Source: Pseudomonadota bacterium
GTDB taxonomy: Bacteria > Bdellovibrionota > UBA1018 > CAIMNF01
Assembly: GCA_027491115.1 (NCBI GenBank)
Contig: JAIXWV010000028.1
Location: 51,857-115,856, forward strand
Direction: 5' to 3'
DNA: 64,000 nucleotides
Part shown: one piece after another, positions 1 through 64,000 of the stretch
Numbering within the stretch: the first letter of the stretch is position 1
Layout: each line of letters starts with the position of its first letter
The notes under the pieces: model-generated
Told to the model about the DNA's origin: nothing
Databases searched by the model: none
The model's input: only the letters and a program-made list of their open reading frames with translations
Translations under genes and position numbers: made by a program

Positions 1-1965
1 GGCAAGACCTTCACGATGGCCAATGTCATTGCGCAGGTCAAACGCCCGACCCTGATCCTCTGCCACAACAAGACACTTGCCGCCCAACTTTACTCGGAAT
101 TCAAGGAGTTCTTCCCGGACAACGCGGTCGAATACTTTGTCAGCTACTACGACTACTATCAGCCCGAAGCCTACATCCCGACGACCGACACCTACATCGA
201 GAAAGACTCCCAGATCAACGACGAGATCGACAAGCTCAGGCACTCGGCTACGCGCTCCTTGCTCGAGCGCGACGATGTGATCATTGTTTCCTCGGTTTCT
301 TGCATCTACGGTCTCGGAAGCCCCGAGGCCTACGAGGGTCTGATTCTTTATCTGGAGGTCGGCAAGGAGTACAAGCGCCAGGAGGTACTGAAAAAACTCC
401 TCGAGATCCAGTACAAGCGGAATGACATCGACTTCCATCGCGGAACCTTCAGGGTGAGAGGTGAAACCGTCGAGATCTATCCTGCCTATGAGGAAGACGT
501 CGCCATCCGGCTTGAGTTCTTCGGAGACGAGCTCGAGGGCATTTCCACCTTCGATCCGCTCCGGGGCATGCGGATCGACCGCATTCCAAGAGTTACCGTG
601 TACCCTGCGAGTCATTATGTGACCACGCTCGACAACCGCAAGCGCGCCATGGATTCGATCCGCGCCGAGCTTCAAGATCGCTTGCAAGAAATGAAGTCCC
701 AGAACAAGCTCCTCGAAGCCCAACGTCTGGCCCAACGCACGCAGTTCGATCTCGAGATGATGGAACAAGTGGGATTCTGTCAGGGGATCGAGAACTACTC
801 CCGGCATCTGACCGGACGCAAGCCCGGCGAGCCACCTCCGACGCTGATGGATTACTTTCCGAAGAACTGGGTCTGCTTCATCGACGAGAGTCATGTCACG
901 GTTTCCCAGATCGGGGGCATGTACCGCGGAGACCGGGCTCGCAAAATGAACCTCGTCGAGCACGGATTCCGTCTGCCCTCGGCGCTCGACAACCGTCCGC
1001 TCAATTTCGAGGAGTGGGAGAAAATCCTGGGCCAGTGCGTGTATGTCTCGGCCACTCCGGGGACCTACGAGCTGAATCTCACCGAAGGAAAGTTTGCCCA
1101 GCAGGTGATCCGGCCCACCGGATTGCTCGACCCGCTCGTCGAGGTGCGGGGGGCCCGGAACCAGGTCGAGGATCTCTTGTCCGAGATCAAACAACGGGTC
1201 GAGCGGAACGAGCGCGTACTCGTGACCACGCTCACCAAAAAGCTCGCCGAGGATCTGACCAAGTACTACACCGAGAAAAAGATCAAAGTGAAGTACCTTC
1301 ACTCCGACATTGAAACCCTCGAGCGGGTGGAGATTTTGCGGGATTTGCGTCTCGGAACTTTCGACGTACTGGTCGGGATCAATCTCTTGCGGGAAGGTCT
1401 CGATCTTCCCGAGGTTTCCCTGGTGGCTATCCTGGATGCCGACAAAGAGGGATTCCTCCGCTCGGAACGCTCTCTCATTCAAACCATCGGACGAGCCGCC
1501 CGGAACGAGAATGGATTTGTGATCCTGTATGCCGACAAGGTGACGGCGAGCATGAAGATCGCCATCGACGAGACCAAGCGGAGACGGGCAATCCAGGAAG
1601 AGCACAACCGGGTTCACGGGATCACGCCGGCCACGATTAAAAAGAAAATCGCCGAACGGATCGATACCGGAGGGGGTTCGGGAGGCGGGAATGAGCCGGG
1701 ACATGGTCTCTGGCCTTCTGCAGCGGCCAGGCTACGCAGCCAACAACAGAATCTCCCCATGCTCGACTATATCGACAGTGCCTCCAAGATCGAGCGGATC
1801 AAGGAGCTCCTCGGTCCTCGATACGTGAGCGTCGAGAAGTTGAAGCCACTGTTGGTGAAAATGGAGAGCGAAATGAAGGCGGCGGCCCAGAATCTCGACT
1901 TCGAAAAAGCAGCCGAACTTCGGGACACAATCCGTCAGGTTCGGGCGCTCAGCCTCGATCTTTAG
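1..1965 (+). CDS. uvrB: UvrABC system protein B, 5' truncated by window edge
   Basis: Frame is open to base 1 ([12 protein letters not shown]...); [16 protein letters not shown], helicase motifs and C-terminal UVR motif ([18 protein letters not shown]). Confidence 0.97.
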
Positions 1966-3962
1966 CGAGCGAGTTCCCAGGCTTCGCGGATGGCCCGCTT
2001 GGCGTCGATCTCGCCTGCCAGCTTCGCTCCGCCGATGATCCGGTAAGGGATCTTCGCGTCTTCACAGGTTTTCACCAGGGCATTCTCCGATTCCTGACCT
2101 GCACAGACGAACACCTGCTGGGCCGGAATCAGCTTGGACTTCCCGTCCTTGAACTTCACCTTCACGCCTTCTGGGGTGATTTCTTCGTACTCGAGGTGGT
2201 TCAGGTAGCGCACGCCCGAGCGCTTGAGATCCAGTCGGTGGATCCAACCCGTAGTCTTGCCGAGTCCACGACCCATACCGCCTTGGCTACGCTGAAGGAG
2301 GGTGATCGAAAGCTTGGTGCGCTTCGGTTTGAACCCGGGAACGAGTCCGCTTCGTTGCTCGGGATCGATTCCCCAATGCTCGAAGAATGCCTTCGGATCG
2401 TAGTCGATGGTGTCCTCGCGGTGAAGCAGGTAAGTGGCCACGTCGACTCCGATGCCGCCCGCGCCGATGATCACCATGATGTGTTTCGGAGTCACTTTGC
2501 CCGTGAGTAGATCCTGGTAAGAATGGACATGGGGCAGATCAATGCCCGGAATGGACGGCTTGCGGGGACGCACGCCTGTGGCGATCACCACCTCGTCGAA
2601 TCCCTTGATTTCAAACGAGCCCTTGATCTCACGACCGAGCGAGATCTTTCCACCCAGGCGTTTGATCTCGTTTTCCCAGTGCTCGATGCTGGAGAGGTAC
2701 TCGGCCTTGCCCGGCACCTTCGCGGCGAGCAGGAACTGTCCGCCGAGTGTCTTGCCCCGCTCGAACACGGTGACTTGGTGACCTTGGCGAAGGAGGGTGA
2801 GGGCCGCATTGAGGCCGGCCGGTCCTGCGCCGATTACTGCAATTTTTCTCGATTGGGAAGTCCGTGAAATCGACCAAGAGCCTTCTTCACATGCGGCGGG
2901 GTTCACCAGACATGAGGCTTTCTTACCTTCAAAGATGTGGTCGAGGCAGGCTTGGTTGCAGGCGATGCAGGGATTGATCTCGATCGCGCGACCTTCCTGG
3001 GTCTTCTTCACAAAATGCGGATCAGCGAGCAAGGGGCGCGCCATCGAAACCAGATCGGCGAACCCGTTTTGGAGGATGTCCTCGGCCGTGGTCGGATCGT
3101 TGATCCGATTCACCGCGATGATCGGCATCCGGACCTGGGAGCGCAATTTTGCTGTGAGGCTGGTGAAAGCGCCCTTCGGGACCATCGAAGCGATGGTCGG
3201 GATCCGGGCTTCGTGCCAGCCAATACCGGAATTCAACACGGTTACTCCGGCACGCCGCAATTCTTTGGCGAACTCCACCACTTCCTCAAAAGTGGAACCT
3301 TTTTCGACCAGGTCCAGAATGGAGACCCGGAAGATGATGATGAACTCTTTCCCGGTGTGCTCTCGGACCGATTTCACGATCTCGAGCGCGAAGCGCATCC
3401 GGTTCTCGAAGCTGCCACCCCATTCGTCTTTGCGCTGATTGGTGCGTTCGCACAAGAACTGGTGGATCAAGTAACCTTCGGATCCCATGATTTCGACGCC
3501 GTCGTAGCCGGCCAATTTTGCGTTCGCAGCGGCCTTGCCAAAATCACGAACTGTGGAGCGAACCAGGAAACCCGGCATCGCAAACGGAGTGAACGGCGTG
3601 ATCGGAGACTTGATGCGGGACGGAGCCACCGAAAACGGATGAAAGGCGTAACGTCCGGCGTGCAAAAGTTGGAGACAGATTTTCGAACCGGCTTCGTGCA
3701 CGGCTCGGGTCAGGCTTTGGTGGGCGCGGGCCCAAGAAGCCGAGTGGAAGGATCCTCCGCCCGGAGTCAATCGTCCGAGGCGGTTCGGAGAGTAGCCGCC
3801 GGTAATGATCAACCCCACTCCGCCCTTGGCGCGTTCCACAAAGTACTCGGTGAGAGCAGGCAGATTGCTCAGGCTGTCTTCGAGGCCCGTGTGCATGGAG
3901 CCCATGACAAAACGGTTCTTGAGTTCCGTAAAACCCAGGGGGAGGGGTTGAAAGAGTTTCAT
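1962..3962 (-). CDS. fadH: NADH:flavin oxidoreductase / 2,4-dienoyl-CoA reductase-like (FMN barrel plus FAD/NAD domain)
   Basis: OYE-like N-terminal barrel, 4Fe-4S Cys cluster ([24 protein letters not shown]), [10 protein letters not shown] and [10 protein letters not shown] dinucleotide folds. Confidence 0.88.
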
Positions 3963-4010
3963 CCTTGAAACTCTAGCGTTTTTTTGCCTCCTCCGATACC
4001 CTTTTGCCTG

Positions 4011-5552
4011 ATGAAATCAGCTTCTTTTTTGACGGTCTTGTTTTTCGGCCTCTCGGCACTTTCCTCGGCTTCACTCGCTGCGACATTCAAGTTCAGGATT
4101 TTGGCCGAACCCACCACCTTCGACTGGCACCTGGCCAGCACTGCGGTCGAAACCCCGCTCATGATGAACCTCATGGAGGGTTTGAGCGAGGTGGATGGCA
4201 ATTTGAAGCCCAAGCCCTGCTTGGCCGAGAAAATGGTCGTATCACCTGACCAGAAGACCTACACCTTCACCCTCCGGAAAGGGATCAAGTGGTCGGATGG
4301 CACTCCGCTCAAGGCCCAGGACTTTGTCGAAGGCTGGAAGCGCCTCCTGACCCCCTCCACCGGTGCCCCCTATGCCTACCTGCTCTTTGATGTCGTCGGA
4401 GCAGAGGATTTCAACAAGAAGAAAACGGCTGATTTTTCGAAGGTCGGAGTCCAGGCCCGCGATGATCGCACCGTAGTGGTCACCCTTTCCCGGCCGGTCG
4501 CTTACTTTCCTTATTTGACCGCATTTTGGCCACTTTTTCCGGTCCGGAAGGACCTGATCGATCGGGACGGCAACCAGTGGCTGAAGCCCGGCAAACTGAT
4601 CACGGTTGGTCCCTACGTACTCGAAAGTTACCAGATGCAGACCAAGGTCGTGATGAAAGCGAACCCACACTACTGGCGCAAGACCGGCAATGTGACCGAA
4701 GTCGTGGCCATGGTGATTAAGGACAGCGCTACCGCCATGAACGTCTTTAAGTCTGGGGGCGTTCAGGTGATGCAGGATTTCGCTCCGAACGACCTGAAAC
4801 TCGCGCGTCCGATGAGTGAATTCAAGACCTTCCCTTACTTGAAGACGCACTATCTGGGCTTCAAAACCAAGGGTTCGGTGGCTGAAAACAGGGAGCTTCG
4901 ATTGGCGATTGCTCATGCGATCAACCGGAAGCCGATTCCGAGCATCCTGAACGGAACGCAAAAAGTAGCCTCGAGTTTCATTCCCCCGAAAGTCACCGGG
5001 CACGATCCAAAACTCGAACTTCCCTTCGATCCTCAAAAAGCCAAGGAGTATCTGAAAAAATCGGGATTGAATCCTGCCAACTTGCAGCTCGAGATCGTTG
5101 CCAGAAACGCCGAGCGTCCTCAGATCATGGCCCAATACATCCAAAGCGAACTCAAGAAGAACCTGGGCGTCGAGCTCAAGATCCAGCTCTTCGACCACAA
5201 GGTGTTCCGGAGTCAGGTCCAAACCGGTAATTTTCCTATGATGTTGATGGTGTGGGCCGCGGATTATCCAGACGGGGACAGCTTCATGGGTCTATTCGAG
5301 ACCGGGACGGGTAACAACCTGACTCGCTTCTCCCAGCCCAAGTTCGACGAAAACATCCAGAAGGCCCGCGAGGATTGGAATACCCTTAAGCGTGAAGCTC
5401 TTTATAGGGAGGCGCAGCGCCTCCTTCAGGCCAAAGAGGCGGCTGTAATCCCGCTTTACTATGAAGAGAACGAGGCCCTGGTGGCTAAGCAGGTGAAGGG
5501 GTTCAAGATCAATCCGATCGGGTATTTTTTTCTGCGGGAAGTCGAGATCTGA
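4011..5552 (+). CDS. Peptide ABC transporter substrate-binding protein (OppA-like, SBP family 5)
   Basis: Signal peptide; typical SBP5 text (LAEKMVVSPDQKTYTFTLRKGIKWSDGTPLKAQDFVEGWKR). Start moved to ATG 4011. Confidence 0.9.
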   Translation: MKSASFLTVLFFGLSALSSASLAATFKFRILAEPTTFDWHLASTAVETPLMMNLMEGLSEVDGNLKPKPCLAEKMVVSPDQKTYTFTLRKGIKWSDGTPLKAQDFVEGWKRLLTPSTGAPYAYLLFDVVGAEDFNKKKTADFSKVGVQARDDRTVVVTLSRPVAYFPYLTAFWPLFPVRKDLIDRDGNQWLKPGKLITVGPYVLESYQMQTKVVMKANPHYWRKTGNVTEVVAMVIKDSATAMNVFKSGGVQVMQDFAPNDLKLARPMSEFKTFPYLKTHYLGFKTKGSVAENRELRLAIAHAINRKPIPSILNGTQKVASSFIPPKVTGHDPKLELPFDPQKAKEYLKKSGLNPANLQLEIVARNAERPQIMAQYIQSELKKNLGVELKIQLFDHKVFRSQVQTGNFPMMLMVWAADYPDGDSFMGLFETGTGNNLTRFSQPKFDENIQKAREDWNTLKREALYREAQRLLQAKEAAVIPLYYEENEALVAKQVKGFKINPIGYFFLREVEI

Positions 5553-5614
5553 CGCTGCGCATTATTCCTCAGGTTCAAGAAATTTTGAACTGACGACATT
5601 GGGGTGAAGAGTTC

Positions 5615-6436
5615 TTGCGCATTGGGTTAGCGCAGGGTATCACCACGCGCATGATGAATCTCGCTCTGACTCTGATTTTCACGGGAATGACTTCAATGAA
5701 CAGTGTTGCCGCACCCCTCGATCTCTCTGAATGTGACCGAATGTATTCCAAGAGAGGGGATCGACTGATTCCTTCAGCCCAGTGCTACCAGACCGCACTC
5801 TCCACGGCATCGGACAGTGAAAAGAAGACCGTGTACGAGCGGGCCTTTATCGCGCTCTCGGCGGCCGTCAACGACGGACCCAAGACTCAGGCCGAGGCTG
5901 ATGCGATCGCACTCGGGCTGAAGCTGGTCGGCGAACTCGAAAAGGTGGCTCCGGGGACCGGTGATCTTGCCTACTGGCGGGCGGTGTTCGTGAGCTTTGA
6001 TGCCATGAGGAAAGATCGCGGAGCCGTTCTTCCGAAAAACCTTTTTGCCGTTCTGAAAAGTCTTCAGCAAGATCTGCGTTCCGCGATGTCACTCGATCCG
6101 AAGGTCCACGTTTATGGTCCGAACCGCGTACTCGGAATCATGCACACCCAGATGCCGGGGATTGTCGGTGGAGACAAATCCCTCGCTGAAAACTTGCTGC
6201 TCGAGGCGTACCAAAGGGCGCCTGAACTCAGTGGTAACCATGTTGCCTACGCCAAAATCCTCATGGTGAATGGAAAAGACGCTCAAGCAAAAATGGTGCT
6301 CGAGCGCTTCATCGCGGCGAAAGATCAGGACCTGGATCCGTATCCCTCCGAGCCGCTTCGCACGGTGAAGCCTGAACTCGACCGTGATCGGAAGACCGCA
6401 AAATCCATGCTTCAGGAATTGAACGAGGAAGAGTGA
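5615..6436 (+). CDS. Exported TPR-like protein, resembles TRAP-associated TatT-type proteins (tentative)
   Basis: Hydrophobic N-terminus; YGPNRVLGIMHTQMPGIVGGDKSLAENLLLEAYQRAPELSGNHVAYAKIL helical-repeat pattern. Confidence 0.6.
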   Translation: MRIGLAQGITTRMMNLALTLIFTGMTSMNSVAAPLDLSECDRMYSKRGDRLIPSAQCYQTALSTASDSEKKTVYERAFIALSAAVNDGPKTQAEADAIALGLKLVGELEKVAPGTGDLAYWRAVFVSFDAMRKDRGAVLPKNLFAVLKSLQQDLRSAMSLDPKVHVYGPNRVLGIMHTQMPGIVGGDKSLAENLLLEAYQRAPELSGNHVAYAKILMVNGKDAQAKMVLERFIAAKDQDLDPYPSEPLRTVKPELDRDRKTAKSMLQELNEEE

Positions 6437-7701
6437 GTCGAAGATTCATGCGACTTTCCCGGTGGCTCGCAGTATCGCTCGCAATATACCTGCTCGGATC
6501 GATTGGCCCGGCTCAGGCCCAGGTCCTCTCGACCTACGTCCGGGAACAGGTGGGAACGCTTCCAAAGGGTCGCTTCCTGGTGAGTGTGATGAACGTCACT
6601 GCGTCGCTCGACTCGATGTACGGACGGAACGGCCAGCGACAGTCTCTGTCTTCCAATCTCAATCAAGGCGTCAGTTTTCAGAAAATTACCGAGGAAGATT
6701 CTGTTCGGGGGAATCAGCTTTCGGGCTTGTTTCTCTCAAACGGAGTGAGTCTTTCTGATTCGGCCGGGTCTCTGAGTGGAACCATTTCCGGTGCGGTTTC
6801 GGGTAAAATTCCAGTTTTGGGCTACGGACTGACCGATGACACTGGGGTCTACCTTTCCCTCCCTGTTCTCAATTTTCGGATCAGTTCACGCTATCGATTC
6901 ACTCCGAGTGCGGCCACTGCGGGATTGCTCTCTCAACTTCAGGCCTCCGATCAATCTTCCGTCGCGGCCGAGTTCAACACAGCACTGGGAAACAGTCTCG
7001 AGAGCAAGTTGACCCGCGCAGGTCTCAGCTGGAACCCCGAGGTGAATCGGGATTATCTCGGAGATGCACAGATCACAGTGATGCGGATCATTCCGTCTGC
7101 CCCCGGTTCCTGGAAGCGCTCCCTTCAGCCTCATGTGATTTTGCCGACCTCCACGACCGCGGATTTACGAGATCTTTACGGTTTGCGAGCAGGTGATCGC
7201 CGTTGGGGCTTCGGGATGAAGTTCGCGGCCGAGAAGGAATTCCTCTATCGGCTAAAATTCAACGTGGGATTGAGTGGTACCTATCTGTTCAATTCCACCC
7301 AAGGCAGGCGCTTACCCAAAGATTCCGGCGACAGTCTCGGAGAATTGGTTGATCCGGCCGCCCGGATCGGCGGGGGCGCGCGGTTCCAGGGTCAGGCACA
7401 GCTCCGATACACCTTCCCGCGTTGGGTCGGTGTGAATCTGGGGACAGTGTATCAACGGCGCTTGAGCGAGAAAATCAGCGGCAGCCTCCAACCCGCAGAG
7501 GCGTATTCCTTGGCCTCGGGGAGATCCTCCTTTCAGTTGCTCTCGGGTTACGCCTCGGTCGATCTCAACTCGATCCAGAGTTTTCTCGAGGGTGGATTCT
7601 TGTTTCCCGCCCAGGCGGAGCTCGGGGTGGGGCTGCCTCTCGCAGGCCAGAACGCGGTGGCTGAACCGGTGGTTGAATTGCAAGGAACCATGTTTTTTTA
7701 G
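6433..7701 (+). CDS. Predicted outer-membrane beta-barrel protein
   Basis: Signal peptide, alternating amphipathic strands, C-terminal Phe (LQGTMFF); GTG start overlapping the previous stop. Confidence 0.6.
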   Translation: MSRRFMRLSRWLAVSLAIYLLGSIGPAQAQVLSTYVREQVGTLPKGRFLVSVMNVTASLDSMYGRNGQRQSLSSNLNQGVSFQKITEEDSVRGNQLSGLFLSNGVSLSDSAGSLSGTISGAVSGKIPVLGYGLTDDTGVYLSLPVLNFRISSRYRFTPSAATAGLLSQLQASDQSSVAAEFNTALGNSLESKLTRAGLSWNPEVNRDYLGDAQITVMRIIPSAPGSWKRSLQPHVILPTSTTADLRDLYGLRAGDRRWGFGMKFAAEKEFLYRLKFNVGLSGTYLFNSTQGRRLPKDSGDSLGELVDPAARIGGGARFQGQAQLRYTFPRWVGVNLGTVYQRRLSEKISGSLQPAEAYSLASGRSSFQLLSGYASVDLNSIQSFLEGGFLFPAQAELGVGLPLAGQNAVAEPVVELQGTMFF

Positions 7702-7710
7702 GAGGAACGG

Positions 7711-8436
7711 ATGAAGTACACCTGGATCACACCTTTACTCCTGCTCTCCTTCGTAGCTTGTGGACGCGCGCCTTTGGATCTTGGGCCTCAGACTCGTACG
7801 GAACCCCAGACAGCACTTTCCATCGAGAGGCTGAAAGGCCTTCGGGTGAAGGAGCTATTCGTGGTGGTGTTTCCGAAGAATTACACGCCTCTCGAGTGGA
7901 AAAATATTTTCGACGACACCCGGATCCTGAGTCGCAACAAGCGGCGCTTGCGTGCATTGGAAGGTTTGAGCGACGACGTTTCCCAGGATGAGCGGGCCGA
8001 GCTGATCGGCAAGAATGCCGAAATCCTGACCACACTCGGTTCGAAGAGCCTCTTCATGATGAGTTGGAGTGCTGCCGACGAAAATTGCCGGATCCGCGAC
8101 ACGCTCAAAATCACTTGCCGGCCGTCCAATCCGGACAACCCGCTGAACGGAGGTCTTCCCAAGCATGTGTCGCCGATCGAGTGGGTGCGCCCCGATCCGG
8201 TCCGTTCCGAAGTGAAGACCCCTTATGTTGCGATTCGTTTGGAGCAGAAAGATGCTGAAAAGGGGCCACTTTACGGATTGGACCTCCGCTTGAAGCCCGA
8301 GTCCCTGGGTGAAACCGAACTTTGGTTCAAGGGAGAAGCGCTTCCCGTGCAGGGGAGTCTGTTTTCGAATCCCGAAGGCTCACCGGTATCGGAGTACTTT
8401 CCTTACGGCTATGCCGAGATGACGCTCGGCGAGTGA
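7711..8436 (+). CDS. Hypothetical lipoprotein
   Basis: Lipobox LLSFVAC near the N-terminus; immediately downstream of the beta-barrel gene. Confidence 0.65.
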   Translation: MKYTWITPLLLLSFVACGRAPLDLGPQTRTEPQTALSIERLKGLRVKELFVVVFPKNYTPLEWKNIFDDTRILSRNKRRLRALEGLSDDVSQDERAELIGKNAEILTTLGSKSLFMMSWSAADENCRIRDTLKITCRPSNPDNPLNGGLPKHVSPIEWVRPDPVRSEVKTPYVAIRLEQKDAEKGPLYGLDLRLKPESLGETELWFKGEALPVQGSLFSNPEGSPVSEYFPYGYAEMTLGE

Positions 8437-8443
8437 AAACGCA

Positions 8444-8474
8444 AACACCCGGGAAGTTTTGCTCCCCGGGTGTT
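8444..8474. terminator. Intrinsic terminator hairpin between convergent genes (T-rich tail on the minus strand)
   Basis: AACACCCGGG-aagttttgctc-CCCGGGTGTT, perfect 10-bp stem; read on the minus strand it is followed by TTGCGTTTTC. Confidence 0.75.
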
Positions 8475-8512
8475 CCGATGATGATGAGGGTCGTTGTTGG
8501 GAATCAGTTACT

Positions 8513-9391
8513 TCAGAGGTTTTCTGCGTTGTTGCGATCCTTGATCCCGCGGACGTAGCCGCGGATCCGGGACTTCATGATGATCGTGTAGGAGTCCTCG
8601 AGCTGCTGGTCGCAGTACTTGACCAGGTTGGCATTAGGGTTGTCCGACAGATCACTGATCAGGCAAGGGAGGGTGGAGGAGTACCAACCGAGCAGGGTCA
8701 CGCCGTACAGTGTGGATGCCGCTCCAAAGCCTGCCAGAGTGAGGATCTTCACGGTCGTTCCGGCTGCGACACCGAAGCCGACCACCGAGGCGATTCCTTC
8801 CCAGACCTTGACATCCAGTTTCGGGAAAGCAGCGACGAGAAGCTCGATTTCGGCCATGCTCACCTTGTCGCCACGGAGGATACGGTCGGTGATTTCTGCA
8901 GCTGCGATCTCACCTTTGTTCCGGAGGGCGTTGCCGATCCGTGCGATCAGGTTGATCATCTTGCTGTCGGTCTGGTCGTTCAAGCGCTTCTTCTTTTCAA
9001 AGCGTCCAGTGAGATAAGCAGTTCCGTAGAAGAAAGGCGTCATCGCCTTCATCATGCCGCGATTCAACGCAAGACCGATCTTCGAGGCCAACTTGCCGAT
9101 CTTGGTCTGCTTCTTCGGCTTTTCGCCGGCGTGCTCGGCCTTGAGTTCGTTCACTTCATTTTGAATCGAGTCGATCACTTCGATTTCTTCTTCAGAAGCG
9201 GCTTCGGCACGCACCACGTCGATACTGTTTTGGAGGCGCTCCAATGAAATGGACTCCGATACCTGTTGATCAAAGGATTCAACGAGCACCGCGTCTTCCG
9301 CGCTCATCGTTTCGGCATGGGCCTGGAAGGAAGGGGTGATCAGGGAAAGGCAAAGAAGGGCCATCAACAAACGGTTCATCAAATGGTTCAT
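8513..9391 (-). CDS. Hypothetical exported/membrane protein
   Basis: Signal peptide (MNHLMNRLLMALLCLSLITPSFQAHA), coiled-coil-like N-terminus, Gly/Ala-rich hydrophobic segment. Confidence 0.6.
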   Translation of the reverse strand: MNHLMNRLLMALLCLSLITPSFQAHAETMSAEDAVLVESFDQQVSESISLERLQNSIDVVRAEAASEEEIEVIDSIQNEVNELKAEHAGEKPKKQTKIGKLASKIGLALNRGMMKAMTPFFYGTAYLTGRFEKKKRLNDQTDSKMINLIARIGNALRNKGEIAAAEITDRILRGDKVSMAEIELLVAAFPKLDVKVWEGIASVVGFGVAAGTTVKILTLAGFGAASTLYGVTLLGWYSSTLPCLISDLSDNPNANLVKYCDQQLEDSYTIIMKSRIRGYVRGIKDRNNAENL

Positions 9392-9571
9392 TTTGGGTAA
9401 TCCTGTAGGGGGCAAATTCAACGCAGGGGTTACGGAAAGCGGCAGTGCATTCCGGAGGGGGCTGCGTGAACGAGTGAGCGGATATTACCCGACCATTTTG
9501 ATTTTGTAAATAGAAAAAGAATAAAAACCAACAGGATCAGTCAACTCGATCCATTGAGTGGACCGAGAGAC

Positions 9572-10690
9572 TCACTTCTTCTTGATCAAGAAGTACTGCG
9601 ATCCGTAGCCGCCAAGAGTTTCCGCTGCGACTCTCGCGTCTTGACCATAGCCGAAGTAAAGATCCGCCCGCGCAGGTCCTTTGATCGCGCCGCCGGTATC
9701 CTGGCTGAGCATGAAACGGGTGACATCTTTACCGTTCACATTCACTTTGATGAAGTTCAACAATCCGGATGCGGGATAGTGACGGCGGTCGAAGGCAAGC
9801 GAGCGACGTTCAGTGAGCGGTATTCCATGAATTCCCACCGGCTCTTCATCAGTCAGCTTGAAGTACACATAGCTCGGGCTGGCGTTGAATAATTCGCGCT
9901 GGATCTCGGGACGTTCTAAAAAGACTTTTCGCTGCTGATCATATGAAGTCTGGGTGGGTTCCAAGTACCCCCGCTCGACCATCAACTTCGAAAAAAACCT
10001 GAGGGGCTGAGCATTCATTCCGTCGAAGCTGATGTGCTTCATCACCCGGACTCCGTCGCCGAGGTCAACACGAACCCGTCCACCGCCCTCAATCTGAAGT
10101 GAATAGAGCTCGAAGAGATCGGTGTCGAGGTAGACCGACTCCAGCCCTTGGCCAGCCAATGCGCTGTCGTAAATGATCTGCTCGCGAGTCGACTCTTTCA
10201 ACGTCGAGTCTCCGGGAGTTCTGTAGAGTGGTACCCTGAAGCGTTCAGACGGAGTGAGTGATCCTTCGAAATCCGGGCTGTAATAGGCGGTGAACCGGGT
10301 CGATTTTACGGAGGGGCGATACACTCGGAAGCGGGTGCGGACCGCACGATTGAACCGTTCGAAGCATTCTCCCCGCATTTTTTCAGTCATGCATTCCCGG
10401 GCGCCCCGTCCGAGCTCCTGGAACAATACGAGGCTGTCGCGGAGAATGGTTTTCGGGTACCAACTCTCACCGAACTTCACTCTTCCTTTCAGATCCACGC
10501 CTCGATCAAAGGCATCGAGTTGCCGCTGAATCGCCAGATCGAGCAGTTCGAAGTTGAGATCATCCTCATAGGTGATCTGTGATCCACTGATTTCCACTGT
10601 AGGAGTGACGAAGTCACCTTCACGAGCAAGGGACTCGAGGGGGGTCAAAAAAACCAGGGTCAACAGTAAGGAGAGGAAGTTCGATTTCAT
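9572..10690 (-). CDS. mltA: Membrane-bound lytic murein transglycosylase A family protein
   Basis: TRFTAYYSPDFEGS and 3D-domain C-terminus (SQDTGGAIKGPARADLYFGYG). Confidence 0.92.
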   Translation of the reverse strand: MKSNFLSLLLTLVFLTPLESLAREGDFVTPTVEISGSQITYEDDLNFELLDLAIQRQLDAFDRGVDLKGRVKFGESWYPKTILRDSLVLFQELGRGARECMTEKMRGECFERFNRAVRTRFRVYRPSVKSTRFTAYYSPDFEGSLTPSERFRVPLYRTPGDSTLKESTREQIIYDSALAGQGLESVYLDTDLFELYSLQIEGGGRVRVDLGDGVRVMKHISFDGMNAQPLRFFSKLMVERGYLEPTQTSYDQQRKVFLERPEIQRELFNASPSYVYFKLTDEEPVGIHGIPLTERRSLAFDRRHYPASGLLNFIKVNVNGKDVTRFMLSQDTGGAIKGPARADLYFGYGQDARVAAETLGGYGSQYFLIKKK

Positions 10691-11826
10691 GTCAGTTCCT
10701 TCTGGTAGATCCTCCAGCGCCGGTACAAAGGGGCTCCGAGGTCAGTCCAAGGTTTGTTCATGGGTTCATTGTCTTCGAGGATCCATGAAGCCTCCCCAGC
10801 GAGGTATCCGAAACGGTTGGCCCGTTCGAAGGCTTCGAAGGTGAAGAGTGCGAAGATTCCGGTTCCGCGGAACTCGGGCTTGACCCCGAGAGTGACAATT
10901 CGAACCGTCTTGAGGAGCTTCTTGCCGATAAGAAGTTTGAAAATGCCGGTCGGGAAGAGCTTCCCTGAGGGGATGCGTTTGAACACGTGGTTCATATCCG
11001 GGAGTGCCAGCATGAATCCGGCAGGCTTTCCGTCAACCTCGGCCATGAATGCCATCCGGGGATCGAGGATCATCTTGAGATCTTTTGCAGCGAATTCAAA
11101 TTCCTCACGGGACATCGGGAAGAATCCCCAGTTCTTCTCCCATGCCGAGTTGTAGATCTCAAAACACCTTGCGACCTCACCCTTGAAGTCCTTCATGTTG
11201 AAGTCCCTGAAAGTGACGTTGGAGTTTTCAGAACGGAGTTTCTTGACGTGCTCGATCACGCGCGGAGGGAGACCCGTGTTTTTCTCCTTGGCGATGATGT
11301 AAGCAACGAGGTCCTTTGCCTTGGTGAGTCCATAACGGTCATGGAGTTCCTCGTAGTATTTGGGATTCCAAGTGGTCATCAGGGTCGGGTGCTGGCTTTG
11401 TCCCCGTACCAACAGGCCGCACTCATGATTCGTTGAAGGGTTCATGGGTCCCTGCATGGAGACGAACCCCCTGGCTTTCAACCAGTTTTCGGCAGTTCGG
11501 AACAGGAGATTGGCAACTTCTTGGTCTTCGACACACTCAAAGAATCCGTAGAAGCCGGTTTTGTCCTCATGAAAGCGGTTGTGAGAACGGTTTTCTACCG
11601 CCGCGATCCTGCCTACCGCCTTCCCGTCGCGCTCAGCGATGAACATCGCGATCTGGGCGTTTTTGTAAAAGGGGTTCTTCTCGGTATCCAAGGCCTCGTA
11701 GACCGACATCCGGAGAGGTGGGACCCACTGCGGATATTTCTTCTGGTCGTACAATTTCCAGAGTACATCGATAAACTCGTCGGTACCCTGCTTGCCTTTC
11801 ACTTCACGGATTTGGATCGTACTCAT
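10687..11826 (-). CDS. GNAT-like N-acetyltransferase family protein
   Basis: AMFIAERDGKAVGRIAA and VTLGVKPEFRGTGIFALFTFEAFERA acetyl-CoA-binding-like segments; overlaps the mltA start. Confidence 0.65.
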   Translation of the reverse strand: MSTIQIREVKGKQGTDEFIDVLWKLYDQKKYPQWVPPLRMSVYEALDTEKNPFYKNAQIAMFIAERDGKAVGRIAAVENRSHNRFHEDKTGFYGFFECVEDQEVANLLFRTAENWLKARGFVSMQGPMNPSTNHECGLLVRGQSQHPTLMTTWNPKYYEELHDRYGLTKAKDLVAYIIAKEKNTGLPPRVIEHVKKLRSENSNVTFRDFNMKDFKGEVARCFEIYNSAWEKNWGFFPMSREEFEFAAKDLKMILDPRMAFMAEVDGKPAGFMLALPDMNHVFKRIPSGKLFPTGIFKLLIGKKLLKTVRIVTLGVKPEFRGTGIFALFTFEAFERANRFGYLAGEASWILEDNEPMNKPWTDLGAPLYRRWRIYQKELT

Positions 11827-11888
11827 GATGTGAGGAGCCTACTGAATCCCAGCCTGAAAAGAAACTCCAATGAACCGGATTCCCGGCT

Positions 11889-12794
11889 TCAGCGGATCGG
11901 ATTCGGGGTGTTCGCCCCGGAGACCTGATCGAGATTCACACCAGTCTGCTTGTAGAGGGTTTGGCGGATGTCGAACATGTAGGTTCCGATGTTGTACTGG
12001 ATAGGATCTGGAGTTGCGGCATCGTGAACCCCGACCACTTTGGCTCCATTGGCACCGATCGCAAGGACCGAACTTCCGCTGTTCCCTGGCTCGGTATCAC
12101 ACTGGTATGCCATGCGCGCGGCGCTCGGAGTCTGGTAAGTGATGACAGTATTGCGCTTGAGTGCGCAGTACTGAGACCATTCGAGAGGGCGCCCCTGAGG
12201 ATATCCGAAGATAGTCAACTTGGTGTTGGCAGCAGTTCGGGCAGATTCCGTTGCAATCGCCACTTTTGCTTTGGGTGGGTTGCTGACCTGGAAGATGGCG
12301 AAGTCACGAGCTTCGGTAAGTTCGGCGTAAAGAATCTTGGTACAAGTGCTGGTCGCAGTGACCACCGGCTTCGGACTTCCAGTCGCAGGTGATCCGCGAT
12401 ATCCCCAGTAAACCTTGGTCGTTCCGCACGCTTGGTTCTTCAAGATTTGGCCCATTTCTGCGAAGCAGTGCCCCGCAGTGAGAACGTACCCGTTTCCAAG
12501 GTGAGTGCCTGAGCACGAGCCTGAATTGCCCATGGCGACAATTCCGAATGCATCGAGGTACTGGCGGAGGCCGGCGTCGACGTTCGATCCGTCAACCCGG
12601 ACCGGGGTCAACGAGTTAGGACCGATGATTTTGGAGGCATGATACTCGAACGATCCGGCGGCTGCTTGGGTTGGCGCCTGAAGCGCCTCTACTGTGACCG
12701 GGCTTTGCTGTCCGCAAGCGCTCAGCACCAGCAAGGCAATGCTGGCGAGAGTTGAAGAGCGAGAGAGGGATCGTGAGCGGTTCATGTCTTTCAT
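11889..12794 (-). CDS. Trypsin-like serine protease, predicted lipoprotein
   Basis: LLVLSAC lipobox; LTAGHCF (His), ARDFAIFQV (Asp), CDTEPGNSGSSVL (Ser). Confidence 0.9.
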   Translation of the reverse strand: MKDMNRSRSLSRSSTLASIALLVLSACGQQSPVTVEALQAPTQAAAGSFEYHASKIIGPNSLTPVRVDGSNVDAGLRQYLDAFGIVAMGNSGSCSGTHLGNGYVLTAGHCFAEMGQILKNQACGTTKVYWGYRGSPATGSPKPVVTATSTCTKILYAELTEARDFAIFQVSNPPKAKVAIATESARTAANTKLTIFGYPQGRPLEWSQYCALKRNTVITYQTPSAARMAYQCDTEPGNSGSSVLAIGANGAKVVGVHDAATPDPIQYNIGTYMFDIRQTLYKQTGVNLDQVSGANTPNPIR

Positions 12795-13019
12795 GAGTCA
12801 TTCCTTCTCCCGGACCGTTCTTGATCCGGAGTGGCGCTACTAAACACTAAAAGGAATCAGTTTAGAAGATAATTTGTGATTATTTTAATTAATCAAGTCA
12901 AACAATTGAGTAACAGCCCGCGTGATGAGTGGTCCGGGCTGGGTCTCGTTGCGTAAAAGTCCTGTGATTTCAATTTATTGACTCTTGAATGCCTGGGGGT
13001 GTCCCTCAACAATGAGGGA

Positions 13020-14576
13020 ATGAAAATCCTTTTTGGGCTGTTGATCGCGGTGGGTTCGGGATGGGCTTGGGGACAAGCCGGGGCGGCGCCAGCTCCCGAC
13101 CACCGATTGGGTGTGGTGTTGGTGGTCGATCAGTTCCGTTCGGATTATTTGCTTCGGTTCCGTCGGGACTTTAAATCCCCTTCGGAGTCGGGCTATCGGA
13201 TGCTCATGGAGAGGGGGGCCTACTTTCCGCTCTCGGACCACGGACTGCTTCAGAACATGACCGGTCCCGGCCATGCCGTGATCCTATCCGGTTCGTATCC
13301 CTACAGGAATCAAATTTCGACCAACATCTGGTTCGATCGGGAAAAGAAAAAGACCCAGTACTGCGTGGCGGACGAGGCCTACCCTCTGGTCGGATCGGGA
13401 GGAGAAATGCCCGCGGCCCGTGGTGGGGTCTCTCCGCGCTCGATGAATGCCGACACTGTCGGAGATGAACTCAAGAACGCCGATCGGCCCTCCAGGGTGG
13501 TGAGCGTTGCGCTGAAAGACCGCGCCGCGGTTTTGATGGGAGGAAAGCGGGCGGATCACGCGATCTGGTTTGACGACCGAAATTGCCAATGGGTGACGAG
13601 CACCTTCTACGAGAAGGTGCTTCCCGGATTTGCGCTCGATCAAAATCAAAAGATCGCCCGTGAAAAATCAAAACGCATTTCCTGGGGACCTTTCCAGGAT
13701 GTCTCGTGGTGTTCCAAAGAAGGGCTCCAAACCCCTTTCGCCATGGAGAAGACTTTTGACCTTGCGTTAGCTGCTGTCGACGAGATGAAGTTGGGACAGG
13801 GAAAAGACACGGATCTTCTTTTGGTGAGTCTCTCGAGTCACGATTACTACGGGCATCACCACGGACCGAACGATCCCCACATGAAGCAAATGGTTCTCGA
13901 TGAAGACCGCCTGGTGTCCGAATTCTTGAAGAAACTGGCCAAGAAAGTTCCGGGTGGATTGCGAGACACCTGGATCGTGCTGACGGGCGATCACGGGATT
14001 CCCCCGAGTGAGCTCCCTCAAGACCGTATTCCGTCCGAAAACATTCCCGTCGAGAAACTCCCCAAATTGGTGGAGGAGGAGATGGAGAAGAAGTTCGGCA
14101 AGCCGAGGTCTGGCAAGTGGGTGGATTCGGTGGTCGAGTTTCAGGTGTACTTCAATTCCGATGCTTTGCGTGATGCATCTTTGAGGCCCCAGGATGCGCT
14201 GAAGTCGGTCCGCGACCGTTTGCTTCGTGAGCCGTATATCGACCAGGTGTGGGCGAGGGATGAGATCTTGTACGAACGCAAAATTCCGGCAGGGGAGTAC
14301 GGTAAGGTGGCGGATCGCACGCTGAGTCGAAATAGCGGTGATTGGATCGTTGTTCTGAAACCCTTCTATTTCAGCGACTCCTACCGGATCACCCACATGA
14401 CGCACTACTCATACGATCGCTATGTTCCACTGCTCTTTTTCGGCAAGGGATTTAAGCCAGGGACCTACCGTCAAATCGTGAACATGGTGGACATCGCCCC
14501 CACGCTTTCGAGTCTGCTGGGGGTTCTGCCTCCGGCCCAATCAGAAGGTCGGGTGCTGACTGAAGTGTTGCGGTAA
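13020..14576 (+). CDS. PafA-like alkaline phosphatase / type I phosphodiesterase family protein
   Basis: Signal peptide; NMTGPGHAVILSGSYP nucleophile region, ALKDRAA, GDHGIPPSE metal site, HHHGPNDP. Confidence 0.85.
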   Translation: MKILFGLLIAVGSGWAWGQAGAAPAPDHRLGVVLVVDQFRSDYLLRFRRDFKSPSESGYRMLMERGAYFPLSDHGLLQNMTGPGHAVILSGSYPYRNQISTNIWFDREKKKTQYCVADEAYPLVGSGGEMPAARGGVSPRSMNADTVGDELKNADRPSRVVSVALKDRAAVLMGGKRADHAIWFDDRNCQWVTSTFYEKVLPGFALDQNQKIAREKSKRISWGPFQDVSWCSKEGLQTPFAMEKTFDLALAAVDEMKLGQGKDTDLLLVSLSSHDYYGHHHGPNDPHMKQMVLDEDRLVSEFLKKLAKKVPGGLRDTWIVLTGDHGIPPSELPQDRIPSENIPVEKLPKLVEEEMEKKFGKPRSGKWVDSVVEFQVYFNSDALRDASLRPQDALKSVRDRLLREPYIDQVWARDEILYERKIPAGEYGKVADRTLSRNSGDWIVVLKPFYFSDSYRITHMTHYSYDRYVPLLFFGKGFKPGTYRQIVNMVDIAPTLSSLLGVLPPAQSEGRVLTEVLR

Positions 14577-14605
14577 TTCCTTAAAAATATGAGACTCTAA
14601 AGACT

Positions 14606-16588
14606 ATGAAACGCTCCATGCTTGTCCTGTCCCTCTTCGGATTCTATTCACTCCAGGCGGGTGCCCAGACCCTGCACTGCCAACAGGTGCCTTCCCTCAT
14701 CAACGTGTTCATGAGCAATCACATCTCGGTGAACCAGCTGACTCCCGAGTTGAAGGGCCGGACCGTGAGTCTCTTCCTCAAGTTCATGGATCCGAACAAG
14801 CAGATGTTCTACCGCAAGGACGCCGAGCGGATGAAAGCCCAGCTCGAATCGCTTTTCGACACGATGAAAAGCGGAAACTGCGCTGCATTGAACGAGATGA
14901 GTTCTGTGATCGTGGAGCGCTCGACTGAGAATCTCAAGATCGCCACCGAGAAGCTCTCGAAGGATTTCGCGCTGAAGTCCGAGCTCAAATACCAGACCGA
15001 CACGAAGAAGCGCGACTATCCCGCCGATCTCAATGAAAAGCGTGCTCTACTCGAGGCCGCGATTCACACCCAGGTGGCCACCATCATGGCCGGCGAAGTG
15101 AAGCTCGACAAAGCCAAGGAGCAGCTCGTGAAACGTTACGAGCTGGCCTTGAAGCGTGCAAAAGAGCTCACGCTCGGAAAGATGATCAACACGTTTGCGG
15201 AAGCATTTGCTCACGCGCTCGATCCGCATTCTGATTATCTCTCACCCGAGCAGCTCGATGAATTCCGAATCAACATGGGACTCTCACTCGAGGGAATCGG
15301 AGTGTCGCTCAGTTCTGATGACGGCTATACGATTGTCCAAGAGATCATCCCTGGCGGAAGCGCCGATCGTGCCAATGCTCTCCAGCCCAAAGATAAGATC
15401 ATGTCTGTGGCCCAGGAAGGTAAAGAGCCCGTCAACATCATGGACATGGATCTTTCTGACGTGGTCAAAATGATCCGCGGAAAAAAAGGAACCAAGGTGA
15501 AACTCACCATCGTTCGGATGAAGGGTGGTAAGAGCTCCACTTTCGATGTGACTCTGGTCCGGGACAAGGTCGACATGCGTGATCAAGCGGCCAAGGTTGA
15601 ATATCAAACCCGGAAGTCCGGTGGAAAAACCTTTCAGATTGCTGTGATCGATCTGCCTTCTTTCTACGGCGGATCGGACCGGAATTCCCGAGACTGCTAT
15701 GACGACATCAAGAAGATCGTGGAAGATGCGGTTCGAAAAAAAGTCGACGGGATCGTCCTCGACCTGTCAAGGAACGGCGGAGGCTTGCTCCAGGATGCGG
15801 TCAGGATCGCCGGACTCTTCATCAAACGTGGAGGAGTAGTTGCCACACAGGATGGGAAAAAGAATCGAGAGATTCTGGCGGACGAGGATGCCCGAGTCGT
15901 ATTCAACGGGCCACTGCTGATCTTGACCTCGCGTGACAGCGCTTCGGCCTCCGAAATTCTCGCGGGCGCCATGAAGGATTACCGTCGTGCGCTCATCGTT
16001 GGAGGCGATCACACCTACGGCAAGGGGTCGGTCCAGATCCTAAACCAGCTCCCCTTCAATCTCGGGGCGATGAAGCTGACCACCCAGATGTTCTATTTGC
16101 CAGGTGGTGTTTCCACCCAGTTCGTCGGCGTGAGCTCGGACATCTCGATGCCCGGTTACGAGGATACGGACGACCGTGGCGAACAGTTCATGGATTACGC
16201 ACTTCCTCCTTCTCGGACCGAGCCATTCACTGCGCATGATGCAGCAAACAGCAAGGATCCGAAAGAGCAGTGGGCTCCGATTGACGAGGGGCTTGTCAAA
16301 TACTTGAAGGAGCGTTCCACCAAGCGTGTCGCCGAGAATTCCGAATTCGCCGATATCCGGAAGGATCTCGAGGAAGCCAAGAAAAATGAAGGTTGGGTCA
16401 AAGTCGGTGAGATCATGAACCGCATGAATAAGGACAAGAACAAGCGCAAAGAAAAGAAGGACCTTGCTTCTACAGCCAAAGGGCGTCGTGCTTTGTGGTT
16501 GAAGGAACCGCATGTTCAAGAGTCCGTTCAAATCATGTCGGACTGGCTCGATCGCGGTGCCTCCGGAGTTCCGGTCGGAGCAAAGTGA
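14606..16588 (+). CDS. C-terminal processing (tail-specific) peptidase, S41 family, Prc-like
   Basis: PDZ domain, catalytic SASASEILAGAMKDYRRALIVGGDHTYGKGSVQ; Prc-like N-terminal helical domain. Confidence 0.93.
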   Translation: MKRSMLVLSLFGFYSLQAGAQTLHCQQVPSLINVFMSNHISVNQLTPELKGRTVSLFLKFMDPNKQMFYRKDAERMKAQLESLFDTMKSGNCAALNEMSSVIVERSTENLKIATEKLSKDFALKSELKYQTDTKKRDYPADLNEKRALLEAAIHTQVATIMAGEVKLDKAKEQLVKRYELALKRAKELTLGKMINTFAEAFAHALDPHSDYLSPEQLDEFRINMGLSLEGIGVSLSSDDGYTIVQEIIPGGSADRANALQPKDKIMSVAQEGKEPVNIMDMDLSDVVKMIRGKKGTKVKLTIVRMKGGKSSTFDVTLVRDKVDMRDQAAKVEYQTRKSGGKTFQIAVIDLPSFYGGSDRNSRDCYDDIKKIVEDAVRKKVDGIVLDLSRNGGGLLQDAVRIAGLFIKRGGVVATQDGKKNREILADEDARVVFNGPLLILTSRDSASASEILAGAMKDYRRALIVGGDHTYGKGSVQILNQLPFNLGAMKLTTQMFYLPGGVSTQFVGVSSDISMPGYEDTDDRGEQFMDYALPPSRTEPFTAHDAANSKDPKEQWAPIDEGLVKYLKERSTKRVAENSEFADIRKDLEEAKKNEGWVKVGEIMNRMNKDKNKRKEKKDLASTAKGRRALWLKEPHVQESVQIMSDWLDRGASGVPVGAK

Positions 16589-16600
16589 AGTTGAACGACT

Positions 16601-17065
16601 TCAATTCGCGGGAAAAACGATAGCTGGCTCGGCTGTGCCGGGTTTCACATTGAGTGGTGTGGTGCCGGTTGGTGCTTTACCGGAAGATGGCTTGGTTGCA
16701 GCCGGGACAGTGGGCACCTTGGCTTGTGGATCGTTAGTGTCGGAGTCGTTCGCATCCGGGTTGGTCACTTTCGGTGCCTTGGCCCGAGCTTCCGGGGACT
16801 CTTCTTGGTCGCCGTCGTCCCCCTCTTCTTTTTCGCTTGGCTTGGTGGTCGCAGGCGCGGCTCCCGGTTTTCCTATCAGCTTGCCTTCTTCGCCAGCATC
16901 CGTCCGGTCCGCCTGTTCTTTTTCCGTAGCGATCTTCGAAAGCTTGGATATCCGGTTCTTTAAGTAGCTTTCGGGAGTCCCTTTCGCGTAGGACGCTTCA
17001 GAAAGCAGGACGCAAAAAATAATTAAACAAGAACAATTGAAAAGTGTGTTTCGAGTGACGCACAT
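16601..17065 (-). CDS. Hypothetical exported, low-complexity (Pro/Ala/Thr/Glu-rich) protein
   Basis: Hydrophobic N-terminal segment (LIIFCVLLSEASYA) followed by disordered composition; convergent with the prc-like gene. Confidence 0.5.
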   Translation of the reverse strand: MCVTRNTLFNCSCLIIFCVLLSEASYAKGTPESYLKNRISKLSKIATEKEQADRTDAGEEGKLIGKPGAAPATTKPSEKEEGDDGDQEESPEARAKAPKVTNPDANDSDTNDPQAKVPTVPAATKPSSGKAPTGTTPLNVKPGTAEPAIVFPAN

Positions 17066-17113
17066 GTTGATCAGTGTACCATTGCGCGTTATTCTTCAGG
17101 AAGGGGTGATTCT

Positions 17114-18517
17114 ATGATGATTCGGTTCGGGGGAATCGGGTGTTGGTTGGGGGCGGTATTCTTATTGAGTCTACAAAGTGCCCAGGGCAGTGAGGACGCT
17201 TTGAAGGTGGCCTGTATCGGGGCCGACGGGCAAATCAAGAATGCGACTCAAGAAGAAGCTTGTAAGGCCATTCTTCCCAAGTGTGCGGAAGTGATTTCAA
17301 AAAATTCGAAAGAAGCCCGGCGGATGTTGTCCATGAAAATCATGGGATATTACAAGGGCATGGATCTAGACCTCGAACGCTCCTCGAAGGGCAACTTGGT
17401 TGGAGCTCAGCTCAACATTCCCGTGTGCAGTTTGGTGGGACATGACCTGTCCAAACCGGATCATGAATACAGCAAGCAATTGGTCGGTTCCAAGGCCAAC
17501 TGTGGTGCACCGCCTCGGATGAACGGAAAGAAGGGATCAAAACGTCTTTATGTTGCATATGAGGGAGATCGCGGATTGGCCTGGTCCTCTTGGATGATGG
17601 GAGCCTACCCATGGGGGATTCGTTCCGCGGCCTATGATGTGTTGCACGAATTGAAGCCCGACCTTTCCAATCTCGACGCCTTGATCAAATCGGAGCCAAT
17701 GATGAATGCCAAGGCGGAGCTCGCATTCTCACAAGCTGGGGCTAGGAAGTTCTTCTTCGGTCTCTCTGAAGAGGCGAAGGCAGTGTGCAACTCCGGTGCG
17801 ACCGACGTCGTCAAGCGGTGTTTGGAAGGTGGGTTTTCAGTGACGGATCCTGCGATCCGGGTGTGCACCCTGTATCGGGCGCAATTGTCTTTTGGAGAAG
17901 CCGCTTTGTCCAATCTTTTGGTGGGAGAGATCATGGCCAGGGCCCAGGACCGACACGACGAATTGTTCGGCAGTGTGATTCAGAATGAGACCCGCCCGGA
18001 ATCGTCGACCCAGGGAATGATGAACCAGCTCATGTATGCCTGTAACCGGAGAACCGGGGACCTGGATGTCTTTCTGGGGGGGGCCGGATGCGGTGGTAGC
18101 CGTAGGCGCAAGTTGGCGACCGTTGCATCCTGCCTGAACAATGGTAACCGTCACTACACAAACAAGGGATGGGAAGTGAATGAGGGCAGCAACCCCACAT
18201 GGGTGTTCCCGCTCGGACGTTGCCCGAGAAATGGCAGCCGTAGGGCTCAATTCGACCTGCGTTCCGGACAGATCGAAACCAACATCGATTATCGGATTGG
18301 AGGGGGTCTGAACTCTTTCGTGAAAACCTCGGTACCTCCGGTCTCTCCGGGTGGGGGAGGAGGGAGCCTGACCCGACACAAGGGTTTTGCAGGTGGAATC
18401 GAATTCCTGATTCGCAGGGTGCTTTGCGGTGCAGCTGGGAATCAGCAAAGCACTCCCCGTTGTGATATCTCCGAGGAGACTGGGATTCCAAGCAAACCTT
18501 CGGACATGAGTTGGTGA
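17114..18517 (+). CDS. Hypothetical exported Cys-containing protein
   Basis: Signal peptide; multiple Cys; start of a two-gene pair, next ORF overlaps its 3' end. Confidence 0.65.
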   Translation: MMIRFGGIGCWLGAVFLLSLQSAQGSEDALKVACIGADGQIKNATQEEACKAILPKCAEVISKNSKEARRMLSMKIMGYYKGMDLDLERSSKGNLVGAQLNIPVCSLVGHDLSKPDHEYSKQLVGSKANCGAPPRMNGKKGSKRLYVAYEGDRGLAWSSWMMGAYPWGIRSAAYDVLHELKPDLSNLDALIKSEPMMNAKAELAFSQAGARKFFFGLSEEAKAVCNSGATDVVKRCLEGGFSVTDPAIRVCTLYRAQLSFGEAALSNLLVGEIMARAQDRHDELFGSVIQNETRPESSTQGMMNQLMYACNRRTGDLDVFLGGAGCGGSRRRKLATVASCLNNGNRHYTNKGWEVNEGSNPTWVFPLGRCPRNGSRRAQFDLRSGQIETNIDYRIGGGLNSFVKTSVPPVSPGGGGGSLTRHKGFAGGIEFLIRRVLCGAAGNQQSTPRCDISEETGIPSKPSDMSW

Positions 18518-18531
18518 GGAGGAGACGAGCA

Positions 18532-19395
18532 ATGAAGTACTTCATGTTGTTGTGGGTCGGGCTGTTTCCTTCATGGGCTTTCGGAAAGAAAGTGGGGTTG
18601 GAGATCCACTACGCGTGCGTGGGTCTGGACGGGATTCCCATTTCAGAGGGGACATCCCTAGCGTCCCAATGTTGCTCAGGAGGGCGTTTGGTTACAAACC
18701 CTCCACCTGCTTGCAAGGCTGGTTTTGGAAGCATCATTTCGGGGGCAGGTGGGGGAGTTGCCAACTTTGTGAATCAAGGAATCCAGGAATTGGGACAGGT
18801 GGCGGACTTCAGTGGGACCACAGCCAATTATGACAACCCTCAGAATGTGGTTCCGGTGGCCGATGCTCAGGCCATGGTGGCCGAAAGCGGAGGACGGTCT
18901 GGAAAGAGGTCGGGAGGAGGCTCTGGTATCTCTTCCGGGGCAGGCGGGGAGTCAGAAGGAAGCGCTCGTGGTTCAGGCGGAGCAGGTGGTGCTGGCGGTG
19001 GAGCCATGGCAGGAGGCGGCCTCGGAACTCCCGGCAATACAAAACGACTGAAGGAAGCAGGCGAAGAGGAGGCAGTACTCGAGGCTGGGAAGTACAAGAG
19101 CGCTGCCGGTCATGATGGTAAAGGCGGAAAAGAAAGCGCCAATTCGCTCGATTTCTTTGGTCGACGCGATTCCGGTGGTGCAAAGACGGGCGGATCCGGT
19201 CAGGGGACACTTCGCTTCGGGGAGTCTCAGGGATCCGGCAATGTTGAAAATGCAGCTCCGCGTTCGGAGGACGATCGGGATTATCTGTCCCGGATCAATC
19301 CAGGAGAAAGCATCTTCAAGGTCGTTTCGAAGCGTTATGTGAAGGAAACGGTAAAGAAGAGCGTGGCCGACGTTGAAAAGTTGCCCTCCGAGTGA
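18532..19395 (+). CDS. Hypothetical exported Gly/Ser-rich protein
   Basis: Signal peptide (MKYFMLLWVGLFPSWAFG); long GGSG-type region; C-terminal DYLSRINPGESIFKVVSKRYVKE block. Confidence 0.65.
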   Translation: MKYFMLLWVGLFPSWAFGKKVGLEIHYACVGLDGIPISEGTSLASQCCSGGRLVTNPPPACKAGFGSIISGAGGGVANFVNQGIQELGQVADFSGTTANYDNPQNVVPVADAQAMVAESGGRSGKRSGGGSGISSGAGGESEGSARGSGGAGGAGGGAMAGGGLGTPGNTKRLKEAGEEEAVLEAGKYKSAAGHDGKGGKESANSLDFFGRRDSGGAKTGGSGQGTLRFGESQGSGNVENAAPRSEDDRDYLSRINPGESIFKVVSKRYVKETVKKSVADVEKLPSE

Positions 19396-19407
19396 TTTAG
19401 TGGGGGC

Positions 19408-20637
19408 ATGAAGCCTGCTTCGACCCGTGTTTCTTTGTTGAATGCCGCCGTGGTGGTGGCGGCCCTTGGCTACTTTGTAGATATTTATGATCTCCTTTTG
19501 TTTAGCATCGTGCGGGTCGAGAGCCTCAAATCCTTGGGGTTCGCCGGTCGGGAAATGGAAGTGGGAGCTCATCTACACAATATCCAGATGACCGGCTTGA
19601 TGCTCGGAGGAATCCTTTGGGGTGTACTCGGAGATAAAAAAGGGCGACTCTCGGTCTTATTCGGATCCATTTTCCTGTATTCGATTGCGAACCTTCTGAA
19701 CGGCTACGCCGACACATTCACGGAGTACGCCTTTTGTCGGTTCTTCGCGGGCTTGGGGCTCGCCGGGGAATTGGGGGCTGGAATCACGCTCGTGGCAGAA
19801 ACCCTCCCGCCTCATTTACGGGGCTACGGAACCATGATCGTCGCGACGGTCGGTGTTTCGGGTGCGGTGGTTGGGGGTTGGGTGGCCCAGGTGTTCGATT
19901 GGCGCACATCCTTCAAGATCGGTGGAGTGCTCGGGTTTTTGTTGCTGGTCCTTCGGATCGGCGTGTCCGAGTCCGGGATTTTCCAGCACATCAAGGGATC
20001 GGCGGTCAGGCGTGGAAGTTTTTTCAGTCTGTTCAACCATCTCGACCGGTTCCGCCGATTCGGCCTGACCATTCTGATGGGGGTCCCCATTTGGCTCACC
20101 ATCGGGATCCTGGTCAACTACGCTCCTGAGTTTGCCATCCAATGGGGAGTCACAGGAACGGTGAGCACCGCCAAGGCCGTGATGGCTTGCTATGCCGGAT
20201 TCGTGGTCGGGGATTTCCTCTTCGGAGTCCTCAGTCAGTGGATGAAGAGCAGGAATCGGGCAGTGCTGATAGCACTCGTGTTGAACTCGATCGCTTCACT
20301 CTATTACCTGTTGGCAATGGAGGGCGCGAGTCCCGAGAAAGTGTACTGGATGTGCGGCATCCTTGGGACGACAGGTGGATATTGGGCGGTGGTTTGCACC
20401 ATCGCTGCCGAACAGTTCGGAACCAATCTTAGGGCAACCGTCGCGACAGCCGTTCCCAACTTCATTCGATTTGCATTGGTTCCGATGAATCTGTCCCTGT
20501 TGGCCTTGAAGCCCTCCTTCGGGATCGTGCGGTCTGCCCTGTTCGTCGGGGCCGTCGTGGTCATTGTCGCACTGCTGTCTTTGAGAGGACTGAAGGACTC
20601 ATACGGGAAGGATCTCGATTTTGTCGAACCGATCTAG
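19408..20637 (+). CDS. MFS transporter (metabolite:proton symporter-like)
   Basis: 12-TM-like pattern; GDKKGRLSVLFGS MFS signature, AGLGLAGELGAGITLVAE. Confidence 0.88.
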   Translation: MKPASTRVSLLNAAVVVAALGYFVDIYDLLLFSIVRVESLKSLGFAGREMEVGAHLHNIQMTGLMLGGILWGVLGDKKGRLSVLFGSIFLYSIANLLNGYADTFTEYAFCRFFAGLGLAGELGAGITLVAETLPPHLRGYGTMIVATVGVSGAVVGGWVAQVFDWRTSFKIGGVLGFLLLVLRIGVSESGIFQHIKGSAVRRGSFFSLFNHLDRFRRFGLTILMGVPIWLTIGILVNYAPEFAIQWGVTGTVSTAKAVMACYAGFVVGDFLFGVLSQWMKSRNRAVLIALVLNSIASLYYLLAMEGASPEKVYWMCGILGTTGGYWAVVCTIAAEQFGTNLRATVATAVPNFIRFALVPMNLSLLALKPSFGIVRSALFVGAVVVIVALLSLRGLKDSYGKDLDFVEPI

Positions 20638-21049
20638 AAAAGCGCAGGTCTGGATTGCCCGAAAAGGCCCCTCCGGAGTGAGTGTTCTGCTGTTCCGGGT
20701 CCGGGAAGAGCGGGGTGGGGGCTGGCATCCTGTCACCGGTGGAGTGGATCCCGAGGAGACTTTTCTCGAGGGGGCCAAGCGCGAGCTCGCTGAAGAGACC
20801 GGATTCGATCCGAAACGTGGAGTCTGGTTCGACCTCGAACTCGAACTGAAGTTCGAAAGCAGGTTCGGACCAGCAAAGGAGCGGGCGTTCGGGTTTCGAT
20901 TGGAAGCGCCCGGAGCGGAGCCGGTGCTCGATCCAGGAGAGCATTTGGAAAGCCGCTGGGAATCGATTGATCAGGCGCTTGTGATGGTGGCTTTTGAATT
21001 TCAACGGGATGCGCTCCGGCGTTTTTCGTGTTACCTTGGGGAGTCATGA
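20621..21049 (+). CDS. NUDIX hydrolase
   Basis: Nudix box GGVDPEETFLEGAKRELAEETGF; TTG start overlapping the MFS gene. Confidence 0.88.
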   Translation: MSNRSRKAQVWIARKGPSGVSVLLFRVREERGGGWHPVTGGVDPEETFLEGAKRELAEETGFDPKRGVWFDLELELKFESRFGPAKERAFGFRLEAPGAEPVLDPGEHLESRWESIDQALVMVAFEFQRDALRRFSCYLGES

Positions 21050-23493
21050 GTGCGCGTTCTGCCTGGGATGATCTCGATTGGCCGAAGTTCCTGAATTGGA
21101 CCGCCGAAGAGGCGCGAACTCCTTACGGGAAGCAGAGGATTTTCTCGCTCTTGGAGCCTACTGCATTCGCGCAGTCTCTCGAACGGGCTAGAGAGCTTCA
21201 GTCTGAGACCCAAGAGGTGTCAGCCTTGCTCGAGAAGTCGGCACTCTGGGGACCCTTGAATGGTCTCGAAGAGATCGATGATGCACTCGAAACACTTGAA
21301 AAAGGGGGAGTGCTCGAACCCGCTGCCCTGGCCCGGATCCGCTCCTGGTTGTACGTCTTCGATTCCTGGAGCCATTTCCCTACCGAAAGTGCCGGACGGC
21401 TTTTTCGAGAGGCTCTTGCCACACTTCTCGATCCCCATGAGTGCCTGCGCATTCTCGATCGCGTCCTCACTCCTTCTGGAGAGTTGTCCGAGAAGGCTTC
21501 GGCCGCTCTGGCATCCTTGCATGCGCAGGCGCGTGAAGTCCGTCGGGAGATCGGAATCCGGATGGAGTCTCTTCTTCGGGATTACTCGCAAAAAGGGCTC
21601 CTCCAAGAACGATTTTCAGATGTGCGCGACGGGCGCTATGTGCTCCCGGTGAAAGTCTCCGACCAAAACAAGGTCGAGGGGCGAGTCACCGAGCTCTCTG
21701 TCAGCAAACAAACCGTATTCATCGAGCCCAAGGAAGTCGAGCAACTCCAGGCCCGCTTGCGCAGGTTGGAAGCAGACATCGCTCAAGAGATGTTTGCCAT
21801 CCTCCTCGAGGTGTCTCGACAACTCCGCCCTTTCGGTGATGCCATCGGGGCCTCCATGATCCGTGTCGGTTATTGGGATGCGGTTCAGGCCCGGGCGCGG
21901 ATCGCAAAGGTGTACGGTGGAAAGACGCTCTCATTGAGTCCGGAGCGTGAGTGGCTACTCCAGGACACCGCTAATCCGGTGCTGTTCTGGAATCTCGAGG
22001 AGTCGGCGATTGTCCGGAACTCGATCGAGCTCGGTAAAGGGCAGCAGATGATCCTCCTGTCCGGGCCCAATACCGGCGGGAAAACCGTTCTATTGAAATT
22101 GATGGGTCTTTCCGCAATCTGTGCCCGCTGCGGGTTTTTCTTTCCGGGGACAGGGAAGCTCACGGTGCCCTATTTCGATTCTTTTTTCATCGATCTCGGA
22201 GATCCGCAATCGATCGAAGATCAGATTTCGTCATTCTCGGGTCATGTGCTCAAGATGAAGCGCATTCTTGAGGGACTGGGTCCCCGTTGTTTGATTCTGA
22301 TCGACGAAATGAACTCTGCCACCGATCCCGAAGAGGGTGCGGCGCTGGCCATGGCGTTCATCGAAACCGTTCTCGAAACCGAGGGTGCGATCCTGGTAGC
22401 CACCACTCACGACCCGAAACTGAAGGCCATGGGTGTGGGCGACAGGCGGATCATGAGTGCCAGCATCGTGTTCGATGAAGCGACCCTCAAGCCCACTTAC
22501 CGGGTCGTCTTTGGGGCTCCGGGAAGGTCTCGCGCTCTCGAAACCGCAGCGAGGCTCGGTCTTCCAGCTTCAGTACTCGAGCGTGCCAGGTCCCATCTGA
22601 CCGATGAGCACAAGGTGGTCGAGACCGTGCTCCAGAAGTTGCAGTCCCAGCTCGGAGCCGTGGAGCGCGCCGAGCGGGAGGCGCAGCATCTCCGGGACGA
22701 GGCAGAGCGGATGCGAGCCGAGTGGGAGGAAAAGGTCACGGTCACGGTCCAGGAGTCGCTCGAAAAAGCCCGTCAGAAGTTGAAGCACGTGCTCGAGTTG
22801 GCCCAGATCGAGGTTCGAGAGACCATCAAAAAGATCCAGTCCACCAAGTCGCACAAGCAATTGGACGAGATCCGTCGCGAGTTGAACGACGTGTTCGAGC
22901 AGGGTGAGAAGCGGATCGGCACTTCCGTGACCGAGGCGGCGCCCGAGCTCAGTGAGGCTTTCGGAGAAGAGGTGAATCCCCCTCTCGAAACTCCTCGATT
23001 TGAACAAGGCGTGTGGGTGCGGGTTCCGAAGTGGAAGAACGTGGGCGAAATCATCGAGTGGGACGGTAAACGTGCAAAAGTGGCACTGGGTGCCCAACAG
23101 GCGGCCACCGGAATGGGGAAAGCCTTTGTCGTGACCGTCTACCCGGTTGAGATGGAGCCGCTCTCGGAGCGTGAGTTGAAGACGGTGCTGGGTGTCCGGG
23201 GCGGAGTCGGGCAGCAGCGGTCGACGAAGGTGACCGTTCAGTCAGAAAGCGTGGGGCCCGTTTCCGATCAGATCGATCTCAGAGGGCAGCGACTGGAAGA
23301 TGCGGTCCGGGAAGCGGGGTCGTATCTGGATCGTGCTTTCCGCTCAGGTAAGAACGAGGTCACCATCGTTCACGGTCTTGGGACGGGGGCTCTCCGCGAG
23401 GGGATCCGGAGCTTACTGAAAAAGACCAATTACGTGGCCCAGTTCCAGGATGCGGGCTCCAGCGGCGCCACGCTGGTTCGATTTTCAGTCTGA
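21046..23493 (+). CDS. mutS2: Endonuclease MutS2 (MutS ATPase plus Smr domain)
   Basis: SGPNTGGKTVLLKLMGL Walker A, LILIDEMNSATDPEEGAAL, C-terminal Smr DLRGQRLEDAVREAGSYLD...VTIVHGLGTGALREGIRSLL. Confidence 0.95.
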   Translation: MSARSAWDDLDWPKFLNWTAEEARTPYGKQRIFSLLEPTAFAQSLERARELQSETQEVSALLEKSALWGPLNGLEEIDDALETLEKGGVLEPAALARIRSWLYVFDSWSHFPTESAGRLFREALATLLDPHECLRILDRVLTPSGELSEKASAALASLHAQAREVRREIGIRMESLLRDYSQKGLLQERFSDVRDGRYVLPVKVSDQNKVEGRVTELSVSKQTVFIEPKEVEQLQARLRRLEADIAQEMFAILLEVSRQLRPFGDAIGASMIRVGYWDAVQARARIAKVYGGKTLSLSPEREWLLQDTANPVLFWNLEESAIVRNSIELGKGQQMILLSGPNTGGKTVLLKLMGLSAICARCGFFFPGTGKLTVPYFDSFFIDLGDPQSIEDQISSFSGHVLKMKRILEGLGPRCLILIDEMNSATDPEEGAALAMAFIETVLETEGAILVATTHDPKLKAMGVGDRRIMSASIVFDEATLKPTYRVVFGAPGRSRALETAARLGLPASVLERARSHLTDEHKVVETVLQKLQSQLGAVERAEREAQHLRDEAERMRAEWEEKVTVTVQESLEKARQKLKHVLELAQIEVRETIKKIQSTKSHKQLDEIRRELNDVFEQGEKRIGTSVTEAAPELSEAFGEEVNPPLETPRFEQGVWVRVPKWKNVGEIIEWDGKRAKVALGAQQAATGMGKAFVVTVYPVEMEPLSERELKTVLGVRGGVGQQRSTKVTVQSESVGPVSDQIDLRGQRLEDAVREAGSYLDRAFRSGKNEVTIVHGLGTGALREGIRSLLKKTNYVAQFQDAGSSGATLVRFSV

Positions 23494-23570
23494 TCCGTGC
23501 AGGCAAGTTTTGCCCAGTCAAATAAATCAGGATTGTGTAAAAAATAGGTTTCTCCTAGGCTTAAAGGAGG

Positions 23571-24092
23571 ATGAGCGAGCATGATCTGATTCGGATCTTC
23601 ACAGAATGGAATCTTCGTTCTTTTTCGGGGGAGCTTCCCGTTCCTGAAATCCGTTGGAATTCCCGACTCAAGACTTCTGCCGGAAGGTTCATTCCAGACC
23701 GGACCCGCTCCATCATCGAAGTGGCGACCTACCTTTGCGAAGAACCCAATGCCGAGCACTTGATCCGCGATACGATCGGGCACGAGATGATCCATTTTTG
23801 GCTCTGGGAACGTCGCATGCCCTACGGACACACTCCTGAGTTCCACCGCAAGATGGAAGAAATCGGGGTGAGCCGGTACAACAGCGTGCCCAGGCACAGG
23901 CCGTTCAAATACTGTTATGCTTGTCCGTCTTGCGATCAGAAGATCCTGACCCGCAAGCGAATCCGCAAGGCGGCTTGTGCGAAATGCTGCAATGCCCACA
24001 ATGACGGAGAGTTCCATTCCCGCTTTCAGCTCAAATTGGTGGCCGTGGGGGAACAAGTCGGGCAGGTCCCGAGTCGGGAACGGGTCGGTTGA
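23571..24092 (+). CDS. SprT-like metalloprotease-domain protein
   Basis: HEMIHFWLW zinc motif, GHTPEFHRKM, C-terminal zinc-ribbon Cys. Confidence 0.88.
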   Translation: MSEHDLIRIFTEWNLRSFSGELPVPEIRWNSRLKTSAGRFIPDRTRSIIEVATYLCEEPNAEHLIRDTIGHEMIHFWLWERRMPYGHTPEFHRKMEEIGVSRYNSVPRHRPFKYCYACPSCDQKILTRKRIRKAACAKCCNAHNDGEFHSRFQLKLVAVGEQVGQVPSRERVG

Positions 24093-24123
24093 TCTCACCG
24101 GCGCCCCGTGTTAGCGTGAGGCC

Positions 24124-24897
24124 GTGCATTCCCCGGTAGAGAATTTGATGGAGCCCTGGATCGAAGAGCTGAAACGTTCGTTTTCGGCCTTCCCGGATTT
24201 TGTTGAAAAAGTGAGCTCCGCACTTCCTGTGATCGAGCGTCATTTGTCGGATTTGGGAATTGAGAATGCCGCCCTTGAAGCCCGTATGGCTGTCTTGGAG
24301 GCTGCAAGCATCCAGCCGGGTACAACGGGTATGGCCCCCGAGGCCCGTCAGGAGATGAATGCCTTGCTCGAGCGTTTTGAGAGCGAACTCGAATCCACCC
24401 GGGCGGCCGCCGATTCAGCCACTCGCGAGCTGACCACGCTCAAGCGTGAGTTGCAGTCGCGTGACGCGGAAATCGAGCGTCTTCGGACCGCCCCCCCTGT
24501 TTCCTCGACCCCTCAGAAGACCGTTGTGCGGGTCAGGAAGGAGCTTGCCGAGAAACGGGTCCTCCTCATCGACGATGCCGAGGTGAATCGGGTTCTGCTG
24601 AGCCATTATCTGAAGGGCCTTCCGGTACGGATGGATTATGCCACCACGATTTCCAAGGCAATCGAGCTTTGCTCGCGATTCAAGTACGATCTTTTGATTC
24701 TGGATACAGGGCTGATGGTTCCGGGGGATGATTCCGCTCTCTCGGGCCTGAACTCGTCCAAGGGAGAGGCTCTGTTGTTCGCGTTCACCGAAAAAGAGTC
24801 AGAATCAATGGAAATTCCAGGATTTTCAGGAGTCATATCCCGTGGCCTTCCGCGGGAGAGTCTGATCGAACGCCTGTCCAAGAACCTCTGGTTCTGA
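24124..24897 (+). CDS. Coiled-coil protein with C-terminal receiver-like (REC) domain
   Basis: Heptad-rich N-terminus; VLLIDDAEVNRVLLSHYL and YDLLILDTGL receiver motifs. Confidence 0.7.
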   Translation: MHSPVENLMEPWIEELKRSFSAFPDFVEKVSSALPVIERHLSDLGIENAALEARMAVLEAASIQPGTTGMAPEARQEMNALLERFESELESTRAAADSATRELTTLKRELQSRDAEIERLRTAPPVSSTPQKTVVRVRKELAEKRVLLIDDAEVNRVLLSHYLKGLPVRMDYATTISKAIELCSRFKYDLLILDTGLMVPGDDSALSGLNSSKGEALLFAFTEKESESMEIPGFSGVISRGLPRESLIERLSKNLWF

Positions 24898-24903
24898 ATC
24901 GGA

Positions 24904-26478
24904 TCAGAATAGGGAGTAACTCACTCCGGTCGACATCGTCCAACGGAAGTACTGGTAGGTGTCCGAAACAGAAGAGATGTTCCGCGAGATCGAGCCGTCC
25001 GCAGTGAAGCTCCAGCGCGGTCCGAGCTGATGGAGCATTTGGAGACCCAGGGTGAAATTGCGGTCTTTCCTCTCTCCTCCTTGTCTGTGACTGAAGTCGG
25101 TTTCTGAAACGCCAGCCGTGACAAAACCTTTGGTCCGATCTGAAAACAGGAGGGCGTTTTGAAACAGAACCGCACGGGTCATCGATTGGAAATCCGTTTT
25201 TCCTGTCTCGATCCCGGAGAGTCCGAGAGTCAGCCCGGGATTGAGCCACTTACCCTGGGAAGTGATCGTGAATTGCGATGCCGCACTCCAACCGAGGCCT
25301 GTTCTCCGTTCGTTCCGTGCGAACAGGAGGTCACCAAAGAACAATTGTGGACCGGCACCCGCGCTCAGATTCACTCCCATGCGCTTGCCCCATTTGAAAC
25401 GGTAGTAGGCTTCGAGTTCGGATGTGGCACTGAACTGTCTGAAGGTCGAGCTCTCCGTACTATTCCTATCGAACTGGTTCTGGAAGGTGTGCCCAAGGTC
25501 GATCTTGAATCCGTAGTTGGACGGATCCAGCGGCCGATGGTTGAGAAATAGCGAGAGTTCCTGGGTCAGAAACTCCCCCTCACGGGTGTCGGAGTTGAAG
25601 TTCTTGTTGTAGGACATCCGGTAAGACGGAATCCACTGGAAGTTCTCAGTGGGCGAACTCATCCTGCCGATGCCCGCTTGGACCAGGGTCTTGAAGGTGT
25701 CCTGGTTGATATTGAGGACCCCTTCTGCTTGATCTGGAAGGGCCTGGACGTTCGAGTCATATCCCAAGGCGAGCGCGACCGATCCGAAGTTTTGAGCCCG
25801 ATCCAGAGGAGCCAGGATCCGTTCACAGGCCTGGAGGATGTTTTTTGCCGTGACGGATTGCTTCGCCAGGGGACGTGCCAGGAGTTTCGCGTTCACGAAG
25901 CTCGCACTCGCTGCGCCCGACTCACCTATTTTTAATTGTGCCTGGCCCAGATAAAAGGCCGCAGGTGCAGCGATCTCGTCGAGGCTTGAATCGGAAGCTG
26001 TTTTGAACCGGACGGCGGCTTCAGCATTCCTTCCAGCTTCGAAGTGAATCATTCCAAGAAAGAAGGACGCAGGTGCGATGTTGAATCCCGATCGGATCGA
26101 AGCCTCGAACAGCGGAATCGCCCCCTCCTTCTGGAGAGTTCTGAATCGAAGGACGCCCAGTTCGAATTGATAGGGAGCCAGTTCCTTTTCTGGAGCGCCA
26201 GCTTGAGACTTGGCTTCAATCAAGGACTCATAGGTGCTCGCACTTTCAGCGTCGTTCTTGGCTGTTTTGAGTGCGAGAGCTTTCAGTTCGAGGAACTCGA
26301 TTGATCCCGGCGTATCACGCAAGAGCTCGTTCAGGATCTTGAGACTTTCCTGATATTTTTTCTCGTTATATGCGATCACAGCCAAGCTGTATTTCGGTTC
26401 TTGTTGCTTGAGGATGTCAGCTCGCGCTGAAGCGAGGCTGCACAGAATCAAAATCAAAAAGGTGGAAATGATCCTCAT
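24904..26478 (-). CDS. TPR-repeat exported protein with C-terminal beta-barrel-like region
   Basis: Signal peptide; repeated TPR-like helices; C-terminal half of amphipathic strands ending in Phe (STGVSYSLF). Confidence 0.7.
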   Translation of the reverse strand: MRIISTFLILILCSLASARADILKQQEPKYSLAVIAYNEKKYQESLKILNELLRDTPGSIEFLELKALALKTAKNDAESASTYESLIEAKSQAGAPEKELAPYQFELGVLRFRTLQKEGAIPLFEASIRSGFNIAPASFFLGMIHFEAGRNAEAAVRFKTASDSSLDEIAAPAAFYLGQAQLKIGESGAASASFVNAKLLARPLAKQSVTAKNILQACERILAPLDRAQNFGSVALALGYDSNVQALPDQAEGVLNINQDTFKTLVQAGIGRMSSPTENFQWIPSYRMSYNKNFNSDTREGEFLTQELSLFLNHRPLDPSNYGFKIDLGHTFQNQFDRNSTESSTFRQFSATSELEAYYRFKWGKRMGVNLSAGAGPQLFFGDLLFARNERRTGLGWSAASQFTITSQGKWLNPGLTLGLSGIETGKTDFQSMTRAVLFQNALLFSDRTKGFVTAGVSETDFSHRQGGERKDRNFTLGLQMLHQLGPRWSFTADGSISRNISSVSDTYQYFRWTMSTGVSYSLF

Positions 26479-26551
26479 ATGGGTCCGGGGTGACACTCTT
26501 GTTGGCCAGGAAACATGCCGAATAAGATTAGAGTAAGGAAGGGTGGGGTAA

Positions 26552-27598
26552 ATGAAAAGGGGCATTCGTTCCGCATGGGCTCTTTTGGGGCTCCTTGTTA
26601 CTTTTTCCGCTATCGGGGCCGATGCTCCGATCGGGAAAGTGGTGAGCATGCAAGGCAAGGTCGTTGCCCGCGTCGAGGGCACCATTGCCGGTCTGGCTCG
26701 CCTTCGTTACCTCAAGTCCGGTGACTCCGTTTACAGAAAAGATTTGATCAACACCTCGAGCGACGGGAGCGTCAAAATTCTGTTCAATGACGAGTCCATT
26801 ATGGATGTCGGTCCAAGCTCTTTGTTCAAGGTTGCTCAATTCGATTCAGCAGCCAACTCCAAGGACCGTCGTGTCGAAATGGGACTGGAGTACGGAAAGG
26901 TCCGTGCTTCCATCAACCAGAAAGTCGGTCCCCGTGGAAGGTTCCTGTTGAGGACCCGCGCCGCAACCATGGGTGTTCGGGGAACTGAATTTTACGTGAT
27001 GAGCGACATTCTCGGAGCTCCAGGAGGCCAACCGGATCCGGAGCAACCGAGATCGGAGCCCGTCAAGACCCAGGTGGTGGTCACCGAAGGAAAGGTCGAG
27101 GTCGCCAAAACAGTACCTCCTTCTGCCGGACCGAAGGAACGTGAGGCGGCGAAGCCCGTCGAAGTGAATCCCGGAGAAAAAATAACCGCAGTGGTCGAAA
27201 CCGCTCCACAAAAGAAGGGTGAAGCAACCCTGAGTCCGCCAGAGGTGCGCGAGCCACCCAAGGTGGAGAAGATCACTCCTGAAGAGATCAAGACGGTCGA
27301 GGCCGAGGTGAAGTTGAAGGACACGACTTTTGCCAAGGCGATCGTGGTGGAACCCGAAGCCGAACCGGGTCAGGCGGGATTGCCTCAGGTGCAAGGGGGG
27401 CGGGGTCCTGAAGTCGGGGGCGAAACCCTCGCTGCGATCCAAGAAATGATGGCCAAGAACCCGGGCAATATCGAAGTGCCGAAGGCCGGAGAGCTCGGAA
27501 TTCCAGGATCCTTTCAGGCGCAACCCGGGTTCAATGGCAACTTTCTTCCTGGGTTCAATCGTCCGATGGCGAAGTTGAAGGTCATCTTCAATCGATGA
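26552..27598 (+). CDS. FecR-domain periplasmic protein
   Basis: Signal peptide; GKVVSMQGKVVARV...SGDSVYRKDLINTSSDGSVKILFNDESIMDVGPSSLF and RTRAATMGVRGTEFYV. Confidence 0.85.
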   Translation: MKRGIRSAWALLGLLVTFSAIGADAPIGKVVSMQGKVVARVEGTIAGLARLRYLKSGDSVYRKDLINTSSDGSVKILFNDESIMDVGPSSLFKVAQFDSAANSKDRRVEMGLEYGKVRASINQKVGPRGRFLLRTRAATMGVRGTEFYVMSDILGAPGGQPDPEQPRSEPVKTQVVVTEGKVEVAKTVPPSAGPKEREAAKPVEVNPGEKITAVVETAPQKKGEATLSPPEVREPPKVEKITPEEIKTVEAEVKLKDTTFAKAIVVEPEAEPGQAGLPQVQGGRGPEVGGETLAAIQEMMAKNPGNIEVPKAGELGIPGSFQAQPGFNGNFLPGFNRPMAKLKVIFNR

Positions 27599-27615
27599 GT
27601 GGGGATCAGGGGATC

Positions 27616-30576
27616 ATGAGAACGGGGACCATTTTGAAACTACTGATGACAGTGATCCTGACGGCCGCATCGCTGTCGGCCTGTTCTCTCGATCAACGTG
27701 GGCAAGACGGTCTTGTGCGAATTCAACTCAACACGCGTGCTCATTCGGGTGGGCCATCGCGTCTTGGAACCCTGACAGGTGGCGGAATGACCGCACCGAC
27801 TGCAAATTCTTTCTATGTGATCGATGTGGAGGGAGAGGGAATCCCTCGGCAAATCATCGAACCCAGCAAATGTGTAAAGGCGAGTCCGACCAGCAGTGCG
27901 ATGGTTCCGGCTTTGCTTCAACCCGGTGAGGCGGAGCGGACCGAGCTCGAGTTGTTGGTTCCGGTCGGGGCCAATCGAAAAGTGAAGATCGTCCGGGTCG
28001 ATTTAAATATTCCCGCCGGATCTTCGAGCCCTCAGTTCGGAGAGAGTCCGTTCCGGTTCAAAATGAGGAATCCGGGCTATTCAGTTTCCGGAGATATGTT
28101 CGTTCTCGCTGAGGCCACCATACCTTTTTTGAACGGCGATCAGAGTGTGACCTTGATCGAAAAAGCGGTTCCCGAAGCGATTCCGAACTTGTGTCAGGCC
28201 CAAGGAAACAATCAACCCCCGATCGCCAATGCCGATGTGGAGTTGCTCAAGTACGAGCCGTGGGAAGGGTTGGGACCGAACGGGCAAATCAATCCTTATC
28301 GGGCCTGGAACAACACACCCCATTACCTAATGGTCAGAGGAGAGGTGAAGAACAAAGGGGCTTCTCCGCTCGGATTTCCAGCCTGGCCAAATCCTTCTTC
28401 CACTCCTTCTGCCACGCTTGATGGACTCGGTATTGGATGGCCTAATGGTTATTTCTCGCGGCAGACATTGAATTCTCAAGAGAGCGGGTTCTATCAGTGG
28501 GTATTCCCGAACTATTCTCCCGCGCCCACCGGTGCGACCCCATCCCAGGTGCAAATCACCTTACCTTACAGCGGTGGGTCATCGCCCTCGATCGTGCATT
28601 CCTTTCCCTGGGTCATGCACAGTACGCCGGCCCCCATCTCGAATCCTGTGGTTTCCCAGGTCGCGGGCTATGCCAACCTTTACAAAGCCCGCTTGGATTT
28701 CACCCGGAATGGAAGTGTCATTCCAGTGAGGCCCTATGGATCGTTGTATTCCGCCGTCAACACACAGTACGATCTTTCGCCATTCGAGGCCCGGGGGACC
28801 TTGGACAGCTTTGCGCCTGATTCGGGCGCAACCGCCCTGGCGTTGAATTCAGATGAAACGATCATTTTTGTCGCAACTCCGGGCAAGTTCGTGAAGCGGT
28901 ACAACATCACTCAGGCTCCGCCTGCGGCTCCTGTGAGCAGCGTCACGCTTGTGAATGCAGCTACCGCACTTCAAGTGGTGGGGACGAAGGTTCTCATTGC
29001 GGATCAGACCCAGTTTATTCGTGCGTTTGACTATACATTAGCTAGCCCCACTCCCGTGCCGGTGTATGACGGAGGGACGGGAGCGGCCTTCAAGGGAATG
29101 GTTTTGGACTCGGCAGGCGGACTGGTTCTATCTGATTCTGCCAGGCATGTTCTCCTTCGATTGACTCCGACTCAGCTCAATTCGGCGCTGGGTGGAACCG
29201 CACCGGCGCCGGGAAGTGCCACCCTGCTCGCTGGTGAGGTCGGTACGATGGGTAATGTCGACGGACCACTCCTCCCGACTGCCCGATTCAAGAACCCAGG
29301 AGCCATGGCTCGGGATGCATCGGGGAATATTTTGTTGGTGGATGGGGGGAACATGTCCATCCGACGGGTCGTCGTGGGCGGATCTGTCACCACCTTGCCG
29401 TCACCGGTGGCAGCTTTCGCATACGGTAACCCTTCTCAAATTGCGATGAGGGGAGATTCGGTACTGGTTTCCGATTCGAGCCGTCACGTCGTCTACCGGA
29501 TTCCTCCTTCAGGTTCACCTGAAATTTTGGTCGGGAAATACGGGAGTAATGCCGGAAGTGCGACAAGTGGACTCTTACTTGAAGATTCAGCTCAGTCGTC
29601 ACCGAGTGCCCTGGCAACGGGTGCTTCGGGCTCGATCTACATCGGAGACTCCAACAAGGTGAGACGGGCCATGGCTCCTTGTCCGGTTCAAAAGGATATG
29701 GGTGGAGTACCTCCTCGTCCTTTCAACGCAGGAAAAGGCTGCGAGTTTTTTTATCGGGTCTACAACGGAAGTGCATTCGCTCCAGCCAATCACCCCATCA
29801 TGAAGATTGGCTTGAGAGATGGCTCAGGACTTGAAGGATATTATACGCCCCAATTGTCTTTGGCCGGGCACACCTATCCGTCTGGATATGTGGGTGAAGG
29901 AAATGATTTGGTTTACAACCCGACTTTGGCTTCGGCTCTGACGGTGACCCAAGCGGATGTGACCGCCCCGGGAGGCTGGATCCTGCCATCGATGACAGGA
30001 AACACCGTAACCATCGAAGGAGTGTCGATCCGTTCGGATTCGGGAACTTCCACGAATGTCGGGATGGTGACTTTGTCATCTGGGACCCTGGAGCTTTCAT
30101 CCCGCATGGTCAATGGTGCTCCGATTCGGGAATTGGAAATTCTGGTGAAAGCAGTCCCGACCGCAGGTGGGTCGATCGCTTTCTACAAGCAAAGGTTTTC
30201 ATTCGTGCCAGTCATTCCGGCGAATGCGACCTCAAGGCTTTCCATCGGTATCGGTCAGGTCGCTGAAGGGTTCCAGGTCAGTACTTCTTGTGCTTCGTGG
30301 CAGATCCAAGCCTACTATCAGGGCCGGTCCTTGCCTGTGGCATCAGGAAGTCTTGCGAATTTTGGTGTGAACACGTACTCGGCCACCCCGGCAGGGGTGA
30401 TTTCTTTCACTCCGGCGACCGTGGGAACTCTTTCCATCACGAATGCAGTGGCGAAATACAAGAGTCTCGATGGAGATGTGGGAGCTCCCGCCGCCTCATG
30501 GAGTGGTACGGTGGTCTCTTCCTTGACTTGCTCCCTGAATGCCGTAGCTGGAGCCGTCAACAACGTCGCGAACTGA
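27616..30576 (+). CDS. Large lipoprotein with NHL/beta-propeller-like repeats
   Basis: Lipobox ASLSAC; repeated GNVDGPLLPTARFKNPGAMARDASGNILLVDGGNMSIRRV-type blocks. Confidence 0.75.
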   Translation: MRTGTILKLLMTVILTAASLSACSLDQRGQDGLVRIQLNTRAHSGGPSRLGTLTGGGMTAPTANSFYVIDVEGEGIPRQIIEPSKCVKASPTSSAMVPALLQPGEAERTELELLVPVGANRKVKIVRVDLNIPAGSSSPQFGESPFRFKMRNPGYSVSGDMFVLAEATIPFLNGDQSVTLIEKAVPEAIPNLCQAQGNNQPPIANADVELLKYEPWEGLGPNGQINPYRAWNNTPHYLMVRGEVKNKGASPLGFPAWPNPSSTPSATLDGLGIGWPNGYFSRQTLNSQESGFYQWVFPNYSPAPTGATPSQVQITLPYSGGSSPSIVHSFPWVMHSTPAPISNPVVSQVAGYANLYKARLDFTRNGSVIPVRPYGSLYSAVNTQYDLSPFEARGTLDSFAPDSGATALALNSDETIIFVATPGKFVKRYNITQAPPAAPVSSVTLVNAATALQVVGTKVLIADQTQFIRAFDYTLASPTPVPVYDGGTGAAFKGMVLDSAGGLVLSDSARHVLLRLTPTQLNSALGGTAPAPGSATLLAGEVGTMGNVDGPLLPTARFKNPGAMARDASGNILLVDGGNMSIRRVVVGGSVTTLPSPVAAFAYGNPSQIAMRGDSVLVSDSSRHVVYRIPPSGSPEILVGKYGSNAGSATSGLLLEDSAQSSPSALATGASGSIYIGDSNKVRRAMAPCPVQKDMGGVPPRPFNAGKGCEFFYRVYNGSAFAPANHPIMKIGLRDGSGLEGYYTPQLSLAGHTYPSGYVGEGNDLVYNPTLASALTVTQADVTAPGGWILPSMTGNTVTIEGVSIRSDSGTSTNVGMVTLSSGTLELSSRMVNGAPIRELEILVKAVPTAGGSIAFYKQRFSFVPVIPANATSRLSIGIGQVAEGFQVSTSCASWQIQAYYQGRSLPVASGSLANFGVNTYSATPAGVISFTPATVGTLSITNAVAKYKSLDGDVGAPAASWSGTVVSSLTCSLNAVAGAVNNVAN

Positions 30577-30597
30577 TCTCGAGGTTTGATTCCGGGA

Positions 30598-31443
30598 TCA
30601 GTGCATGAGCCCGTGAATCTTGAGCTTCTCGAGCAGGGTCACGCGCTCCATACGTGCGGCGCGTGCGGTCTTGTCGAGATCGTGATTGAAGCTCTTGAGC
30701 AGTTCCGAGAGGTAGATCTTTTCGAATTCGGAGCGCGTAGCTTGGAAATTGATCTTGTCGTGTCCGAAATCAGGTAGATCCCGGAGTTCGATCCGCTCGG
30801 AATCGCAGGACACGGCCGCCATGCGGAGGACGTTCCGGAGCTCACGGAGGTTGCCGGGCCAGTCGTAATCGCGGAGCTTGCGCCAAGCGGTTTCGGAGTA
30901 GCCCTTGATGTGCTCTTTGTGAAGCTCCTGGGTGATCTCTTGGAGGATCCCCATGGCGATGTCTTCGAACTCGTCTTCACGCTCAGCGAGGTTCGGCATT
31001 TCGATGCGGTTCTTCGAGAGACGCAAGAGAAGTTCATCATTGAACATGCCGGCGCGGGCACGGGAATCGATCTGCGGAACCGCGGTCGCAATGATCCGGA
31101 CATTGGCGATCATCGGAACGTTCACGCCTTTGTCCGATTGGGAGACCGCACGGGTCTTCAGGAAGTTCAGCACCACCAGCTGTTCAGAAACCGGATAGTT
31201 GGCGATGTCGTCGACGATCAGGGTTCCGCCGTTGCAGTCGCGGATTTGCTCGGCGATGGTACGATCCCGTGTAGCCATGATGCAGATCTGGGCGGCGCGA
31301 GGAGAATTCTTGTGAATCCATTTTGCGAGAGCACCTTTACCGGTTCCTGTACCACCGATCACCAGTACGGGTTCATCATCAGATTGGGCGGCCGACAGTG
31401 CGATTTTTCGTTGGGACGAAGGAATGAAATAGACCATGCTCAT
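30598..31443 (-). CDS. Stand-alone NtrC-type AAA+ domain with Fis-type HTH, lacking the GAFTGA loop
   Basis: GGTGTGKGALAKWIH Walker A, GGTLIVDDI Walker B, YDWPGNLRELRNVL, C-terminal HTH. Confidence 0.88.
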   Translation of the reverse strand: MSMVYFIPSSQRKIALSAAQSDDEPVLVIGGTGTGKGALAKWIHKNSPRAAQICIMATRDRTIAEQIRDCNGGTLIVDDIANYPVSEQLVVLNFLKTRAVSQSDKGVNVPMIANVRIIATAVPQIDSRARAGMFNDELLLRLSKNRIEMPNLAEREDEFEDIAMGILQEITQELHKEHIKGYSETAWRKLRDYDWPGNLRELRNVLRMAAVSCDSERIELRDLPDFGHDKINFQATRSEFEKIYLSELLKSFNHDLDKTARAARMERVTLLEKLKIHGLMH

Positions 31444-31557
31444 AGTGTCTTTCGAGTATAGCGGAAATGGGTCGGGTTCACCAAGGGCAATTAGCGTCAG
31501 AAACTTAACGATTTCGGCTTGTTTTCAATGCAGATACACTTGGGTCTCGGAGGTCCT

Positions 31558-32346
31558 ATGAAGACATTTTGGCCGGTGGTGGTGTTCTCGTTCCTGATGG
31601 TCACGGAATCCCACGGTCGTGGATTCGGTGTTCGTGAGGACCTGGTGCAGGTGGCAAACGGGCAAGGTGTTGCGGCACCGAGCTTTCACGGAGCGCTTTT
31701 CGGGCAGAATCCGGCGGGCTTGGTCCAGAACCAACGTCTCAAGATCCAAGGTGGCGTCGCGGCACTGGATGATTCCACGACGAACCTGAAGGGTTCCGGA
31801 GCGGTCCTGGCTGGAAACGGTGTCCTGGGTGCCGGAGTCGGTTATTCCCAGTTCGACTCCGGAGCTTACGCGTCAGGAACCGGTGCCCTTCATTGGGGCG
31901 CCGCAGGAACCCTGCAATCCCTGGCGACCACCCTCGGCATTTCCGGTCGGAGCGTCTCGGGTGCTTCGAGCTATGATGTCGGACTTTTCTTCGATTTCAT
32001 TCCGAGAACCCGCATTGCCGCCCTGGCCAAGGATGTCGGAAATGGCTTGCACCTGGTCGGGGCCGGCCTTCAGTTCATGGTGGATTCCATGGTGGATCTC
32101 GTGATCGATGCGGACTATGAAACCCGCCTCAAACAAGGGGTGGTGAAGCCCGGATTTACCTTGCACACGGATCGGGTCCAATTCACCGCCGCCTATGGCT
32201 TCCGCTATGTCGGAACCACAGACCAGTTCGTCTACTCCAGGATGACAGCCGGAATCGGGATCCGGATCGCCGATTCCATCCTACTCCAGTACCAGTACCG
32301 GAGCTTGCCGCAGCACCTGGTCGGTTTGACTTTGCGCCTGAACTGA
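31558..32346 (+). CDS. Hypothetical exported, outer-membrane-like protein
   Basis: Signal peptide; beta-strand-rich; SFHGALFGQNPAGLVQN. Confidence 0.55.
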   Translation: MKTFWPVVVFSFLMVTESHGRGFGVREDLVQVANGQGVAAPSFHGALFGQNPAGLVQNQRLKIQGGVAALDDSTTNLKGSGAVLAGNGVLGAGVGYSQFDSGAYASGTGALHWGAAGTLQSLATTLGISGRSVSGASSYDVGLFFDFIPRTRIAALAKDVGNGLHLVGAGLQFMVDSMVDLVIDADYETRLKQGVVKPGFTLHTDRVQFTAAYGFRYVGTTDQFVYSRMTAGIGIRIADSILLQYQYRSLPQHLVGLTLRLN

Positions 32347-32363
32347 CTTAGCGTTTTGGCACT

Positions 32364-33086
32364 ATGAAAACCCTGACCGAATTCTCAGGATTCGTCCTGA
32401 AAGACGCCGTTGCCAAAAAAGCCGCCCTCCTTGCCGAAGGGAAGACCGAAGAAGAGGCTCAAGCCCAGATTCTCGAGATGCTCAAGCTGGACGAAGCCAA
32501 GGCCGGCTTTTACAAGAACGTGGTCGACATGACCAGTTCGCGGATGGACCGGGTCAAGCGGGTGGTCGTGGCGCTCAAGGCGACCGAGACCGAGAAGGTT
32601 CCGGAGTCCTACACCGAGCGTGAAGGGCATTTTTATCTGATCGAGTATTTTCACTCGGCCGATCAACGCACGAGTTCCGCTCGTTCCGGCGATGACGATC
32701 GTCGTGGGGGCCGCCGTGACGGACGCCGCGACGGACGCTCAGGCGATCGCAAGGGGCGCGGAGATCAGCGTGACGGTGCGGGTCGTCCTCCTCGGGGTGA
32801 TCGCCCGGCCCCTCGCACCGATGCAAAATTCAAAACGGATGGTGTTGCCAGTAAAGAAGCAGGCGCTCCACGTCCGGCCCGCGCACCCAGGCCTCCGCGT
32901 GAGCCCCGGGCTCCACAAGCGCCACGCGCACCTCGCGCTCCCAGAGCTCCCCGCGCTCCACAGGGACCGAAAGGCGCAGGTGAGCTTCGTTTGGTTCTGA
33001 AGGGGCAATCCGAGACCCGTCTTCAGGGTTCGGCGCCGGCGGATGCTCCAGCGGCTCCGGTCACTTCTGAAGCGCCACAGGCATAG
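32364..33086 (+). CDS. Hypothetical protein with Arg/Gly/Asp-rich and PRAP-repeat C-terminal half
   Basis: DRRGGRRDGRRDGRSGDRKGRGDQRDG then PRAPRPPREPRAPQAPRAPRAPRAPRAPQGP. Confidence 0.65.
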   Translation: MKTLTEFSGFVLKDAVAKKAALLAEGKTEEEAQAQILEMLKLDEAKAGFYKNVVDMTSSRMDRVKRVVVALKATETEKVPESYTEREGHFYLIEYFHSADQRTSSARSGDDDRRGGRRDGRRDGRSGDRKGRGDQRDGAGRPPRGDRPAPRTDAKFKTDGVASKEAGAPRPARAPRPPREPRAPQAPRAPRAPRAPRAPQGPKGAGELRLVLKGQSETRLQGSAPADAPAAPVTSEAPQA

Positions 33087-33495
33087 CGTTCATCGGTCCG
33101 ACCGACTCGGGCTTCGGGAAAGCACGCATCACGGTCTTCAGGTCCGTGGACTCCGTACGGTATTCGAATACGGTACGCGGGAGGCTCGATTCGCCCTCGA
33201 GGTGGACGAGCTCCACTTTGAGACCGGCTTTTTCGAGCTCCGATTCAACGGTTTTCGTGATGATGATCGCGTCGGGAGCCTTGCTGAACAAGGAATCGTT
33301 CGAAGGGGCGTAGCCCATCTTTTTGAGCGTCAGGCGGACAAAACGGGCTTCCTCGGCGTTCAGGTTGTCGAGCACGTGGACTTTCAGGGCAGGAGCCGCA
33401 GCGGTAGCGGCAGAGGCGGCCTGAGGGAGCAAAAAGGAGCCCAGGATGCAGATGAAACCGAAGAACTTGATGTTTTGAATTCCGAACTGCTTCAT
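33061..33495 (-). CDS. Hypothetical exported protein
   Basis: Signal peptide-like N-terminus; 3' end overlaps the 3' end of the convergent PRAP-repeat gene. Confidence 0.5.
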   Translation of the reverse strand: MKQFGIQNIKFFGFICILGSFLLPQAASAATAAAPALKVHVLDNLNAEEARFVRLTLKKMGYAPSNDSLFSKAPDAIIITKTVESELEKAGLKVELVHLEGESSLPRTVFEYRTESTDLKTVMRAFPKPESVGPMNAMPVALQK

Positions 33496-33591
33496 ACCCG
33501 GATCTAAAGCGAAAGGTGTGCCAGCCCCGGCTCGAATCCGGAGGGGGTTCAGAGCGGATCCCTGACCAGACGGAAAAGGGGTGTACAAACT

Positions 33592-34554
33592 TTAGACAGA
33601 GCGGAGGTAGAAACCCTTCAGGTAGCGCTGTTTCGGGTCCAAGGGGGTCGGAAAGCTCTCGGGCAAATCCACCCGACCCAACCATTGGAGGCGGGTTCCT
33701 GTCTGCCGGGCGGCGTTCTCGACTTCGCTCAAGAATGCCCGCTCCGGAATGTTCTCTGAGTTGATCGAGGTGACGAGAACCCCGTTCTTTGCGAGGAGAG
33801 GCAGGATCAGACCGTGGAGTCGGGCCAAGTCCTTTCCGGTCGAAAAGGCACCCGTCTTGGTTCTCGAAAAGGAGGGCGGATCACACAGGATGGTGTCGTA
33901 CTCGAGCCCTTTTTTCTTCAGACGAGGCAACCAATCGAACACATCACCGAAAATAAAATCGCCTTTGGATCTGATGAGCGAGGCTTGATCCCAGTTCTCC
34001 TTGGCCCACTCGATGGTGGGCTTGGAAAGGTCGAGTGTGGTGACGCTCGACGCTCCTCCGGCACCCGCGGCGACCGAGAGTGCCCCAGTGTAAGAGAACA
34101 GATTCAGGACACGCTTGTCTTTTTGGGTCCGGGTCAACCAGCGCCGGAGAGGTGCATGATCGAGAAAGAGCCCCGGGTGCTTGGTGTTTTTCATTTGCAC
34201 CAGATACGGGATACCAAACTCCTTCACCACGAATTTTCCCTCGCGGACTTCACCGTCCAACGGAACGGAGTCCGCTTCACTGGCCACTTCGGATCGGTCC
34301 ATGAGGACGATCCCGCGACACCGTTCGGGGAGCTTTTGTTGAAGAAGGGCCACCAAACTCTTCAAGACCTTGTCTGGAATCGGAGCCCATTGGGTGATCC
34401 ACGCCTGGTCCGAAAAAATATCGATCGCGATTTGGGACCCGATTGCATCGGAGCTCTCCCCGGGACCATAAAAAACCCGGAGAGCGTCCGTCTCGTCGAA
34501 GAGCCGGAGCGAAGATCTGAGTTCGAGTGCCGAGATCAATTCTTTTTCAAGCAT
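33592..34554 (-). CDS. Class I SAM-dependent rRNA methyltransferase (RlmI/RlmK-like)
   Basis: RVLNLFSYTGALSVAAGAGGASSVTTLDLS and CDPPSFSRTKTGAFS. Confidence 0.88.
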   Translation of the reverse strand: MLEKELISALELRSSLRLFDETDALRVFYGPGESSDAIGSQIAIDIFSDQAWITQWAPIPDKVLKSLVALLQQKLPERCRGIVLMDRSEVASEADSVPLDGEVREGKFVVKEFGIPYLVQMKNTKHPGLFLDHAPLRRWLTRTQKDKRVLNLFSYTGALSVAAGAGGASSVTTLDLSKPTIEWAKENWDQASLIRSKGDFIFGDVFDWLPRLKKKGLEYDTILCDPPSFSRTKTGAFSTGKDLARLHGLILPLLAKNGVLVTSINSENIPERAFLSEVENAARQTGTRLQWLGRVDLPESFPTPLDPKQRYLKGFYLRSV

Positions 34555-35179
34555 GTTTCAAGTGCTCCCACAATGTGACGAGATCCGGAGCCAAGGGAGA
34601 TTCGAACTTCCCGACAGGGGTCTCCAGAGAAAACGCATGGAGGCAGACCCGTTCCGACGGACGCCCTCCGAAAGCCTTGTCCCCCAGCAGAGGGAATCCG
34701 GCCTTGGCCGCGTGCTCCCGAATTTGATGAAAGCGCCCGGTGAGGGGGGTGGCTTGCCCGAGAAAAACTCCCGATGCGGATTCGATCACCTCGAATAGGG
34801 TCTGCGCAGGCTTACCATCGACTGGGGTGCGGATCTGGATCGCCGGGCGGGAGGGGACTGGAGATGCGATAAAATGGTAGATTTTTTTGGCAACTCGATT
34901 CTGAAACCAGAGACAGCCTTCACGGTGGGCTTTCGGATTCCGAGCCACGAGCATCACGCCACTCGTGAATCGATCGAGCCGGTGGATCATGTAGGCGGCT
35001 CCGGACGGGCTCTGCTTCAACCAATCACTCACCACCTGATCGGTGGGGCCCGGGTGCCGGGCTGGAACACTCAACCATCCTGCCGGCTTGTCGACAGCCA
35101 CAAAGTCCTCGTTTTCAAAAAGAATGCGGGGAGAGGCTTCCATTCGCTCGAGCTTATCTTCATTGAGAGGCACCGTCAA
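34547..35179 (-). CDS. RluA-family pseudouridine synthase
   Basis: FVAVDKPAGWLSVPARH and MIHRLDRFTSGVMLVARN. Confidence 0.92.
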   Translation of the reverse strand: MTVPLNEDKLERMEASPRILFENEDFVAVDKPAGWLSVPARHPGPTDQVVSDWLKQSPSGAAYMIHRLDRFTSGVMLVARNPKAHREGCLWFQNRVAKKIYHFIASPVPSRPAIQIRTPVDGKPAQTLFEVIESASGVFLGQATPLTGRFHQIREHAAKAGFPLLGDKAFGGRPSERVCLHAFSLETPVGKFESPLAPDLVTLWEHLKHA

Positions 35180-35197
35180 ATGCGGTAGCCTGAAAGC

Positions 35198-36100
35198 ATG
35201 ATTCTACTCCTGGCTTCCTTGGTGATTGCCCTGTCCATGATCTTGCTTGGCATGTGGATCATGAGTCGTGCCGGTCGACATGTGAACATGGACCGACTTC
35301 AAGTGTTCATCGCAGTGGCGACCGGATTCATGATGGCGATCCTTTTTCTCGATCTCCTTCCCGAAAACATCGAGGTTTATCCTTCCGGCGCCCGGTCATT
35401 TTTCCAGTGGTCCTTGTTAGGCATGGGGCTCGTCATTGTTTTTGAACGCTACGGGGTGCCCCGTCTGCGGTTCGTGGACCGGTTTTTTTCCACAGACCAA
35501 GAAACCCTCCGTCGGATCGAAACCCACGATGAGCATGTCCATGAGTCCCACGGGCAGGAGGTCCACAGTCACCACGAACATCACGACCTGGAAGAAGCGA
35601 CCCATTGCGCTCACTCCCATGAACATGGACACCTCCATCAGCACACTCACCTCGAGGTGCTCGGGCATGGAGAAGTGTGCTCGGCGATCGCGTGCTTCAT
35701 GATTTGTGCCTTCTTCGACGGGGTGGCGCTATCCTCGGTTCAAGCTGTGGACCAAAAGCTCGGCGTGATTCTGGTCATCGGCGTGATCCTGCACCTCCTA
35801 CCAGAGGGGGTGCTCTCCGGAGCCATGGCGCTCGCCGGTGGCGCGAGTGTCCGTTCCGCGCAGAAAGTCTTGTTCTTCATCGGGGGAGCTTTTCTGGCCG
35901 GTTCCCTGATTCCCCACATTTTCAAGGGCTTTGAAAGTACCTTCTTAGCGCTCTCCACCGGGATCCTGATTTTCGTGACGCTCGTTCAATTGCTTCCAAC
36001 CGCACTGAAGCTTCGTTTTGCGCCGGGATGGATTTTTGCTGGAGCGGGAGTGTACTACGGTTCCCGCGCGGTACTGGTTCTACTGGGAGTGCATTCCTGA
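35198..36100 (+). CDS. ZIP-family metal transporter with His-rich loop
   Basis: ZIP-like TM helices (VILHLLPEGVLSGAMA); His-rich cytoplasmic loop. Confidence 0.88.
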   Translation: MILLLASLVIALSMILLGMWIMSRAGRHVNMDRLQVFIAVATGFMMAILFLDLLPENIEVYPSGARSFFQWSLLGMGLVIVFERYGVPRLRFVDRFFSTDQETLRRIETHDEHVHESHGQEVHSHHEHHDLEEATHCAHSHEHGHLHQHTHLEVLGHGEVCSAIACFMICAFFDGVALSSVQAVDQKLGVILVIGVILHLLPEGVLSGAMALAGGASVRSAQKVLFFIGGAFLAGSLIPHIFKGFESTFLALSTGILIFVTLVQLLPTALKLRFAPGWIFAGAGVYYGSRAVLVLLGVHS

Positions 36101-37494
36101 TGAAGCCCTTCCAGCGCAGTGTGGTTTGGCTTCGAAGAGATCTGAGGCTTTCGGATCATCGGGCCCTGTTCGAGGCCTGTGCCGCCTCCGAGGAAGTGGT
36201 GCCGGTGTTTCTGATTGACGAGGACATTCTCGACGGCTTGGCCAAGGACAACCGTCAGGTGCATTTTATCCAGGGCTGTCTGGACGAGCTGGACGAACGG
36301 CTGAAGGAGCGGGGCTCGAGACTGCTTGTGATCCGGGGACGTCCCCAGGAGGCGATTCCAGCCGTTGTTTCACGCTTGGGAGCGAAGGCCCTGTTTTTCA
36401 ATCACGACTACGAGCCCGCGGCGAAGAAGCGGGACCAGCAGGTTGCAAAAACCCTGAGCGCTCAGGGCATCACCGTCCAGTCCTTCAAAGACCAGGTGGT
36501 GTTCGAGTCCCGCGAGATTCTGGGGGGCAGTGGAGATCCGTATAAGGTGTTCACGCCTTACTCCAGGAATTGGCTCAAGACTCTCGAGTCAGCAAAAGAG
36601 ACACACTTGCGTGAGTATCGGCCCGATCTCAAACGCTTGGTCCCTGCCGAAAAGATCCGCGAGAAGAATGCCCGATTCTCTGAGCTCGGTTTCGTCGAAA
36701 GTTTTTTGTTCGTGTCGCCCGGAGAAGTTGCCGCAAAAAATCTCTTGAAGGGGTTTTCCAAAAAAATCAGCGCCTACCACGAGCAGCGTGATTTTCCAGC
36801 CATTGAGGGGACATCGCGGCTTTCGCCCCATTTCCGCTTCGGGACGCTTTCTCCACGTGAGGCGGTTCGGTTCTGTTACGAGCATTTTTCTCCGGGCACC
36901 AAGGTGTGGCTCAACGAGCTGATTTGGCGCGAGTTCTACCAGATGATCCTCGACCAGTACCCCCACGTCGAAAAAGGGGCGTTCAAGCCGGAATTCGATC
37001 GTCTGAAGTGGTCGACGAATCGTGCGCACTTCGAAGCCTGGTGCGAGGGTCGGACCGGGTATCCTATCGTCGATGCGGCGATGAGGCAGCTCAATCAGAC
37101 CGGATTCATGCACAACCGCCTCCGGATGGTGGCCGCAATGTTCCTGACCAAGGATTTGCTGATCCACTGGCAAGAGGGCGAACGTTACTTCGCATCGCAG
37201 TTGCTGGACCATGAGCTTGCGGCTAACAATGGAGGCTGGCAGTGGAGTGCTTCCACCGGGTGCGACGCGCAGCCTTATTTCAGGGTCATGAATCCGATCT
37301 CCCAGAGCGAGCGCTTTGATCCGGAAGGAGAGTTCATCCGGAAGTATGTCCCGGAATTGAAGGGGCTCGACTCAAAACGGATCCATTGGCCGCATGAGGG
37401 CGGGCTCTTTTCATCGACTCCCTCGGGTTATCCCGAGCCTCTAGTGGATCACAAGACCCAGCGTTTGAAAGCGATCGCAATGTTCAAGAAGTGA
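36100..37494 (+). CDS. phrB: Deoxyribodipyrimidine photolyase (class I CPD-like)
   Basis: VVWLRRDLRLSDHRAL, GRTGYPIVDAAMRQLNQTGFMHNRLRMVAAMFLTKDLLIHW, DHELAANNGGWQWSASTGCDAQPYFRVMNP. Confidence 0.96.
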   Translation: MKPFQRSVVWLRRDLRLSDHRALFEACAASEEVVPVFLIDEDILDGLAKDNRQVHFIQGCLDELDERLKERGSRLLVIRGRPQEAIPAVVSRLGAKALFFNHDYEPAAKKRDQQVAKTLSAQGITVQSFKDQVVFESREILGGSGDPYKVFTPYSRNWLKTLESAKETHLREYRPDLKRLVPAEKIREKNARFSELGFVESFLFVSPGEVAAKNLLKGFSKKISAYHEQRDFPAIEGTSRLSPHFRFGTLSPREAVRFCYEHFSPGTKVWLNELIWREFYQMILDQYPHVEKGAFKPEFDRLKWSTNRAHFEAWCEGRTGYPIVDAAMRQLNQTGFMHNRLRMVAAMFLTKDLLIHWQEGERYFASQLLDHELAANNGGWQWSASTGCDAQPYFRVMNPISQSERFDPEGEFIRKYVPELKGLDSKRIHWPHEGGLFSSTPSGYPEPLVDHKTQRLKAIAMFKK

Positions 37495-37592
37495 GTTTTC
37501 TGAAGAGTCGGAACAGAAAGCGCCAATGGTTTGTGGTTTGAAGCGAATGGATTTCCAATTAAGCTGAAGCATAACCATCGAAAGGATGACAA

Positions 37593-38321
37593 ATGAAGAA
37601 TCGATTTTTTGCAGTGCTGATGTTGTGCGGGATCTTGTTGAATTCAGGCTCAGTTCGTGCGGAAACTGATCCGAAGAATGATTTTTCACTGGGTGTGGTG
37701 TTGTCGAGTGACAGCTTTTTCGGTTTCGCACCCATTTTGAATGGTGCTTACAAGCTGAGCGATTCTCTTTCGCTCACCTTTTACGGAATCTTTTGGTCCG
37801 CAGGTGAGCCTGGTGGCGGTTGGGGGAACTGGACCGAGTTTGGATTGGGCGTGTCCAAGGATTTTGGAAACGGTCTGGTGGTGACACCTCAGTTCGGCGT
37901 CCTCGGCGGTAATCTTTTGTCCTCATCCGCCAATGGCAAGTCGGTTTTCGCCGATGGTGTCGTGCCGAACTTGACGATCAACTACGATCGGACGAATTTT
38001 TACGGCGAGATCTATGCCGGTTACTACCTGCCTACCCGCGATACGACCTCTGGGGTCCAAAGCACTTTGGCGTACATCCACTATTGGGGGATGGGGCTTT
38101 ACAAGTTCTCCAAGGTTTTTTCCGCAGGAGTTCATTATGAACACCTGATCAACAGCGGGGGAAGCAAAGTGACGACCTCGAGCGGAGTGTATCAGTGGGT
38201 GGGGCCCAGCATTCAGTTCTCCAAGCCTTCCGGTGGAATGTTCGTACGCATGAGCGGCGGTGCTGACACCGTGGCTTCGGGGGATTCTTTCTTCAAGCTC
38301 GTATCCGGGATTAATTTTTAA
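37593..38321 (+). CDS. Hypothetical exported outer-membrane-like protein
   Basis: Signal peptide; Gly/aromatic-rich strands ending in Phe (FFKLVSGINF). Confidence 0.6.
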   Translation: MKNRFFAVLMLCGILLNSGSVRAETDPKNDFSLGVVLSSDSFFGFAPILNGAYKLSDSLSLTFYGIFWSAGEPGGGWGNWTEFGLGVSKDFGNGLVVTPQFGVLGGNLLSSSANGKSVFADGVVPNLTINYDRTNFYGEIYAGYYLPTRDTTSGVQSTLAYIHYWGMGLYKFSKVFSAGVHYEHLINSGGSKVTTSSGVYQWVGPSIQFSKPSGGMFVRMSGGADTVASGDSFFKLVSGINF

Positions 38322-38347
38322 TTCGATTTTGTTTTGAAGGTGAATCC

Positions 38348-38377
38348 GGCCACAGGGGGGGCTCCCTCCCTGTGGCC
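38348..38377. terminator. Hairpin terminator between convergent genes
   Basis: GGCCACAGGG...CCCTGTGGCC perfect 10-bp stem followed by acttttc. Confidence 0.75.
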
Positions 38378-38441
38378 ACTTTTCGAGGGGTTTCCCTTGG
38401 AAATGCGGAAAGAATCCTGCCGTTCTCTGCACGAGCACAGA

Positions 38442-39038
38442 TTATTCGAGCTTCTTTAATCCCTGGGCAATCACAGTGGCACAGACTTCGGCAGTGAACA
38501 TTCCGCCCATTCCTGTGCGAGGGACATGGATGAATCCGAATAGAGGATCGGAAGGCTTGCTCCAAAGGCGTCCGATCTTCGCGCAAAGGTGATTGCAGAT
38601 GAAGTAGCCGGGATTGATCGAGGTTCTAATCCTCGAAAAGGCTTCGAAGGGAAACCGAAGAGGAATCGTCTCTGAAGGAGAAAGATCCGGGAAGATGAGT
38701 GATTTCGCCCGACTCACACCGGCGTTGTCGGCGAGATCGGGCACGTCATCGAGATTGTTGGCGCGGGTTTCGAGTTTGAATTCTTCCGCACCTTCACCGA
38801 TTGAGAGCACTCCGGTCAGTTGGACTCCGGTTTGTTGCAGACGATTCACCTCGACGAGCAGGGAATCGGCACACCGATCGTACTCGACAGGCAAGACGCA
38901 GGTGTGGATCCGGACCGGAAATGAGGAATCTTCCGATACGATCCGAACCAATTCATTCATGACCGAATGGGAGTTGTTGACGGGACGGCCGGCGAAGGGT
39001 TCAAAAGACGTGATCAGCCAGTGACTCGTATCGGGCAT
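38442..39038 (-). CDS. pcp: Pyroglutamyl-peptidase I family protein
   Basis: LITSFEPFAGRPVNNS, GYFICNHLC, FGFIHVPRTG. Confidence 0.85.
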   Translation of the reverse strand: MPDTSHWLITSFEPFAGRPVNNSHSVMNELVRIVSEDSSFPVRIHTCVLPVEYDRCADSLLVEVNRLQQTGVQLTGVLSIGEGAEEFKLETRANNLDDVPDLADNAGVSRAKSLIFPDLSPSETIPLRFPFEAFSRIRTSINPGYFICNHLCAKIGRLWSKPSDPLFGFIHVPRTGMGGMFTAEVCATVIAQGLKKLE

Positions 39039-39047
39039 GGGTCAGGG

Positions 39048-41654
39048 TCACTTCTTTTTCTTGCGGCTCTTCTTGGATGGCTTCTCGACCTCGGCGCGGG
39101 CTTTCACGATCTCGATCGCCTGCTCCAAGGTGAGCTTTTCCACGTCGAGCTCTTTCGGAACGGTGGCGTTCACCTTGCCCCACTTCAGGTACATGCCGTA
39201 CTTTCCGTCAAAGAGCTCGATGTCTTGCTCCTCGAATTTGCCGATGGTTTTGAGCGACTGGGCTCCGCGGCGGTGCTTTTTCTCCTCCCGGAGCAGTTCC
39301 ATGGCCCGGTCGAAGGTGATGGTGAAAACGTTATCGTCCTTCTTGAGGGAGCGGAAATCGCCGTCGCACATCACATACGGACCGAAGCGCCCGAGATTGG
39401 TCAGGACCGGCTTGTTTTTGTCCGGATGCATGCCGAGTTCCCGGGGCAGAGACAGCAGTTCGAGGGCTTTTTCGAGCTCGATATTCTTCGGGTCCATTCC
39501 CTTCAAGAGAGAGGCGCGTCTCGGTTTCGGCTGGTCATCGGTGACCTGTCCGAGTTGGACATAAGGTCCGTACCGTCCCGAGAGGCAGTACACGTCGAGT
39601 CCGGACTTTGGATCTTTTCCGAGGCTTTGTGGTCCTTTCTCGGAGGCAATCAGGAGATCTTCGACCTGGTTGACGGTGAGATCCCCTGGAGCGATGTCAT
39701 CCGGGATGGTGGCATGGATCTCTTCCGTGCCGGCCTTTCCCGGCTTCACCACGTAAGCACCGTAGCGTCCGATCTTCACTTCGACTTCCTTGAGATGGTC
39801 GAGTTGGACGGTGCGGGATTCAGTGGGGTTGATCTTCTTTTCCTGGCTCTTGACCTGCTCTGCGAGACCGGCTTTTCCGAGGAAAAACTGCTTCAGGTAA
39901 GGAAGATACTCGCGCTTTCCTTCGGCGATCTCGTCGAGTGAGGATTCCATCTCGGAAGTGAAACGGTAATTCACCAGGTTCTCGAAGTAATTCTCGAGGA
40001 GCTGCATGACCGCCACCCCGGTGAAGGTGGGAACCAGTGCGTTTCCGAGCTTTCTCACGTAGCCGCGATCCAGGATGGTGTCGATGATGGAGGCGTAGGT
40101 GGACGGGCGACCGATGCCCTCTTTTTCGAGTTGCTGGACCAAAGACGCTTCAGTGAAGCGGGCCGGGGGCTTGGTCGTATGCGATTGCGCCTCGATCGAA
40201 TTCATGGAGACTTTGTCTCCGGATTTCATCTCGGGCAGGATCACTTCGCGATCTTCGAGCGAGGCTTCGGGATCGTCCGTACCTTCCACGTAGGCGCGCA
40301 AAAAGCCCGGGAACAGGATCCGTGAGCCACTGGCCGAGAAGGTGACGCGGTCTTTACCGGCTGTGGCCTCGACGCGGACACTGACCGAGAGCTTGCGCGC
40401 TTCGGCCATCTGGCAGGCCACGGTCCGCATCCAAATCATCTCGTAAAGGGCCAGCTCACGACCGGTCAGACCGGTTTCGCGTGGGTGTTTGAACTCGGCA
40501 CCGGCCGGGCGGATGGCTTCGTGCGCCTCTTGAGCGCCTTTGTTCTTCGAGGTGAACTGACGGGGTTCAGGGGACAGGTACTCTTTTCCGTAAAGCTCCT
40601 CGACCGCGTTTCTCGCTCCGCGGATTGCCTCACTGGAGAGGTTGGGGGAGTCCGTACGCATGTAGGTGATGAAGCCCTGCTCGTAAAGACTCTGAGCCGT
40701 TCTCATGGCATCACGGGCTGACATCCCGAGCTTCCGGTTCGCTTCCTGCTGGAGACTCGAGGTGATGAACGGAATCGAAGGCTTCTGGGTGAACTGTTTT
40801 TCTTCGACGGATTGGACCGTGTAGTCAGCGGTTCTCAGCGCGTCTTCCAGGCGTCTTGCCTCGGTCGATTCGAGTAGGAGGATCTCTCCGTCCTTTTTTT
40901 CGAGCAGCTTACCGGTGGATTCGTCGAAGTCCTTGGTGGTGGCGATCCGCTTACCGTTGAGGGCGATGGTCTTCGCACTGAAGACTCCGCCGTTATTCCC
41001 GGATTTCTTAAGCTCAGCCTCGAGGTTCCAGTAGGTCGCGCTCCGGAAACGGATGCGTTCGCGCTCACGGGCCACGATCAGCCGGAGACCGGCAGATTGC
41101 ACCCGACCGGCGGAAAGGCCGTAGGCGATCTTCTTCCAGATCAATGGAGAAACGGTATAACCGACGAGCCGGTCGAGAATCCTGCGGGTTTCCTGGGCCC
41201 GCACGAGACGCATGTCGACTTCGCGGGTGTCGGTCAGGGCGTGCTCGATCGCGGACTTAGTGATCTCGTGGAACACCATCCGTTTGACCGGAACTTTGGG
41301 CTTCAGCACCTCGAGGAGGTGCCAGGAGATCGATTCTCCTTCGCGGTCCTCATCGGTCGCGAGGTAGAGGATCTCAGCCTGGGCGAGTTTCTTCTTGAGG
41401 TCCGTGATGACCTTCGACTTACCTTTTGGCACCACGTAAAGCGGTTCGAAGTCCTGATCGACGTTCACACCCACCTTGGCCCATTCCTCTTTTTTGAACT
41501 TCTCGGGGATGTCGGCCGCAGATTGGGGCAGGTCGCGGATGTGGCCCATCGAAGCTTCGACCACATAGGACTTTGGAAGAAACTTACGAATGGTTTTCGC
41601 TTTGGTGGGTGACTCGACGATCACCAGGCAATTTTTTGACGTTTCTTTGGCCAC
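39048..41654 (-). CDS. topA: DNA topoisomerase I
   Basis: LVIVESPTKAKTIRKFL, ATDEDREGESISWHL, FITYMRTDSPNLS; probable GTG start at 41654 (ORF extends to 41687). Confidence 0.97.
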   Translation of the reverse strand: MAKETSKNCLVIVESPTKAKTIRKFLPKSYVVEASMGHIRDLPQSAADIPEKFKKEEWAKVGVNVDQDFEPLYVVPKGKSKVITDLKKKLAQAEILYLATDEDREGESISWHLLEVLKPKVPVKRMVFHEITKSAIEHALTDTREVDMRLVRAQETRRILDRLVGYTVSPLIWKKIAYGLSAGRVQSAGLRLIVARERERIRFRSATYWNLEAELKKSGNNGGVFSAKTIALNGKRIATTKDFDESTGKLLEKKDGEILLLESTEARRLEDALRTADYTVQSVEEKQFTQKPSIPFITSSLQQEANRKLGMSARDAMRTAQSLYEQGFITYMRTDSPNLSSEAIRGARNAVEELYGKEYLSPEPRQFTSKNKGAQEAHEAIRPAGAEFKHPRETGLTGRELALYEMIWMRTVACQMAEARKLSVSVRVEATAGKDRVTFSASGSRILFPGFLRAYVEGTDDPEASLEDREVILPEMKSGDKVSMNSIEAQSHTTKPPARFTEASLVQQLEKEGIGRPSTYASIIDTILDRGYVRKLGNALVPTFTGVAVMQLLENYFENLVNYRFTSEMESSLDEIAEGKREYLPYLKQFFLGKAGLAEQVKSQEKKINPTESRTVQLDHLKEVEVKIGRYGAYVVKPGKAGTEEIHATIPDDIAPGDLTVNQVEDLLIASEKGPQSLGKDPKSGLDVYCLSGRYGPYVQLGQVTDDQPKPRRASLLKGMDPKNIELEKALELLSLPRELGMHPDKNKPVLTNLGRFGPYVMCDGDFRSLKKDDNVFTITFDRAMELLREEKKHRRGAQSLKTIGKFEEQDIELFDGKYGMYLKWGKVNATVPKELDVEKLTLEQAIEIVKARAEVEKPSKKSRKKKK

Positions 41655-41661
41655 GGGGGCA

Positions 41662-42795
41662 TCACCTCTTATTCCGGAGTAAGGCAAGCTCGATGAGTTT
41701 CGTCAAGAGCTCCGTATATGGGATGCCGCTTACCTCGAAGAGTTTCGGGAACATCGAGATGCTGGTGAACCCCGGCAGGGTATTCACTTCGTTCATATAA
41801 AAGGCTCCAGAATCGCGATCTAGGAACAGATCGACACGGGCGTAACCTTCCAGTTCAAGCGTGACGAAGATTTTTTCTACCATCTGCGTCATCTTTTGGT
41901 ACTGGTCGGGAGTGATCTCGGCCGGAATCTTGAAGATCGCTCCGCCCTCGTCATTGTATTTGGCGTCGTAGGTGTAGAACTCGTGGGTCGGAATGATTTC
42001 GGCCGGGGTGCTGACAAACGGTTTGAGCGAGCGATCGGGATTCTGCAGGACCGAGAACTCGATCTCGCGCGCCGCGATGGCTTTTTCGATCAGAACCTTA
42101 TTGTCGTAACGAAAGGCTTCCTCCAGTTTGGGCAGGAACTCATCTCGTGTTTTGACCTTGAATACCCCGACGGAAGAGCCCTCACGGGCCGCTTTCACGA
42201 AAACTGGAAAGCCGAAGGCGCTTTGAACTTCATTTCGGAGCAGTTCACGCTTTTGGACCGAGTCCCAGGAGCGGGCGACCCGGTAAGGGACCACGGGGAT
42301 ACCGGCATGCTCGGCGAGTCGCTTGGCGACTTCTTTGTCCATCCCAATTGCTGATCCAATCACGCCACTTCCGGTGTAAGCGACTTCAGCACTTTCAAAC
42401 AAACCTTGAAGAGTGCCGTCTTCACAGTTCTTGCCGTGGAGCATGGGGATGATCACGTCGACCATTTCCATCTTTCCGGCGTGGGAAGAGTCCAGGTAGG
42501 CGAACACCGCTTTGGAACGACCTTTGGCGTCTTTGTGGGGGCGGGGCAGGAGGACGACTTCCGGGGTCATGAGCGCTTGCGGAAGGCTGCTTTCGCCGCT
42601 TTGCGTAAAGCTGTCCGGAATGTTCGCCCAGTGGAAGGTGCCTTGCTTGTCGATATAAATGGTCCGGGGCTCAAAGCGCTTTCGATCCAAGCGTTTGAAA
42701 ACACTTGCCGCAGAGCGAAGTGAGACCTCGTGTTCACTGCTCCGTCCTCCGTAGAGGATGCCAACAATGATCTTTTCCCCGGGAACATTCGTCAT
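41662..42795 (-). CDS. ddl: D-alanine--D-alanine ligase
   Basis: GILYGGRSSEHEVSLRSA, HGKNCEDGTLQGLFE, EVNTLPGFTSISMFPKL. Confidence 0.96.
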   Translation of the reverse strand: MTNVPGEKIIVGILYGGRSSEHEVSLRSAASVFKRLDRKRFEPRTIYIDKQGTFHWANIPDSFTQSGESSLPQALMTPEVVLLPRPHKDAKGRSKAVFAYLDSSHAGKMEMVDVIIPMLHGKNCEDGTLQGLFESAEVAYTGSGVIGSAIGMDKEVAKRLAEHAGIPVVPYRVARSWDSVQKRELLRNEVQSAFGFPVFVKAAREGSSVGVFKVKTRDEFLPKLEEAFRYDNKVLIEKAIAAREIEFSVLQNPDRSLKPFVSTPAEIIPTHEFYTYDAKYNDEGGAIFKIPAEITPDQYQKMTQMVEKIFVTLELEGYARVDLFLDRDSGAFYMNEVNTLPGFTSISMFPKLFEVSGIPYTELLTKLIELALLRNKR

Positions 42796-42862
42796 GACAG
42801 AAGGGTAGCACCTCTGCTAGTGTCATCCCAAACAAAAATCTTGCTGAAAACAGGAGTGAATC

Positions 42863-44155
42863 ATGAGTCACAACTTGAGATCCGGTCTGTACGAAACCTC
42901 CCCTCTTTACCAAAACGCGGTCATGGACCTCGAGATGGCGGGGAAGACCATGGGGCTCTCCTCCAACGTTCTCGATCGCCTGAAAATGCCGAAGAAGGCC
43001 ATGTGTGTCAGCATTCCTGTCCGGATGGATGACGGTTCGGTGAAGACCTTCGAAGGCTACCGGGTTCAACACAGCACGACTCTCGGGCCCGGTAAGGGCG
43101 GCATCCGGTTCCATCCCGAAGTGAACCTCTCCGAGGTTTCGGCATTGGCCATGCTCATGACCATGAAGTGCTCGCTCGTGGGTCTGCCTCTCGGTGGAGC
43201 GAAGGGCGGGATCCGTGTCGATCCGTCCCAGCTTTCTCGCGCTGAACAACAGGCCCTCACCCGTCGTTTCACCATGGAAATCATTTCGATGATCGGCCCC
43301 GAGCAGGACATTCCCGCTCCGGATGTCGGAACCGACGGCCAGCACATGGCTTGGATGATGGACACCTACTCGATGGCCAAAGGTCACGCCGTTCCCGGCG
43401 TCGTAACCGGCAAGCCTATGGAAATCGGTGGCTCCGCCGGACGACCAGAATCGACCGGGCGTGGAGTGGTTTACGTCATCGAGCACGCGATCGAACTTCT
43501 CAAAAAACAGAACAAAGCGGATTTCAAGCTGAACCAGTGCACGGCCGCCGTCCACGGATTCGGCAAGGTCGGAACGGTTGCGGCCGACGAGCTTGCAATG
43601 CGCGGCTGCAAAGTCGTCGCGGTCAGTGATTTCTTCGGTGGGATTTACGACAAGAACGGCCTCGATCTCAAGGACGTGAATGCCTACATGTCGAAGAACC
43701 GGACCCTGAAAGGCTATCCGAAGGCCGAAGCGATCACCAATGAGCAGCTGATCGGTCTCAATGTGGATATTCTCGTACCAGCAGCGATCGACGGTGTGAT
43801 CACCCGCGAGAACATGAAGAATGTGAAGGCCAAGATCATCAGCGAAGGAGCCAACGGACCGATCACTTCCGAGGCCCAGCAGTACCTCGAGAGCCAGGGC
43901 GTTTACATCATCCCCGACATCCTCGCAAACGCGGGTGGTGTGATCGTCTCGTACTTTGAATGGGTGCAAGGTCTCCAGCAGTTTTTCTGGAACGAGAAGG
44001 AAGTGAATGAAAAACTTGCTGAGATCATGGCACGGGCCTTTCATCGGGTGGCTGGCAACGCTGAAAAATTCAATTGCGGAATGAAAACCGCGGCCTTGAT
44101 CACCTCGGTCGAGCGCTTGTCTCAGGCAATGCTCCTCCGTGGCCTCTTCCCTTGA
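42863..44155 (+). CDS. gdhA: Glutamate dehydrogenase (Glu/Leu/Phe/Val family)
   Basis: LGPGKGGIRFHPEV, LVGLPLGGAKGGIRVDP, VHGFGKVGTVAADEL. Confidence 0.95.
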   Translation: MSHNLRSGLYETSPLYQNAVMDLEMAGKTMGLSSNVLDRLKMPKKAMCVSIPVRMDDGSVKTFEGYRVQHSTTLGPGKGGIRFHPEVNLSEVSALAMLMTMKCSLVGLPLGGAKGGIRVDPSQLSRAEQQALTRRFTMEIISMIGPEQDIPAPDVGTDGQHMAWMMDTYSMAKGHAVPGVVTGKPMEIGGSAGRPESTGRGVVYVIEHAIELLKKQNKADFKLNQCTAAVHGFGKVGTVAADELAMRGCKVVAVSDFFGGIYDKNGLDLKDVNAYMSKNRTLKGYPKAEAITNEQLIGLNVDILVPAAIDGVITRENMKNVKAKIISEGANGPITSEAQQYLESQGVYIIPDILANAGGVIVSYFEWVQGLQQFFWNEKEVNEKLAEIMARAFHRVAGNAEKFNCGMKTAALITSVERLSQAMLLRGLFP

Positions 44156-44162
44156 GGCTGGG

Positions 44163-45317
44163 ATGATTCTCGGAATCGGTTTCTTGCTCCTCTTTTCGTC
44201 GGGGCCGGCCTCGGCTTGGGACGGGCACCGCCTGATTCACGAGCGTCTGATCCCGTCTATCGAGGCCTCCGGCAAGTCATACCTGAACCAGAAGGTGAAA
44301 ATCCCTTGTCAGGAGGACGAGCGACGTGAGGCGGATGCATTGGCGCGAACCCTCGGAGTGAATGCTGCCAAGATTCCTCTGCATTCAACTTTCAAGTGTG
44401 GAAAGAAGAGCGCCATGACCGAGAGTACGGTGCGGGAACTTCTTCTTTCCGATTGGATTGACGAGCCCGATTTCGGAATGGATCAGGACCTGCCCCCGGA
44501 GTCGGATCCGTCGGGGGACCGGGCATGGATGGGCGGATTGCGGGGACCGACATCCCAAGGTTTCAGGCACATGATTTTCCCAGGCTTCGAATGGTCGTCG
44601 CCAGTGCGCACGCTGCAGATTCCATTCCGTCCTGTCGGACAGGCGCTCGAGCGGATCCGGACACTCCGGGCCGCAGCGGACCGCTATCGGAATGAGAAGA
44701 ACCTGTTTTGGGCGCTTCGAGTCCTGAATTGGGAGTTGCACCTGATCCAGGATCTTCACCAACCCTTCCACGTCACCCAGGTTCCCCATATCCAAATGCT
44801 CCCGTGGAAGTCCATGTTCAGCGGATTTGTCGCTCGATCCACCCAGACCATGGCCAACTATCATTTCGCCTATGAAGGACTGATTCAAGAGATGCTGCGC
44901 GAGCGGGGAGAGGCGGCAATCGGGGAGTGTTTGCGAGGAAGCGAGACCCGAATTTTCGAGGATCCCTCCGAATTGATGAAAGAACCCCGTCGTGAGGCCC
45001 AGAATCTGGGCCGATCGCTCCTCGGATTGCTCGGGGATTATCCGAAGTCGCCTTCAGTGAATCTTCCCGAGGGTGAGGGAGGGATCGACTATTTCAAGCT
45101 GATTCGGGGTAAACCCTTGTTTGTGAATGACGATGAGGCGGATTTTTTGAATCGTGAAGAGAAGATAGAGGTCGAGCGTTCGGTTGACGTTGTGGGTGCT
45201 GTGGAGGCACTCAAACAAAGCACCTGCACGTTATTTCGTACGATGAGTGCTTATTCACGTGGTGAGCTGGTGAGGTTTTTCTCTGATTCTTCGATTTCGA
45301 CCAGCACAGGAAAGTGA
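44163..45317 (+). CDS. S1/P1 nuclease / phospholipase C-like zinc enzyme, exported
   Basis: Signal peptide ending ASA-WDGHRLIHERL; LNWELHLIQDLHQPFHVTQ zinc-ligand motif. Confidence 0.75.
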   Translation: MILGIGFLLLFSSGPASAWDGHRLIHERLIPSIEASGKSYLNQKVKIPCQEDERREADALARTLGVNAAKIPLHSTFKCGKKSAMTESTVRELLLSDWIDEPDFGMDQDLPPESDPSGDRAWMGGLRGPTSQGFRHMIFPGFEWSSPVRTLQIPFRPVGQALERIRTLRAAADRYRNEKNLFWALRVLNWELHLIQDLHQPFHVTQVPHIQMLPWKSMFSGFVARSTQTMANYHFAYEGLIQEMLRERGEAAIGECLRGSETRIFEDPSELMKEPRREAQNLGRSLLGLLGDYPKSPSVNLPEGEGGIDYFKLIRGKPLFVNDDEADFLNREEKIEVERSVDVVGAVEALKQSTCTLFRTMSAYSRGELVRFFSDSSISTSTGK

Positions 45318-46063
45318 TCTGAGAATGTACCGGTGTCAGGAACCTGTACCTTCAGGGGCTTGAATCGCGTCTTATTTAATATGAATCCATCCAACCGATC
45401 GCGTGCTTCTGGCGTCGGAAAGGTGGGTAAAGGTGCGTGAAGGACTTCGAATTCGCTCCGATGGCGGTCATCGATTTCGATGGAACCGTTGAAGTCTCCG
45501 CCACAAAGATCAGGAGAAAAGTCGCGAATCCGCTCATCGAGTCGCATGAGATGAAGTGAGCGGTTCTCACGCGAAAACGCCTCGAGATGGAGATTGAGAA
45601 TCCGGAGTCCGCCGGTCTCGACGAGCTGGAAATAACGGTGAAGGTAAAGACGGTTGTACCAGTCGGGGTTCTCTCGTGGTTTCGGGAGTAGGTCGTTCTG
45701 TAGGGTACGGATTGGAAAACGGGATAGGATTCCACCACCTGAACGAATTTTTCCAAAATGATGGAGCGGATTCAAGCCGGGATAGGGTACCCAAGGTAAA
45801 TCCCAGCTGACACAAGATGATCGATGGAGGAGCCCTGAGCGTCGGGCTAAGATATCCAATTGATTCCGACGGTGCGAACGTGAGGAATCGAAATCCACCT
45901 CTTGCAATAGAACGATGTCAGTGCCGGTGTTCCGGATGAGCGTGGCCATGGCGCTCAGTGCATTCTCATAGTGAAGTGCTGGATAGCGGCGCCAACCGGC
46001 GGCACCTTCCGACCCGTTTCCGTGAGCGTAAGAGATATTCCAAGTCAGGATTTTGAGCCCCAT
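45251..46063 (-). CDS. Endonuclease/exonuclease/phosphatase family protein
   Basis: LKILTWNISYAHG, DIVLLQEVD, LCGGDFNG, GTFSDHFPVLVEI. Confidence 0.88.
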   Translation of the reverse strand: MGLKILTWNISYAHGNGSEGAAGWRRYPALHYENALSAMATLIRNTGTDIVLLQEVDFDSSRSHRRNQLDILARRSGLLHRSSCVSWDLPWVPYPGLNPLHHFGKIRSGGGILSRFPIRTLQNDLLPKPRENPDWYNRLYLHRYFQLVETGGLRILNLHLEAFSRENRSLHLMRLDERIRDFSPDLCGGDFNGSIEIDDRHRSEFEVLHAPLPTFPTPEARDRLDGFILNKTRFKPLKVQVPDTGTFSDHFPVLVEIEESEKNLTSSPRE

Positions 46064-46078
46064 GGTAGTCTTCTCATT

Positions 46079-46960
46079 ATGAGGATTATTGTCGTGGATT
46101 GCAAATACGTCGAAAGCGAGTTCGCTGCGGCGTATCTCCTGATCGACGGAGACCGCGGGTTCTTCGTCGAGTGCAACACCAATCATGCCATCCCGCATTT
46201 GATGGAAGCGGCAGTCCGCGAAGGATTGACACCGGACCGGATCGTCGGATTGCTCATCACCCATGTCCATCTTGATCATGCCGGAGGCGCGGGTCTGTTC
46301 TTGAGGACTTTTCCGAACGCCGTGCTCTATGCCCATCCCCGAGCCGCACGCCATGCGATTGACCCTTCACGCCTGATTGATAGCGCCACACGGGTGTATG
46401 GCGAAGAGTTCATGGAACGCTTGTACGGAACCATCCTGCCATGTCCTGCCGACAGAGTTCAGGAGTTGCCTGACGGTGCAGTGATTCCCTTCGGCCCCCT
46501 TGGTTTGGAGATCCGGCATGTCCGGGGTCATGCGAATCATCATGTGATTGCCCGAGAGCCGGAATCCGGAACCGTTTTCACTGGCGATGCGTTCGGAGTC
46601 AGTTATCCGGCATGCCCGGTGGTGATTCCTTCGACCAGCCCCACAGACTTTGACGGTGAGGAAGCATTAAAGAGTGTCGACTTGATCGAGTCCATGGAGC
46701 CTTCACGGGTTGCGCTGACCCATTACGGATTCATTGACCGTGAATTCATTTCCAGTGCAGCCGCGCAGCTCCGGCAAGGAATTCGGATGTCGATGGAAGT
46801 TGTTTCCGAGGTTCGCTCAGGGGCTCTCGCGCCAGAAAATGTCGAGAAAATACTATTGTCAAGAATGGAATCCAGTTTGCAACGTTCTGATCTGGAGGCA
46901 TTCAGCGTTGACTTGAAGGTCAATGCACAGGGGTTAGTCCACGCGGCGAGCAAGGCATGA
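46079..46960 (+). CDS. MBL-fold metallo-hydrolase
   Basis: HVHLDHAGGAG, VRGHANHHVIA, FTGDAFG. Confidence 0.93.
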   Translation: MRIIVVDCKYVESEFAAAYLLIDGDRGFFVECNTNHAIPHLMEAAVREGLTPDRIVGLLITHVHLDHAGGAGLFLRTFPNAVLYAHPRAARHAIDPSRLIDSATRVYGEEFMERLYGTILPCPADRVQELPDGAVIPFGPLGLEIRHVRGHANHHVIAREPESGTVFTGDAFGVSYPACPVVIPSTSPTDFDGEEALKSVDLIESMEPSRVALTHYGFIDREFISSAAAQLRQGIRMSMEVVSEVRSGALAPENVEKILLSRMESSLQRSDLEAFSVDLKVNAQGLVHAASKA

Positions 46961-48277
46961 TCATTCGAAAAGGAGTGCCTTGTCACGTGCCCGAGTGGAG
47001 AGCTTGCGGTGGTCTTCCGGGGACACGAAGATCCTCGAGATAGATCGGCTGTTCGGATACTGGGTAAAGAGCGTGGTGCACTTTTGGATCGGTATGTAGC
47101 TGGGCGCTGAGTAAAGATTGTCGTAACAGACGAAAATGGGATGACCAGACTTGCCGAAGTATTTCGATAGGATCCCAGTCGAGGTGCTTTCTATGAATGA
47201 GAGATTCCTCGATTCGAGCTCATGACGGACTTTCTTGAGGATCCGCTCTTGTTGTTCACGGGCGTTGGCAGTCGACGGGATTCCACTGTGGGTCTCTACC
47301 AGCATTTTATAGGGCTGCTTTTCGGTGATCCGCTTCGCCCAGTGATTCCCGGATCGGGAGAGGTGGGCGTAAAGATGGGCGTCCGTACACCGGGCGTAAG
47401 CTTCGATATCCGCTGGAAGCTTATAGTCGCACTCGGGATCGTTGAGATAGTTGGCGAGCATCTCGTCGTACACCACCGTCTTGTGGTGGAGGTAGACTTG
47501 CATGAACATGTTGAAGCGGGCGAGTAAGAAATCCTCGAACGCATAGAGAGCCCGGTGGCGGATCGCTAGATAGAGCTTGCCGTCGTGGTGGTGAGCGCAA
47601 AGATTGCGTAGAATCCAGGAATGATCGAAAACCCCGTAGTTCACCCCACTGTAAAAGCTGTCGCGACGGAGGTAGTCCATCCTGTCGGCATCCAGCTCGC
47701 TTGAGATCAATTGGTGAAGAATGGGTTTGAAGTCGATCAGTTCACCGTCGAAGGTTTCGTGGAAGAATCCATCATCCACTCCGATTTCGTCGTCAATGAG
47801 AGACGCGATGTGGGTCGGACTGAAGCCATGGGACTTCCCGGCCTTCTCAAGGATGGAAGTCAGAGGCGAGTCGAGGATGATCTTGAGTGTGTAATCCTCA
47901 TGCGTGGCTTTTCTGCGGGAGTTTTTGGACGAGTCGAGTTTTGAAACCTCGGGCATCGCGAACTCGGTAGTGTGAGAGAGAGGCCCGTGCCCCACATCGT
48001 GCAGGAGTGCGGCAAGCCGGACAACCGCCCGATAGCGCTTCCAGGTCTCGGGGAATCTACGCTTGAGCCCATCGAAAATCGCCTCAAAAGATTCGGTTGC
48101 GGTGTAAAGGGCTCCGACGCTGTGGATGAAGCGGTTGTGGGTGGCTCCGGGGTAGGAGTGTTCCGCGAATCCAGTCTGCCGGATCTGTCGCAATCTTTGG
48201 AACAGGAAGGACTCGAGAACAGGGAGCTCGTGCGGCTCGATCAGGATCACACCATGGATCACATCCCGAATATCCAT
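46961..48277 (-). CDS. HD-domain phosphohydrolase (dNTPase/SAMHD1-like superfamily)
   Basis: RFIHSVGALYTA, LAALLHDVGHGPLSHTTE, LDADRMDYLRRDS. Confidence 0.93.
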   Translation of the reverse strand: MDIRDVIHGVILIEPHELPVLESFLFQRLRQIRQTGFAEHSYPGATHNRFIHSVGALYTATESFEAIFDGLKRRFPETWKRYRAVVRLAALLHDVGHGPLSHTTEFAMPEVSKLDSSKNSRRKATHEDYTLKIILDSPLTSILEKAGKSHGFSPTHIASLIDDEIGVDDGFFHETFDGELIDFKPILHQLISSELDADRMDYLRRDSFYSGVNYGVFDHSWILRNLCAHHHDGKLYLAIRHRALYAFEDFLLARFNMFMQVYLHHKTVVYDEMLANYLNDPECDYKLPADIEAYARCTDAHLYAHLSRSGNHWAKRITEKQPYKMLVETHSGIPSTANAREQQERILKKVRHELESRNLSFIESTSTGILSKYFGKSGHPIFVCYDNLYSAPSYIPIQKCTTLFTQYPNSRSISRIFVSPEDHRKLSTRARDKALLFE

Positions 48278-48304
48278 CGCCCGGCTCCCTGTCTCGTTCG
48301 TCAA

Positions 48305-48973
48305 TCAGTCTTCGTCTTCGTCGTTGAAGTCTTCGGCATCATCGAGACCAAATTCTTCATCTTCTTCTTCGTCGTCCAGGTCTTCTTCTTCATCGCCGAA
48401 GTCATCTTCCTCTTCGTCGAGTTCCTCGTCCATGTCAGAATCTTCTTCTTCCTCTTCATCATCGAAGCCGCGAGAGAAATAATCGTCTTCCTCCATGTCG
48501 TCTTCTTCGTCCATCTCGCGAAGTGACTCCTCGTCGTCGATGAGGGACTCTTCCATTTCAGAGTCTTCTTCTTCACCGAAGGTATGTTCTACACCCTCGG
48601 AATCTTCCATAGCGTGACTCAGGGTAGCGCCTGCAGCCGCTGCTGCCGCTGTAGCAGCGAGTGCTGTGGCAAGACTGGTTTTCTGTTCTTTTTTTACAGG
48701 AGTTGTTGCAGGAGCTTTTTTGGTAGCGACTTTCTTAGGAGCCGCTTTCTTAGGGGCGGCTTTCTTCGTCGCGGCTTTCTTGGTCACGACTTTCTTAGGA
48801 GCTGCTTTTTTAGCGCCCCCTTTTTTGCTGGCCACGACCTTTTTGGCGGGGGCTTTTTTAGCCGCTGCTTTTTTCTGGGCAGGGGCTTTTTTCACGGCCT
48901 TCTTCTTTGCCGGAGCTTTCTTGGTTGCTGCCTTCTTGGGCGCTGCTTTTTTTGCGGATTTCTTCTTTGCCAT
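48305..48973 (-). CDS. Histone H1-like Lys/Ala-rich protein with poly-acidic C-terminus
   Basis: MAKKKSAKKAAPKKAATKKAPAKKK... followed by DEEEEEDSDMDEELDEEEDDFGDEEEDLDDEEEDEE. Confidence 0.8.
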   Translation of the reverse strand: MAKKKSAKKAAPKKAATKKAPAKKKAVKKAPAQKKAAAKKAPAKKVVASKKGGAKKAAPKKVVTKKAATKKAAPKKAAPKKVATKKAPATTPVKKEQKTSLATALAATAAAAAAGATLSHAMEDSEGVEHTFGEEEDSEMEESLIDDEESLREMDEEDDMEEDDYFSRGFDDEEEEEDSDMDEELDEEEDDFGDEEEDLDDEEEDEEFGLDDAEDFNDEDED

Positions 48974-49037
48974 GGTGTTCTCCTTCATGGTGAAGGTGCC
49001 AAAGGGGGTCCGACTTGGCAAGTCTGAAGCACTGGAT

Positions 49038-51122
49038 TCAATGAGACATTTTTTCCACGTCAGGGTCGTCAGAAGCGAGACCTTGTTGCATCAGGTCACG
49101 AAAAGAAACTAGCTTGACCGAGTAACCGAACCGGGGTGTGAACTTGACGTCGTAGGAGCTCACTTTATGGTGGTCGGGGCTCCAGGAGGTTCTGACCTCC
49201 TTTGGGGTGATGGAAAGATAGGGTTTGGATTGGAGTGAGTCCTGAATGGGAAGCTCGAGCGCGGCGAAGGTTTCAGTCTCTCCATGTTCGCTCTCCTGTC
49301 CCCCTGTGGAGAGTTTGCTATCAATGTAATTGGTAAGGGACGTTTTGAGCTGATTACGCAGGATGGGCAGATCAAGGCCGATGGGATCATTGCTGACCGA
49401 GACGTTAGGGAAGATGGATTGAAGGAACTGATCCACTTTTTGAGCTGTCGAAGCACCCCCTCTTGGAAACACTGGGGCATAAAAGCGATAGATTTGGGGT
49501 TTTCCTTTGGCCGATGCGGGGTCCGAAAACGGGATGAACTCAAAGTCCATCGGGTCCTGACTGCCGTCGGTTGAGGGTGTGGGGGGAAGGATGTTGTATA
49601 GGCCTACTTCGGTTGGATTCGGGGCCGTGGCGTGACGCTGTGCGTCCAGAATTCCGGTAGTGCTTGGGGCAGCGCCTCCCGACAATGCCTTCATGTCTCG
49701 CATGAATCTCGTGTTGAAGAAGTTGGTGTTATCGTTTCCGAGCTTGAGATTCGGGCTGAAGCAGTCAGAAGAGCAAAAAACCTGTCCGTTGACCGGGGGT
49801 AGATTGGACCTTGAAACAACAAAATCGGTGGCTGACAGACCTTTTGGTCCGATGCGACTTCCAAAGGGTTTGGCGGCAGCCATGGCATCCAATTCGAGCT
49901 CACCGGGACCTTGCATGAACAAAAGACCCATGGGTTTCACATAGGTCCTGAGTCGGACCGCATAAAACACGTTCTTAGCACTCGAGGAAAGCTTTACTCC
50001 CACCGGCGCGTCGTTCGCATTGATCTTGTAGATAAAGGAATCGCATGCGGTGGCTTTGGTAGAGGGAACACTCGGGCTAGTCGGAACCATTGCCTGGACA
50101 TAAACTTTGAACGAAGCCTTCACTTCATCCAGTTCGAGCATTTTCGCAGGCTGGAGCTCTTCGAGCCGGGTTTTTTCGGCATCGAAGACCGAGCTGTTCA
50201 GATTCCCGAGGGCTGATTTGTAGGCGAGAATGGTCCGTTCGTGAGCATCCGCCCCGGGCGAATTTTCAAGGGCCTGCATCCCCTCCCAATCGACATTCGC
50301 GGGTTTATCATTGATGAAATCTTTGAGGGTGTCGATCCGCATCAGGGTGATCACGTTTCTTGGAAAAAGCCCGAGCCCCTGAACAAGCGGTTGAATCTGC
50401 TCCTTGATTTTGGTTCTCTCGGGATTGGTCAGCGTGGTGGAGGTGGTGGAAAGAAGCATTTCATCGATGCTTTGGTCATCGAGGTCTCCCCTGAAAAGCC
50501 AAGCAAGTGCCATGAATACATTGATACCGGATCGCCCTGAGCAGATGCTGTTGGCTATGCCCGCGATACTCGTTACGGAATTCAGGTAAGCTTGGGTGAT
50601 GGAGTTCAGGGAAGAGAGGACTCCTCCCACTGAGTTTTGAACGTCATAGGCGGTATTCCTGTAGTTCACCGCCAGGCAGCTGTCTGAGCTGCCACCCACA
50701 GCCGCCGAGATGGGCAAACAGACTACCGGCACTTTGAGCTGGAGAATGCTCGGGTTCGTACCGTTGTTGTAATCGAGCTTGTCAAAAGTATATTCGGAAT
50801 TATCAGCGCCATTGCCCGGAAATTGTGGGTTGCCAATACTGCTCACAAAAGCATTACGAAACGCGAACTTCTTGAATTGCCGTCTCATGTCGTAATTCAG
50901 ATAAGAGATGGCATTCAGTTGGCGTGACTGTGCGGCCGCACCCGCGTAAGCCGCGGCATCAGCCGCGGTTTGGACACTGATCTTGGCATTGATCAAGAGA
51001 CCTGTGTTCACTGCGAACATGAAGAACATGAGGAAGCTCGAAACCATGATGGCGAGCAAGACCGCAGCCTGTCCCTCTCGACCGGATTTGTCATTTAATT
51101 GGCGAGGACGAGGCGATTCCAT
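49038..51122 (-). CDS. TadG/Flp-pilus assembly-like membrane-anchored protein
   Basis: GREGQAAVLLAIMVSSFLMFFMFAVNTGLLINAKISVQTAADAAAYAGA N-terminal Tad-like motif. Confidence 0.7.
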   Translation of the reverse strand: MESPRPRQLNDKSGREGQAAVLLAIMVSSFLMFFMFAVNTGLLINAKISVQTAADAAAYAGAAAQSRQLNAISYLNYDMRRQFKKFAFRNAFVSSIGNPQFPGNGADNSEYTFDKLDYNNGTNPSILQLKVPVVCLPISAAVGGSSDSCLAVNYRNTAYDVQNSVGGVLSSLNSITQAYLNSVTSIAGIANSICSGRSGINVFMALAWLFRGDLDDQSIDEMLLSTTSTTLTNPERTKIKEQIQPLVQGLGLFPRNVITLMRIDTLKDFINDKPANVDWEGMQALENSPGADAHERTILAYKSALGNLNSSVFDAEKTRLEELQPAKMLELDEVKASFKVYVQAMVPTSPSVPSTKATACDSFIYKINANDAPVGVKLSSSAKNVFYAVRLRTYVKPMGLLFMQGPGELELDAMAAAKPFGSRIGPKGLSATDFVVSRSNLPPVNGQVFCSSDCFSPNLKLGNDNTNFFNTRFMRDMKALSGGAAPSTTGILDAQRHATAPNPTEVGLYNILPPTPSTDGSQDPMDFEFIPFSDPASAKGKPQIYRFYAPVFPRGGASTAQKVDQFLQSIFPNVSVSNDPIGLDLPILRNQLKTSLTNYIDSKLSTGGQESEHGETETFAALELPIQDSLQSKPYLSITPKEVRTSWSPDHHKVSSYDVKFTPRFGYSVKLVSFRDLMQQGLASDDPDVEKMSH

Positions 51123-51193
51123 GGGTTCAGGCTAACCCTTTGCAGTTCCAAAATCAATTCGACGGGAAGCCCGGCCTCGGATAAACATAAGGT

Positions 51194-52195
51194 ATGAGAA
51201 ACCTTCTTCGAATCCACGCCTTCCTGCCGCTTTGGGCTTTGGCAGTTCTGTCTGTTCCAAGTGCTTCCGCACAGCTCCGGGTCGGGCTGGTCCTCGAACG
51301 CTCCGGGAAGGACGACAAGTCGTTCAACGCATCGGCTTATCAAGGGCTCAAGCGTGCAGAAAAAGAGCTCGGAGTGTCGACAAAGACCGTGGAGGCTCCC
51401 GACAATGCAGCCTATGAGTCCCTTCAGAGAGCATTCGCAGAGAAAAAGTTCGATCTCATCATTGCGGTCGGATTCCATCAGCTGGAGTCGGTGAAGAAGA
51501 ACGCTGCCCGTTTCCCAAACCAGAAGTTCCTTCTGGTCGACGAGGATGCCAAGGCGCCCAATGTCCGCTCCGTCATGTTCGAAGAACATGAAGGAAGTTA
51601 TCTGGTGGGTGCACTGGCCGCCATGCACGCTCCCGGAGGGAAGATCGGGTTTATCGGAGGAATGGATGTTCCACTGATCCGCCGTTTTGAAACTGGATAT
51701 GTGGCCGGAGCGAAAAAAATCAATCCGAAGGTGCAGATGCTATCGAATTATCTCGGTGTCACCGGTGAAGCCTGGAACAATCCTCCGAAAGCCAAAGAGC
51801 TTGCTCTCGATCAGTTCAATCGCGGGGCGGAGGTGATTTTTGTCGCCGCCGGTAACTCGGGTGTGGGGGTATTCGATGCCGCTGCCGATAGAAAGAAGCT
51901 CGCAATCGGTGTCGACTCGAATCAGAACTGGCTCAAGCCCGGCTCCATCCTGACCAGCATGTTGAAGCGGGTGGATGAGGCGGTTTATGACTCGGTCAAG
52001 CTCTTCAAAGAAGGCAAGTTCACCACGGGCTTGATTCGGTACGGGGTGAAATCCAAGGGTGTGGATTATTCGCTCGACGAGCATAACGCGCGACTCGTGA
52101 CCGAGGCCGACAAGAAACAGTTGGAACAACTTCGAACGGAAATCGTTAAGGGCAAGATCAAGGTCCCTGACTATTACCTGATCCAGAAAAAGTGA
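51194..52195 (+). CDS. BMP-family ABC transporter substrate-binding protein
   Basis: RVGLVLERSGKDDKSFNASAYQGL, GAEVIFVAAGNSGVGVFDAA, GVDSNQ. Confidence 0.92.
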   Translation: MRNLLRIHAFLPLWALAVLSVPSASAQLRVGLVLERSGKDDKSFNASAYQGLKRAEKELGVSTKTVEAPDNAAYESLQRAFAEKKFDLIIAVGFHQLESVKKNAARFPNQKFLLVDEDAKAPNVRSVMFEEHEGSYLVGALAAMHAPGGKIGFIGGMDVPLIRRFETGYVAGAKKINPKVQMLSNYLGVTGEAWNNPPKAKELALDQFNRGAEVIFVAAGNSGVGVFDAAADRKKLAIGVDSNQNWLKPGSILTSMLKRVDEAVYDSVKLFKEGKFTTGLIRYGVKSKGVDYSLDEHNARLVTEADKKQLEQLRTEIVKGKIKVPDYYLIQKK

Positions 52196-53718
52196 TGAAC
52201 GCGATCGAGTTCCGGAAGGTCACCAAGCGTTTTGGAGGATTCACCGCCAACCGGGACCTTTCGTTCTCGGTCAAAAAGGGATCGATTCACGGTCTGATCG
52301 GCGAGAACGGAGCGGGCAAGTCCACCGCGATGAAGGTGCTTTTCGGAATCCATCCTGCGGACTCCGGCGAGATCTTGATCGAGGACCGACCTGTGCGGAT
52401 CTCCAATCCGGTCCATGCCATGAAGACCGGGATAGGAATGGTTCATCAGCACTTCATGTTGGCAGGGCCCGAAACAGTTCTCGACAACATCATTTTGGGG
52501 CATGAGCCCGGTCGTGTGTTCATCGGTCGCTCTCAGGCCGAAGCCGAGCTCCGCTCGATCGCTCGGACTTACGGACTCGATTTCGAACGCTGGGATCGCC
52601 CCGTCTCCGAGCTTTCGGTGGGTGAGCAGCAACGGGTCGAAATCCTCAAACTCTTGTACCAACGGTCGAAAGTCCTTATCCTCGACGAACCCACCGCCGT
52701 GCTCACTCCGCAGGAGGTGAAGGATCTCTTCGGGAACCTCGTCCGCCTGAAGGAAGAGGGAAAAACCATCATTCTGATCTCTCACAAGCTCAAGGAAGTT
52801 CTGGGGTACTGTGACGAGATCACCGTGATCCGCAGGGGTGAAACGGTCGGAACCCGTAAGGCCGCGGAAACGGACGAAGCAGAGCTTGCCCGGATGATGG
52901 TGGGCCGGGACGTTTCGTTTACCTACCAGGGAGAACGGAAAGTTTTCGCTGTTGCCGAAGGCATGCGTCCCCTGGTGCGTGTGGACAAGTTGTCGATCGA
53001 GAGTACGACCGAGCCTTTGCGAGAAGTCAGTTTCGAGTTGAGGCCGGGAGAGATCCTCGGTATCGCCGGCGTCCAGGGTAACGGGCAATCGACTCTTCTT
53101 CGGGCGCTTTCCCATCCCGCGCATCATCGTGCGAGGTGGAGCGGCAGTTACCAGTTCAACGGGAAAGACCACTCTGAGAGCGATCCGATCCGTCTCAGGA
53201 ATGCGGGACTGGGTCTGGTTCCGGAAGACCGGCTTTCGGAAGGCTTGCTTCTGAACCAAGACATGACCGAGAACTTCCTTTTGGGTCAGCATGAAGATCC
53301 CCGCTACTCGAAGAACGGATTCCTTTTGAGAGCCAAAGCACGTGCTGTGACAGAGTCGAAAATCAAGGAGTTTGACATTCGTCCACCCTACACCACGGTC
53401 TGGGCCGGACGCATGAGTGGCGGGAACCAGCAAAAACTCGTGATCGCCCGCGCGCTTGACCCGGGGCCGTCCGTTCTGTACATCGCCCATCCCACACGAG
53501 GGGTCGATGTGGGAGCCATCGAGAAGATCCACGATGCGATGGTTCAGGAGCGCAATCGCGGTAGAGCCATTCTGCTGTTTTCTTCCGAACTCGACGAGCT
53601 AATCGATCTTTGCGACCGGATGCTTGTTTTTTACAACGGTGGTGTGCGGGCAGAGTTCGCTCGGTCCGAGTTCGACCCTTGGACCATCGGGCGGGTGATG
53701 GGTGGAGGTGACCGGTGA
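52195..53718 (+). CDS. ABC transporter ATP-binding protein (nucleoside/sugar, two NBDs)
   Basis: IGENGAGKSTAMKVLFG, ELSVGEQQRVEILKLLYQ, GVQGNGQSTLLRAL, MSGGNQQKLVIAR. Confidence 0.96.
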   Translation: MNAIEFRKVTKRFGGFTANRDLSFSVKKGSIHGLIGENGAGKSTAMKVLFGIHPADSGEILIEDRPVRISNPVHAMKTGIGMVHQHFMLAGPETVLDNIILGHEPGRVFIGRSQAEAELRSIARTYGLDFERWDRPVSELSVGEQQRVEILKLLYQRSKVLILDEPTAVLTPQEVKDLFGNLVRLKEEGKTIILISHKLKEVLGYCDEITVIRRGETVGTRKAAETDEAELARMMVGRDVSFTYQGERKVFAVAEGMRPLVRVDKLSIESTTEPLREVSFELRPGEILGIAGVQGNGQSTLLRALSHPAHHRARWSGSYQFNGKDHSESDPIRLRNAGLGLVPEDRLSEGLLLNQDMTENFLLGQHEDPRYSKNGFLLRAKARAVTESKIKEFDIRPPYTTVWAGRMSGGNQQKLVIARALDPGPSVLYIAHPTRGVDVGAIEKIHDAMVQERNRGRAILLFSSELDELIDLCDRMLVFYNGGVRAEFARSEFDPWTIGRVMGGGDR

Positions 53719-54788
53719 AGAATTCCGATCAATTGAGAATCCCTCACAGCATCCGTTCGTTCCTGAGGTCCGTGGTCGGTGCCATCGGAGGCCTTTTGGC
53801 GGGATTGCTGATTTGCCGTTTCGCGGGAGAGTCTCCCGGAAAAGTCCTGACCGTGCTCCTGAACAGCAGCTTCGGAAGCGGATACGATTTTGGAATGACG
53901 CTTTTCTATATGGCGTACTTCATCCTTGCCGGCCTGGCTGTGGCGATTCCATTCAAAGCCGGGTTGTTCAACATCGGGGGTGAGGGGCAGCTCACGATCG
54001 GTGCTCTGGCTGCAGCATGGGCGGGCGTTGCCGGCGCAGGCATCCAGTCGCCGGTATTGGCCGTCTTGTTTGCCACAGCGGCTTCATTCCTGGCGGGTGG
54101 AATCTGGGGAGCGATCCCCGGTTATCTCAAGGCCAGACGGGGCAGTCATGAGGTGATCACCACCATCATGATGAACTTCATCGCGGCAGGGGTGACTTCC
54201 TACTTCACCCTTTATGTGCTGAAGGATCCGGATTCTTCTCAGGCCGAAACCATACCACTATCGATGGTTTTCCAGCTCAAACCATTCGCTGTTTTCAATG
54301 GCGCGCCGATGGGAGGGTTGATCCTCGCACTCATGGCCATGACCCTTGTTCTCCATCTGGTCCTGCGGAATTCGGTTTGGGGTTACCGTTTGAAAGCGAC
54401 GGGTGAGAATGAAACCGCAGGATCCACTTTCGGAATTTCAGCACCGGGAGCCTGGCTCAGTTCGATGTTCGTCGCGGGTGGCATTGCGGGGCTGACCGGT
54501 CTCGTGGAGGTGCTGGGCAACTCCCATCGTTTCAAGATTGGTTTTTCCGCCGATTACGGATTTGTGGGTATTGCTGTGGCACTGGTTGCGCGCGGAAATA
54601 TTCTAGGAATCCTTCCATCGGCCTTCCTGTTCGGTGTTCTTCAAAAAGGTGCCGGGAGTCTCGATCTCGAAACGGACAAGGTAACTCGCGACCTCACTTA
54701 CATCATCCAGGGTTTGATCATTCTGGGTGTGGCATCCGATGGGCTTTGGGAGCTTCCTGCCAGACTATGGAGGAGACGAAATGCTTGA
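53715..54788 (+). CDS. ABC transporter permease (nucleoside/BMP cassette)
   Basis: Multi-TM; FKAGLFNIGGEGQLTIGAL, GSHEVITTIMMNFIA. Confidence 0.93.
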   Translation: MKNSDQLRIPHSIRSFLRSVVGAIGGLLAGLLICRFAGESPGKVLTVLLNSSFGSGYDFGMTLFYMAYFILAGLAVAIPFKAGLFNIGGEGQLTIGALAAAWAGVAGAGIQSPVLAVLFATAASFLAGGIWGAIPGYLKARRGSHEVITTIMMNFIAAGVTSYFTLYVLKDPDSSQAETIPLSMVFQLKPFAVFNGAPMGGLILALMAMTLVLHLVLRNSVWGYRLKATGENETAGSTFGISAPGAWLSSMFVAGGIAGLTGLVEVLGNSHRFKIGFSADYGFVGIAVALVARGNILGILPSAFLFGVLQKGAGSLDLETDKVTRDLTYIIQGLIILGVASDGLWELPARLWRRRNA

Positions 54789-55656
54789 AGAGGTTTTCTC
54801 GAACTGGATTTTGCCTACCTTGCGGGTTTCGACTCCCCTGATTTTTGCCGCACTTGGAGGCATGTGGTGCGAGCGGAGTGGGGTGGTTCAAATCGGCCTT
54901 GAAGGCATTATGCTGGTCGGTGCGTTTTTTGCAGCTGTTGTAACCCATTACACCCAGAATCCGTGGTGGGGGATCGGGGCAGGAATGCTCTCGGGGCTTT
55001 TGCTCTCACTCGGTTATGGACTGACTGTGCTCAGGCTCAAGGCCAACCAGATTGTCGCTGGAACCGCGTTCAATTTGTTCGCAATGGGGATTCCGCCCTT
55101 TTTGTCCATGATTTGGTATGATTCCACCGGTTCAACACCGGTGATCCCGGGTGACGCACTTTTCCGGTCCGCACCCTTGTTCCTGATGGTCGCCTCGGTG
55201 GTATTGAGTGCGGTGTTCTACCATCGGAGTAAGTTTGGTTTGAGGATTCGTTTTGCGGGAGAGCATCCCAAGGCTTTGGAAAGTGCAGGAATTTCTGTTC
55301 GCGGTAAACGGTGGCAAGGGATCGCTCTCAGCGGAGCCCTGGCTGGACTCGGTGGTGCGACCCTCTCGATTTACCTCGCTTCTTCTTTTTCGAGAAACAT
55401 GTCATCTGGTAGGGGGTTCATCGCCTTGGCTGCGGTCATCCTCGGTAAATGGTTGCCCTTGCCGACCGTGGCAGCATGTCTACTCTTCGGATTCACCGAG
55501 CTTCTGCAAATCCGGCTTCAAGGGGTGGTATTGTGGGGAGAGCAGCCTGTGCCGGTCCAGTGGATCCAGATTCTGCCCTATTTAATCACGATTGTCGTAC
55601 TCGCGTTTGCCATGGGGCGCTCCCGGGCACCGAAGGCGTTGGGAGGGATGGAATGA
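54781..55656 (+). CDS. ABC transporter permease (nucleoside/BMP cassette)
   Basis: ERSGVVQIGLEGIMLVGAF; LKANQIVAGTAFNLFAMG. Confidence 0.93.
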   Translation: MLEEVFSNWILPTLRVSTPLIFAALGGMWCERSGVVQIGLEGIMLVGAFFAAVVTHYTQNPWWGIGAGMLSGLLLSLGYGLTVLRLKANQIVAGTAFNLFAMGIPPFLSMIWYDSTGSTPVIPGDALFRSAPLFLMVASVVLSAVFYHRSKFGLRIRFAGEHPKALESAGISVRGKRWQGIALSGALAGLGGATLSIYLASSFSRNMSSGRGFIALAAVILGKWLPLPTVAACLLFGFTELLQIRLQGVVLWGEQPVPVQWIQILPYLITIVVLAFAMGRSRAPKALGGME

Positions 55657-56528
55657 ATCCCGTAAAGACTCTGCTGATCCTGATGCTAGTGTCGCCCACT
55701 TTCTCCGGTTGCAAAGCGGTGAATCATGCGCTCGAGTTCCTCGGGTTCATTGCACCGGTGAAAAAGGATCATTCTCCCGAAGAGATTCACGATGAGAAGT
55801 CGCTTGCAGGGCAACGGGGGGATCCTGTGGTTTCAGCCGAGACTTTGTCGAAACAGAATTCGGAGATCCTTTCGGAAATGTTTCGAGTTGTGTTCAATCA
55901 GGATGAGGTCGAGGACAAAACCGATTATTCAGGACTTCTCCAGTCCTTGAATCAAGGGGCGAGCCTGGAGGGGATCTATCGGGGGATCATCGCAGGTTCC
56001 CGCTACCGTGCGCTCGAGTCCAAGTCCCAAGCAGCATCGCCGAATGAGTTGAAAGCATTTGCCGAAGAAATGGCCGAGATTCAGGGAATTATGCGAAGTC
56101 CGACCGAGTTTTCGATAGTCGATTCGAAGAAAGCCCCCGAAATCACCTTTCCCGACGGTAACATCCCTGTGATTGCATCGCCTTCCTCTCAAGAAGTCAA
56201 AAAGAAGCTCGACAAGTCCGCCAGGGTGCAAGAGATCGTTCGGATATTCATCGGGGCGTCGTCCTTTACCTTGAAGCGGACGCTAGGTGAGGAGGCGCTT
56301 CGCAAGTTCGATGAAGATAAAAGCGATCCCGGAGTGGTTGCACATTGGTATGCCAAGCTTGTTGTCAGATTAGCAACTAGCAAGGTCGATTTCGGTCTGG
56401 AATTGAGGAATAGCGCCGACTTCGACTTTCATTTCAAGTTTGCACAAAAGATAGCGATCGACCGAGTCAAATGGGAGGTCCTCAATCGCTACCATCGCTA
56501 TTTGAATGCAGCCGGACATTCAAGGTAA
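55653..56528 (+). CDS. Hypothetical lipoprotein
   Basis: LMLVSPTFSGC lipobox; ATGA overlap with the upstream permease. Confidence 0.65.
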   Translation: MNPVKTLLILMLVSPTFSGCKAVNHALEFLGFIAPVKKDHSPEEIHDEKSLAGQRGDPVVSAETLSKQNSEILSEMFRVVFNQDEVEDKTDYSGLLQSLNQGASLEGIYRGIIAGSRYRALESKSQAASPNELKAFAEEMAEIQGIMRSPTEFSIVDSKKAPEITFPDGNIPVIASPSSQEVKKKLDKSARVQEIVRIFIGASSFTLKRTLGEEALRKFDEDKSDPGVVAHWYAKLVVRLATSKVDFGLELRNSADFDFHFKFAQKIAIDRVKWEVLNRYHRYLNAAGHSR

Positions 56529-57668
56529 GGCCTTGATTCCTTGTAGCTTCAGGCTTTCCAGGACTCTCGTTGAAAGATTGAAGCGGAACGAACCTTCGTC
56601 ACTTTGTAGGTCGAGTGGATGAGCTGGTTCGAATGAGAAGATCTCCTGAAGTAGTATGGTGTCCTGCTCAAGTCCGGTGACTTCCTGGATTGAGACAATT
56701 TTGCGTACTCCGGAACGGAAGCGTTTAATTTGTACAATGAGTTGGACTGCACTGGAAATCTGGCGTCGTATCGCCGCCAGGGGTAGCTCCAGTCCTGCCG
56801 ACATCACCAGAGTTTCAAGTCTGAATAGAGCATCTCGGGCTGTGTTGGCGTGAATGGTGGTCATGGAGCCTTGATGCCCAGTATTCATGGCCTGGATCAT
56901 ATCCATCGCCTCTGGTCCGCGACACTCGCCAATGATGATCCGATCCGGCCTCATCCGAAGGGCGTTTGCGACTAAGTCGCGTGCGCCAATGCTTTCTGTG
57001 CCCATGGAACGTGGACGGGTCATCATCTTCACTTGATTCGGGAGCATGAGCGGGATCTCGGCCGTATCCTCAATGGTCACAAGACGTTCATGCGGTGGAA
57101 CAAGTGCCAGGAGTGCATTCATGAATGTGGTTTTTCCGGTCCCTGTCCCGCCACTGATCAGGATGTTCTGTTTTCCCTGGATACACGCGTTCAGGAAGTG
57201 CGCCATTCGTTGGTCTAGGGAGGAATTTTTAGTGAGGGCGGAGAGGCTGTAGCGTTTAGGAAATCTACGAATCGTGATGCATGGACCGATCTCTGTGATT
57301 GGGGGCGCGGCGATGTGGACTCTCGAACCGTCCGGAAGGCTCGTCATTCCGAGTGGCGTTTCCGGTGTGATTTGTTTGCCGGTCGGTTCCATGAGGATTC
57401 GGACTATACGGTTGAGTTCTTCAAGACTCTTGAACCGCACCGGGGTGACCACGATTTGCCCCCGTTTTTCGATGGCGATATTTCGAAGATCGTTGACCAT
57501 GATTTCGGTCACATCTGGATCCTGAAGTACGGTATTCAAGAGACCTAAATCCGGGAGCCGAATTCCCCTGCTGGTCGCAGCAGGGTTCGGATCCGTGGCG
57601 CCTGTTGGCATTGCCCCGGCATTCGAGTCAGTTTTTTCGTTCTCGTCGACGTTAGCGCGGAAGCCCAT
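56520..57668 (-). CDS. cpaF: CpaF/TadA-type secretion ATPase
   Basis: [69 protein letters not shown]. Confidence 0.95.
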
Positions 57669-57718
57669 GCTCAAATTATCCACAGTTTGTGTAAATGATG
57701 CTAGGATGTTTACAAGTA

Positions 57719-58066
57719 ATGACCATGGGCCAGGACAAAGGATTGACGCACAAAGATGATTCAGGCGGGGGCGTGGCGGTACAAGAAGCGGTACCCAAGA
57801 CCGCCGAGCCGAAGCGTTATGCGGTTTTGCTTCACAATGACGACTACACAACCATGGAATTTGTCGTCGAGGTCTTGACGAACGACTTTTCGAAACCATC
57901 TGAAGAGGCGATGGCCTTGATGTTGAAGGTCCATGAAGAAGGTAAGGCTGTGGCTGGCATTTACTCGTTCGAGATTGCTGAGGCTAAGGTCGAAAAAGTT
58001 ACGGAGAAAGCGCGACGCTCTGGGTTTCCCCTGAAGCTGAGCCTAGAGCCCGTAGAAAGGAGTTGA
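57719..58066 (+). CDS. clpS: ATP-dependent Clp protease adaptor ClpS
   Basis: YAVLLHNDDYTTMEFVVEVL and VHEEGKAVAGIYSFEIAEAKV. Confidence 0.96.
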   Translation: MTMGQDKGLTHKDDSGGGVAVQEAVPKTAEPKRYAVLLHNDDYTTMEFVVEVLTNDFSKPSEEAMALMLKVHEEGKAVAGIYSFEIAEAKVEKVTEKARRSGFPLKLSLEPVERS

Positions 58067-58069
58067 GTC

Positions 58070-60403
58070 ATGATCGGAAAAAGAGCTGAATCGGTTTTGA
58101 ATCGTGCCCTCGCGAATGCTGTGGAGAGCAAGCATGAGTTCCTCACGCTCGAACATGTCATGCTGGTTTTGCTGGACGAACCTGAGGTGATGCAGGTGCT
58201 CGAAGCGTGCAAGGCGGATATCGGTCGACTCAAAACGGATCTGAAAGCCTATCTTCAGAAGGAAGTCCCGCTCGCACCGAAAACTGAGAAGGGCGATCCG
58301 GAGAACCCGATCGCCACCTTGGGCGTGCAGCGATTGGTCCAGCGGGCCATTTTCCAGGTACAGTCGGCCGGTAAATCCGAGATCGAGCCTGCCGACCTCC
58401 TGGTTGCCATCTTTCAGGCAAAAGATTCCTGGTCTTTGTATTTGCTCGGCCAACAGGGTGTTGAGCGCCTGGATGTCGTGAACTTCCTGAGTCATGGACA
58501 AACCTCGGACGATTCCGCGCCATCTTCGACGCAAGAAGCCCCTGAGACGAGTAAGTCTTCTGAGGGCCGTGCATCGTCCAATGACGCGCTGTCGAGCTAC
58601 ACCACCAACCTGAACGAGGCTGCGAAACAAGGTCGACTTGATCCTTTGGTCGGAAGAAAGAATGAGCTCGATCGTGTGATTCAGACTCTCTGTCGGCGGA
58701 GAAAGAACAATCCCCTCTTGGTCGGTGAGGCGGGAGTGGGCAAGACGGCCATTGCCGAAGGACTGGCTCAACGGATTGTGTCAGGAGAAGTTCCGGAAAT
58801 CCTGAGGCAGGCTGTGGTGTATTCGCTTGATCTCGGATCTTTGTTGGCGGGAACCAAGTTCCGCGGTGATTTCGAACAGCGTATGAAGCGGATCATCCAG
58901 GCGCTCGAGGTGAAGCACAACAAAGGTGTTTTTCCCGTCTTGTTCATCGACGAAATCCACACCATCATCGGTGCAGGCTCAGTGAATGGGGGTACTGTCG
59001 ATGCCGCGAATTTGTTGAAGCCCATGCTGGCTCGCGGTGAGATCCGGTGTTTCGGCTCAACAACTTTTGGAGAATACCGCAACATTTTCGGGAAGGACCA
59101 GGCGCTCTCGAGACGCTTTCAAAAAGTCGAAGTGCCCGAACCGACCCAGGACGAGACTATCCAGATCCTCCATGGACTCCGTCCCCAATTCGAATCCCAC
59201 CACCACGTGGTGTATTCGCAGGATTCGATCAAGACGGCGGTCGAGCTTTCGGTCAAGCACCTGACCGACCGGTTTTTGCCTGACAAGGCGATCGATGTGA
59301 TCGACGAGGTCGGGGCCAAGCTCCGGATCAAGAGAATGAAGGAAGGGGTACCGGAAGACGCGCCTCCGACCGAGGTGAGTGCTCTTGATGTGGAAGAAAT
59401 GATTGCACAGATGGCAAGGATTCCCGCCAAGACCGTCACTCATTCGCAGAAGGACCGCTTGCAGGGACTGGACAGGAATCTCAAGCTTAGCATTTTCGGG
59501 CAGGATTCTGCGGTCGATCGGATCGTTTCTTCCATTCGTTTGGCACGCTCTGGGCTTCGGAGCGGCGACAAGCCGATCGGATCTTTCCTTTTCTGCGGAC
59601 CGACCGGCGTCGGAAAAACAGAATTGTCGAAACAGTTGGCGAGTCACATGGGTGTTGCCTTCCTGCGATTCGACATGTCCGAGTACATGGAGCAACACAC
59701 CGTTTCGCGCTTGATCGGGGCCCCTCCCGGTTATGTCGGTTTCGAGCAGGCAGGCTTACTCACCGATTCTGTGATGAAGAATCCCCATTCCGTGGTGTTG
59801 CTTGATGAGATCGAAAAGGCCCACCCGAGTGTATGGAACATTTTGCTCCAGGTGATGGATCATGGGTTTCTCACAGACAATAACGGCAAAAAGGCGGACT
59901 TCAGGAATGTCATCCTGATCATGACGTCGAATGTGGGTTCGCGGGACGCCGAGCGCCGGATGGTCGGCTTTGTGAGTGATCTGGCCGGTTCCGATGCGGC
60001 ACAGAAGGAGCTCGAGCGGGTGTTCTCGCCTGAGTTCCGGAACCGTCTGGATGCGATCGTCTTTTTCAGTCCGATGGATATGCGGATGATGGATCAGGTC
60101 GTCGGCAAACAGATCGTGGAACTCGAACACCTCTTGCTTGCGAAACATGTCGAGATTGAGTTCGAGCCCGAGGTCCGGACCTGGCTTGCCGAGAAAGGTT
60201 ACGATCGCAAGATGGGAGCCCGGCCTTTGGCCCGGGTGATCCAGGACGAGATCAAGCGACCGCTTTCGGAAGAGATCCTGTTCGGAAAACTCGAGCAGGG
60301 CGGTGCCGTAAGGGTGGTGCTGAAGGACGGGAAACCGCATTTCGTGGTCGAGTCCCGTGCACCGAGTGGATCGGTGCTAACTGCCCCCTTAGACTTCGCC
60401 TGA
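58070..60403 (+). CDS. clpA: ATP-dependent Clp protease ATP-binding subunit ClpA
   Basis: Two AAA+ modules (GEAGVGKTAIAEGLA, GPTGVGKTELSKQLA); adjacent to clpS. Confidence 0.97.
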   Translation: MIGKRAESVLNRALANAVESKHEFLTLEHVMLVLLDEPEVMQVLEACKADIGRLKTDLKAYLQKEVPLAPKTEKGDPENPIATLGVQRLVQRAIFQVQSAGKSEIEPADLLVAIFQAKDSWSLYLLGQQGVERLDVVNFLSHGQTSDDSAPSSTQEAPETSKSSEGRASSNDALSSYTTNLNEAAKQGRLDPLVGRKNELDRVIQTLCRRRKNNPLLVGEAGVGKTAIAEGLAQRIVSGEVPEILRQAVVYSLDLGSLLAGTKFRGDFEQRMKRIIQALEVKHNKGVFPVLFIDEIHTIIGAGSVNGGTVDAANLLKPMLARGEIRCFGSTTFGEYRNIFGKDQALSRRFQKVEVPEPTQDETIQILHGLRPQFESHHHVVYSQDSIKTAVELSVKHLTDRFLPDKAIDVIDEVGAKLRIKRMKEGVPEDAPPTEVSALDVEEMIAQMARIPAKTVTHSQKDRLQGLDRNLKLSIFGQDSAVDRIVSSIRLARSGLRSGDKPIGSFLFCGPTGVGKTELSKQLASHMGVAFLRFDMSEYMEQHTVSRLIGAPPGYVGFEQAGLLTDSVMKNPHSVVLLDEIEKAHPSVWNILLQVMDHGFLTDNNGKKADFRNVILIMTSNVGSRDAERRMVGFVSDLAGSDAAQKELERVFSPEFRNRLDAIVFFSPMDMRMMDQVVGKQIVELEHLLLAKHVEIEFEPEVRTWLAEKGYDRKMGARPLARVIQDEIKRPLSEEILFGKLEQGGAVRVVLKDGKPHFVVESRAPSGSVLTAPLDFA

Positions 60404-61416
60404 AGTGGGCCTCAGGGTCGAATCAAGACCGTATTGTGGTAGCGCAGGTAGATGGAGAGGTGATCAATCAGCCCCTCCGGCTTTTTGGTGGTGCACCACG
60501 TGCGTCGAAATAGCCGATTGAGATTGGCCCGTAACATCGCGCAGGTGTGATTGAGTGCGAAGAGCGGATCAAAGACGAGCTTTTTGAGCTCGCCTTGTCC
60601 TGTGATCGCTCCTCTGGCGCCAGGGTGGGCGATGTGGCAGACGTTTTTTAGGTGCCTCCTGATGAACTTCGGGTAGTGGGGGTTCTGATCAGACTCAAGG
60701 CATGCCCCGGACCGCACTACCGGTCTGAGGGTCCTGAATAGAAGATCCCAGCCCTTCTGCCGCTCGTCTTTGCGGTAGCCATATTTGCGCCGTGAAATCT
60801 CAACGAGCCTTCCGTTGGCAGGCATCCTGGAGACCTGGAACCCCAGTATTTCTCGGGTTTTTTTGTTCACCGCCAGAGTCACGCTCAGGGGCTTACACTT
60901 GGTGTGCTCAAAGGTTTCGAGGTCATCAAACTGGACCTCTGAGAGGGGGGCTTTGGCGAGCTCATTCAATCGAACTTCGTGTTCGGCTCGCGCACGTGCG
61001 GCCATGATCCGGAATTTGCGGACGATGGTCTTCGGGTTCACCTCGAGGAGAATCGCCATCCGGCGCTGACTCATGCCAGAGGAGAAGAGCTGAGCCACCA
61101 CCGGGTTGAGATCCCGCTTTTTCTGGCGATAGTCGGGTGAGTGAGTGCTTGCCGAGAAATGGCGTCGGCAGTTTTTACAAAAGTACTTCGTGATGAAGCG
61201 TCGATCACGGGATCGGTAGAAGGAGCCTTTTCGGACGATAAGTCTTGATCTAGGACTTTCCAAGGTCCGGGAAACGAGGAGGGAAGGCTCACGGTGGCAG
61301 TTGGGGTTCGGGCAGCATCTTCTCATGCCCTTGATCTAGGCAAGAGAAAGACCAATGAGGGTGAGGGGTTAAAATTTGCTGCAGGACTGAAAAGCGACGA
61401 ATAAGGGGGCAGTTAG
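60377..61416. mobile_element. IS-like element with 15-bp perfect terminal inverted repeats
   Basis: CTAACTGCCCCCTTA at 60377-60391 and its exact reverse complement TAAGGGGGCAGTTAG at 61402-61416 bracket a transposase-like ORF. Confidence 0.75.
60412..61326 (-). CDS. Transposase-like protein (zinc finger plus HTH plus RNase H-like core, IS1-like organisation)
   Basis: CCPNPNCHRE...YFCKNCRRHFSAS Cys ligands; MSQRRMAILLEVNPKTIVRKF HTH; FDDLETFEH and ESDQNPHY Asp motifs; ANLNRLFRRTWCTTKKPEGL resembles the IS1 LRTHIKRLARKTICFSRS block. Confidence 0.75.
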   Translation of the reverse strand: MRRCCPNPNCHREPSLLVSRTLESPRSRLIVRKGSFYRSRDRRFITKYFCKNCRRHFSASTHSPDYRQKKRDLNPVVAQLFSSGMSQRRMAILLEVNPKTIVRKFRIMAARARAEHEVRLNELAKAPLSEVQFDDLETFEHTKCKPLSVTLAVNKKTREILGFQVSRMPANGRLVEISRRKYGYRKDERQKGWDLLFRTLRPVVRSGACLESDQNPHYPKFIRRHLKNVCHIAHPGARGAITGQGELKKLVFDPLFALNHTCAMLRANLNRLFRRTWCTTKKPEGLIDHLSIYLRYHNTVLIRP

Positions 61417-61544
61417 GGGATGGTGCCAGAAGGCGTCCGGTGTAACCGGGGCCGTTTTGACTCCTCCTGCGGCCCGCCGAGGGATGCTTCGCATTAAGCG
61501 TCCGTTATGCTTTGAGTTTCAAGAGCGTCCCGACCCCGCCTGTT

Positions 61545-61561
61545 TTGGCACGGGATTCGCT
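61545..61561 (+). promoter_or_regulatory. Candidate sigma-54 (-24/-12) promoter
   Basis: TTGGCACG-GGAT-TCGCT versus consensus YTGGCACG-N4-TTGCW; GG and GC dinucleotides separated by exactly 10 bp. Confidence 0.6.
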
Positions 61562-61630
61562 GTGTGGAAGTTCCATGAGGGAATGATCCTTCAAGCCACA
61601 CACGATTCCACCAAAGGGGGGCGGAACACC

Positions 61631-62713
61631 ATGCAGAACTATTCGTATCGACTCATCCTCGCAATCCTGATGTTTGCGATTGCCGGAAAGGCCCAGGCCC
61701 AGGTGCCCGGCGATCAGATCCGGCTAGGGACTCCGACCTATGCAGGAACCGGGTGTCCTCTCGGGACCGTCTCCGCCACCTTGAGTCCGGATGCCCAGAG
61801 CCTGAGCATCCTGTTCGGTTCGTTCCAGGCCCAAGCAGGGGGAATGTCCGGAAATACCGTGGATCGTAAAGCTTGTAACATCGCGATTCCGGTCAACGTG
61901 CCCGGGGGCTATTCGGTTTCGGTCATCAAGATCGATTACCGCGGATATGCGAGACTCCCGATGAATGCCAGTGCCACCTTCGATGTGGAGTACTTCTTCG
62001 CAGGACAGAGTGGTCCGGCTTATCACAAGAATTTCGTCGGTGCGAATGACGGTAACTTCAACTTGAACAACAACCTTGTAGCCACGGCCAATGTGTGGTC
62101 GCCGTGCGGCCAAGATGTGAATTTACGAACCAACACCAGCATCGCTGTTCAGACTAACGGAATGAACGAGCAGTCGATCATGACTCTCGACTCGGCCGAC
62201 CTTTCGGCCGGAGTGGTGTACCAGCTTCAGTGGAGGACTTGCGGAGGAGGCAATCCGGGCAATGGCGGTTGGGGCAATGGCGGTGGGTATCCTCAGCCCA
62301 CGCCGGTGCCGAATCCCAATCCGTATCCTTATCCCGGGCAAGTCGGTCCTTGTGTGATCAACTCCTACTACGATCAGCGTGGGTTCCAGGTGTACATGGT
62401 CAAGGACGGAACCGGTCGGGTGATGGGGAACACTGTTCAGTACGCTGAAGCGCTCCGGATCGCCGAACAATCCCGTCAAATGGGCTTCTGCTCCAGTATC
62501 ATCAATAATGTGCAACAGGGTGGATTCCCTGGACAGGGTGGATTCCCCGGACAGGGTGGATTCCCCGGACATGGCTGTCAGATCATGGCGGGAGGCAATG
62601 CCTACGGACAGCGCTTCTACCGGGTGGTCGATCGATCGGGCCGGATCCTGTTCAACACTCCGGACTACTATCAAGCGATGCAATTCGCCCAGCAGAGCCC
62701 GGCTTGCCGATAA
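61631..62713 (+). CDS. DUF4360-like secreted protein with Pro/Gly linker and duplicated C-terminal module
   Basis: Signal peptide; GTGCPLGTVSATLSPDAQSLSILFGSF...DRKACNIAIPVNVPGGYSVSV; preceded by a purine-rich RBS. Confidence 0.78.
   Translation: MQNYSYRLILAILMFAIAGKAQAQVPGDQIRLGTPTYAGTGCPLGTVSATLSPDAQSLSILFGSFQAQAGGMSGNTVDRKACNIAIPVNVPGGYSVSVIKIDYRGYARLPMNASATFDVEYFFAGQSGPAYHKNFVGANDGNFNLNNNLVATANVWSPCGQDVNLRTNTSIAVQTNGMNEQSIMTLDSADLSAGVVYQLQWRTCGGGNPGNGGWGNGGGYPQPTPVPNPNPYPYPGQVGPCVINSYYDQRGFQVYMVKDGTGRVMGNTVQYAEALRIAEQSRQMGFCSSIINNVQQGGFPGQGGFPGQGGFPGHGCQIMAGGNAYGQRFYRVVDRSGRILFNTPDYYQAMQFAQQSPACR
62519..62572 (+). repeat. Three tandem 18-bp units encoding GGFPGQ
   Basis: ggtggattccctggacag / ggtggattccccggacag / ggtggattccccggacat. 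Confidence 0.9.
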
Positions 62714-62737
62714 GATCTGAAAAACTCCAGTGATGTG

Positions 62738-62769
62738 AACCCGGGGGGTGATGCCCTCCGGGTTTTTTC
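62738..62769. terminator. Intrinsic terminator between convergent genes
   Basis: AACCCGGGGGG-tgatg-CCCTCCGGGTT followed by TTTTC on the plus strand. Confidence 0.82.
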
Positions 62770-64000
62770 ATTTCGGCAGGACGAATGCCAACGCGATCAC
62801 CACGGCTAAAAAACCGAATCCGATCGGTGCAACCCGCAGGTAGGTCTCTTTTTCACTCACCTGATCCTGCAAGATGCTCCGGACGGCGACGATGGACTGG
62901 AAGGCGAGGGGAACTCCCACCGCACTCCCGGCAGCCAGCGCAGCGAAGTGAGACGGTTCGATCACTTTTGAGAGCAGAAGGTTCGACATGGTCGAAGTGC
63001 CGACAAAGATCGATCCCAAAAATCCGAGAATCGGAGCACCTTCGGCGAGCCAAAAAGAGGGAAGCGAGCCGGTGAGCAGTTCCAGGCTCCCGTTCACCCG
63101 GAGCTGTTGCACCAAGAAGGTGGTGCAAAAAAACACGAACAGGGTCTTCCGTGAGCGAATCGTGGTCTCCAGCAGGATGGCACGCATGGAATGGAGTCGC
63201 TTCACTGTCGGGATCATCAGCAAACCGAACAGGATGAACACGATTCCCGGATTGAACATCCTGATCTCGGATCCCTCGAATCGACGATCCATCCAAATCG
63301 TCTTCCCGGCCCACATGCAAAAAAGAAGGAGTCCATACACCGTCAAGCCCTTCCACTCCAAAGAGTCGCCCGAGGCACTCCCGAAAAACCGGCGAGCGGA
63401 CCACAATCCGAACAGGAACGTGACAAAGGCCGGTCCCAGAGCGGAAAGCTCCGGCCCGGTACGGGAGATGACCACGCCCGATACGATGTAGACGGCGCTC
63501 AAGGACACAGTCCAGAGAGATTCCTTCAAGTTCCACTTCCCGCCGATGAGACGCGCTGAAATCCAGGGTGCGATCACCATCAAGGGAGTTAGGTGTAAAA
63601 AAATCTCGTGTGCGGGTGAGGCATCCGGAAAACCGAGGCGGGTCGGTGTCCCGAGTGCTCCGTAGGGAATGCCCACGACACAACTCAAGAAGGGCAGCAG
63701 AGCGCACCACTTCAGCTCAAAATGCAGGGCCATGAGAATGGGAGCGATCACCAGGGTCGGCGTACCGAATCCGCTCGAGCCTTCCACCATCAGTGCCAAT
63801 GGAAACGAGACCAGGATCCCTTGCACCACCCGGTTCGGAGAGATCCCGCGGACTAGGCGGGCCAAGGAATCGATGATCCCGGCTTTTCGGGCCATCTCCA
63901 AAAAGAAGAAGGCCCCGATCAGGATGAACCCGATCTCAAAGGTCAGGATGAGGGTTTTTTGCGTTGCGCGAGCCCAAACGGTTTCATCGGCGCGGAAGAG
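62768..64000 (-). CDS. L-lactate permease family transporter, 5' truncated by window edge
   Basis: Multi-TM; MVEGSSGFGTPTLVIAPILMALHF; frame remains open upstream (FEIGFILIGAFFFLEMARKAG). Confidence 0.9.
   Translation of the reverse strand, partial: LFRADETVWARATQKTLILTFEIGFILIGAFFFLEMARKAGIIDSLARLVRGISPNRVVQGILVSFPLALMVEGSSGFGTPTLVIAPILMALHFELKWCALLPFLSCVVGIPYGALGTPTRLGFPDASPAHEIFLHLTPLMVIAPWISARLIGGKWNLKESLWTVSLSAVYIVSGVVISRTGPELSALGPAFVTFLFGLWSARRFFGSASGDSLEWKGLTVYGLLLFCMWAGKTIWMDRRFEGSEIRMFNPGIVFILFGLLMIPTVKRLHSMRAILLETTIRSRKTLFVFFCTTFLVQQLRVNGSLELLTGSLPSFWLAEGAPILGFLGSIFVGTSTMSNLLLSKVIEPSHFAALAAGSAVGVPLAFQSIVAVRSILQDQVSEKETYLRVAPIGFGFLAVVIALAFVLPK

Follow-up and report, generated by a model that had tools for sequence, protein, structure and literature searches.

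What can a relative of the sigma-54 activators do once it has lost the loop that contacts sigma-54? This question is raised by a gene on the reverse strand at positions 30598–31443 of the window (the whole stretch of 64,000 nucleotides analysed here), which encodes a protein of 281 residues (stop codon within the coordinates) that begins MSMVYFIP in the translated reading frame. The protein matches the Pfam models PF14532 (Sigma54_activ_2; 64 bits), PF00158 (61 bits) and AAA_lid_14 (PF25601; 59 bits), all above cutoff, which indicates the AAA+ core and lid of the enhancer-binding protein (EBP) clade. The PF14532 match forms one stretch over profile positions 13–138 of 138, and this broad model picks up the genome's canonical EBPs too, which means that it does not provide a specific assignment. 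The initial annotation, made from the sequence alone, had named four motifs, and each lies where it was placed, on the reverse strand: Walker A (GGTGTGKG, residues 30–37, positions 31333–31356), a Walker B-like region (GGTLIVDDI, residues 72–80, 31204–31230), the arginine-finger region (FNDELLLRL, residues 134–142, 31018–31044, as confirmed by alignment) and the sensor II motif (WPGNLREL, residues 195–202, 30838–30861). Its statement that an N-terminal sensory domain is missing is also borne out, as the AAA core starts at about residue 8, no receiver domain is present and the start MxMVxFIP is conserved. The C-terminal Fis-type helix-turn-helix (HTH; 30616–30678, reverse strand) scores 17.4 bits against HTH_8 in the window protein itself, which is below the 22-bit Pfam cutoff, but the model is matched by 27 of 39 members of the protein family at E≤0.01 (best 1.3e-7), and a predicted structure places helices at residues 256–263 and 267–276, which supports the domain. 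Together, the NtrC-type AAA+ domain and the Fis-type HTH make up the whole of the window protein.

The central claim to be examined was that the GAFTGA segment is absent. From the start of Walker A to the start of the GGT that precedes Walker B, the window protein spans 42 residues, as against 64–66 in canonical EBPs, whether from this genome or from others. An alignment of 43 family members and 16 canonical EBPs identified the missing segment of approximately 23 residues as the ESELFGH..KGAFTGA hairpin, and both the alignment and the structural model place the deletion junction at residues 58–66 (31246–31272, reverse strand). The L1 columns are empty in all 43 family members and occupied in all 16 canonical proteins, which argues that the loss did not arise by chance; no orthologue restores the loop that a functional sigma-54 EBP carries, and the claim survives this check. 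An AlphaFold2 model built from a 31-sequence alignment (mean pLDDT 88, pTM 0.72) features a normal AAA+ core and lid, the C-terminal HTH and no L1 hairpin, with strand 54–56 leading directly into helix 63–69 at the L1 site. Alignment and model agree on an EBP fold from which L1 has been deleted. When the model was compared with the PDB using Foldseek, the nearest folds were NtrX, ZraR, NtrC1 and VpsR, and the best PDB match by sequence was VpsR. An assembly error, a frameshift or a pseudogene would be suggested by the odd sequence taken by itself, and each of these is almost certainly wrong and can be ruled out: the identical deletion occurs in 43 members from independent assemblies and the coding sequence bears the mark of strong purifying selection (dN/dS of 0.02–0.07 for pairs with unsaturated dS).

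The deletion is therefore not the peculiarity of a single odd protein, as the initial annotation had treated it, but a trait of an old, order-wide family, some members of which also lack the DNA-binding domain. Orthologues were found in approximately 46 of the 55 genomes of the order, fragments counted, including all 12 genomes of the genus (the window's own among them) and the sole other genome of the taxonomic family. Searching 369 genomes of the phylum with a family profile returned no member beyond the order, where the best scores of approximately 163 bits belong to longer, canonical EBPs. Identity is 78–97% inside the genus and about 45–54% for most remaining members. The family forms one clade with support of 100/100 against the canonical EBPs, in a tree for which the bootstrap is not fully settled. 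An N-terminal MxxVxFIPxxQRR and other core residues are specific to the family and nearly invariant within it. The window genome comprises 2.55 Mb in 45 contigs, and its nearest named records are metagenome assemblies labelled Bdellovibrionales, Bdellovibrio or Oligoflexia.

Degeneration of the ATPase site goes well beyond what the initial annotation described. Walker A carries its Lys in 40 of the 43 members and an Arg in the other 3, and the sensor II Arg (Arg200 in the window protein) is invariant. The remaining catalytic positions have fared differently: the switch Asn, which is Thr58 in the window protein, is kept in 8/43, arginine finger 2 (Arg141, retained in the window protein) in 15/43, the sensor I Asn or His in 1/43 and arginine finger 1 in none. 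In the window protein, alignment places Val122 at the sensor I position (RIIATAV, residues 116–122, 31078–31098, reverse strand) and Asn135 at finger 1. The reported Walker B of DD in place of DE holds for the window's own taxonomic family, which supplies all 13 of the members with the first Asp; most other members of the order have lost that Asp and kept the Glu, as in GGTLLIPEI, and an acidic residue occupies the second position in 42 of 43. Retention of Walker A and sensor II together with loss of the other catalytic positions suggests that the family still binds nucleotide, with conventional hydrolysis unlikely. The expectation that the protein does not remodel sigma-54 canonically, which follows from the absence of L1 in every member, is reinforced by the loss of finger 1 and sensor I in essentially all members and of the switch Asn and the first Walker B Asp in most. 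Could sigma-54 polymerase still be activated through another surface? The protein is related to EBPs and its host cell has sigma-54, but it lacks L1, arginine finger 1 and sensor I, and GAFTGA mutants in most cases fail to activate transcription (PMC7175178), which makes such activation highly improbable.

GAFTGA-less EBP homologues with other functions are already known. TyrR, DhaR, HupR and VpsR have an absent or defective GAFTGA motif, and the first three are sigma-70 dependent (PMC3162934). The NtrC proteins of Rhodobacter capsulatus and Caulobacter lack GAFTGA and regulate sigma-70 promoters (PMC10274813), and R. capsulatus NtrC relies on ATP binding rather than hydrolysis (PMC3162934); in all, action at sigma-70 promoters has been demonstrated or proposed for several such homologues (PMC3162934, PMC10274813). 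Like the window protein, the two NtrC proteins carry a Fis HTH and an NtrC-type AAA+ domain in which a deletion covers L1. Unlike it, they have a receiver domain and belong to two-component systems, whereas in the window's protein family the losses extend to finger 1, sensor I and, in many members, Walker B. VpsR of Vibrio cholerae, which likewise lacks GAFTGA, differs in that the L1 gap is larger by approximately 18 residues in the window protein according to the alignment, and VpsR has an N-terminal receiver-like domain and binds c-di-GMP. TyrR, DhaR and HupR share the defective GAFTGA, a likeness drawn from published descriptions rather than residue by residue, and carry sensory domains that the window protein does not have. 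EBPs of the PspF and HrpS type match its architecture of AAA+ and HTH with no N-terminal sensory domain, but they keep GAFTGA and activate sigma-54. The type of a GAFTGA-less EBP is thus familiar, and a sensor-less, order-wide family of it is new.

We favour, with moderate confidence, an EBP-derived orphan regulator that has no sensor, has left the sigma-54 pathway and acts like R. capsulatus NtrC, VpsR or TyrR. This reading draws on the pattern of lost and kept residues, the single conserved clade, the purifying selection, the predicted structure and the sigma-70 promoters at which GAFTGA-less EBPs in the literature act. Such a protein would bind ATP without normal hydrolysis, nucleotide binding would set its oligomeric form, and its Fis-type HTH would bind DNA to repress or activate sigma-70-type promoters, on the model of those three regulators. 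With no sensory domain, the protein would take its cue from its own abundance, from the level of ATP or from a partner protein. Several observations weigh against this reading: the six of 43 members without an HTH, which imply that some lineages manage without the protein itself binding DNA, the three members in which Arg replaces the Walker A Lys, the loose tie to the divergent transporter described below, and searches that returned neither an operator nor a regulon.

Outside the window's taxonomic family the gene is usually single and lies divergent from an operon for a BMP-type ABC transporter in 27 of 28 loci, where the 28 are the loci with that operon in reach, as identified from protein sequences; after it come an SprT-like gene, most often oppositely oriented, and then mutS2. 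A gene divergent from an operon is a common layout for a regulator. However, the transporter also occurs in genomes that have no regulator gene, which means that the layout does not prove the transporter to be the target, and we rejected the operon as a target on account of this uncoupling. In the window, a transporter gene lies at approximately 51245–52177, approximately 20 kb from the regulator gene, and mutS2 (21028–23493) and the SprT-like gene (23571–24092) are found past a FecR-domain gene and a gene for an NHL-repeat protein. These two, encoding a FecR-domain protein and a 993-residue NHL-repeat protein, occupy 26552–30576 and separate the regulator gene from the SprT-like/mutS2 block in the genus. 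The divergent neighbour in the window is a gene at approximately 31561–32346, beyond which, at 32364–33086, is encoded a 240-residue protein with a long low-complexity tail rich in Arg, Pro and Ala.

The intergenic region between the regulator gene and this neighbour (31444–31560) is expected to contain the promoter or promoters, and no operator was established within it. The dyad TCGTnAnnTTTCTGACG, present in this interval in part of the genus, was rejected as an operator for want of specificity: scanning the genome with up to 2 mismatches gave 30 matches, compared to 15 for a reversed control, and no clear regulon. A second candidate, TTGAC-N9-GC-N3-GCGTTA, lies 34–110 bp upstream of the gene in approximately 20 members of the order (e.g., G028:C2:108681-108705), and it was discarded as an operator in view of other copies that sit 11–50 bp before unrelated genes; it probably represents a general sigma-70-like promoter class of the order. 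A search of 24 upstream regions for gapped dyads and k-mers recovered nothing but this promoter, and a scan for sigma-54 promoters did not separate the window's taxonomic family from the others.

The HTH-less members, considered above as a difficulty for a regulator of sigma-70-type promoters, may leave room for a function to which DNA binding is not essential. The HTH is absent and the AAA+ core retained in six members (L125, L134, L135, L137, L138 and L142), and the sequence downstream of these six genes showed no vestige of an HTH. Four of them make up one divergent clade, and the tree leaves the placement of the other two unresolved. It is possible, though we think it unlikely, that these EBP descendants form a nucleotide-binding, hydrolysis-dead family whose main role has become independent of DNA binding, such as tuning other AAA+ regulators by serving them as a scaffold or poison subunit, and such a role, if true, would explain why some members have lost the HTH. 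One form of this would be a hydrolysis-dead, L1-less subunit that enters the rings of other EBPs and blunts or tunes sigma-54 activation through hetero-oligomers. The window genome encodes sigma-54 and about a dozen GAFTGA-bearing EBPs, the fold, Walker A and sensor II are retained, and joining a ring would need no DNA binding, which fits the HTH-less members. But the arginine-finger and sensor I positions, which lie at the subunit interface, now carry family-specific residues, and the tree shows a long separation of the family from canonical EBPs, such that mixed rings are not obviously favoured, and no EBP gene is conserved as a neighbour of the regulator gene; we judge this modulator doubtful. 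Alternatively, the protein could be a scaffold or switch that binds nucleotide and for which DNA has ceased to be the main route of action, with the HTH as a remnant or for dimerisation. This would account for the six members with an intact AAA core and no HTH, and the near-invariance of MxxVxFIPxxQRR and of further core residues fits it as well. It appears rather unlikely given that 37 of 43 members keep the C-terminal HTH region, which matches HTH_8 in the proportion given above, and that most of the HTH-less members fall in a single clade.

The favoured orphan regulator is not the only EBP of its genome to lack the loop. Two more short EBPs of the window genome have no GAFTGA: one, in a flagellar operon upstream of fliF, fliG, fliH and fliI (L165:8480-9457, reverse strand, contig C7), and another that adjoins metK (L166:5278-6252, reverse strand, contig C28). 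In relatives, both belong to one conserved block, metK-EBP-...-EBP-fliF-fliG. Neither has L1 in any of the 5 genomes of the window's taxonomic family that were compared. Among the relatives compared from the order, the fliF-side EBP has an intact GAFTGA, and orthologues of the metK-side EBP keep the motif except for a loss in one f4 genome (L217) and a near-GAFTGA variant in one. Since the two flagellar-cluster EBPs lost L1 separately from the window's protein family, comparison of these sequences suggests that the sigma-54 contact loop has been lost repeatedly in this lineage, at least three times.

Annotation by domain name would label proteins of this kind sigma-54 activators, and that label is probably wrong. 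In the family described here, a relative of the sigma-54 activators kept its ATP-binding fold while dropping the contact loop and most of the catalytic parts, and this state became fixed across an order. The family provides a clean natural test of what an AAA+ ring can do with neither ATP hydrolysis nor contact with sigma-54.
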